DNA of 38,947 nt, taken from the NCBI GenBank assembly GCA_009784085.1, contig WRCJ01000003.1:1-38947 (forward strand). The letters are read 5' to 3'. The translations under genes and the position numbers were made by a program. The DNA comes from Oscillospiraceae bacterium. GTDB taxonomy: Bacteria > Bacillota > Clostridia > Oscillospirales > UBA929. The stretch's first letter is position 1. Every line of letters begins with the position of its first letter. Below are positions 1 to 38,947 of the stretch, piece after piece. Below the pieces are notes generated by a model that worked only from the letters and a program-made list of their open reading frames with translations, was not told the DNA's origin and did not search any database.

Positions 1-147
1 AGCGGCTAGAACGAAGGGGCTTGGTCTCGCTACTGAGCCACTATGGAAAAGCCCACTTAATCGCTACGAATTGAACCGCCGTATACGGAACCGTATGTGC
101 GGTGGTGTGGGAGGGGCGAAAGCTGTTGCGCCTAGCCCCTACCCGAT
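1..147 (+). ncRNA. Group II intron 3' end (partial; domains V and VI)
   Basis: gaaccgccgtatacggaaccgtatgtgcggtggt (73-106) folds as a domain V hairpin (ACCGCC/GGUGGU basal stem, AUACG-GAAC-CGUAU apical stem). gggaggggc...gccccUAccc (109-144) folds as domain VI with a bulged A about 7 nt before a ..CCGAT 3' end. The rest of the intron lies left of the window. Confidence 0.75.
3..74 (+). CDS. Possible C-terminal tail of the intron-encoded reverse transcriptase/maturase (partial)
   Basis: Frame 3 is open from the window edge (RLERRGLVSLLSHYGKAHLIATN*) and stops directly before domain V, as intron-encoded RT ORFs often do. Confidence 0.35.
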   Translation, partial: RLERRGLVSLLSHYGKAHLIATN

Positions 148-150
148 CGA

Positions 151-196
151 ACGCCGCCTTAAGGACACCGCGGACGCCGCCTAAAGGACACCGCGG
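151..196. repeat. 23-bp tandem repeat x2 spanning the histidine kinase stop codon
   Basis: acgccgccttaaggacaccgcgg / acgccgcctaaaggacaccgcgg, 22/23 identical. Confidence 0.9.
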
Positions 197-1605
197 ACGG
201 CGGGCAGGCACAGCGTCATCTTTGTGCCAAGGCCGCGGCGGGAGATGGCGGTCAGCCGACCCCCGTGGCGATGGGCTATCCAACGCGCAATGGATAGCCC
301 CAAGCCCGTGCCTCCCGCCTTATGGGCGCGGGATGCGTCCGATCGGTAGAAGCGGTCAAAGATATATGGCAGGTCTTCCGGCGCGATACCGACGCCCCCG
401 TCGGACACCGAGGCCCAGACCCAACCGCCCATTCCGGCGCCCGACGTCACCGTAACCGGCAACCCCTCCCCGTACTTGAGGGCGTTGTCCAACAGGATGC
501 GCAATGCCTGGCGGCACAGCGCCCTGTCCGCCACAACCGGCGCGGCGGCGGGTTGCACGGTGATCTCGCAGAGCGGGAGGGCCACACGCATATCGCGGAC
601 CAGCTCTTCGCACAACGCGCCCAAATCCATGGGCTCGGGCGAAAGCTCGATGGCGTCGCTGTCGCCCCGCGCCAAAAAGAGGAGCTGCTCGACCATATCG
701 GACATCCCTTTTGCCTCGCTTTTGAGCGCGTCGATAGATTCCTGGCGCACGTCCGGGTCGGTCTTGCCCCAGCGATCCAACAGGTTGACATACCCGATGA
801 TAACGGCGATGGGCGTGCGCAATTCATGGGATGCGTCGGACACGAACCGCGCCTGTGACGCATAGGCCGCCTCGATGCGATCCAGCATGGCGTTGATGGC
901 GCCGGCCAGCGGACGGAGTTCCTCTGGCGCTTCGTCTTCGTTTATCCGATGGTGCGGGCGCCGCCCGTCGATGTCGTGCAACGCGCCAGCCAAGCTGTCC
1001 ACCTGATTGGGGTTCGATGGCCGCGCGGACAACGCGCTGGCGCGATCGACCATGTCGTTTATCGGATCCAAGGCGCGGCGGATAGATCGCGCCCCTTTGT
1101 GTATGCTCATCAAGAACCAGAAGAGTTGAAATCCAAACAGGATATAGAGAATCGTCCGCAGGTCATTCAGCGCCGGTCCCACCTGGCAGACGATTTTTAC
1201 GCCCGGTTCGGGCAGCCAGAGGGTGTAGACGCCGCCGCTCGGCCATACTGGGAAAAACCAGCCGGAGGAAAACCGCATGTACCGCACCATGCCGGCCTGG
1301 GGCATGGGCGTCAGCGGCCGCAGGTAATGCGGCAACGCCACCCCGCCGGACGGGCGGTCGGTACACACGATCAGCGAGATCGCCCCCTCGCTGGCCAAGA
1401 CCGCCCCTTCCTCGCCGGACAGGATGGTTTGTTTATGCAAAACGGCTTGTGCCTCAGCCTCGGCCCGCCGCAGTGTCCAGCCAAACAGCAACGAGGCCAG
1501 CAACACATCCCCGAGCAGGAGGATCCAAAGGATACGGCGCAAAAAGCGCAGGTTGAGCCGACTGGCTTTGTATAGGCGTTGGCCGGGCGGACGTTTCTGT
1601 TTCAT
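181..1605 (-). CDS. Sensor histidine kinase (HAMP-HisKA-HATPase)
   Basis: Two TM segments, H-box FVSDASHELRTPIAVIIGY, N-box LLDNALKYG, GGTGLGLSIAR. Confidence 0.95.
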   Translation of the reverse strand: MKQKRPPGQRLYKASRLNLRFLRRILWILLLGDVLLASLLFGWTLRRAEAEAQAVLHKQTILSGEEGAVLASEGAISLIVCTDRPSGGVALPHYLRPLTPMPQAGMVRYMRFSSGWFFPVWPSGGVYTLWLPEPGVKIVCQVGPALNDLRTILYILFGFQLFWFLMSIHKGARSIRRALDPINDMVDRASALSARPSNPNQVDSLAGALHDIDGRRPHHRINEDEAPEELRPLAGAINAMLDRIEAAYASQARFVSDASHELRTPIAVIIGYVNLLDRWGKTDPDVRQESIDALKSEAKGMSDMVEQLLFLARGDSDAIELSPEPMDLGALCEELVRDMRVALPLCEITVQPAAAPVVADRALCRQALRILLDNALKYGEGLPVTVTSGAGMGGWVWASVSDGGVGIAPEDLPYIFDRFYRSDASRAHKAGGTGLGLSIARWIAHRHGGRLTAISRRGLGTKMTLCLPAVRGVL

Positions 1606-2270
1606 CGAATCACATACCCCACGCCCCGAACGGTTTCAATCAGTTTCAGACCTCGGGGCTCCTCCAGTTTGGCTCGCAGATAACGGATATAGACATCCAC
1701 CGTGTTGGCGCCGCCGTCGTAGGTGTAGTCCCAAACACGGTTGAGCAAGGTATCCCGGCTCAGTACGATGCCCCGGTTTTCCATCAGGCAGTGCAACAGG
1801 TCGAATTCCCGGCGGCTCAGGTGGACAGGTTCGCCGTTCACGGCGACCGTCCGGCTTTCCGGGTACAAGGCCAGCGCGCCCACCGACACCTCTTTGCCCG
1901 CTCTGTGGCGGGATCGCAACAGGGCCCGGATACGCGCCAGCAATTCCTCGATAGCGAAAGGCTTGGTCATGTAGTCGTTGGCGCCGCAATCCAAACCGGT
2001 GACCTTGTCGGTTACGGCGTCGCGGGCGGTAAGTAGCAAGACCGGCATCTCGGGCTTGTCGCGCCGCAGACGCCGCAAAACCTCCAAACCGGACAATTCG
2101 GGGAGGAGTATGTCCAACAGCATCAGATCGAAGTCGGCGGACAGCGCCCGGGACAGCCCTTCCCGCCCGTCATAAGCCTTGTCGACCGCGTACCCTTCAT
2201 GGGTCAGCTCCAGCTCCAGGAAGCGGGCCAGCTTGCGCTCGTCCTCAACGATTAAGATTGTCCCCTTCAT
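1602..2270 (-). CDS. OmpR/PhoB-family response regulator
   Basis: MKGTILIVEDERKLARFLELEL receiver with LMLLDILLP, and a C-terminal winged helix (VDVYIRYLRAKLE..ETVRGVGYVIR). Overlaps the kinase start by 4 nt. Confidence 0.96.
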   Translation of the reverse strand: MKGTILIVEDERKLARFLELELTHEGYAVDKAYDGREGLSRALSADFDLMLLDILLPELSGLEVLRRLRRDKPEMPVLLLTARDAVTDKVTGLDCGANDYMTKPFAIEELLARIRALLRSRHRAGKEVSVGALALYPESRTVAVNGEPVHLSRREFDLLHCLMENRGIVLSRDTLLNRVWDYTYDGGANTVDVYIRYLRAKLEEPRGLKLIETVRGVGYVIR

Positions 2271-3159
2271 CCCTTTTACCCGCCGTCCCTTGAGTTCCTT
2301 GAGTTCCTTGCGTTCTTTGACAGTCCTTCTTTATTTTTTCCGCAGCCTGAGCCGCGGAGTTCATCACGTCATTCGCGCCGCGCCTCATGTCTGGCCCCCA
2401 GAAACTATAGCGGTAGTCGAAGAAGAGACCTACGATCAGCAGGGCGATAATCCACCAGAAGACCGGAAAGATCAGGATCACAACCATAACGGTCAGAGGG
2501 ATCGACAGGATGTATTCTTCGCGCCGGTGGACGGCGAACTTGTTGATGTTGCCCTTGTGGATGATCCGCCCGATAAAACGCAGAAAGCGGCTGACCAGCT
2601 GGGAGAAGCTCTCCCCGGGCGGGGGAGACGTCCACGCCGCGCCGCCGCCGCCATCACGATGACTGTTACCGCCGCCGCCATGACCACTATGCCTACGGTG
2701 CCCGTTATCGCTGTTGCCGCCGCCGCCGCCGCCGGCCGCCTTTTTTGCGCTTTCAGGCGGCGGTTCCGCCTCGCCATGATCAACCGCCGCCGATGGGCCG
2801 CCCCCGCTGGCCGATGGGCCGCCCCCGCTGGCCGATGGGCCGCCCCCGCTGGCCGATGGGCCGCCGCCATTAACCGCCGATGGCTCGCCGCCGCTACCGC
2901 CGCCATCGCCACGGCGCCCGCTACCGCCGCCACGGTGCCCGTTGTCGCCGCCGCTACCGCCGTTATCGTCGCCACCGCCATCGCCATCGCCGCCGTTATT
3001 CGTCCCGTTTCCACGCGGCGGTGCGATCCGGCCGCGCTGCTCCAGCAAAATGGCCGCTTCCAGCAAATCGTCGCCGGTTTCCTCTAAAACGGCCCTGGCC
3101 TCCTCTGCACTGATGCCGGCGTACGCACACAGCTTATCCACTTGTTCCCGCGTCGGCAT
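2245..3159 (-). CDS. DUF4342-like protein (UBA-like N-terminus, low-complexity linker, TM region)
   Basis: MPTREQVDKLCAYAGISAEEARAVLEETGDDLLEAAILLEQRG, a Gly/Ser/Asn linker, then a hydrophobic segment. GGAGG precedes ATG 3159. Overlaps the regulator start by 26 nt. Confidence 0.7.
   Translation of the reverse strand: MPTREQVDKLCAYAGISAEEARAVLEETGDDLLEAAILLEQRGRIAPPRGNGTNNGGDGDGGGDDNGGSGGDNGHRGGGSGRRGDGGGSGGEPSAVNGGGPSASGGGPSASGGGPSASGGGPSAAVDHGEAEPPPESAKKAAGGGGGGNSDNGHRRHSGHGGGGNSHRDGGGGAAWTSPPPGESFSQLVSRFLRFIGRIIHKGNINKFAVHRREEYILSIPLTVMVVILIFPVFWWIIALLIVGLFFDYRYSFWGPDMRRGANDVMNSAAQAAEKIKKDCQRTQGTQGTQGTAGKRDEGDNLNR
2791..2867. repeat. 21-bp coding tandem repeat (~3.6 copies; GGGPSAS heptapeptide)
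   Basis: cgatgggccgcccccgctggc repeated from 2791, 2812, 2833 and partially from 2854. Confidence 0.9.
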
Positions 3160-3261
3160 AACGATCGTCCTCCACCCCACCCCATAAAATGCCTACTCGA
3201 TTGTTTGGGGTATAAGCAGTGCCTATCATATCGCACACACATTGGGTTATCCTTTGACAAA

Positions 3262-3304
3262 GATTAAGGTTTCATGAGAATTAAGGATTAAGGTTTCATG
3301 AGAG
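3262..3304. repeat. Direct repeat (18-bp unit, 24-bp period) spanning the M20 stop codon
   Basis: gattaaggtttcatgaga at 3262 and 3286; the stop is 3296-3298. Confidence 0.9.
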
Positions 3305-4744
3305 TTGCTGTTTCCCGCCTGCCATGTGGGTAATCAAACGCCCGTAAAACGCCATGGCCAATCCAAGGCTGTCCACCGAAACGCGCTCGTCCCGCCCGTG
3401 TACGCCGGCCATTTCGGCTTGGCTGAGTATGAAGGGCGAGAATCGGTAAACGTTGTCGGAAAACATTTCATAATGGAGCGCGCTCGTGGTTTGCGCCAGC
3501 AGGGAGGGGATCACAGGCACCGGGCCGAACACGGTGCGCACAATCTCGGCGATGGAGGCAAAAGCATCGCACTGGTAGTCGGAAATCTTGCTGGCTTCAT
3601 GCGAGGACACGGCCATGAGGCTCACATCCAAACCAATAAACAGATCCCGCAAATAGCGCAGGACATCGTCGCAGGTTTCCCCATGCAACAGCCGGATATC
3701 CAATGTGGCTTCCGCTTTGGTCGGCAAGGCATTGGCGGCTTTCCCCGCGTGCAGGGCGGTGGGCGTGATGGTCGTACGCGCCCAGGAGGGCTCGAAGGCG
3801 GCCAGATGCCGGGCCAGCAACCACCGGTTCGCGATATACAAACGCCAGCCAAAGGAAAGGTTGGGCGCCAAGAGCTTCAGAAAGGCATGAACATGGGGCG
3901 TCACGCGGGAGGGATACTTTTTGAATTCCGTGCGGCTTATCGCTTCGCAAACGGCGCCCAAGGCCGTCCGCCGCTCGGGCTCGGACGCATGCCCGCCGTT
4001 GCTTTGGGCGGTCACGCGCACGTAGGCCGCGCCCTTTTCCGCCACGCAGATCTCGGCGACAGGCCTGCGCAAGGACAAGACGCCGCGTTTCAAGACGCCC
4101 CCCTCGTCCAAGATCATCTCGAAATGCAGGTGGCGGCGGGCGAATACGCGGGCGATCTCCCCCGAACCGTCCTCGCCCCCCACCTCGTTATCATGCCCGA
4201 AGGCAAAATAGATATCGCGCTTTGGCACAAAACCGGAGTTGATGAGGGATTCGGCGCACTCCAACAGGCAGGCGACGACCTGCTTGCCATCCAGCGCGCC
4301 GCGGCCCCACACGTATCCGTCGGAAATGATGCCCTCGAAGGGCCCGACTTGCCACCCTTCTTCGGCGGGAACGACATCGAGATGCCCGCAAAACAGCAAC
4401 GGCGGGCCCGTGGGACGAGGGGCCGGCCATCGATACAACAGGCTGTGCAAGCCGACGACCTCCCGCTCCATGGTCGAGTGTGCCCGGGGATAGCGCCATT
4501 TGAGATAGTCGCGCAAGCGCACCCACTCGGTGTAGTCCCCCCCGGCGCCGGGCGAGACCGTTTGAAAGCGAAGGAGTTCGCCCAGGCTGTCAGCCGCGTG
4601 GCGGCAAACCTCCGGATCGGCCGCGCGGGGATAAATCGGGCTTGTCCGCTCCCGTTTGAGCCTCGCCGCCCGCACCAAGACCGACACCAAGGTCAGAAGC
4701 AACGCGGCGGCGATCCCGATGAGTATATACCAACCAACGCCCAT
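3296..4744 (-). CDS. M20-family metallopeptidase (carboxypeptidase-like)
   Basis: N-terminal TM anchor; LLFCGHLDVVPAEEGW, WGRGALDGKQ and GHDNEVGGEDGSGEIA motifs. Confidence 0.93.
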   Translation of the reverse strand: MGVGWYILIGIAAALLLTLVSVLVRAARLKRERTSPIYPRAADPEVCRHAADSLGELLRFQTVSPGAGGDYTEWVRLRDYLKWRYPRAHSTMEREVVGLHSLLYRWPAPRPTGPPLLFCGHLDVVPAEEGWQVGPFEGIISDGYVWGRGALDGKQVVACLLECAESLINSGFVPKRDIYFAFGHDNEVGGEDGSGEIARVFARRHLHFEMILDEGGVLKRGVLSLRRPVAEICVAEKGAAYVRVTAQSNGGHASEPERRTALGAVCEAISRTEFKKYPSRVTPHVHAFLKLLAPNLSFGWRLYIANRWLLARHLAAFEPSWARTTITPTALHAGKAANALPTKAEATLDIRLLHGETCDDVLRYLRDLFIGLDVSLMAVSSHEASKISDYQCDAFASIAEIVRTVFGPVPVIPSLLAQTTSALHYEMFSDNVYRFSPFILSQAEMAGVHGRDERVSVDSLGLAMAFYGRLITHMAGGKQQLS

Positions 4745-4783
4745 GATGGTTACTATCCCCCCTTCCGAATTTTTTAATCAGTG

Positions 4784-5203
4784 TCAGTGGCAATGGGCGC
4801 AATCGGCGTCACATCCGACAATCGGCGTCGGATCGATGCCCTGGCGCCGGTAATAATCGGCGATGGCCGATTTGATGGCCTCTTCGGCCAGCACGCTGCA
4901 ATGCATTTTGACCGGCGGCAAGCCGTCCAGCGCCTCGGCCACGGCCTTGTTGGACAGCATCAATGCCTCGGTGATGCTTTTGCCCTTGACCAGCTCGGTG
5001 GCCATGCTGGAGGTTGCCACGGCGGCGCCGCAGCCGAAGGTCTTGAACTTGACATCCTCGATCACCTCGTCCACGATGCGCATGGTCATCTTCATGATAT
5101 CGCCGCATTTTGGGTTGCCCACCTGGCCCACGGCGTTGGCGTCGGCCACCTCGCCCACGTTACGGGGATTCGCGAAATGATCCATCACTTTGTCTGTATA
5201 CAT
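4784..5203 (-). CDS. nifU: NifU/IscU-like Fe-S cluster scaffold
   Basis: MYTDKVMDHFANPRNVGEVADANAVGQVGNPKCGDIMK..FKTFGCGAAVATSSM..PVKMHCSVLAEEAI. Confidence 0.95.
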   Translation of the reverse strand: MYTDKVMDHFANPRNVGEVADANAVGQVGNPKCGDIMKMTMRIVDEVIEDVKFKTFGCGAAVATSSMATELVKGKSITEALMLSNKAVAEALDGLPPVKMHCSVLAEEAIKSAIADYYRRQGIDPTPIVGCDADCAHCH

Positions 5204-5278
5204 AGCTATAATGCACCTCGCTATATCAATAATCTGTATACTATTTTATTTAAATATATGTCGCTTAAATATATTAAT

Positions 5279-6502
5279 TTACTGTATTGGCTTCTGCGCG
5301 GCGGCGTCCCACAGCGGCGACATCGCCCTGCCCCGCGCCACGGCGGCGATTACCTGGCTGATGAGATAGTCAACCTGTTCCGGCGTCGTATCCCCGCTAA
5401 TGGTTAGGCGTAGCGAACCATGCGCGACCTCATGGGGCAAACCCAACGCCAGCAACACATGGGACGGGTCGAGGGAGCCGGAGGAACACGCCGAGCCGGA
5501 AGAAGCGCACACGCCGGCCATGTCCAAATTCAGCACCAGCGACTCGCCCTCCACGCACGCAAACACAAAGGAAGCGTTCCCCGGTAGCCGATTTTCCGGA
5601 TCTCCCGTCAAAAAGGCGTACGGTATGGCGGACAGGGCGGCAATCAGCCGGTCGCGCATCGCGGAGGTGCGCCGGATATCCTCCGCCATCCCCAGCGTGG
5701 ATTCGCGTAGCGCGGCGGCCATGCCCACAGCGCCCGCCACGTTTTCCGTGCCGCTGCGCAGGCCGCGCTCGTGGCCTCCGCCATGCAACAGCGGCGGCAG
5801 CCGCACGCCCCGCCTCAGGAAGAGGGCGCCGATGCCCTTGGGGCCGCCGAACTTGTGTCCCGACAGGGAAAGCATATCCACTGGCAACGACGACAAATCA
5901 AGGGGGATATGCCCTATCGCTTGCACGGCGTCGGTATGGAACCACACGCCGGACGCATGGCACAGCCGACCGATCTCCTCGATGGGCTGTATGGTCCCCA
6001 CTTCGTTGTTGGCGGTCATGCAGGAGACAAGGACTGTGTCCGGGCGCAAAGCTTCCTGCACTTGCGAGGCCGCAACCCGCCCCAGCTTGTCCACGGGCAA
6101 CACGGTAAGCTCGAAACCCTGTTTTTGCAAGTGTTGGGCGGTATGCAGTACAGCATGGTGTTCGATGGCGGAGACAATCATGTGCCGGCCGTCCTGGGCG
6201 CCCCGGCCTCCCCGGTCGCGCTGGCCGCCCTGGCCGCCCTGGTTGCGCTTGGCTTCGCACGCGCCCACGAGCGCCCAGTTGTCAGCCTCGGTGCCGCCGG
6301 CTGTGAAATAGATCTCCTCAGGGGCGGCGCCCAACGCCCCGGCGATTGTCCGGCGCGCGTCTTCCAAGGCGCGGCGGGCATCCCTGGCCACCGAGTAGAT
6401 CGATGAGGCGTTGCCGTAGTTCTCTTCCAGAAACGGCCTCATGGCGGAAAGCGCCGCCGGGGACAAGGGCATGGTAGCCGCGTTATCAGCGTAAACAAAC
6501 AT
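5279..6502 (-). CDS. nifS: Cysteine desulfurase (NifS-like)
   Basis: MFVYADNAATMPLSPAALSAM..SLSGHKFGGPKGIGALFLRR..GVCASSGSACSSG. Start placed at 6502 behind AAGGAGG; the longer ORF runs through a 22-bp repeat and is unlikely to be coding. Confidence 0.93.
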   Translation of the reverse strand: MFVYADNAATMPLSPAALSAMRPFLEENYGNASSIYSVARDARRALEDARRTIAGALGAAPEEIYFTAGGTEADNWALVGACEAKRNQGGQGGQRDRGGRGAQDGRHMIVSAIEHHAVLHTAQHLQKQGFELTVLPVDKLGRVAASQVQEALRPDTVLVSCMTANNEVGTIQPIEEIGRLCHASGVWFHTDAVQAIGHIPLDLSSLPVDMLSLSGHKFGGPKGIGALFLRRGVRLPPLLHGGGHERGLRSGTENVAGAVGMAAALRESTLGMAEDIRRTSAMRDRLIAALSAIPYAFLTGDPENRLPGNASFVFACVEGESLVLNLDMAGVCASSGSACSSGSLDPSHVLLALGLPHEVAHGSLRLTISGDTTPEQVDYLISQVIAAVARGRAMSPLWDAAAQKPIQ

Positions 6503-6612
6503 AGCCCATTCGACCTCCTTAACCTCGTTCGTGACACCATCATCATACGCCACAAAGCCGATTCTGTCAAGAATCCCCTGCACATGCCCTGCACATGCCC
6601 CCCCGCCCAGAC

Positions 6613-6704
6613 AAAGCGCAGGTATTGCCCCGGCAAAGCGCAGGTATTGCCCCGGCAAAGCGCAGGTATTGCCCCGGCAAAGCGCAGATATTGCCCCGGC
6701 AAAG
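6613..6704. repeat. 22-bp tandem repeat, 4 copies plus partial
   Basis: aaagcgcaggtattgccccggc at 6613, 6635, 6657 and 6679 (one base change in the fourth copy). Confidence 0.97.
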
Positions 6705-6916
6705 CCCCGATCAAAAAGCCAGCCGAATCCCCTAGCGCGCGCAGGGTGATTTTTGCCCCCCGTATGGCGAAGATATAGAAAGTTTTCAAAAAAACATGCC
6801 GAAAAGAAATTGCCTTTTTGCATTTGTTATGATAGAATAGTTTTGGATGCATAGACACCCCCGCTATATGGAGGCGGGTTTTTGGCGCAATTTGAATTAC
6901 AATTGGAGGGTATCCT

Positions 6917-7243
6917 ATGTCTTCTATCATCGCCTTAACGTCTGACAATTTCGAGTCTGAGGTCATAATGTCGCCCGGCCTTATCCTTGTGGATTTTTGG
7001 GCCTCCTGGTGCGCGCCGTGCCGCGCAGTCGCCCCTTTGTTGGAACGCCTGTCCGAGGAGGAGGAGCTTTCTGGGCGCGTCAAGATTGGCAAACTGGACG
7101 TGGACGCCGAGGGCGCGCTGGCCGCCAAGTATGGCGTGATGAGCATACCTACGATCATTGTGTTTTCCCAGGGCCGGGAGACGAAGCGTCAGGTGGGCGC
7201 GCGTTCCTACAAGGAATTGCTCAAGCTGGTGGAAGAAGTGTAA
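6917..7243 (+). CDS. trxA: Thioredoxin
   Basis: ILVDFWASWCAPCRAVAPLLERL..KYGVMSIPTIIVFSQGR. Confidence 0.95.
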   Translation: MSSIIALTSDNFESEVIMSPGLILVDFWASWCAPCRAVAPLLERLSEEEELSGRVKIGKLDVDAEGALAAKYGVMSIPTIIVFSQGRETKRQVGARSYKELLKLVEEV

Positions 7244-7257
7244 AGTGTAAAGTGTAA
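7237..7257. repeat. 7-bp tandem repeat x3 including the thioredoxin stop codon
   Basis: agtgtaa agtgtaa agtgtaa. Confidence 0.95.
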
Positions 7258-7365
7258 GTTAGCGTCCCCGGTACGGCAAGGAAGCCACGAAGGCGGCACC
7301 CGAAGGAATTCGGCGGCGGCTGGGGATCCGCGCCGGGGCCGTGACGAAAATGTTGGTTGAGGTGA

Positions 7366-8262
7366 ATGGAAATGGCGGACTCAGGAAAAAGGTTCAGGTT
7401 TACACCCGTTGGCGGTTTTCGCCGGCAAGACGTCATCACGTACATTGAGAAATTGATGAAGGAACACCACGAGGAGATTGACGCTTGCCGGGCAGGCGCC
7501 GAACAGTTGCGCCGCGAGCGGGACGATGCGCGTGAGCGGGCGGCGTTAGGGCAGATCAAAGTCGAGGAGCTAACGCTCAAATCAAAGCAGCTTCCCTATA
7601 TGCAATCCGACGTGGAATCCCTCAAGTCGCGCCTCAATCAGCTGGCGGTGGAAAAGACGCGCCAAAGCGAGACGCTGCAGAAGCTGGAGGGCGCCAGGGA
7701 GGGTGACCGGACCGCGCTGTCGCGCCTTCAATCGCTCCTGGCCGAGAGAGAAAGCAAGCTGCAATCCCTGCAAAAGCAGATCGATGATTTTATCGTCTCG
7801 TACGCGAGCGCGGAAGAACTCGAGAGAAAAGCCGTCGAGCGGGCGCGGGCTATCGAGACCGAAGCGTTGGCAAACGCGGAGCACTCGCGCGAGCTGATCA
7901 CCCGCCTGTGGATGGACACCAAAGATCGATACACGGCGTTTTGCCGGGAAGCCGAGGAAGCTACCGCCGTCGCCGTACAAGAGCTGGACAAGGTGCGCGC
8001 GTTACTGATCGGCGCCAGCCACATGTTCGACGGCGTAAACAGTAGCCTGGATGAATTGCCCCTGCCGGAAGAGGAGCCTTTCGCCTCCGCTGGGGCAGAG
8101 CCGATTCTGCCGCTTTCGGGCGAAGCGTCCTCCCTGCTCGATATGCTTGCCCAGCAGAAACAAGCCCAAATCGACCGGCAAGCCCCTGCCGCCCCTGCCG
8201 AAGACGACGGCGCGGCGCCCGGTGAATACAAAGAGGACAAAGAGGACAAAGAGGATCTATAA
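7366..8262 (+). CDS. DivIVA-like coiled-coil protein
   Basis: FTPVGGFRRQDVITYIEKLMKEHHEE N-terminus, long heptad-rich region, KEDKEDKEDL tail. Confidence 0.6.
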   Translation: MEMADSGKRFRFTPVGGFRRQDVITYIEKLMKEHHEEIDACRAGAEQLRRERDDARERAALGQIKVEELTLKSKQLPYMQSDVESLKSRLNQLAVEKTRQSETLQKLEGAREGDRTALSRLQSLLAERESKLQSLQKQIDDFIVSYASAEELERKAVERARAIETEALANAEHSRELITRLWMDTKDRYTAFCREAEEATAVAVQELDKVRALLIGASHMFDGVNSSLDELPLPEEEPFASAGAEPILPLSGEASSLLDMLAQQKQAQIDRQAPAAPAEDDGAAPGEYKEDKEDKEDL

Positions 8263-8272
8263 GGACCCGAAA

Positions 8273-8308
8273 ATAGCCCGTCGGCGTATCATCTCGCCGA
8301 CGGGCTAT
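8273..8308 (-). terminator. Rho-independent terminator-like hairpin
   Basis: 14-bp perfect arms atagcccgtcggcg / cgccgacgggctat with an 8-nt loop. Read on the minus strand it is followed by ATTTTC, consistent with termination downstream of rubredoxin. Confidence 0.7.
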
Positions 8309-8319
8309 CGAGTTGTCGC

Positions 8320-8370
8320 CTAACGCCTGACGCCTGACGCCTCGCGCCTTACGCGCCGCCTCACGCATCC
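8320..8370. repeat. Degenerate ~7-bp repeats at the rubredoxin 3' end
   Basis: Minus strand: GCGTGAGGCGGCGCGTAAGGCGCGAGGCGTCAGGCGTCAGGCGTTAGGCG. Confidence 0.75.
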
Positions 8371-8519
8371 TCAAACATGTCTTTGCCCACACCGCAGGCG
8401 GGGCAGACGAAATCGTCCGGCACATCAGCCCACGCGATACCCGGGGCAATGCCGTCATCGGGATAGCCTTCGGCCTCGCTGTACACATAGCCGCACACGC
8501 TGCAAACATATTCTTTCAT
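8361..8519 (-). CDS. Rubredoxin (52 aa, absent from the supplied ORF track)
   Basis: [52 protein letters not shown]; CxxC..CxxC ligands; AAAGGAGC upstream. Confidence 0.96.
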
Positions 8520-8596
8520 TGTGGGACACGCTCCTTTTGCTTTAAATTTTGTTATTTTGGTTTGCTATATTCTAGTTTGTTTTGTTCGATCATACC

Positions 8597-9673
8597 CTAC
8601 ACGTATTTTACCAAAACTTCCGCATTCACGCAATAGGCAAAGGCATCTTCCCGCGTAATATGCCCTGCCCTGACCGCGTCTGCCAACGCCAGATCCATGC
8701 TCTGCATCCCTTCGGTTCCGCTGGCGTGGATAACGGTATCGATCTGATGCGTTTTTGCCTCGCGGATCATGCTGCGGATGGCTGGGTTGACCAGCATGAC
8801 CTCGAACACAGCCAAGCGGCCCTTGGTGTGGGAAGGCAGCAGCTGCTGGGACACCACCGCCTGCAGTACGGTGGACAGCTGGATGCGCACCTGGTTTTGC
8901 TGGTTGGGGGGGAATACATCCATGATGCGGTCGATGGTTTTGGCCGCGCCCACCGTGTGCAGGGTGGACAGCACCAAATGTCCTGTTTCCGCGGCGGTCA
9001 GGGCGATGGAAATGGTCTCATAGTCGCGCATCTCGCCCACCAGGACGACGTCTGGGGACTGGCGGAGGGCGGCGCGCAACGCCGTGGCGTAGGACTCCGT
9101 GTCCGATTCGACCTCGCGCTGGTTGACGATGCTCATCTTGTGGTTGTGCAGGTATTCAATGGGATCCTCCAGCGTCAAGATGTGGCAGTTCCGTTTGTGG
9201 TTGATGAGGCTGATGAGGCTGGAGAGCGTGGTGGATTTCCCCGAGCCGGCCGGCCCGGTCACCAGCACCAGCCCTTTGGTCTTCCGGTAGAGATCCAGCA
9301 CCGCCGGCGGAATCCCCAGCGTCTGCGCGTCCGCCAGCGACAGCTGCACCACCCGGATGACCGCCGCCATGGAGTTGCGTTGCCGGAAAGCGTTGATGCG
9401 AAACCGCCCCACGCCGGGCAGTGAGAAGGAAAAATCGCAGTCGCCGCTTTTCAGGTACTCTTCATAGGAATGATTGCCAGACAGGCGGAAGATTTCCTCA
9501 ATAAACAACGCCGTATCTTTGGGCATCATGCGAAAATCGCTGGACGGCGCGATTTCGCCTTGCCTCTTAAACATGATTGGGCTGCCGGCGGTGATGAACA
9601 GATCGGATACATCTTCGTTGACAGCGCGAACCAATAGATCGTGTACCGTTGTGCCAAGTGATGAAGCAATCAT
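8597..9673 (-). CDS. pilT: PilT-type twitching motility ATPase
   Basis: LVLVTGPAGSGKSTTLSSLI Walker A, LTLEDPIEYLH Asp box, ALRQSPDVVLVGEMRD Walker B, GHLVLSTLHT. Confidence 0.95.
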   Translation of the reverse strand: MIASSLGTTVHDLLVRAVNEDVSDLFITAGSPIMFKRQGEIAPSSDFRMMPKDTALFIEEIFRLSGNHSYEEYLKSGDCDFSFSLPGVGRFRINAFRQRNSMAAVIRVVQLSLADAQTLGIPPAVLDLYRKTKGLVLVTGPAGSGKSTTLSSLISLINHKRNCHILTLEDPIEYLHNHKMSIVNQREVESDTESYATALRAALRQSPDVVLVGEMRDYETISIALTAAETGHLVLSTLHTVGAAKTIDRIMDVFPPNQQNQVRIQLSTVLQAVVSQQLLPSHTKGRLAVFEVMLVNPAIRSMIREAKTHQIDTVIHASGTEGMQSMDLALADAVRAGHITREDAFAYCVNAEVLVKYV

Positions 9674-9707
9674 TTCCCTACCCTTGTCCTTTTTATGCTT
9701 ATTATCC

Positions 9708-10265
9708 TTATTTCAATAGGCCGCCAAAAGCCGCGATATCTGGTTCTGACTCTCCCCCGGGACCGTCACTGAGAACTTGAGATTCCAACAAAGATAATAC
9801 ATCATCGTCGAATTCCGTAATGATATTCTGGCCCACATTGTAGTCAAAGCGATCCTGGAATTCCAGCCAAGAGAGGACATCCCAGCGAATCCCCCCCGCG
9901 CCGCCGTCTTTCAGGGACAGCGTTACGGTGAGGTGCGCGGTGTCGCGGCTCACCGTCTGGGTCACGGTAAGCGGGCTGTGCGAAAGAACCTCCCAGTTGA
10001 GGGCCGCCACGGTCTCCAAATCGGCGTCGGAGATGTCCCCGTCGGATTTGGGAAAATCGCGGGCGACCGACTCCAAGCACCCGACTGCCTCACGGGCGGA
10101 GGCATCCAGCTTGTAATAATTGTTGATCCAATTGGCGTTTTTCTCGGCCAGCAGATAATTGGATCGGGCCGAATACAACGCCAGCAACGCGAAGGCGGAC
10201 AGGGCGATCATCAGCAAGATGATAAGCACCGAGACGCCGCCCGAAACCGAAGCTCTGTTTCTCAT
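9708..10265 (-). CDS. Hypothetical pilus-operon membrane protein
   Basis: Short basic N-terminus plus one TM (VSVLIILLMIALSAFALLALYSA); overlaps its neighbour by 4 nt. Confidence 0.6.
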   Translation of the reverse strand: MRNRASVSGGVSVLIILLMIALSAFALLALYSARSNYLLAEKNANWINNYYKLDASAREAVGCLESVARDFPKSDGDISDADLETVAALNWEVLSHSPLTVTQTVSRDTAHLTVTLSLKDGGAGGIRWDVLSWLEFQDRFDYNVGQNIITEFDDDVLSLLESQVLSDGPGGESEPDIAAFGGLLK

Positions 10266-10813
10266 GGCGCTTCCCCTTCCCCTTCAACTCCCGCGACGCT
10301 GAGGTCAGGTGGCGGGTAGACGGTCTTAAACCTCGTATCCTCCTGGGCGGGATCCAGCCGGATGACCGTGACCTCCGGACAGCGTAGCTTCGCCGGTGCC
10401 GCGTCCTGCGCCGATGCCGATGTCGCGTCCGGCGCCGATGCCGAGGACAGCTCCGCGACCGAGACCGAGACCGAGACCGATAAGACAAACCCGCGATCCG
10501 GCTTATCGGCTACCGGATGCCACTCGCTGTCATAGTAGATTTCCCAGCTACCCTCGCCGTTTGCGCTGAGGGGCCGCACCCAGTTGCCGCCCGGATCCAC
10601 GGGCTCCCCATAGAGGCGGCACAACTCGACGACGCTCTGGGCTTCCATGCAAGCCCGATCCAGATCCCGCGCGCGGTCTTCCCAACTGGCCGCGCGGACA
10701 AACAGCTGCATCACGACAATGCTCACGGCGGCCAACGCGCCGATGGAGATGATCAACTCGACCAGCGCGATAGCCCGGTGACCCGCGGCCCCGAAGCCGC
10801 GCCGCCGCCTCAT
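10262..10813 (-). CDS. Prepilin-like (pseudopilin) protein
   Basis: MRRRRGFGAAGHRAIALVELIISIGALAAVSIVVMQLF with Glu at a +5-like position; ATGA overlap with the upstream gene. Confidence 0.65.
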   Translation of the reverse strand: MRRRRGFGAAGHRAIALVELIISIGALAAVSIVVMQLFVRAASWEDRARDLDRACMEAQSVVELCRLYGEPVDPGGNWVRPLSANGEGSWEIYYDSEWHPVADKPDRGFVLSVSVSVSVAELSSASAPDATSASAQDAAPAKLRCPEVTVIRLDPAQEDTRFKTVYPPPDLSVAGVEGEGEAP

Positions 10814-11316
10814 GGGAGCCTCCCCACGGCGTTGGCGGCGATGACGGTTTCTTGCGTCCTCATGTGCTCCCCTTCGCCTACCGCAACGGAAAGCAGAAGG
10901 GCCTCGCCATCTTGGCCGGTGGGGCGGCAACTAAACCCGCTGAGCTTCGTGATACGGGTGCCGGCGCCCGTTGTGAAAGGGGTGTCCTCGGGCACGACAT
11001 CCTCCCGCAACCATCCGTCGTCTAAATAGATTCGCGTTTCATAGACATCGTCGCCGGATTCCTGACGGAAGGTCAGCAAGTCCCCGGTTTCGCATGCCCG
11101 CAGGGACACGGCGCCGCTGACATCGTGCTGGCGCAGCTGTGTGGTCAGATAGGACAGTGCCACGCGCAACGAGATATCAGCCTCCCGATCCTCCAAGATG
11201 CGCTCATAAGCGACGCCGCCAGCCGACACAAGCGTAAACGTGGTCGCGCCGAACAACAGGATCAACGCCGCGATTAAGAGGAGTTCCAATATACCGGCAT
11301 CGGCCCGGGTACGCAC
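10810..11316 (-). CDS. Pilin-like protein, possibly DUF4860
   Basis: MRTRADAGILELLLIAALILLFGATTFTLVSAGG N-terminal hydrophobic helix; position in the pilus operon. Confidence 0.6.
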   Translation of the reverse strand: MRTRADAGILELLLIAALILLFGATTFTLVSAGGVAYERILEDREADISLRVALSYLTTQLRQHDVSGAVSLRACETGDLLTFRQESGDDVYETRIYLDDGWLREDVVPEDTPFTTGAGTRITKLSGFSCRPTGQDGEALLLSVAVGEGEHMRTQETVIAANAVGRLP

Positions 11317-11336
11317 GAGTAATCACCTCTTCATTC

Positions 11337-11654
11337 CTATTCAAATTCAAATAATGAGTGTTTTACTTGGATATCCGGCGCGATATTGGCGCCATTTGGC
11401 CAATAATGCACGAAGAAGCGCGACTCGTCAAACCGGATTCCGTAGTGATCTTTCAGATACGTCATTTCGGGAGGATACGCCCCCTCCAGCGCGTAACACT
11501 GTATAGCCGCGTAGCGGACAGCCTGCTCGATGCGGGAGCGTTGCGTCTCGGCGCTTTGATCGCCCATCGGGAGCAACGCCGCCACCAGGAAGGCAAGTAG
11601 CGCGACGCCGACGAGCAGGGAAAGAAACGCGGACCACGAACGAAAACGCCTCAT
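11337..11654 (-). CDS. Small pilin-like membrane protein
   Basis: N-terminal TM; QAVRYAAIQCYALEGAYPPEMTYLKDHYGI resembles GspG/ComGC mature regions. Confidence 0.6.
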   Translation of the reverse strand: MRRFRSWSAFLSLLVGVALLAFLVAALLPMGDQSAETQRSRIEQAVRYAAIQCYALEGAYPPEMTYLKDHYGIRFDESRFFVHYWPNGANIAPDIQVKHSLFEFE

Positions 11655-11673
11655 TACGTTCCTCCTCCTACCC

Positions 11674-12738
11674 CTAACCGATTGTCGACAGGATGTCGAG
11701 CAGTGGCATCATGACCGAAACCAGGATGACGCCCACCACGATAGCCAGCAAAGCCACGAAGGTTGGTTCGATGGCGCCGATGATGCGGCTCAGCGAGGTG
11801 TCGACTTCCTGTTCATACAGTTCCGACAGCCGGAGCATCATGCCGTCCAGGTCGCCGGTCTTGAAGCCAACGGCCAGCATCCTGGAAAACAAGCGGGGGA
11901 AAATGCCCGTCTTTGTAAAAGCCTCGGGCGCCTCTTCCCCGTCGGCGATGAGCGCCCTGCAATCACTGATTTTGCTTGACACGTAAGCGTTGTCCATCAA
12001 CGCGCCGCTCAGCGCGAGGGACTGATCCAAATCAATGTTGCTGCGCAGCAAGTAGGCCATGGCCGTGGAAAACCTCTCGGCGGAGATCTTCCTGGTGATC
12101 GAGCGGGTAAAAATGAAGTTGGCTTTGAAACGGTCCAGGGCGGTCTTGCCGCTTCCGGAACGGCGGGCAAGGGCGATAGCGAGGAATATGGCGGCGGCGG
12201 CTAGCAACAGAACCCACCAATACGCCCCCATGAACTGCCCGAAACCCAGCAACCCCCGCGCGATGCCCGGTAGCTCGCTGCCCTGGGCTTGCAGCAAGTC
12301 CCCGAACATGGGCAAGACGCTGACGACCAGCAGCAGCACAATGGCCGACATCATCACGATGAGCAGGATGGGGTATGTCACCGACGAGCGGATGCGTTGC
12401 CTCAGTTGCCCTTCCCGTTCGTAGAAGGCAGCCATGGTCTGCAAAACATCATCGAGGTTGCCGGAACGCTCGCCGATCTCGGCCATGCGCTCCATGTAGG
12501 GCGGGAACGCGCCCGATAGGCGGATGGCCTCGGCCAGCGGCTTCCGGTTGTCCACTTCTTCCGACACCACACGGATGGCTTCTTGCAGCGCGGTGCTGTC
12601 AATATCGGCCCGCAGCAAGGTTAGTCCTTCCACCAAAGACACGCCGGCGCGCAGGAACAAGGAGGTCTGCGTGCAAAACAGCGCAATCTCGGATGGACGT
12701 AGCCGTTTGGTTTTTCTACTCATGGTTACTCCCTCCAA
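11674..12738 (-). CDS. pilC: Type II secretion/type IV pilus inner-membrane platform protein (PilC/GspF)
   Basis: Two T2SF-like repeats, SVTYPILLIVMMSAIVLLLVVSVLPMF, SRIIGAIEPTFVALLAIVVGVILVSVMMPL. Confidence 0.92.
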   Translation of the reverse strand: MEGVTMSRKTKRLRPSEIALFCTQTSLFLRAGVSLVEGLTLLRADIDSTALQEAIRVVSEEVDNRKPLAEAIRLSGAFPPYMERMAEIGERSGNLDDVLQTMAAFYEREGQLRQRIRSSVTYPILLIVMMSAIVLLLVVSVLPMFGDLLQAQGSELPGIARGLLGFGQFMGAYWWVLLLAAAAIFLAIALARRSGSGKTALDRFKANFIFTRSITRKISAERFSTAMAYLLRSNIDLDQSLALSGALMDNAYVSSKISDCRALIADGEEAPEAFTKTGIFPRLFSRMLAVGFKTGDLDGMMLRLSELYEQEVDTSLSRIIGAIEPTFVALLAIVVGVILVSVMMPLLDILSTIG

Positions 12739-12987
12739 GCGGTTGATCTTGCCAGTATATCGATTCTTTTCCGGCGTACCTTTATGCTATTGCCGACAAT
12801 TTTCATGTGGGAAACGGCTATGTTTTCTTGGATAATCATGGAAATAAAAATCACCTCTATTGCGTCGGGTGTCCCTCAAGGAGCTGGGTGAATGAGCATA
12901 AATTTTGTCTTGGACGCTGAATTTGATGCTATTGTGGGGCGAGGATATTACTTTTCATTGGATTCGGTGAAGGCGGTCGCCGCATCC

Positions 12988-13205
12988 GGGGAGGCTTTCG
13001 GCCCCGGCGTGATAGTCCAGGCCCAATTGGCGACTGTCAGGCGGGACAACGAAGGCAAAACGGTGTTTATCCGCCAGGCCGTATCGGGGCGGGTGTTCAG
13101 TAGCGTGCTGTGTGGCGGCCAATGGGAGGGAGTGCCGGTCTCGCCTCGATGCCTTTGAGGGCGCGCCCGTGTCCGGCCAGGAGGCGTCCCTGCGCGTGAC
13201 CCGCG
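12988..13205 (+). pseudogene. Truncated, frameshifted duplicate of the HlyD-like adaptor gene at 17374-18459
   Basis: About 215 bp closely matching 17989-18200. A 4-bp tandem duplication (gggagggag vs gggag) shifts the frame. The protein upstream of the shift matches GEAFGPGVIVQAQ.AT.RRDNEGKTVF.RQAVSG.VFSSVL.GGQWE. Confidence 0.88.
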
Positions 13206-13256
13206 AAGAAAAAGAAAAAGCGCCACAACCGTTTGTATTCGGCGTGGCGTGGGCGG

Positions 13257-13664
13257 TTAAACCGCATTCTTTTTTCGTAAAAACTCCGCTGGCGTCAAAA
13301 TAAACGGCTCATCGGGATAATCTTTTTTATTGCCCGTGATTAGAGTTGCCCCACTTGCTGTTGCTGTATCATAAAAAACGCGATCAGTTTCGTCCGGCAG
13401 GGGAATATCGCTTTTTTCGGGGGTAACAGCTTCTCCAAACTCCTTCATTTTTGCCAGAAGCTCCTCTTTTTTATTGGTGGAAAAAGCAAATTTCGGTCGA
13501 TTCAATACTTCAGTATACTCCTCAAAGATTGAATCACCAAAACACGGGACAATATCATTGGGAATCATTTTTATAATCTCTGCGGAATTACCATTCTCAG
13601 ACCATAGCGCCGACACTAAAACATTCGTGTCAATTACGACTTTCTCCCCATTGTTCATGCCCAA
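13257..13664 (-). CDS. PIN-domain toxin
   Basis: KVVIDTNVLVSALW..DETDRVFYDTATASGATLITGNKKDYP. Confidence 0.9.
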   Translation of the reverse strand: MGMNNGEKVVIDTNVLVSALWSENGNSAEIIKMIPNDIVPCFGDSIFEEYTEVLNRPKFAFSTNKKEELLAKMKEFGEAVTPEKSDIPLPDETDRVFYDTATASGATLITGNKKDYPDEPFILTPAEFLRKKNAV

Positions 13665-13954
13665 GCCCCTTGTTTTTCGGTGCGGTATGCTTTTATCTCC
13701 TCATTTATTTCATCGTCGGTCAAGAATCCTTTTGCTTTGTTTTCATTGCGTATACTATCTATCAGTTGATGAAACTGCGCGGTTTCATTTCCCACTATAT
13801 GGATCCTGAAGGGGATTGCCCGCTCATTAACCATTTGACGAACGAAAATATTTATAGCTGTAGATAGTGTCATTCCCATAGCATTGGCAATGGAGTCCGC
13901 TTCTTTTTTTACAGAGCGGTCAATTTTCACGTTTAAGCTTGCTAAATCACTCAT
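13655..13954 (-). CDS. RelB/DinJ-family antitoxin
   Basis: MSDLASLNVKIDRSVKKEADSIANAMGMTLSTAINIFVRQMVNERAIPF; overlaps the PIN start by 10 nt. Confidence 0.9.
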   Translation of the reverse strand: MSDLASLNVKIDRSVKKEADSIANAMGMTLSTAINIFVRQMVNERAIPFRIHIVGNETAQFHQLIDSIRNENKAKGFLTDDEINEEIKAYRTEKQGAWA

Positions 13955-13974
13955 AAAAAATATCCTCCAAAAAC

Positions 13975-14014
13975 ATGATAAACGTATCATAACATAAAAT
14001 TCGCCAGTCGTCAA
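13975..14014 (-). promoter_or_regulatory. TA promoter with operator palindrome
   Basis: Minus strand: TTGACG (14014-14009), 17-bp spacer, TATGAT (13991-13986). Palindrome atgata-aacg-tatcat (13975-13990) overlaps the -10. Confidence 0.75.
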
Positions 14015-14034
14015 TACGATAGGCGAATATTATA

Positions 14035-14080
14035 TTGGCGGCTCGACCGGACTTTATGTTGGCGGCTCGATCGGACCCTA
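14035..14080. repeat. 24-bp direct repeats x2 upstream of the SBP1 promoter
   Basis: ttggcggctcgaccggacttta (14035) and ttggcggctcgatcggacccta (14059). Confidence 0.9.
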
Positions 14081-14109
14081 TTGCGGCAGGTGTCTTTCTG
14101 TGGTATAAT
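14081..14109 (+). promoter_or_regulatory. Sigma-A-type promoter of the SBP/permease operon
   Basis: TTGCGG (14081-14086), exactly 17 bp, TATAAT (14104-14109). Confidence 0.7.
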
Positions 14110-14155
14110 GGTGACACCGATAGGGATGAAAATAATATTGAATCGAGGGCTTTTG

Positions 14156-15556
14156 ATGACCAAAACCGTGCGCTGGGTGGCCGTTGTTGTCGCCACCGCG
14201 ATGCTGTGCGGGTCGATGTTAGCCGTTCTGGCGGGCTGCGACGGCGACGGCGGTGGCGGTGGCGGAGGATTTATCGACCCTATTCCGCAGACCAAGGTGG
14301 ATTTGACGCCGACAGAGGAACTGGTGATTTATCTGCCGAGGTACAAATATTTTAACCCGATCTTTTCCAGAGCTGTGTCAAAGTTTATCGAGAAATACCA
14401 TGACGTAAATGTGACGGTGACGCAGATAGGGGAAGCGGACGAATACCCAAGCTCTACCAGCGCATACCAGCAACGCGTTAATAGCGAACTGATGGCCAAT
14501 TCAGGCCCGGACATCATCCTTACGCAGTATTTCGAAGACCTGTATAAAACCATGGACAGCGGAATGTTCCTCAACCTCACGGATATCATCTCGCAGGACG
14601 ATGAATTCAGCATGGCAGGGTGCAACGAGGTCGTCATGGATGTCGGCGTTTACAAAGGTGGGCGCTATGTTGTTCCCCTAACATATACCATACCGATCAT
14701 GCTGGGGGAACAGGGGGTACTTGACGCCGTCGGGTTTGACGCATCACAAAACACCGATTTCATTTCCTTTGTTAACCAGCTCACGGCCAGTTTCCCGAAA
14801 GCGGCTGAGAATGCCGCGTTCAATCGCATGACAAACTTCAATGCCTACAATTATTTTGATTACAGCGGCGTTCCGTTGGTGGATTACGAGCGCAAACAGG
14901 CGCTGCCCGACGAAGAAAGCTTTAAAACGCTCTGCGACTCGTATAAAGCGCACTGGGAAGCCGATAAGGTGGACGGTGTTTTCAATAACGGCTATTATTC
15001 TTCCTTAGTTGACGGATCGCATGTATTGATGTTTTATTGGGATGTGAGTTTGTTCGTTGATTGGGGTTGGTTGAGGGATTACGAGTACGCCCCGGTTTTG
15101 GCGGCGTTACACGCCATGGACGGTGGATTGGTCGCCACCGTGTCGCAGTCCGCAGCCATCCGCGCGGGAAGCCCCAACCAGCTCAACGCCTGGAACTTCA
15201 TTAAGATTTTACTGTCAGAAACCATCCAGTACTGTAAACCGAATACCCATGATGCCATAAGCCGTCATGGGTTTCCCGTAAACAAAACGGCGTTTGACCG
15301 TGAGCTTGACGGCATCTTGAAATATCAGGAAACGTTTAGCGCATTCGAAGATGATTTTACGGTGTCTGCGGTAACAGCGGAGGAAAAAGCCCCTTACGCG
15401 GCACTGCACAGGAGCATCACAAGCTGCAAGCTGGAGAATAGTACGCTCGCCGACTTTTTCTTCGAGAATATGACACCTTATTTTGAAGAACAGAAGAGCT
15501 ACGACGAGTGTGTCACCGAACTGATGGGCAAACTCAGGCTGTACATGTCTGAGTAG
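14156..15556 (+). CDS. Extracellular solute-binding lipoprotein (SBP1)
   Basis: Signal peptide with lipobox LAVLAGC; ABC sugar-binding-protein layout; the paralog lies at 18485-19954. Confidence 0.88.
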   Translation: MTKTVRWVAVVVATAMLCGSMLAVLAGCDGDGGGGGGGFIDPIPQTKVDLTPTEELVIYLPRYKYFNPIFSRAVSKFIEKYHDVNVTVTQIGEADEYPSSTSAYQQRVNSELMANSGPDIILTQYFEDLYKTMDSGMFLNLTDIISQDDEFSMAGCNEVVMDVGVYKGGRYVVPLTYTIPIMLGEQGVLDAVGFDASQNTDFISFVNQLTASFPKAAENAAFNRMTNFNAYNYFDYSGVPLVDYERKQALPDEESFKTLCDSYKAHWEADKVDGVFNNGYYSSLVDGSHVLMFYWDVSLFVDWGWLRDYEYAPVLAALHAMDGGLVATVSQSAAIRAGSPNQLNAWNFIKILLSETIQYCKPNTHDAISRHGFPVNKTAFDRELDGILKYQETFSAFEDDFTVSAVTAEEKAPYAALHRSITSCKLENSTLADFFFENMTPYFEEQKSYDECVTELMGKLRLYMSE

Positions 15557-15607
15557 GCGGCAACACGCAGGTTCATTATGAGCTACCACAAGGGGAGGGG
15601 ACACGGA

Positions 15608-16495
15608 ATGAAACGATTCACCCTGCGCCGCCGCGAGGCGCTGACCGGGCTGGGATTCGCCGCCGTGCCGCTGCTGGGCTTCGCGGCGTTCTATGTGGTC
15701 CCCTTCGGCATCACCGTCGCCAAAACCCTCTCGGGCGGCGTGTCGGGGTTCAACTTCACGGGCTTCTCCAACTACGTCAGCGTCTTGAACAGCGAAGCCT
15801 TCCGGCTGGCGGCGGGCAATACTTTCAAGTTCATCGGCGTGGGCGTGCCGCTGCTGATGGCGCTATCGCTGGGCGTGGCGTTGTTGCTCAACATGCGGCT
15901 CCGGGGCGGCCGCCGCATCCGGGGCGGCGACGGGTTCAGGGCGGCCTATGTGCTGCCGCTGGTGCTGCCTACCGCCTCGGTGATCCTGGTGTTCGAGATC
16001 CTGTTCGAAAGCGGCGGCGCCATCAATTACGCGCTGGACAAGCTGGGGCTGGAACCGGTCAATTTCCTGCGCTCGCCGAACACCTTCTGGATACTGCTGT
16101 TGCTCTTTATCTGGAAGAACATCGGCTACGGCATTATCCTCATGCTGGGCGGCTTGGTCCAAATCCCCAAAGAATACTACGAAGCCGCCCGGGCAGATGG
16201 CGCGGGCGGCTTTACCTGCCTGCGCCGGATCACGTTGCCGCTGATGGCCCCCACCTTCCTGTTCGTGACCGTGATCTCCATCGTGGGGGCGTTCAAGTCC
16301 TTCCGCGAAGCTTTCGCCCTGGCTGGGGCCTACCCGCACGAGAGCATCTATATGCTCCAACACTTCATGATCAACAACTTCGCGCGGCTGAATTACCCCC
16401 GCCTGTCGGTGGCCGCCGTGCTGACCTTCTTGGTGATATTCGCGTTCGTTTTAGTCCTATTTTTGCGGCGGGGCAAGGGCGGTGTGGCAGAATGA
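15608..16495 (+). CDS. Sugar ABC transporter permease (MalF/UgpA-like)
   Basis: Multiple TMs, EAA loop YYEAARADGAGGFTCLRRITLPLMAPTF; RBS ggggagggg. Confidence 0.93.
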   Translation: MKRFTLRRREALTGLGFAAVPLLGFAAFYVVPFGITVAKTLSGGVSGFNFTGFSNYVSVLNSEAFRLAAGNTFKFIGVGVPLLMALSLGVALLLNMRLRGGRRIRGGDGFRAAYVLPLVLPTASVILVFEILFESGGAINYALDKLGLEPVNFLRSPNTFWILLLLFIWKNIGYGIILMLGGLVQIPKEYYEAARADGAGGFTCLRRITLPLMAPTFLFVTVISIVGAFKSFREAFALAGAYPHESIYMLQHFMINNFARLNYPRLSVAAVLTFLVIFAFVLVLFLRRGKGGVAE

Positions 16496-17331
16496 CCAGG
16501 CGTACCCTCATATACTCGGCCCTCGGCCTGCTGGCGGTGATGACCCTGTTCCCGCTTCTCTACATGGTCACCAACTCCTTCATGGGGGGGGCGGAATACT
16601 ACCGCTACTACGGCAACCTGCCCCAGGGGCTGTCCGGGCGCAACCCGATGCACTTGATCCCGGAATGGATCACGCTGGACGGGTACTGGGAGATACTGTT
16701 TTCACGGCCCCAGTACCTGGTGAAGTTCTGGTCCTCGCTTTTTCTCAGCGGCACCATCCTGGCAGGGCAGATGGTCGTGGCGGTGCTGGGGGGCTACGCC
16801 TTCGCCCGGTTCCGGTTCCCGGGGCGCAACGCCATCTTCTTCTTGATCATCCTGCTCATGATGATGCCCCTTCAGGTCACGCTGGTACCCAATTACATTG
16901 TGCTGGAACAATTGGGGCTGGTCGGCGGGTACGCGGCGGTCATCTTGCCGGGCGTGTTCTCGGCTTTCGGGGTGTTCCTGATGCGGCAGGTCATGTTGAC
17001 CCTCCCCCCCGAAATGTTTGAAGCCGCCCGGTTGGACGGCGCGGGGTCGTGGAGGGCATTATGGCGGATCTGCCTGCCCAACTGCAAATCCGGCCTCGCG
17101 GCGCTTGCCATTTTGAGCTTTGCCGACAGTTGGAACATGGTAGAGCAACCGGTGGTGTTTTTGAAGGACGCCAATATGTACCCCATGAGCGTGTTCTTGA
17201 CGCAAGTCAACGCCATGCGCCCCGAGGCGGGGTTCGCCTGCGGCCTGCTGTCGGTGGCGCCCGCGCTGTTGCTGTTCCTGCGGTTCAAGGACGAAATGGT
17301 GATGGGCATTGAATATTCGGCGGTGAAGTGA
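16492..17331 (+). CDS. Sugar ABC transporter permease (MalG/UgpE-like)
   Basis: EAA loop MFEAARLDGAGSWRALWRICLPNCKSGLAAL; overlaps the first permease by 4 nt. Confidence 0.93.
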   Translation: MTRRTLIYSALGLLAVMTLFPLLYMVTNSFMGGAEYYRYYGNLPQGLSGRNPMHLIPEWITLDGYWEILFSRPQYLVKFWSSLFLSGTILAGQMVVAVLGGYAFARFRFPGRNAIFFLIILLMMMPLQVTLVPNYIVLEQLGLVGGYAAVILPGVFSAFGVFLMRQVMLTLPPEMFEAARLDGAGSWRALWRICLPNCKSGLAALAILSFADSWNMVEQPVVFLKDANMYPMSVFLTQVNAMRPEAGFACGLLSVAPALLLFLRFKDEMVMGIEYSAVK

Positions 17332-17373
17332 CCGCCGCAAGGGGGCGGTCGCCAACCGCCCGCGGAGGGTATC

Positions 17374-18459
17374 ATGAAAAAAGCGGTTAGGATCATCACG
17401 GTGGCCGGCCTTGTCCTGTTGGCCGTCCTCACCTTTGTCTCGCGGTCGATATACAACAAGAACCTGCCCCAGGTCACTGCCGCCAAACTGGACGTGGGGC
17501 TAGTCCCCCTGACGTGGGAGACGGTCGGGGCCCTCGAATACCCCGGCGCGGCTACTCTCAAGGCAGGGGGGACCTGGACGGTAAGCGAGGTGTTTGTCAA
17601 GGACGGGGACGTAGTGCGCGTAGGCGACTTGCTGTGCAGTTTTGACACGCGGGTCTTCGACATGGACAGGCAGGCGATGGAACTGGAAGTCCTGCGGCTA
17701 CAAAACGCGCTGGCCGCGATGGACGACTGGCGGCCTCAAAGCGCCGCGGAACGCCGCGCCAAATCGTACCAGCAATCCGAAACCACCGCGTCGCTGGAAC
17801 TGGCCGAGCAGCGGCTTGCGTATGCCCTCTCCCAGGCGCCGCCGGGAAATGGGCTGCACACGGACTGCGCCGGCGCGGTGTACGGCCTTGCGATGGAGCC
17901 GGGGGACACGCTCCTTTTTGGGGACGCCCTGCTGTCCATCCTGCCCGACGAGCTGCCCGAACTCGAATTCTCCCTGCCGCCCAAGGAAGGGGAGGCTTTC
18001 GGTCCCGGCGTGATAGTCCAGGCCCAAGTGGCGACCATCCGGCGGGACAACGAAGGCAAAACGGTGTTTGCCCGCCAGGCCGTATCGGGGCAGGTGTTCA
18101 GCAGCGTGCTGCGTGGCGGCCAATGGGAGTGCCGGGCTCGCCTCAATGCCTTTGAGGGCGCGCCCGTGGCCGGCCAGGAGGTGCCCCTGAAGGTGACCCA
18201 GCCAGGGGAGACGCAGAACTATATGGCCCCCCTGGGCTGTCTGTTCGAATGGGAAAACCAAAAGATAGTGTATGAGATCGCCCGCCGCCCCGGGCTGTTT
18301 GGCGAGGAAAACTACCTGACCGCGGTGGTCGTGGAGGTGCTGTACGACAACGGGAAACATGTATCGCTGGTGGGCGATAGGCTCCACTGGCAAATGCCAT
18401 TGGCGGAAAACATTTCCCAGCCGGTGATTGACGGGGACGTAGTTTGGGTGCGGGATTGA
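17374..18459 (+). CDS. HlyD/membrane-fusion-protein-like adaptor
   Basis: One N-terminal TM, biotinyl-lipoyl-like GGTWTVSEVFVKDGDVVRVGDLLCSFD, short coiled coil, beta-barrel-like C-terminus. Confidence 0.72.
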   Translation: MKKAVRIITVAGLVLLAVLTFVSRSIYNKNLPQVTAAKLDVGLVPLTWETVGALEYPGAATLKAGGTWTVSEVFVKDGDVVRVGDLLCSFDTRVFDMDRQAMELEVLRLQNALAAMDDWRPQSAAERRAKSYQQSETTASLELAEQRLAYALSQAPPGNGLHTDCAGAVYGLAMEPGDTLLFGDALLSILPDELPELEFSLPPKEGEAFGPGVIVQAQVATIRRDNEGKTVFARQAVSGQVFSSVLRGGQWECRARLNAFEGAPVAGQEVPLKVTQPGETQNYMAPLGCLFEWENQKIVYEIARRPGLFGEENYLTAVVVEVLYDNGKHVSLVGDRLHWQMPLAENISQPVIDGDVVWVRD

Positions 18460-18484
18460 CATCTTTAATTGTGTTAGCGAGGAA

Positions 18485-19954
18485 GTGAAAGGTATGTGCA
18501 GAACAAGCATGTGCAGAACAAGGATGGGTAGCGGCGGCCTGAAAAAGCGGCGGTCGGACATCCCGGCGCGAACGACGCGTAAACGCTTGGGGGCCGTTTC
18601 CCTGGCCGCCGCATTGCTAATGGGCCTATTACTGGTGGTCGCGGGGTGTCAACCGAGCAACAATATTGTCAACCCCATCCCCGACACGCCCATTGACTTG
18701 ACGCCAACGGACGAATTGGTGCTATATCTGCCGGGCTACCAGTTTTTAGACCCTGGGTTCATGGCCGCCGTGAAGGCCTTTGAAAATACGTATCCAGGCG
18801 TGAAGGTAACTGTCGAGGTAATCGGCGCCCCGGACAGGGTGCCTGAAGGTGACTACCAAACCCGTATCAACACGGAAGCGATGGCCGGCACCGGGCCTGA
18901 TGTCTTCCTAACGAGTTACTTTTTTGACATGTATGAAACCATGGAATTGGGCGCATATCTCAACTTGGAGCCAATCATAGCTGAAGATGAGGACTTTGCT
19001 CTGGAAGATTATAACGGCACAGTGATGGATGCGGGGGTTTACAAGGGCGGGCGTTATATCATCCCGCTGAAATATTATCTGCCCATATTGCTGACAGAAC
19101 AGGGGATTTTGGACGACATTGGATTTGATATAGCCCAAGACGTCAATTTTATTTCCTTTTTCAATGAAGTCGCGGACAGTTTGCCAAAAGCGCGGGAAAA
19201 CCCCTCTTTTATCCGACTGCTCGGTGATAGGATTGCGTATGAATTTACACAGATAGCGGGGGTATCTTTGATAGACCGGGAACGTGAGATCATTTTACCG
19301 GACGAGAAGGGGCTGCGCGCCGTTTGCGAATCGTATAAGCCCTATTGGGTCATCGATTCCCTCCGCGACGACCAAGCGACTACATTCGGTGGAAATGTAT
19401 GGTCGGTTATCCAAGAGGGCGCGATTGTTTTTGGCGAATATCAATTAGATATATTTAATACGGTTTTTGACTTGAGCCAAATGAAAGCCACAGGGTATAC
19501 GCCGGTGTTGTCAGCCATACGCCGTGCGGACGGCGGGTTAAACGCCTCCGTAGGCCAGAGCGTGGCGATCCGCGCCGGTAGCCCCAACCAGCTCAACGCA
19601 TGGAGATATATCAAGATCCTGCTGTCCGAGTCCATGCAGAATGGCGGATCTGACATCGCAAGGAGTTGTGGTTTCCCGGTCAACAAGGCGGCTTTACGCC
19701 GTGAACTTGATGGAATCCTTAAAGAAGATACGCTTATCAATACCCCGGAAGGAAAACGGATATTCCAAGCGGTACCTTGGTCGGATAAGGAACCGTATCT
19801 GGTATTGCATGAAAGCATTACGAGCTGCACGTTGCCTGATATGGCGACAAATTGGCTCTATAGTTCCATGAAGCCTTGGTTCGACGGCAAGAAGAGCTAC
19901 GAAGATTGCCTGGAAGATCTGCGGCAGAGACTGACTCTTTATTTCTCTGAATAG
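18485..19954 (+). CDS. Extracellular solute-binding lipoprotein (SBP2, paralog of SBP1)
   Basis: Lipobox LLVVAGC. Shares with SBP1 NPIPDTPIDLTPTDELVLYLP, GVYKGGRY, QS.AIRAGSPNQLNAW, the GFPVNK region and the ITSC..KSY..C tail. Confidence 0.88.
   Translation: MKGMCRTSMCRTRMGSGGLKKRRSDIPARTTRKRLGAVSLAAALLMGLLLVVAGCQPSNNIVNPIPDTPIDLTPTDELVLYLPGYQFLDPGFMAAVKAFENTYPGVKVTVEVIGAPDRVPEGDYQTRINTEAMAGTGPDVFLTSYFFDMYETMELGAYLNLEPIIAEDEDFALEDYNGTVMDAGVYKGGRYIIPLKYYLPILLTEQGILDDIGFDIAQDVNFISFFNEVADSLPKARENPSFIRLLGDRIAYEFTQIAGVSLIDREREIILPDEKGLRAVCESYKPYWVIDSLRDDQATTFGGNVWSVIQEGAIVFGEYQLDIFNTVFDLSQMKATGYTPVLSAIRRADGGLNASVGQSVAIRAGSPNQLNAWRYIKILLSESMQNGGSDIARSCGFPVNKAALRRELDGILKEDTLINTPEGKRIFQAVPWSDKEPYLVLHESITSCTLPDMATNWLYSSMKPWFDGKKSYEDCLEDLRQRLTLYFSE
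18494..18523. repeat. 15-bp tandem repeat x2 at the SBP2 N-terminus
   Basis: atgtgcagaacaagc atgtgcagaacaagg (MCRTSMCRTR). Confidence 0.9.
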
Positions 19955-19969
19955 CTTACCTATATTGGA

Positions 19970-20006
19970 GGCTGCCGCGCTTTCTTGGTGCGACAGCCCC
20001 TTTACT
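19970..20006 (+). terminator. Terminator-like hairpin after SBP2
   Basis: ggctgccgcgc ... gcgacagcc stem followed by ccctttactttg. Confidence 0.45.
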
Positions 20007-20099
20007 TTGCACGATCAAAAACGAAAGACACTGGCATCAACGCTTGTGTTGAGACGATGGCGTGTATGCCGTCATGACCGCCCGGAAAGGGCAGCACAC

Positions 20100-20972
20100 T
20101 CAGTAACTACACGTTTTTCTCCGATGTTTCCGCCCCACCAACATCGCGCACACGCCAAGTGCAGATGCGATTAAGACAATTATCCAAACGAGCGCATTGA
20201 CACCATCGCCTGTTTGGGGAGCCGTAACGGTTGGTGGTTGCGCGGTTGTGGGTGGAGTAGCCGATGGGGGCGGGGTCTCGGTAGAGGGTTCTGTTCTATC
20301 CACATGCAAAGTTATATTTCTATGATCCTTATCGAAAGATAACACGGCTTGAAAATCGTAATCCCCACTTAGGCTTTCCAGATACTCCTGTGCAAACAAA
20401 ATTTTCATTAAGCCGCGATCCCATTCCGCCGTGTAATTCGAAGGATCGACATCCTCTCCGCCACGGGTTAGCGTAATGAGATTGTAGTCATAATCCGAAC
20501 CTGGATAGGGGATTATCCATTCTTCTCCGAACTTTTGCACGTTCCAAGTGAGAATCCTCAGACCCTTTTTATATAGATCGGCGACAAGCGTATACTCCCC
20601 ATTGGCCAGTGTTTTTAGATACGCCTCTTCGAGTGTGATGATCGTGCAATCGTCCATGAGCGTAAAGTTGTAATTCGATGGATCGATTTCCTCGCCATAT
20701 ATGGTTTGTTGGCCTGGATAATAGTATAGCTTGACCTTCTCCGCATGGTCAAACTCGATGCTTGCGGACACTGTTCCGCTACCTGTAAATGTGTCGAAAT
20801 AAATCGGCACCTGCATCTCTGCCGTCGCATTTATAGACATGGTAGAGGAAGTAGGCTGTCCAACCTCTGCGTCCATGGCTGATTGCGAAGCGCGCGCCGC
20901 CAATGAACTCATAGGGAGCTGCAGGAGAATCGCAATGAGAAGAATGCATAAACCTCTTTTTATGGTTTGCAC
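20100..20972 (-). CDS. Secreted X2/Ig-like-repeat protein with LPXTG-like sorting signal
   Basis: Signal peptide; two X2-like units (IDPSNYNFTLMDDCTIITLEEAYLKTLANGEYTLVADL and VDPSNYTAEWDRGLMKILFAQEYLESLSGDYDFQAVL); Pro/Thr stalk; APQTGDG + TM + RKHRRK. Confidence 0.72.
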   Translation of the reverse strand: MQTIKRGLCILLIAILLQLPMSSLAARASQSAMDAEVGQPTSSTMSINATAEMQVPIYFDTFTGSGTVSASIEFDHAEKVKLYYYPGQQTIYGEEIDPSNYNFTLMDDCTIITLEEAYLKTLANGEYTLVADLYKKGLRILTWNVQKFGEEWIIPYPGSDYDYNLITLTRGGEDVDPSNYTAEWDRGLMKILFAQEYLESLSGDYDFQAVLSFDKDHRNITLHVDRTEPSTETPPPSATPPTTAQPPTVTAPQTGDGVNALVWIIVLIASALGVCAMLVGRKHRRKTCSY

Positions 20973-21116
20973 AGGAAAAACCCCTTTCGTTTGTAATTTG
21001 GCCTACTACCATAATAACAATCCGAAAGGGGCAGCTCTTACAGGGCATTCGAAAAAATATTGCACAAAACTTCAAGCATAATGCTATGTAATGTTGCTAG
21101 GTGAAAGTTGTTCAGC

Positions 21117-21839
21117 TCACGCTACCGAACGGGCAATTTGCAATAAATCCCCCACGGGAAGCAAGCCGGCTAAGGCAAATGAGAATCCGTTCCGTGTCCA
21201 CACGATATTGGAATATGCGTCCTCGTCGTATGTTTCGCTGATGTGATATGTAATACCATCGTATGCCTCGGTTCGATATTTTGAATGCTCAATATCGAGG
21301 CCATGTGCAGCGAGCAACGCGACATCAAGCATAAACATATTCCTGTTTTCATCCATATAGATTTTGAAACAATCATACCCTAAAATTTCCTCAGCAAGCA
21401 GTGTGTATCCATCAGGGAGGTAATGCGGTAAAAAATCCTGGGCGGTTTTAGTTTCGACGTTCGGATTCTCTGGTGTATCGGTATCCCCGCCATCGGCATC
21501 ATCGAAGGTAATGCGAATATGATCGTTGTAGAACTGGACAATGGCGTCTCGTACAGCAGCTCTAACTTGGGGATTCACCATGAGCAAAGATGCTAAAAGG
21601 GTAGAGAGAACACATATTACGATAACTGCCGCCCGTGTAAATGATAGCGCCCGTTTGGCAACAGCTCTATTCCTTTCCCGCGAAAACAACTTATCCATTC
21701 TACGAATGTGTTCTTTGCTAAAAGGGTGTTCTCGGAGTATATCTCCCTCAGGTGGCATTGCGATCATATCCTCTTGAAAGTTCGCTTGGACAGCTTCCGT
21801 CAACAACGAGTCGAACACCGTGCTCCCAATGTTAATCAT
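21117..21839 (-). CDS. Membrane anti-sigma-like protein (DUF4367-like C-terminus)
   Basis: Directly downstream of a sigma gene; single central TM; YLPDGYTLLAEEILGYDCFKIYMDENRN. Confidence 0.65.
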   Translation of the reverse strand: MINIGSTVFDSLLTEAVQANFQEDMIAMPPEGDILREHPFSKEHIRRMDKLFSRERNRAVAKRALSFTRAAVIVICVLSTLLASLLMVNPQVRAAVRDAIVQFYNDHIRITFDDADGGDTDTPENPNVETKTAQDFLPHYLPDGYTLLAEEILGYDCFKIYMDENRNMFMLDVALLAAHGLDIEHSKYRTEAYDGITYHISETYDEDAYSNIVWTRNGFSFALAGLLPVGDLLQIARSVA

Positions 21840-22389
21840 CAATAAAACCTTCTTTCCGCAGAGAATCATACAACTTGCGCCGTAATCTGTGGATGCGGAC
21901 AGCTGTAGCGTTTTTGTTGCTACCGATCAGTTCTGCGATCTCGCAGTCGGTTTTCCCTAGCAAGCACTTCATTTCGATTAATGATTTGTTGATTGGGTCA
22001 AGTTGTGATATGTGGTACTGCAATCTGTTTGCTGCTTCTTTCCCAGCAACAATTCGAAATACATCCGGCAAACCATCTCCGACAAAGGGTTCCACATCCT
22101 CCAATAAAGCGTGATCCAAACGATTCTCTTGTTCCAATTTGTTCAGCGCAGCACTCTTCACCATAATGACAATCAAAGTCCCTGTCCTCTTACAGGGATC
22201 AGAAAAATATTTTTCCTTGTGACGAATCATTCGAAGGAACGCTTCGTGAACAGCTTCCTCCGCCCATGCCTTGTTTTTCGTGATAGACAGCGCGACTTTT
22301 AAACATCTACCACGGTGCGCGTTGTAGAATTCTGCGAATATATCGCGTTCCTCGTCTTTTTCGAGCATAGCAATGTAAAATGATAACAA
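21832..22389 (-). CDS. ECF-type RNA polymerase sigma factor
   Basis: Region 2 AEEAVHEAFLRMIRHKEKYF; region 4 DPINKSLIEMKCLLGKTDCEIAELIGSNKNATAVRIHRLRRKL. Confidence 0.88.
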   Translation of the reverse strand: MLSFYIAMLEKDEERDIFAEFYNAHRGRCLKVALSITKNKAWAEEAVHEAFLRMIRHKEKYFSDPCKRTGTLIVIMVKSAALNKLEQENRLDHALLEDVEPFVGDGLPDVFRIVAGKEAANRLQYHISQLDPINKSLIEMKCLLGKTDCEIAELIGSNKNATAVRIHRLRRKLYDSLRKEGFIDD

Positions 22390-22601
22390 AGAATCCCTCC
22401 CTAAACGATGGGGCTACGATAGAACTATGATAGCGCGAAAGAACATATTCTTTATCGATATATATCTTATCGTTCAAATTATACGCACCTTAATTTTCGC
22501 ACAGCAAACTTCATGCGGGTTCCCTGCGCCACGATGTAGGTGAAGGCTGGTCCCATGAAACTACCCGCCCATGAGGTTGAGGCATGGACAGATGGATATG
22601 C

Positions 22602-22632
22602 GCAAAGCCGGGGGGGAGCCCCCCGGCTTTGC
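22602..22632. terminator. Strong perfect hairpin between glgP and the sigma gene
   Basis: gcaaagccgggggg-gag-ccccccggctttgc, 14-bp stem, followed on + by ttttacctttattt. Confidence 0.7.
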
Positions 22633-22646
22633 TTTTACCTTTATTT

Positions 22647-22686
22647 CTATTTTGTCCCTACGCCCTGCTATTTTGTCCCTACGCCC
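22647..22686. repeat. 21-bp-period direct repeat spanning the glgP stop codon
   Basis: ctattttgtccctacgccc at 22647 and 22668; the stop is 22668-22670. Confidence 0.92.
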
Positions 22687-25079
22687 CAGATGTATTTGGC
22701 GTATTGGGCGATGCTGCGATCTGCCGCGAACTGCCCGGCGGCGGCGATGTTTTTCAGCGACATGCGGTTCCACAAGTCCGGGTTTTTGTACACCGCAAAG
22801 GCCCGGCGCCGCGCCGCGCAATAGCTGTCAAAGTCGGCGAGCAGGAAGTAGGTGTCCCGCAGTAGCAGGGAGGAGGAGATGTCGCCATACGACACGCCGT
22901 CGGAAAACCCGCAGGCGATGCGGTCAACCACCCGCTTGAGGTCTGGGGAGTGGTTGTAATACTGCATGGGCTCGTAGCCTCCGCTGTGCAAGCGGGAGAC
23001 CTCGTCGGCGCGTAAGCCGAACAGGAAGAAATTGTCCGGGCCCACCAGTTCCTCGATCTCCACGTTGGCGCCGTCCAGCGTCCCCATGGTCAACGCCCCG
23101 TTGAGCATTAGCTTCATGTTGCTCGTGCCGGAAGCCTCTTTGCCGGCGGTGGAGATCTGCTCGGACAGCTCAGACGCAGGGATGAGCATTTCGGCGAGGG
23201 AAACCCGGTAGTTTTCCAGGAAAACCACCTTGATGCGGCCTTTGACATCCTCGTCGTTGTTGATTTGCTCCGCCAAGCTCCAGATCAGCTGGATGATGCG
23301 CTTGGCCATGAGATAGCCGGATGCCGATTTCGCGCCGAACAGGAACGTGACGGGCGTCATGTCCAAGTTGGGGTTGTCGCGCAGATCGTTGTAGAGCTTC
23401 ACGATGTGCATGACGTTGAGCAATTGCCGCTTGTACTCATGCATGCGCTTGATCTGCACGTCGAGGAGCGAGTTGGGATCGATCAAGATGCCGCTGCTCT
23501 TCTGGATGAAGGCGGCTAGTTTTTCCTTGTTGCGGCGTTTGATGAGGGCCAGCTTGTCCAAGACATCGCGGTCCCCCATGTACCGCTCCAGCTTGAGCAG
23601 ATCGTAAGGCCGCGTCAGGCAGTCGTCGCCGCATAGCTCCCGCACAAGCTCATACAGGCCGGGGTTGATCTGCGCCAGCCATCTCCGGTGGTCGATGCCG
23701 TTGGTGATATTGAAGAACTTTTGCGGCGCGCGGCTGTAGGCATCGGAAAAGACATACGTACGCAGGATGTGGGTGTGCAGTTCAGACACGCCGTTGATGG
23801 CAAAACACGCGCATAAGCACAGGTTGGCCATGCGCAGTTCGCCGTCCCAAATGATGGCGCTGTTTTCCTGCTGTTCGTTGTCGTAGTGATAGACATCCCG
23901 CAATTCTCTCTGGAAGCGGTCGTTGATTTCGCGCAAGATAAGCCAAATACGGGGCAGTAGCATCTCGATGAGGGGTTGCGGCCAGCATTCCAACGCCTCC
24001 GCCATGACCGTGTGGTTGGTGTAGGCTACCGTATGCGTAACAATGTACCACGCCTCGTCCCAGTCCATGCCCTCCTCGTCGAGGAGGATGCGCATAAGCT
24101 CCGGGATGGCCAGCGTGGGGTGCGTGTCGTTGATCTGGATGACATGCCGCAAGTGGAAATCGCGCAACGTCCCATGCCGGCTACGGTGGACGCGGACGAT
24201 AGATTGTATTGTCGCCGACACCAAAAAGTATTGTTGCCGCAGGCGCAGCAACTTGCCCTCGAAGTGGTTGTCCTCCGGATACAGCACCTTGGATATGACT
24301 TCGGCCATCGCGTTTTGCTCTACCGCACGCAGGTACTCCCCCCGGGAAAAGAGAGACATGTCAAACTGCACGGGGGACTTAGAGTCCCACAGCCGCAAGG
24401 TATTGACATGCTGTGTGTCGTAGCCGGAAATGACCATGTCCATGGGGACGGCCAGCACGGAGGTAAAGCCCTGGTAATACGGCTGTGCGCGGCCATCCTC
24501 CCAGCGCATCTCGACATGCCCGCCGAACTTCACCTCCACGGTTTCGTCCATGCGGGGCAGTAGCCAGACATCGCCGGTCTCCATCCACGGGTCGGGCAGT
24601 TCCACCTGCTGGCCCTCCACAATCTTTTGCCGAAAGATGCCATAGTGGTAGCAGATGGAGTATCCGGTCGCCGGGATATCCAATGTGGTCATGGAGTCCA
24701 GGTAGCAGGCCGCCAAACGGCCCAAGCCGCCGTTTCCCAGGCCGGCGTCGGCTTCGGCCTCGAAGATATCGTCCGGGTCCACTTCCAGGTAGCGCAAGGC
24801 GGATATGATATCGTCCAGCATCTCCAAGTTGTAGGCGTTTTTCCGAAGGGATTGGCCCAGCAGGAATTCGAGGGAAAGATAATGCACCTGCCGTTTGTCG
24901 CTTTTTTTCCTTTCCTCGGTCCCCACGGCCAAGCCAGCCGACATGCGATCCCGCACCAGCATGGCGCAAGCTTTGAAGAGTTGTTCTGTTGAGGCTTCGG
25001 GTATTTCCCTGCCAAATTGATGTCGTACCTTATCGGCAATTACATTGGCCAAGTCTATTTGTGTACCTGAATAAGCCAT
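22668..25079 (-). CDS. glgP: Glycogen/starch phosphorylase
   Basis: EASGTSNMKLMLNGALTMGTLDGANVEI PLP site, LGNGGLGRLAACYLDSMTTLDIPATGYSICYHYGIFRQ. Confidence 0.98.
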   Translation of the reverse strand: MAYSGTQIDLANVIADKVRHQFGREIPEASTEQLFKACAMLVRDRMSAGLAVGTEERKKSDKRQVHYLSLEFLLGQSLRKNAYNLEMLDDIISALRYLEVDPDDIFEAEADAGLGNGGLGRLAACYLDSMTTLDIPATGYSICYHYGIFRQKIVEGQQVELPDPWMETGDVWLLPRMDETVEVKFGGHVEMRWEDGRAQPYYQGFTSVLAVPMDMVISGYDTQHVNTLRLWDSKSPVQFDMSLFSRGEYLRAVEQNAMAEVISKVLYPEDNHFEGKLLRLRQQYFLVSATIQSIVRVHRSRHGTLRDFHLRHVIQINDTHPTLAIPELMRILLDEEGMDWDEAWYIVTHTVAYTNHTVMAEALECWPQPLIEMLLPRIWLILREINDRFQRELRDVYHYDNEQQENSAIIWDGELRMANLCLCACFAINGVSELHTHILRTYVFSDAYSRAPQKFFNITNGIDHRRWLAQINPGLYELVRELCGDDCLTRPYDLLKLERYMGDRDVLDKLALIKRRNKEKLAAFIQKSSGILIDPNSLLDVQIKRMHEYKRQLLNVMHIVKLYNDLRDNPNLDMTPVTFLFGAKSASGYLMAKRIIQLIWSLAEQINNDEDVKGRIKVVFLENYRVSLAEMLIPASELSEQISTAGKEASGTSNMKLMLNGALTMGTLDGANVEIEELVGPDNFFLFGLRADEVSRLHSGGYEPMQYYNHSPDLKRVVDRIACGFSDGVSYGDISSSLLLRDTYFLLADFDSYCAARRRAFAVYKNPDLWNRMSLKNIAAAGQFAADRSIAQYAKYIWGVGTK

Positions 25080-25099
25080 GTGATCTCCTCATTTTGGTA

Positions 25100-26539
25100 T
25101 TATCTTTTTCCCGTCAATTGGCGGTACAGCGCCATATATTTGGCGGCTGGCTCCGTCCAATCGAAGGACAGGGACATAATGCGTTTTTGTATGGTCAACC
25201 ATGTTTCGCGGTCGTTGTAGGTGGAAATGGCTTGTTGCAAGGTCTGCACCATGTCGCTCGCGTTGTAGTTGGCAAAGGTGAAGCCGGCGCCCTCGCCGGT
25301 TTCGGTGTTGTAGGCCGCCACCGTGTCCCGCAGGCCGCCGGTCTCGCGCACGACAGGTACCACGCCATAGCGCAGGGCCATCATCTGCGACAAACCGCAA
25401 GGCTCCGCCTGGGAGGGCATCAGAAAGATATCGGCGCCGCCGAAGATCTTCATGGCCAGCCCGAAATTGATCATGATATTGGCCGACAGGCGGCCGGAAA
25501 AATTGTTCTGCGCGTTGGCGAACAACTGCTCGAAATGCCAGTCGCCCCGGCCCAGCACGACAAATTGTATCGGCATTTCCATGATACTATCCAGCGACGC
25601 GGCCACCAGATCCAGCCCCTTGTGTTCGACCAGGCGGCTGACCATGGCGACGATGGGGATGCTCTCGTCCTGGTTCAACCCCAATATCTGTTGCAAGTCC
25701 AGTTTGTTGTACACCTTGTCCACGACGGTTTCCGGCGAATAACAATGCGCCAGGTTCGGGTCCGTTTGCGGATCGTACAGCTTGGTGTCGATGCCGTTGA
25801 GGATGCCGGTCAGCTTGTCGCTGTTGTTCTTGATAACCTGCTCCAAGCCGTGGGCATAGAAGGGGAACTGCAGTTCGTCGGCGTAGGAGGGGCTGACCGT
25901 GGTCACCCAGTCGGCGCACTCGATGGCGCCCTTGAGCAGTGAGATCCCTGTCCCGTAGCGCAACGTCCCGTCGTCCACCAGCGAGGCGGGCAGTGCGAAA
26001 AGCTCGTCGGCCAGTTCGGCGCCGAAACGGCCCTGGTACTCGATGTTGTGGATGGTAAGTACGGTCTTTATGCTGTCGTAGAGGGGATCCCCGGCCCGGG
26101 CGCGGCGGATGTAAATCGGGATGAGGGATGTTTGCCAATCGTTGACATGCACCACGTCGGGCGTCCAGTCCAGCTGGGGCAGTAGGTCGGTGACAGCCTT
26201 GCAGAAGAAGGCGAAGCGTTCGCCGTCGTCGTAGTGGCCGTAGATTTCGCTACGCTTAAAGTAGTACTCGTTGTCGATAAAATAATAGACAACGCCGTCC
26301 TTCTTCATCTCGAACAGCCCGCAGTACAGGTTGCGCCAAGCTAAGCTGATGTAAATGTATTTCACGAACTTCATTTTGGCGCGCCAGGATGGGTTGATGC
26401 TCCCGTACAAGGGCATGACCAAACGGATCGACACCCCCCGTCTGGCCGCCAGCGTCTTGGGCAACGCGGCCAACACATCGGCTAGCCCCCCCGTCTTCGC
26501 AAAGGGCGCGCACTCACTTGTGGCGTAGAGAACCTTCAT
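25100..26539 (-). CDS. glgA: Glycogen synthase (GT5)
   Basis: MKVLYATSECAPFAKTGGLADVLAALPKTL; PSQAEPCGLSQMMALRYGVVPVVRETGGLRDTV. Confidence 0.98.
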   Translation of the reverse strand: MKVLYATSECAPFAKTGGLADVLAALPKTLAARRGVSIRLVMPLYGSINPSWRAKMKFVKYIYISLAWRNLYCGLFEMKKDGVVYYFIDNEYYFKRSEIYGHYDDGERFAFFCKAVTDLLPQLDWTPDVVHVNDWQTSLIPIYIRRARAGDPLYDSIKTVLTIHNIEYQGRFGAELADELFALPASLVDDGTLRYGTGISLLKGAIECADWVTTVSPSYADELQFPFYAHGLEQVIKNNSDKLTGILNGIDTKLYDPQTDPNLAHCYSPETVVDKVYNKLDLQQILGLNQDESIPIVAMVSRLVEHKGLDLVAASLDSIMEMPIQFVVLGRGDWHFEQLFANAQNNFSGRLSANIMINFGLAMKIFGGADIFLMPSQAEPCGLSQMMALRYGVVPVVRETGGLRDTVAAYNTETGEGAGFTFANYNASDMVQTLQQAISTYNDRETWLTIQKRIMSLSFDWTEPAAKYMALYRQLTGKR

Positions 26540-26617
26540 CTTCGTAAATCCTCCCATTGTGGGCGCCCTTATGTGTGATGTCGGGGCGCGTTTGTTATCT
26601 AGTTATTGATACATGAA

Positions 26618-27613
26618 CTATCGCGTGTTTTTTGCGTGGGCGAAGGGGAACGCCAAGGTGTAACATAAATATCCAAGTGTGCATGCGATGTAGTAGACGA
26701 GAAAGATTTCATATCTGAAATCGACAGCAAAGCCGCTCACTATGGAAAGAATATTCATGAAGAAAATACCTGCGGATACGGCAAAGGTAATCCCCCCCAC
26801 CAGGAAAAAGGCGCGCATACCGCCCCTTGTCCTGGCAAACAACGCGATCCCGCCAACAAACAGACAGGAGAGGTACAAAACGGTCAGCGAATAATCCAGG
26901 ATGTATTGCATTTTGGGGTCATAGGAAAATAGCCGTATTATACTATAAGACGAACTCTGCAGGCTCATAGCCGCGGCAGTGATTGTCATGATGACGCGCA
27001 CAAAGCCCCGCCTTCGGGCGGCGAACAGATATAGCCCAAAAATCAAGAAAACATATAACAACGGGCTAACGCTCGTAAAGGTGAGAAGCCACCTACCGGT
27101 CCAATGGAACGCGAAACTGAGCAAATTGATGAGACTGTATATGGTAGCGAGGCCACTGCCAATCGCGCACGGGATATGCGAAAAGTCATGCCGCGTGGCG
27201 AGGGCGCCCGAGGGCGACATAGGCGGCATGGGCATGACTGGCGGCGGCATGGGCGGCATAGGTGCCGGTGGCGATACAGGCGACATGGGTGGCCTGGGTG
27301 GCATGGCCGATGAGGCCATGGGTGGCCCGGGCGGCGGTGGCGATGGCCTGGGCGGCGGCGCGGCCACCGCTCCCGAAGGGGGCATGTATGGTTGCGGGCG
27401 GGGCGCCACCCGCGAAGGCGGCTGGGCCGGCTGGACGGGCGCAACCGGCGTACCCGGCGTACCCGGCTGGACCGGCGTGGCTGGTCTGGCAACCGGCTGG
27501 ACCGGCGTACCCGGCGCACCCGGCGAGGCTTGCGTCCCGTCCTTCCGCGCCCCGCAATGGGGACAAAAACCAGCCGTTTCATTCATCGTTCGACCACAGT
27601 TGATGCAAAACAT
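26618..27613 (-). CDS. Zinc-ribbon protein with Pro-rich linker and multi-TM C-terminus
   Basis: MFCINCGRTMNETAGFCPHCGARKDG; long Pro/Met/Ala-rich linker; several TM helices. Confidence 0.75.
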   Translation of the reverse strand: MFCINCGRTMNETAGFCPHCGARKDGTQASPGAPGTPVQPVARPATPVQPGTPGTPVAPVQPAQPPSRVAPRPQPYMPPSGAVAAPPPRPSPPPPGPPMASSAMPPRPPMSPVSPPAPMPPMPPPVMPMPPMSPSGALATRHDFSHIPCAIGSGLATIYSLINLLSFAFHWTGRWLLTFTSVSPLLYVFLIFGLYLFAARRRGFVRVIMTITAAAMSLQSSSYSIIRLFSYDPKMQYILDYSLTVLYLSCLFVGGIALFARTRGGMRAFFLVGGITFAVSAGIFFMNILSIVSGFAVDFRYEIFLVYYIACTLGYLCYTLAFPFAHAKNTR

Positions 27614-27693
27614 GGGCGTTCTCCTCCTCGCAAAATCAGAAAATCAGCTGTTCAGCTATTTAAATTCATCATTTACATCACATCAAATTCACA

Positions 27694-28824
27694 TCACACG
27701 ATACTGCCCTTCCCGATGGCTATCGGATACGTGGCATGCCCCATCAACATGCGGCCGGGGCCGATGACGACCTCTTTGTCGGTGATGGCGTACCCCAGGA
27801 TGGCGCCTGCCGAGACCTTCGTGTCCTGCATCAGGATGCTGTTGTGGACACGGGCGCCGGATTCGATGCGCACGCCCCGGAAGATGACGCTGTTTTCCAC
27901 ATCGCCCTCGATAAAGCAACCGTCGGCCACCAAGCAGTTGCTGACCCTGGCGGCGGGCGCGTAGTACGTGGACGTGTCGTCGCGCACCTTGGTTTTGACG
28001 GGCCGGTCCTTCAAAAACAGGGAGGCGCGCACCTCCGCCCGCAACATACTCATATTGTGCTCAAAATAGGAAGCCACCGTGGACATGCGCGCGGCAAAGC
28101 CGTTGAAAACGTAGCCGGACACCTTCAGCGTCCCCAACATGCCCTGGAGGACATCGCGCTCGAAGTCGTACAGGTTGTGGGCGGCGCAATGGGCCACCAG
28201 CGTCTCGAGTAGCTTTTTGGAAAGGATATACACCCCCAACGATTCCGTCGTATCGAGCATGTCCCTGCCGCGGGCAATGTCGGTGACGATATCATCGTCG
28301 TCCATCTGCAAGAAGCAGGCGCATTCGGCCTGGCCCAGCCGACGGGGGGTACACAACGCGGTGATGTCGGCGCCGTTGGCGATGTGATGCCGAAGGGCGT
28401 CCTCCAGCGGGAGGTTGGCCACCAGGCAACCCTCGGCGAGCACCACGTACTCCTGGCGGATATGGGACAGGTAGGAGGTGATGTCGAACAGGGCGGCCAT
28501 GCTACCCAAGAACACGCCCTCGTAAGGGCCCTTGCCCGCGAAGCTAAAGGGAGGCAAGAGGCGCAGACCGCCCCGCTTGCGGGACAGATCCCAGTCCTTG
28601 CCCGAACCCAGGTGATCGAGCAGGGATTGGTAGTTTTCGCGCATGATCACCCCCACGTCGGTGATCCCGGCGCCCACCATATTGGAGAGCATAAAGTCGA
28701 TGACCCGGTAGCGCCCGCCAAAGGGCAAAGACGAAACGGATCTGTGTTCCGTCAGCTCCTTGAGGCGCGTGCCGCCGCCGCCGGCATAGGCGAAAATGAG
28801 TCCATGCATATCCTTCATCGTCAC
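27694..28824 (-). CDS. glgD: Glucose-1-phosphate adenylyltransferase regulatory subunit GlgD
   Basis: Nucleotidyltransferase-like N-terminus (GRYRVIDFMLSNMVGAGITDVGVI), degenerate active-site loop, left-handed beta-helix C-terminus. Confidence 0.92.
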   Translation of the reverse strand: MTMKDMHGLIFAYAGGGGTRLKELTEHRSVSSLPFGGRYRVIDFMLSNMVGAGITDVGVIMRENYQSLLDHLGSGKDWDLSRKRGGLRLLPPFSFAGKGPYEGVFLGSMAALFDITSYLSHIRQEYVVLAEGCLVANLPLEDALRHHIANGADITALCTPRRLGQAECACFLQMDDDDIVTDIARGRDMLDTTESLGVYILSKKLLETLVAHCAAHNLYDFERDVLQGMLGTLKVSGYVFNGFAARMSTVASYFEHNMSMLRAEVRASLFLKDRPVKTKVRDDTSTYYAPAARVSNCLVADGCFIEGDVENSVIFRGVRIESGARVHNSILMQDTKVSAGAILGYAITDKEVVIGPGRMLMGHATYPIAIGKGSIV

Positions 28825-28833
28825 AGCCCCCCG

Positions 28834-30042
28834 TTAGCGAATATCGCAGCGAGCCATGGCCCGCGGCCCCAGTACGACGCCCGGCCCGATGGTCACCGAA
28901 GACGCCACAATAGCCAGCCCCCACTCTTCGGGCGGCACGCCGCTGGGATCGCCGCCGATCTTGGCGCCGCGCTCGATGACGGCGTCCTCGGCGACAATGG
29001 CGTACTCCACCACGGCATCTTCCTCAATAATGGCGCCCGGCATCACGATGGAATACTTCACCCGCGCCCCCGGCGCCACCTTGACATCCGTGAACAGGAC
29101 GGAATTCTCCACCGAACCATACACCTCGCAACCCTCGCTGACCACCGCGTGGGAAATCTGGGCTTCGGCGCCCACAAAATGCGGCGGCGCCGAGTTGGGC
29201 CGGGAGTATATCCGCCAAGTGGGATCGAAGATGTTCAGATCGCTTATGTCGCCTCCCGAGGCCAGCAGATCCATGTTCGCCTCCCACAGGCTGTCGATGG
29301 TGCCGACATCTTTCCAATAGCCTTTGAAGCGATAGGCATAGAGGGATTCGCCGGCGGCAAGCATGGCCGGGATGATGTCGGCGCCGAAATCATTCGATGA
29401 GTTCGGGTTCTGGTCGTCGTCCAGCAGGTAGGATTTCAGCTTTTTCCAGTTGAATACGTATACGCCCATGGAGGCCAGGTTGCTTTTCGGCTCGCGCGGC
29501 TTCTCCTCGAAGCCCACGATGCATCCGTCGGTTCTGGTGCTTAGAATGCCAAAACGAGACGCATCGTCGGGCGGCACCTCGATGACGGCGATGGTGCAGT
29601 CCGCGGCGTTGCTTTTATGATAGTTTATCATCTTGGCGTAGTTCATTTTGTAGATGTGGTCGCCGGACAGAACCAGCACCAAGTCGGGATCGTAGGTCTC
29701 GATGAATTCGATGTTCTGGAAGACGGCGTTGGCCGTCCCTTTGTACCATTCCCCGCCCTGCTTTTTCACGAAAGGCGGCAACACCCGCGCGCCGCCCTCC
29801 AGCCGGTCGAGATCCCAAGGCAGGCCGGATCCGATATAGGCGTTGAGCTCGTGGGGTTGGTATTGGGTCAGGATGCCCACCGTGTCGATCTTTGAATTGG
29901 CGCAGTTGGACAGGGGGAAGTCGATGATGCGGTACTTGCCCCCATACGGGACAGCCGGCTTTGCGACATTGGCGGTCAGCACATACAGCCGGCTACCCTG
30001 CCCGCCGGCCAGCAACATCGCCACGCATTCTTTCTTTCTCAC
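28834..30042 (-). CDS. glgC: Glucose-1-phosphate adenylyltransferase
   Basis: [74 protein letters not shown]. Confidence 0.98.
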
Positions 30043-32057
30043 GTTACTCGCTCCCCTTCCCCGTCCCCGTCACCGGCATCGTCACCGGCATCGTCACCGT
30101 CACTGTCATCAGGTTTCGGTTCTATTTTCATTTCTATTTCAGCATCACAGCGTTCGTATTCCAGCAACACAGCGCCGAAGGGGGGGAGGGTGAAGGTAAA
30201 GCTATGGGGGAAATCCAGCCACTCGTCGGGTTTTGTGCTGATGATGCTGGGCAATTCGCAACCCCAGCCGCCGAAACGGCTGTCGTCCGAGTTGAGCAGC
30301 ACCCGGTAGTCGCCGGGATCCGGCACGCCCAGCCGGTAGTCGTCCCGTTGCAAGGGGGAAAAATTGAAAACGGCGACAATTTGGTTCCCGTCCTCGTCCA
30401 TGCGGCGGTAAGCCAGCGTGTTGCCCTGGTAGTCCCCGTGGTTCAGCCACCCAAAACCCTTCCAGTCGCAATCGCATTGCCAAAAAGCGGGGTAGCGCAG
30501 ATAGAGATGGTTGAGTGCTTTGACATATTCCCTGAGCTGGCGGTGCCTGTCGTAGCCAAGCAGTTCCCAGTCCAAGCCCTGGTAGAAATTCCATTCATTG
30601 AACTGCCCGAATTCGCCGCCCATGAAATGCAACTTCTTGCCGGGGTGGGTCATCATATAGGTCCAAAAAACGCGCGTGCCGGCAAACTTGTCGTCATAGT
30701 AGCCGGGCATTTTATTGAGGAGCGATCCCTTGCCATGGACCACCTCGTCATGCGAGATCGGCAAGATATAATTCTCCGAAAAGGCATACATCAGCGAGAA
30801 TGTCATGTCTTTATGGTTGAATTGCCGAAAAACCGGATCCAGCTTGGCGTAATGTAGCGCGTCGTTCATCCAACCCATGTTCCATTTGAAATTAAACCCC
30901 AGGCCCCCCACATGGGACGGCTTGGTGACCATGGGCCAAGCGGTCGACTCCTCCGCTATCATCAAGGCGTCCGGGAACGACGCGAAGACTTGATCGTTGA
31001 GCGTGCGCAGGAAACTGATGGATTCCAAGTTCTCCCGGCCGCCGTGGATGTTGGGCCTCCACTCGCCGTTTTGGCGGGAATAATCCAGGTACAGCATGGA
31101 AGCCACGGCGTCCACCCGCAAACCGTCGATGTGGTATTTGTCCAGCCAAAACACCGCCGAAGACATCAAAAAGGATCGTACCTCGTTGCGCCCGTAGTCG
31201 AAAACGCGGGTACCCCATTCCCTGTGCTCCATCTTGAGCGGGTCGCCGTATTCGTAGCAATACGTGCCGTCGAATTCTACCAGGCCGTGGGCATCCTTGG
31301 GGAAATGGGCGGGCGTCCAGTCCAGGATGATGCCAAGGCCGGCTTGATGGAAGCGGTCGACGAAGGACATGAACTCATGGGGCGTGCCAAACCGGGAGGT
31401 CGGCGCGAAAAAGCCGGTGACCTGATAGCCCCAGGAATCGTCCAAGGGGTGCTCCAATATGGGCAACAGCTCGACGTGGGTAAAGCCCATCTCAGTGGCA
31501 TAGGGGATGAGCCGGTCGGCGATTTCGCCGTAGGAGAGCAGGCCGCCGTCCTCGCGCCGCTGCCAGGAACCCAAATGGACTTCGTAAATGTTGATGGGCC
31601 TGTCGTAGGGTTCCTGCCGCGAGTCCATCCATTGCTTGTCGCCCCAAGTGTAACCGTCCAGGTTGAACAACTTGGACGCGGTACCCGGGCGGTGTTCGGC
31701 GTGGTAAGCGTACGGGTCGGCCTTTTCGAGCTGCCAACCCAGCGTGGTGTCGATGGCGTATTTGTAGTTGTCGTAGATTTGCATGCCGGGGATAAAACCT
31801 TCCCAAACGCCGTCGGATACTTTCTCCATCACGTGGCGCGACCTGTCCCAGTCGTTAAAATCACCGATGATGGAAACCCGCCGGGCATCGGGCGCCCACA
31901 CGCGGAACAGCGCGCCGGAAACACCATCGCGCACGACTATCCGCGAACCCAAAAACTCATAGGCGCGGCTGTCCGATCCTTGGTGGAACAAGAACAGGTG
32001 CAAGCCGAGGGATTCGTCTATCGCCGGGTTTTTCATGCCGGTACCGTCGTTTTTCAC
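30039..32057 (-). CDS. glgB: 1,4-alpha-glucan branching enzyme
   Basis: CBM48-like N-terminus, [54 protein letters not shown], acidic repeat tail. Confidence 0.98.
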
Positions 32058-32086
32058 AGATAATCTCCTTATTTTGTCTACATCCC

Positions 32087-32159
32087 TTACGTTGCCTGCG
32101 TCTTTTATGATTGCCTGCGTCTTCTACGTTGCCTACGTCCCTTACGTTGCCTGCGTCTT
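32087..32159. repeat. 18-bp degenerate tandem repeat (4 copies) starting at the pduL stop codon
   Basis: ttacgttgcctgcgtctt (32087), tatgattgcctgcgtctt (32106), ctacgttgcctacgtccc (32124), ttacgttgcctgcgtctt (32142). Confidence 0.92.
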
Positions 32160-32747
32160 CTTGACGACCAAACCGGTCTCCCCGCCGGATAGTCCGGCGG
32201 CGTTGTATTCGTCGATGTCGATGTGCATGCGGGTGCGGAAGCGGGGCGATTCGCGCACAATCACTTCGTCGAATATCAGCGCACGTGGGCCGCCGATTTC
32301 CACCCGCACGACTTCCTTGTCGGACAGCCCGTACAGGGCGGCATCCTCCGGCGTGATATGGATGTGCCTCTTGGCGGCGATGACGCCTTCGGGGACGTCC
32401 ATCGCGCCGCATGGCCCGACCAGGCGGCAGGGGGCCGAGGCGGCGACCTGCCCGCTCTCGCGGATGGGCGGGGCAATGCCCAGCCGGCGCGCGTCGGAGA
32501 GCGACAGCTCGACCTGCGTGTCCGGGCGTTCCGGGCCCAAGATGGATACGCGATCGATCCCGCCCCGGGGGCCCTCCACGCGCACCTTTTCCTCTGTCAG
32601 GAACTGGCCGGGCTGGGATAGCTCGCGGACATTGTGCAAGGCGGCGCCCGGCCCGAACAAGGTGGCCAGCGCCTCGGCGGTCACGTGGACATGGCGGGCC
32701 GACGCCTCGACAATAATATGAAGCTGTGGATACATCGGAAAGGTCAC
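32142..32747 (-). CDS. pduL: Phosphate propanoyltransferase/phosphotransacetylase (PduL family)
   Basis: EASARHVHVTAEALATLFGPGAAL..QPGQFLTEEKV..VEGPRGGIDRVSILGPER..AKRHIHITPEDA..RMHIDIDEYNAAGL. Confidence 0.93.
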   Translation of the reverse strand: MTFPMYPQLHIIVEASARHVHVTAEALATLFGPGAALHNVRELSQPGQFLTEEKVRVEGPRGGIDRVSILGPERPDTQVELSLSDARRLGIAPPIRESGQVAASAPCRLVGPCGAMDVPEGVIAAKRHIHITPEDAALYGLSDKEVVRVEIGGPRALIFDEVIVRESPRFRTRMHIDIDEYNAAGLSGGETGLVVKKTQAT

Positions 32748-33025
32748 TCCTCATGCGTTGGCCTCGAAAACCGCAGTTGACCGCAGACGACCGTAGTTGT
32801 TTGGGGCGGTTCTTTGCGTGAATTTGAGGCGGCTCTTTTTATTTTACAAGTAATATATCGAAAGAATCGTGCGGAGGATATCGGTTTGCAATCGAAAAAA
32901 GAAGCTGCCGTTATCTTATCATATTTTTATGGCTGTGGCAACACTTTTCGGGGGCCGCGCACACATTGGCGCGATACATTTACAAATTGGAGTTTTTTTG
33001 ATAAAATAAGCGGGAAGTTATCGGA

Positions 33026-33751
33026 ATGGCTTGGAGGGACCTTCAAATGCGTGAATCTTTTTGCCGCACGCTTTCCTTGTTGCGTCGCGACAAGGGCGTT
33101 AGCCAGAAGACGGCGTCCACCGAGCTGGGGATATCGCAGGCACTGCTTTCCCACTACGAGAAAGGGACCCGCGAACCTGGCCTGGCTTTCGTGGTGCGCG
33201 CCTGCGAGTATTATGGCGTGTCCGCCGATTTTCTGCTGGGGCGCACGATGCTGCGCGACGGCACGCTGGTTTCCCCCGAGGCGTTGCACGACGCCGCGGA
33301 CGACAAAGACAACAGGTTGCGCGGCAATGTGTCCGCCCTGCTTCATAAGAAATTGCTCATCAGTGCCATCAGCCTGCTGTTCGACCTGCTTGGCCGCTCC
33401 CGGGACAAGGCGCTCATCGACTCTGCCTCGGCGTACCTGAGCGACGCGGTATATATCGTCTTCCGACATCTATACGAGGCGGCCGGGGACAACCCCGCCG
33501 CCTCGTTTGGCATCCCCGGCGCGCTGTTTTCCTTGGCCGCCGCCGCCGACATGGCCCGCCGCGAGGCGCAGCTCAGCTCGCGGCTGTGCCGCGCCAAAGG
33601 GAAAAGGGACAAAAGGGATGACGTGCCGACAATCCCGCCGCTGTCCCATGACATGCTGTTGTCCGAATACCCCCAGCTGGCCCAGTCCCTCTATATGCTT
33701 TTGCAGCAGACAGGGGAGAGGATTCAGTTCGACGCCGACGTGCTGGCGTAG
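33026..33751 (+). CDS. XRE-family HTH regulator
   Basis: FCRTLSLLRRDKGVSQKTASTELGISQALLSHYEKGTREPGLAFVVRACEYYGVSADFLLGRT. Confidence 0.92.
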   Translation: MAWRDLQMRESFCRTLSLLRRDKGVSQKTASTELGISQALLSHYEKGTREPGLAFVVRACEYYGVSADFLLGRTMLRDGTLVSPEALHDAADDKDNRLRGNVSALLHKKLLISAISLLFDLLGRSRDKALIDSASAYLSDAVYIVFRHLYEAAGDNPAASFGIPGALFSLAAAADMARREAQLSSRLCRAKGKRDKRDDVPTIPPLSHDMLLSEYPQLAQSLYMLLQQTGERIQFDADVLA

Positions 33752-33769
33752 CTTGCGCTGGCGTAGCTT
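33742..33769. repeat. 15-bp-period direct repeat spanning the XRE stop codon
   Basis: gctggcgtagctt at 33742 and 33757; the stop is 33749-33751. Confidence 0.9.
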
Positions 33770-33810
33770 TGTGGAAAGGCTTGTTAAACCATGACGGAGA
33801 TCGTAGGATC

Positions 33811-34155
33811 ATGACGGAGGTCAGGCATGTCAACCTGGAAGCCGGGTACCCCACCGCAGACGCCGCCGTTAAACGGCTGACGTACGAACTGCACACCTCC
33901 CGCCACCTGGGGTACAAGGCGGTGAAACTCATTCACGGGTATGGGTCGTCGGGGCCAGGCGGGCGCATCCGGGTGGAAGCCCGCGCCTATCTGGCCAGAT
34001 TACTGCGCCGAAGGCAGCTTGCCATGATCCTGACAGGCGAGCAGTTTTCCATCTTCGACCAAGCCACCCGCGACGCCTTCGCCCTCTGCGGGGAACTGCG
34101 GCGCGACAGCGATCTGGACAGGCACAACAACGGGGTCACGTTCGTGATATTGTGA
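33811..34155 (+). CDS. Smr-domain-like protein
   Basis: VNLEAGYPTADAAVKRLTYELHTSRHLGYKAVKLIHGYGSSGPGGRIRVEARAYL resembles the MutS2/Smr fold core (IHGxGxG). Confidence 0.7.
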   Translation: MTEVRHVNLEAGYPTADAAVKRLTYELHTSRHLGYKAVKLIHGYGSSGPGGRIRVEARAYLARLLRRRQLAMILTGEQFSIFDQATRDAFALCGELRRDSDLDRHNNGVTFVIL

Positions 34156-34209
34156 TATTGTAGTGATGCGATGATGCGATGATGTAATAATGCAATGCTA
34201 TAGGGATAC

Positions 34210-34239
34210 CGCCGCCCCCTTCCAAGGAAGGGGGCGGCG
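34210..34239. terminator. Hairpin between convergent smr-like and SLH-SBP genes
   Basis: gccgcccccttcc-aa-ggaagggggcggc near-perfect palindrome; no clear T tract. Confidence 0.5.
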
Positions 34240-34256
34240 CGAAGTTCCGAGGTTTG

Positions 34257-36080
34257 TCAGCCCAGTGCGGCCACCCTTGCGTTCATGGCGGCAATGGCGT
34301 CGTCGATGCTCTTCTCGCCCAACAAGATGCATTCATGCTCTTCGATGAGGATCGTTTCGATGTCGTAGCACTTGTCATGCATGGGCATCTCCAGATAGAC
34401 CTTGTTGACCTTGAGGGCTTCTTTGCTGTTGGCGTCGCCGGGGAAGCCGGCCATGGAAGCCAGGAGGTTCACGACCATGTCGTTCTTGACAGCCGGGAAA
34501 TGGCCGACGCTGGCCAGCACGGCCGCGCCCTTATCGCCGCAAACAAACTTCATGAAGTCAATGGCGACTTCTTTTCTCCGCACTCCGGAGTTCTTGTTGA
34601 CCGCCAGGCTCGTGATGGTACCCAGCGTCGTGCCGGCCGCAACGCCGGCCGGATGGGGGTACTTCACGATGCCCCAAGCATTCGGCGTTTCAATTTCTGC
34701 AATCGCGCATGCGGTGATCAGCGGGGGGATGAACCAGGTTCCCATGTTGAGCATGGCGATCTGGCCGCTGTAGAAGGCGCCGGTGTAGTGCATGCTCGAA
34801 GCCCTGATGTCGGCCAGCGTCATGACAATGCCGTCATCTTGCTGCTTGGTGACCATCTCGTAGGTGGGCTTCATGAAGTTGTAATTGCCGTCCACGATGG
34901 TATGCTGGCCGTCCAGGATGGAGAACAGGGACGAGGCGCTGCGCCAGCCGTGGTAATGGGCGCCGTAGATCTTGTTCGCACCGGAACCGCTGGTAAGCCT
35001 GCGGGCCAATGCGTCATATTCCTCCATGGTCATGTCGTTGGTGGGATAGGCCACGTCGGCCGCGTCAAAGATATCCTTATTATAGTACAAAACCCAGAAG
35101 TCCTGCTTAAAAGGCAGCGCGTAGAACTCGCCGCCGACACTGATCTGCTCAAGCACGCCGTTGTAAAGCGATTTGTTGATGCCATAGCCGGACAGCGGCT
35201 CCAAGCGGTTTTGTTTGATCAGGTTGGCGTAACCGGGCATGTTGTCCCTGATGGTCAGGACGTCATAGTCGGCGCCGCCGGACAGCCGCGTGGCCATGTC
35301 GTACATAAAGTCGCCGTTGTTAGGGAGGTCGACGACCTCGATGGTCACCCAAGGATTCATGGCCGTATAGGCGGCAATCAGCGGGCGGTAATAGGCCGTG
35401 GTGGCGTAATCGAACAGGCACCACTTGATGGTCACGGGGGCGTTGCCGCCGGTGGCGACCAGGAAGTTCGCGAATAGCTGCGCGATTTCCGCCCGGAGCA
35501 TGTACCCCCTGGGGTCGAAGCGGTTGCCCGGCCTGCCGTTGATGATGCCGGCGTCACGCAGCCGATAGACTTGCTCGCGCGCCCAGGTGTTGATCAGCGC
35601 ATCGTCGGCAAACGGCGCGCCCTTGCTCGCGGGCGACAGCGCGATGCCCTTGATCTTGATATAGTTGTCGAGCAGCACCGCCATCTCCTGGCGGGTGATG
35701 AGCCGTCCCGGCATGAAATTGCCCTTGCCATCGCCGGAAATAAAGCCGCGCGCGCTCGCCCATGCCACGGCCGGCGTATACCATTTGCCGTTCGGCACGT
35801 CGTTGAAACCCGACGTCTTGTAGCCGGACAAATCCGCGCCGTCCAACTTGGCGAGGATCGCGGCGGCCTCCAGGCGCGTGAACTGATTGTTAGGCATAAA
35901 GTTGCCCTTGCCGTCGCCCGCCATGATGCCGCTTGCCTGCAGGGTATACACGGCGTCGGCATACCAGCTGTTGTTGGGGACATCGTTGTACAGTTGCCGG
36001 GTTTCCTGTGCTGTTGCCGTGCCGCCGACGAGCCCCAGCAGGAGGGCTGCTGCCATCAGGATTGATACTGCTTTCTTCAT
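34257..36080 (-). CDS. Fusion protein: signal peptide, three SLH-like domains, extracellular solute-binding domain
   Basis: SLH-like units YNDVPNNSWYADAVYTLQASGIMAGDGKGNFMPNNQFTRLEAAAIL, FNDVPNGKWYTPAVAWASARGFISGDGKGNFMPGRLITRQEMAVLL, FADDALINTWAREQVYRLRDAGIINGRPGNRFDPRGYMLRAEIAQLF; then an SBP domain (DFWVLYYNKDIFDAADVAYPTNDMTMEEYDALARRL). Confidence 0.9.
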   Translation of the reverse strand: MKKAVSILMAAALLLGLVGGTATAQETRQLYNDVPNNSWYADAVYTLQASGIMAGDGKGNFMPNNQFTRLEAAAILAKLDGADLSGYKTSGFNDVPNGKWYTPAVAWASARGFISGDGKGNFMPGRLITRQEMAVLLDNYIKIKGIALSPASKGAPFADDALINTWAREQVYRLRDAGIINGRPGNRFDPRGYMLRAEIAQLFANFLVATGGNAPVTIKWCLFDYATTAYYRPLIAAYTAMNPWVTIEVVDLPNNGDFMYDMATRLSGGADYDVLTIRDNMPGYANLIKQNRLEPLSGYGINKSLYNGVLEQISVGGEFYALPFKQDFWVLYYNKDIFDAADVAYPTNDMTMEEYDALARRLTSGSGANKIYGAHYHGWRSASSLFSILDGQHTIVDGNYNFMKPTYEMVTKQQDDGIVMTLADIRASSMHYTGAFYSGQIAMLNMGTWFIPPLITACAIAEIETPNAWGIVKYPHPAGVAAGTTLGTITSLAVNKNSGVRRKEVAIDFMKFVCGDKGAAVLASVGHFPAVKNDMVVNLLASMAGFPGDANSKEALKVNKVYLEMPMHDKCYDIETILIEEHECILLGEKSIDDAIAAMNARVAALG

Positions 36081-36262
36081 TGTGATCTACTCCTCTTCTT
36101 TTTATGCGGAGCCGTAGCAATATATCCTGTTCGAATAGTAGGAATACTGTTGCCGTTTGATGCAAAAATGACAACTGCTAGCTCCGAATGTTGCAATAAC
36201 TATATCATCTGTCTGGCACGGCGTCAAGGGGGAGATGTAAAAATTTTCCACGGCACCCCACG

Positions 36263-36299
36263 GCGACCGCGCACCCGCGTGGCGTGGAGGCGCGGTCGC
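36263..36299. other. GC-rich hairpin upstream of the SLH-SBP gene
   Basis: gcgaccgcgc ... gcgcggtcgc, 10-bp perfect arms. Confidence 0.6.
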
Positions 36300-36302
36300 G
36301 CC

Positions 36303-36370
36303 CTGGACAGGCACAACATTGGCACAACAATGGGGTCGCGTTCGTGATATTGTAATGATGCAATGCTCTA
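36303..36370 (+). pseudogene. Remnant/duplicate of the smr-like gene 3' end
   Basis: ctggacaggcacaaca..ggggtcgcgttcgtgatattgt..atgcaatgct matches 34114-34200 with small indels. Confidence 0.75.
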
Positions 36371-37483
36371 TTACGGCGTGGGAAAATCAACATCGTCATC
36401 CTTCGACTCATAGAAATACTCGATTTGTTTTTGCGTTACGCCGTTTGGAAGAGACTTGCGCCTTGCTAACCGTTCCTGTGCCTCAATCAGTATCGCTTTG
36501 ATTTTTGTTTCAAATTCGTCCTTGGGCGGTAGATGCGTCCAATATTCCGCGACAGCAATGCCCGCCCTATCCATTTCAAGTAGTTCTATCTTTTCGCGGC
36601 TGGCGGTTGCGCAAAGGATCAGGCCAATCGGAGATCCTTCTCCCTCTTGACGCTCATATCTATCGAGCCATTTCAAATACAGCTCCATTTGCCCTTTATA
36701 AGCCGCCTGGAATACGCCGAGCTTCAGTTCGACGGCTATCAATCTTTTCATTATCCTGTGATAGAACAGCAAATCAAGAACAATATCCTCGCCGTCAATA
36801 ATCATGCGTTTCTGGCGTTCGGCAAACGTGAAGCCGTGACCGAATTCAAGTAAAAACGATTCAAGCTCCATGAGTATCGCTTTTTCCAAATCCGCTTCGG
36901 CAAAATTATCATTCAATCCGAACAAATCAAGAAGATATGGGTCTTTGAATACGTTAAGCGGAACAGCGGATTCTTCCGACAATTTGGTGTTTGCTATTTC
37001 CCGGCGTTCATATGCTTTGCGTGCTATTTGGCGGCGAAGCTCCTTTGTGCCGTAGTTCCGCATTGCTGTGTCGTTCGCGTAATACATACGCGCTTCGTCT
37101 GTTCTTAGCGGCAACAGCTCAATGATGTGCGACCAGCTTAATTTTGCCGCCAGCGGCGGCAAAATCTCTGCATCTGGGAAACGCTCCGCAAATAAGGTCA
37201 TTCTATATAGATTTCGTTCCGTGAAACTCCTTCCGTATTTTGCCGTCAATTTTGTCGCCAGCTCCGTCAAAATCTTTTTACCGTATGCGGCGCGCTTATT
37301 GCCAAGAACAATCGAGTTGATATACTGCCCGACCTCCCAAAACATCATAGTTGTTTCTTGATTGGCATGAGTCATTGCTCGATACTTGCGACTCTCGATG
37401 ATTTCGGACACACGAGCAAAAAGCAGACTCTCGTCAACTTGAGGATCGTTTGCCAAAGCGATCTCCTGTTTTTTCTTGCTCAT
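36371..37483 (-). CDS. DUF1016/YhcG-family PDDEXK nuclease-like protein
   Basis: MMFWEVGQYINSIV..LSWSHIIELLPL..EARMYYAN..YLLDLFGL..EDIVLDLLFYHRIMKRLIAVELKLGVFQAAYKGQMELYLKWLDRYE. Confidence 0.92.
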   Translation of the reverse strand: MSKKKQEIALANDPQVDESLLFARVSEIIESRKYRAMTHANQETTMMFWEVGQYINSIVLGNKRAAYGKKILTELATKLTAKYGRSFTERNLYRMTLFAERFPDAEILPPLAAKLSWSHIIELLPLRTDEARMYYANDTAMRNYGTKELRRQIARKAYERREIANTKLSEESAVPLNVFKDPYLLDLFGLNDNFAEADLEKAILMELESFLLEFGHGFTFAERQKRMIIDGEDIVLDLLFYHRIMKRLIAVELKLGVFQAAYKGQMELYLKWLDRYERQEGEGSPIGLILCATASREKIELLEMDRAGIAVAEYWTHLPPKDEFETKIKAILIEAQERLARRKSLPNGVTQKQIEYFYESKDDDVDFPTP

Positions 37484-37489
37484 GTCTTG

Positions 37490-38947
37490 CTACCGCCCAT
37501 CGCCTTCCAGGCCCAGCTCCCGCGTCGCCTGTTCGCGCAGTTTGTACTTGAGGATCTTGCCGGCGGCATTCATGGGCAACTCATCGATGAAGAGGACATA
37601 GGAGGGAACCTTGTGGCGCGAGATGTTATGTGCCGCAAAGGCTAAGATGTCCTCTTTGTCCACGCTGGCGCCCTCGCGTCGGATGACAAAGGCGCACACC
37701 TCCTCGCCGAATTTGCGGGAGGGCACGGCCACCACCTGCACATCTTTGACGCCGGGGCAGGTGTACAGCAGCTCCTCGATCTCCCGGGGGTAGATGTTTT
37801 CGCCGCCCCGGATGATCATATCCTTGATGCGCCCCGTGATGGTGTAGTAACCGTTTTCGTCGCAGGACCCCAAGTCGCCGGTGTGCAGCCATCCCTCTTC
37901 GTCGATGACCGCCGCCGTCGCCTCGGGCATGTTGTAGTATCCACGCATCAGCAGGTAGCCCCGGGTACAGATCTCCCCCTGCACCCCTGGCGGGACTTCC
38001 AACCCGGTTTCGGGATCCACAATCTTGCCCTCGGTGTGGGGCAACAGCTGCCCCACGGTGGATACGCGTAGCTCGACGGGGTCGTCGGTGTGCGACGTGG
38101 TCATGCCGGGGGAGGATTCGGTCTGGCCGTAGGTGATGACAATATCCCGCATGTTCATTTTGTCGATAACCTGCCGCATGACCTCTATCGGGCAGGTGGA
38201 TCCGGCCATGATACCGGTGCGCAGGCTGGTCAGGTCATACTTTTCAAAGTCAGGGTGTTCCAGGATAAAGATGAACATGGTGGGCACGCCATAGACGCCG
38301 GTGCATCGCTCGGCCTGGATCGTTTCCATGACAGGGACGGGCGAGTAGATCTCCACCGGGACCATCGTGGACGCATGGGTGATGCAAGCCATTTGCGCCA
38401 GCACCATGCCGAAACAATGGAAGAACGGCACCGGGATGCACATGCGGTCGCGCGGGGAGAGTCTCATGCAGTCGCCGATGAACAGCCCGTTGTTGATGAT
38501 GTTGAAGTGGGTGAGCATGACGCCCTTGGGAAACCCGGTCGTGCCCGAGGTATATTGCATATTGCTGATATCTTCCCAGTGGACGCTGCGTTGGGCGGCG
38601 GCAAGCTCCTCATCCGAAACCTCTGCGCCCAGGGCCAGGATGTCGCCCCAGGTGAACAGCCCCTCTTGCGGGGCGGGGGATGCCTCCCCGGGAAGATGGA
38701 TGATATTGATGTCGCCCCAGGTGAACAGCCCCTCTTGCGGGGCGGGGGATGCCTCCCGGGGAAGATGGATGATATTCTTGAGCCTTGGCAATTTATCCGA
38801 GGCAAACGCGCCCGGCTCGCTGTCCTTCAGTTCTGGCAGGAGGTCGTTGAGGATAGACAGGTAATCTAGCCCCCGGGCGCCGTCGCAAAACAGAAGCGTC
38901 ATGGAGTCCGACTGGCGCAACAAGTATTCCAGCTCGAAACGCTTGTA
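37490..38947 (-). CDS. AMP-forming acyl-CoA synthetase (5' end outside window)
   Basis: MQYTSGTTGFPKGVMLTH, GYLLMRGYYNMPEATAAVIDEEGWLHTGDLG, GRIKDMIIRGGENIYPREIEELL; the frame stays open to the window edge (YKRFELEYLLRQSD). Confidence 0.95.
   Translation of the reverse strand, partial: YKRFELEYLLRQSDSMTLLFCDGARGLDYLSILNDLLPELKDSEPGAFASDKLPRLKNIIHLPREASPAPQEGLFTWGDINIIHLPGEASPAPQEGLFTWGDILALGAEVSDEELAAAQRSVHWEDISNMQYTSGTTGFPKGVMLTHFNIINNGLFIGDCMRLSPRDRMCIPVPFFHCFGMVLAQMACITHASTMVPVEIYSPVPVMETIQAERCTGVYGVPTMFIFILEHPDFEKYDLTSLRTGIMAGSTCPIEVMRQVIDKMNMRDIVITYGQTESSPGMTTSHTDDPVELRVSTVGQLLPHTEGKIVDPETGLEVPPGVQGEICTRGYLLMRGYYNMPEATAAVIDEEGWLHTGDLGSCDENGYYTITGRIKDMIIRGGENIYPREIEELLYTCPGVKDVQVVAVPSRKFGEEVCAFVIRREGASVDKEDILAFAAHNISRHKVPSYVLFIDELPMNAAGKILKYKLREQATRELGLEGDGR
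38639..38776. repeat. In-frame 69-bp tandem duplication in the acyl-CoA synthetase gene
   Basis: Two adjacent 69-bp copies (38639-38707 and 38708-38776) differing at one position; encodes NIIHLP[R/G]EASPAPQEGLFTWGDI twice. Confidence 0.95.

Follow-up and report, generated by a model that had tools for sequence, protein, structure and literature searches.

A solute-binding domain apparently duplicated from an oligosaccharide importer and fused to three S-layer homology repeats in an Oscillospiraceae bacterium

One gene of an Oscillospiraceae bacterium (assembly GCA_009784085.1) encodes a signal peptide, three S-layer homology (SLH) repeats, and a solute-binding protein (SBP) domain in a single frame. 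From sequence comparison, the protein is best read as a duplicated importer SBP in which the lipid anchor and a linker of ~50 residues were exchanged for a wall anchor. In monoderm bacteria, the usual view places SBP function at the membrane. We give about even chances to the explanation as a whole, in which the wall-anchored duplicate captures or buffers the importer's oligosaccharides. The gene lies on contig WRCJ01000003.1, analyzed over its full length of 38,947 nt (hereafter the window), and its features are given in Table 1.

Table 1. Features of the SLH-SBP fusion gene and its immediate flanks (window positions)
Feature	Position	Strand	Basis or remark
SLH-SBP fusion gene	34257..36080	(-)	ATG start, 607 aa, complete ORF
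Signal peptide, residues 1-24, AxA type, no lipobox Cys	36009..36080	(-)	Judged by eye
Three SLH repeats, residues 31-72, 92-133, 157-199	35484..35990	(-)	Pfam and genome-derived SLH profile
End of SLH3 and short linker, residues 200-213	35442..35483	(-)	Occupies the position of the C102 paralogue's lipobox and ~50-aa Pro/Thr/Asp-rich linker
SBP domain, residues 214-607, part homologous to C102 lipoprotein SBP	34260..35441	(-)	Pfam, phmmer, model
Promoter-like site TTGACG-17-TATAGT, sigma-70-like, 118 nt before ATG	36199..36227	(-)	Consensus match only
GC-rich 13-bp hairpin, strong, directly 3' of stop codon, no T-run	34210..34240	(-)	MFE -32.3 kcal/mol, z -2.6

Domain searches supported both halves of the protein. 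The initial annotation had described three N-terminal SLH domains joined to an SBP, and Pfam bears this out, with SLH matches on three stretches of the N-terminal part (E 2e-32) and SBP_bac_1 on residues 229-519 (E 5.4e-19; SBP_bac_8, E 2e-16). It had also described a signal peptide without a lipobox cysteine. Residue 221 is the first cysteine, which leaves the protein without a lipobox, and an Ala-Thr-Ala/Gln site resembling that of signal peptidase I was recognized by eye near residue 24. The ATG is preceded by GAGGAG, a putative ribosome-binding site. The gene is apparently monocistronic, with the hairpin after its stop codon as a possible transcript end, and is unlinked to the carbohydrate genes described below. 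As had been noted earlier, no permease adjoins it in the window. The nearest, at 15578-17331, lie within their own SBP cluster.

Several other genes of the window have features of their own. At window 14081-19954(+), that CUT1-type cluster consists of two different SBPs flanking two permeases and a Biotin_lipoyl-type protein, and the first of these SBPs is a weak match. Directly upstream of the fusion, a DUF1016/YhcG PDDEXK nuclease gene (window 36371-37483(-)) has a GC3 of 0.51 compared with ~0.8 in its neighbors and was probably acquired. An acyl-CoA ligase gene (window 37490-38923(-)) encodes a nearly perfect tandem repeat at residues ~55-95 (PREASPAPQEGLFTWGDI / PGEASPAPQEGLFTWGDI).

With an assembly as fragmented as this one (146 contigs, genome 87% complete), an SLH gene could have been joined to an SBP gene by artefact, but we find this extremely improbable. 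The gene is a single open frame inside a 39-kb contig, and both halves have the same, host-like GC3. The SBP half differs from the lipoprotein SBP on contig C102 (86% DNA identity) and is thus a separate, diverged copy rather than C102 sequence itself. The other SLH contigs examined carry repeats of only ~25-41% identity and yielded neither a near-identical donor of the SLH half nor one at the DNA level.

An SLH profile derived from repeats of this genome, two of the three fusion repeats among them, recovered three domains at the positions in Table 1 (each domain E <1e-10). The SLH half also matches Sap of Bacillus anthracis (E ~1e-19). Structure prediction, which the initial annotation had proposed for confirming domain boundaries, gave a good AlphaFold model of the SBP half alone. 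Most of the SLH half has pLDDT <50 in a model whose underlying alignment had no SLH relatives. The SLH half of the model is thus of low confidence, and its identity rests on sequence homology to Sap.

The genome also appears equipped for SLH anchoring. CsaB, the pyruvyl transferase responsible for the SLH ligand, is present at 247.9 bits against a curated cut-off of 213.1. We note that it forms the C-terminal part of a 774-aa protein (L053:1300-3624(-), contig C5), the N-terminal half of which is a GT4-type glycosyltransferase. At least 10 other SLH proteins are encoded, and no Omp85 was detected in the 87% complete genome. Three SLH repeats, an export signal without a lipobox, a CsaB, and no detected Omp85 together fit the class of wall-anchored SLH proteins. 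Because CsaB and the other SLH proteins are present and Omp85 was not detected, attachment of the fusion to the wall via its SLH repeats would be expected. The earlier proposal that it is anchored to secondary cell-wall polymer is in line with its repeats and with CsaB. A diderm reading, in which the protein would be peptidoglycan- or outer-membrane-linked, was rejected on the grounds of CsaB and the undetected Omp85.

The SBP half belongs to a known importer family. phmmer matched residues 215-605 to a Rhizobium etli protein, PDB 4rk2 (E 1e-112), and 4rk2 also ranked first when the model of this half was superposed on known structures (TM normalized to target 0.91, 46% identity). That structure shows an open conformation, and no ligand is named for it. 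By its SBP_bac_1 domain and fold, the fusion is a CUT1 (family 1) SBP. Two BPD permeases encoded with the SBP are usual in CUT1, though not universal, and a lipid anchor is the usual Gram-positive form. The fusion gene has neither, and its paralogue on contig C102 has both. Orthologues in the 4rk2 subfamily (R. etli RHE_PF00321) share the same SBP domain and, like the C102 gene, adjoin GH88, heparinase II/III, and two permeases. However, 4rk2 and all relatives examined are stand-alone SBPs, mostly in importer operons, whereas the fusion carries three SLH repeats, lacks a lipobox, and has no permease linked to it.

The C102 paralogue is a lipoprotein SBP with 80% protein identity to the SBP half of the fusion (79% over 395 aligned columns). 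Its N-terminus has a LAAC lipobox, then a ~50-residue linker rich in Pro, Thr, and Asp, and the gene order is lipoprotein SBP, permease, permease, GH2. For the GH2 protein, the nearest NCBIfam models include beta-glucuronidase, far below cut-off. The ends of contigs C102 and C59 (L045 and L055) share 292 nt at 97.9% identity, so the two are probably adjacent in the genome. The mismatches in this overlap suggest strain variation in the assembly. Contig C59 adds a GH106-like protein, a heparinase II/III-like lyase, and GH88 beside the importer.

Orthologues of the C102 SBP, with 50-61% identity in Treponema and Clostridia and ~45% on Rhizobium plasmids, are found in similar settings. These contain varying subsets of a two-component system, two permeases, GH88, heparinase II/III, GH2, DUF2264, a KduI-family protein, and a short-chain dehydrogenase. 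Because GH88, heparinase II/III, and similar genes surround these SBPs, the ligands of this importer type are most likely lyase-derived oligosaccharides containing unsaturated uronate, and possibly rhamnose. The GAG importer of Streptobacillus moniliformis resembles this arrangement in being SBP-dependent and encoded with a polysaccharide lyase, GH88, and an unsaturated-uronate pathway (PMC5430744). However, its SBP, Smon0123, is conventional, binds hyaluronan and chondroitin disaccharides, and was absent among the sequence relatives listed for the fusion. The initial annotation had suggested that the fusion may hand substrate to a permease encoded elsewhere. That permease would very probably be the C102 pair, which adjoins an SBP 80% identical to that of the fusion.

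We base the interpretation of duplication and anchor exchange on the identity of the two SBPs and on the limits of their homology, which starts at the SLH/SBP boundary of the fusion and ends at the stop codon. Congeners keep the HTH gene that lies downstream of the fusion, on the GlgB contig in three out of four. In the three congeners with enough flanking sequence, other genes are found beside the HTH gene and no SLH-SBP fusion. The fusion is thus lineage-specific, as far as these incomplete genomes show.

The two copies have diverged more in protein sequence than expected from their relatives. Between the fusion and the C102 SBP, dS was 0.25 and dN 0.125 (dN/dS 0.50), compared with dN/dS of 0.09-0.16 in close orthologue pairs, including 0.10 in a pair of similar dS and GC3 (L024/L028). 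At the same time, the SBP frame of the fusion is intact, with no stop or frameshift over ~160 differences, and non-synonymous changes are fewer overall than under neutrality (binomial p 3e-4). Both the ratio and the depletion test pool the branches of the two copies, and the pooled ratio alone is no proof of constraint on the fusion branch. The last 74 codons, with 26 non-synonymous and 6 synonymous differences, were indistinguishable from neutral. Derived changes were shared about evenly (31 in the fusion, 26 in the paralogue; p 0.51). Among columns invariant in relatives, nine were changed in the fusion alone (W223F, S255N, K278R, R325K, G342D, D401N, S433T, T453P, and M586L) and three in the paralogue alone, a difference that was not significant (p 0.15). 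Because these family-invariant columns are changed, the ligand or affinity of the fusion may be altered.

Alternatively, the fusion could have arisen recently by chance and be drifting, with hardly any function or none. Its high dN/dS, its near-neutral last codons, its occurrence in one genome only in the samples searched, and its absence beside the HTH gene in congeners with a readable flank would all fit. We nevertheless consider drift very unlikely, as the frame has stayed open, non-synonymous changes are depleted in the pooled comparison, and the promoter-like site, ribosome-binding site, and all three SLH repeats have been kept. Instead, both copies seem to have diverged after duplication with the fusion still constrained, and loss of function is not indicated. 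The raised dN/dS and the changes at invariant positions could also accompany a switch to a surface lectin or sensor, which would attach the cell to acidic polysaccharide or signal the presence of ligand and have no role in import. The gene has its own promoter-like site at an unlinked locus, and polysaccharide attachment is a common use of SLH proteins (PMC4765114). However, no partner signaling gene adjoins the fusion and many of its changes at invariant columns are conservative, so that we regard this switch as distinctly unlikely.

The combination of SLH and SBP domains is apparently rare, a new arrangement of known parts. The search for a second SLH-SBP_bac_1 fusion covered 97 relatives, plasmids, two Paenibacillaceae, and genomes at several ranks (391 from the class, 15 from the order, 18 from the family), along with 14 in the other-loci set. 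These samples overlap, and no such fusion was recognized in them. The architecture was thus not found to be common in the sample searched, which had been the reservation attached to the initial annotation. When the 391 class genomes were searched for the SBP subfamily, it turned up in ten more genomes, always as a single-SBP frame of 440-488 aa. Across the 18 family genomes (~125 SBPs), the SLH profile was negative on all 20 of the longer frames to which it was applied, a set that left out ~10 other frames of at least 570 aa. In the 15 order genomes, the majority of which are SLH-rich, and the two Paenibacillaceae, SBP and SLH never occurred in one frame among the matches listed, as judged by eye from coordinates and frame lengths. 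No plasmid record in a tblastn search spanned 80% of the query, and a literature search for SLH together with solute-binding protein had no match. Separately, SBP_bac_1 proteins of ~1000 aa recur in the family and in Paenibacillaceae (L079:905-3880(+), L080, L081, L082, and similar) and carry no SLH repeats. In several, the N-terminal signal peptide shows no clear lipobox, and some appear to adjoin permeases.

The proposed function follows these steps. The SBP part of a CUT1 oligosaccharide importer would have been copied behind a signal peptide and three SLH repeats, and the product would be exported and held by these repeats on pyruvylated secondary cell-wall polymer. There, the SBP domain may bind the importer's general class of oligosaccharides, which are lyase-made fragments containing uronate and possibly rhamnose. 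Kept at the wall, these could then be taken up by the C102 importer, through its lipoprotein SBP (80% identical) and permease pair. A more specific version is two-tier sugar import, with one SBP copy on the membrane and the other fixed in the wall to store or relay ligand, which we put forward tentatively. We know of no direct precedent for a wall-held SBP handing over to a membrane permease.

Direct docking of the fusion on a permease is possible but less natural. In that case, the fusion would be an alternative SBP for the C102 or other CUT1 permeases, with the wall replacing lipid in keeping it near the membrane. Its 80% identity to the cognate SBP would suit such a role, and the N-termini of some importer-operon relatives (L022, L026) also seem to be without a lipobox. 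Because the linker is very short, however, the SBP domain would stay by the wall polymer and not the membrane, and dN/dS between the copies is raised, so we think direct docking rather unlikely.

Capture or buffering at the wall has partial parallels in other systems. BslK of Bacillus anthracis passes heme on. Like the fusion, it is an SLH trimer bearing a small-ligand-binding domain, but this is a heme-binding NEAT domain of another fold and ligand and not a copy of an ABC importer's own SBP (PMC4143258, PMC7759979). In the Sulfolobus bindosome, sugar-binding SBPs are proposed to be retained within or close to the surface layer of the cell, but this archaeal system is tied to class III signal peptides and not SLH repeats (PMC2910488). 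A survey of Paenibacillus sp. JDR-2 found 29 SLH carbohydrate proteins, which were enzymes or carriers of binding modules, with none listed as having an SBP domain (PMC4765114). Its SLH enzymes are similar to the fusion as SLH-anchored, carbohydrate-acting proteins, and release oligosaccharides beside ABC importers (PMC4765114).

The fusion shows an SBP domain recruited as SLH cargo, a type unlisted in the JDR-2 survey (PMC4765114). With a constrained importer SBP on a wall anchor and a parent-type copy in the same genome, this bacterium offers a natural experiment on whether capture at the wall helps ABC import. If two-tier import is true, it would be a carbohydrate counterpart of wall-anchored heme relays.
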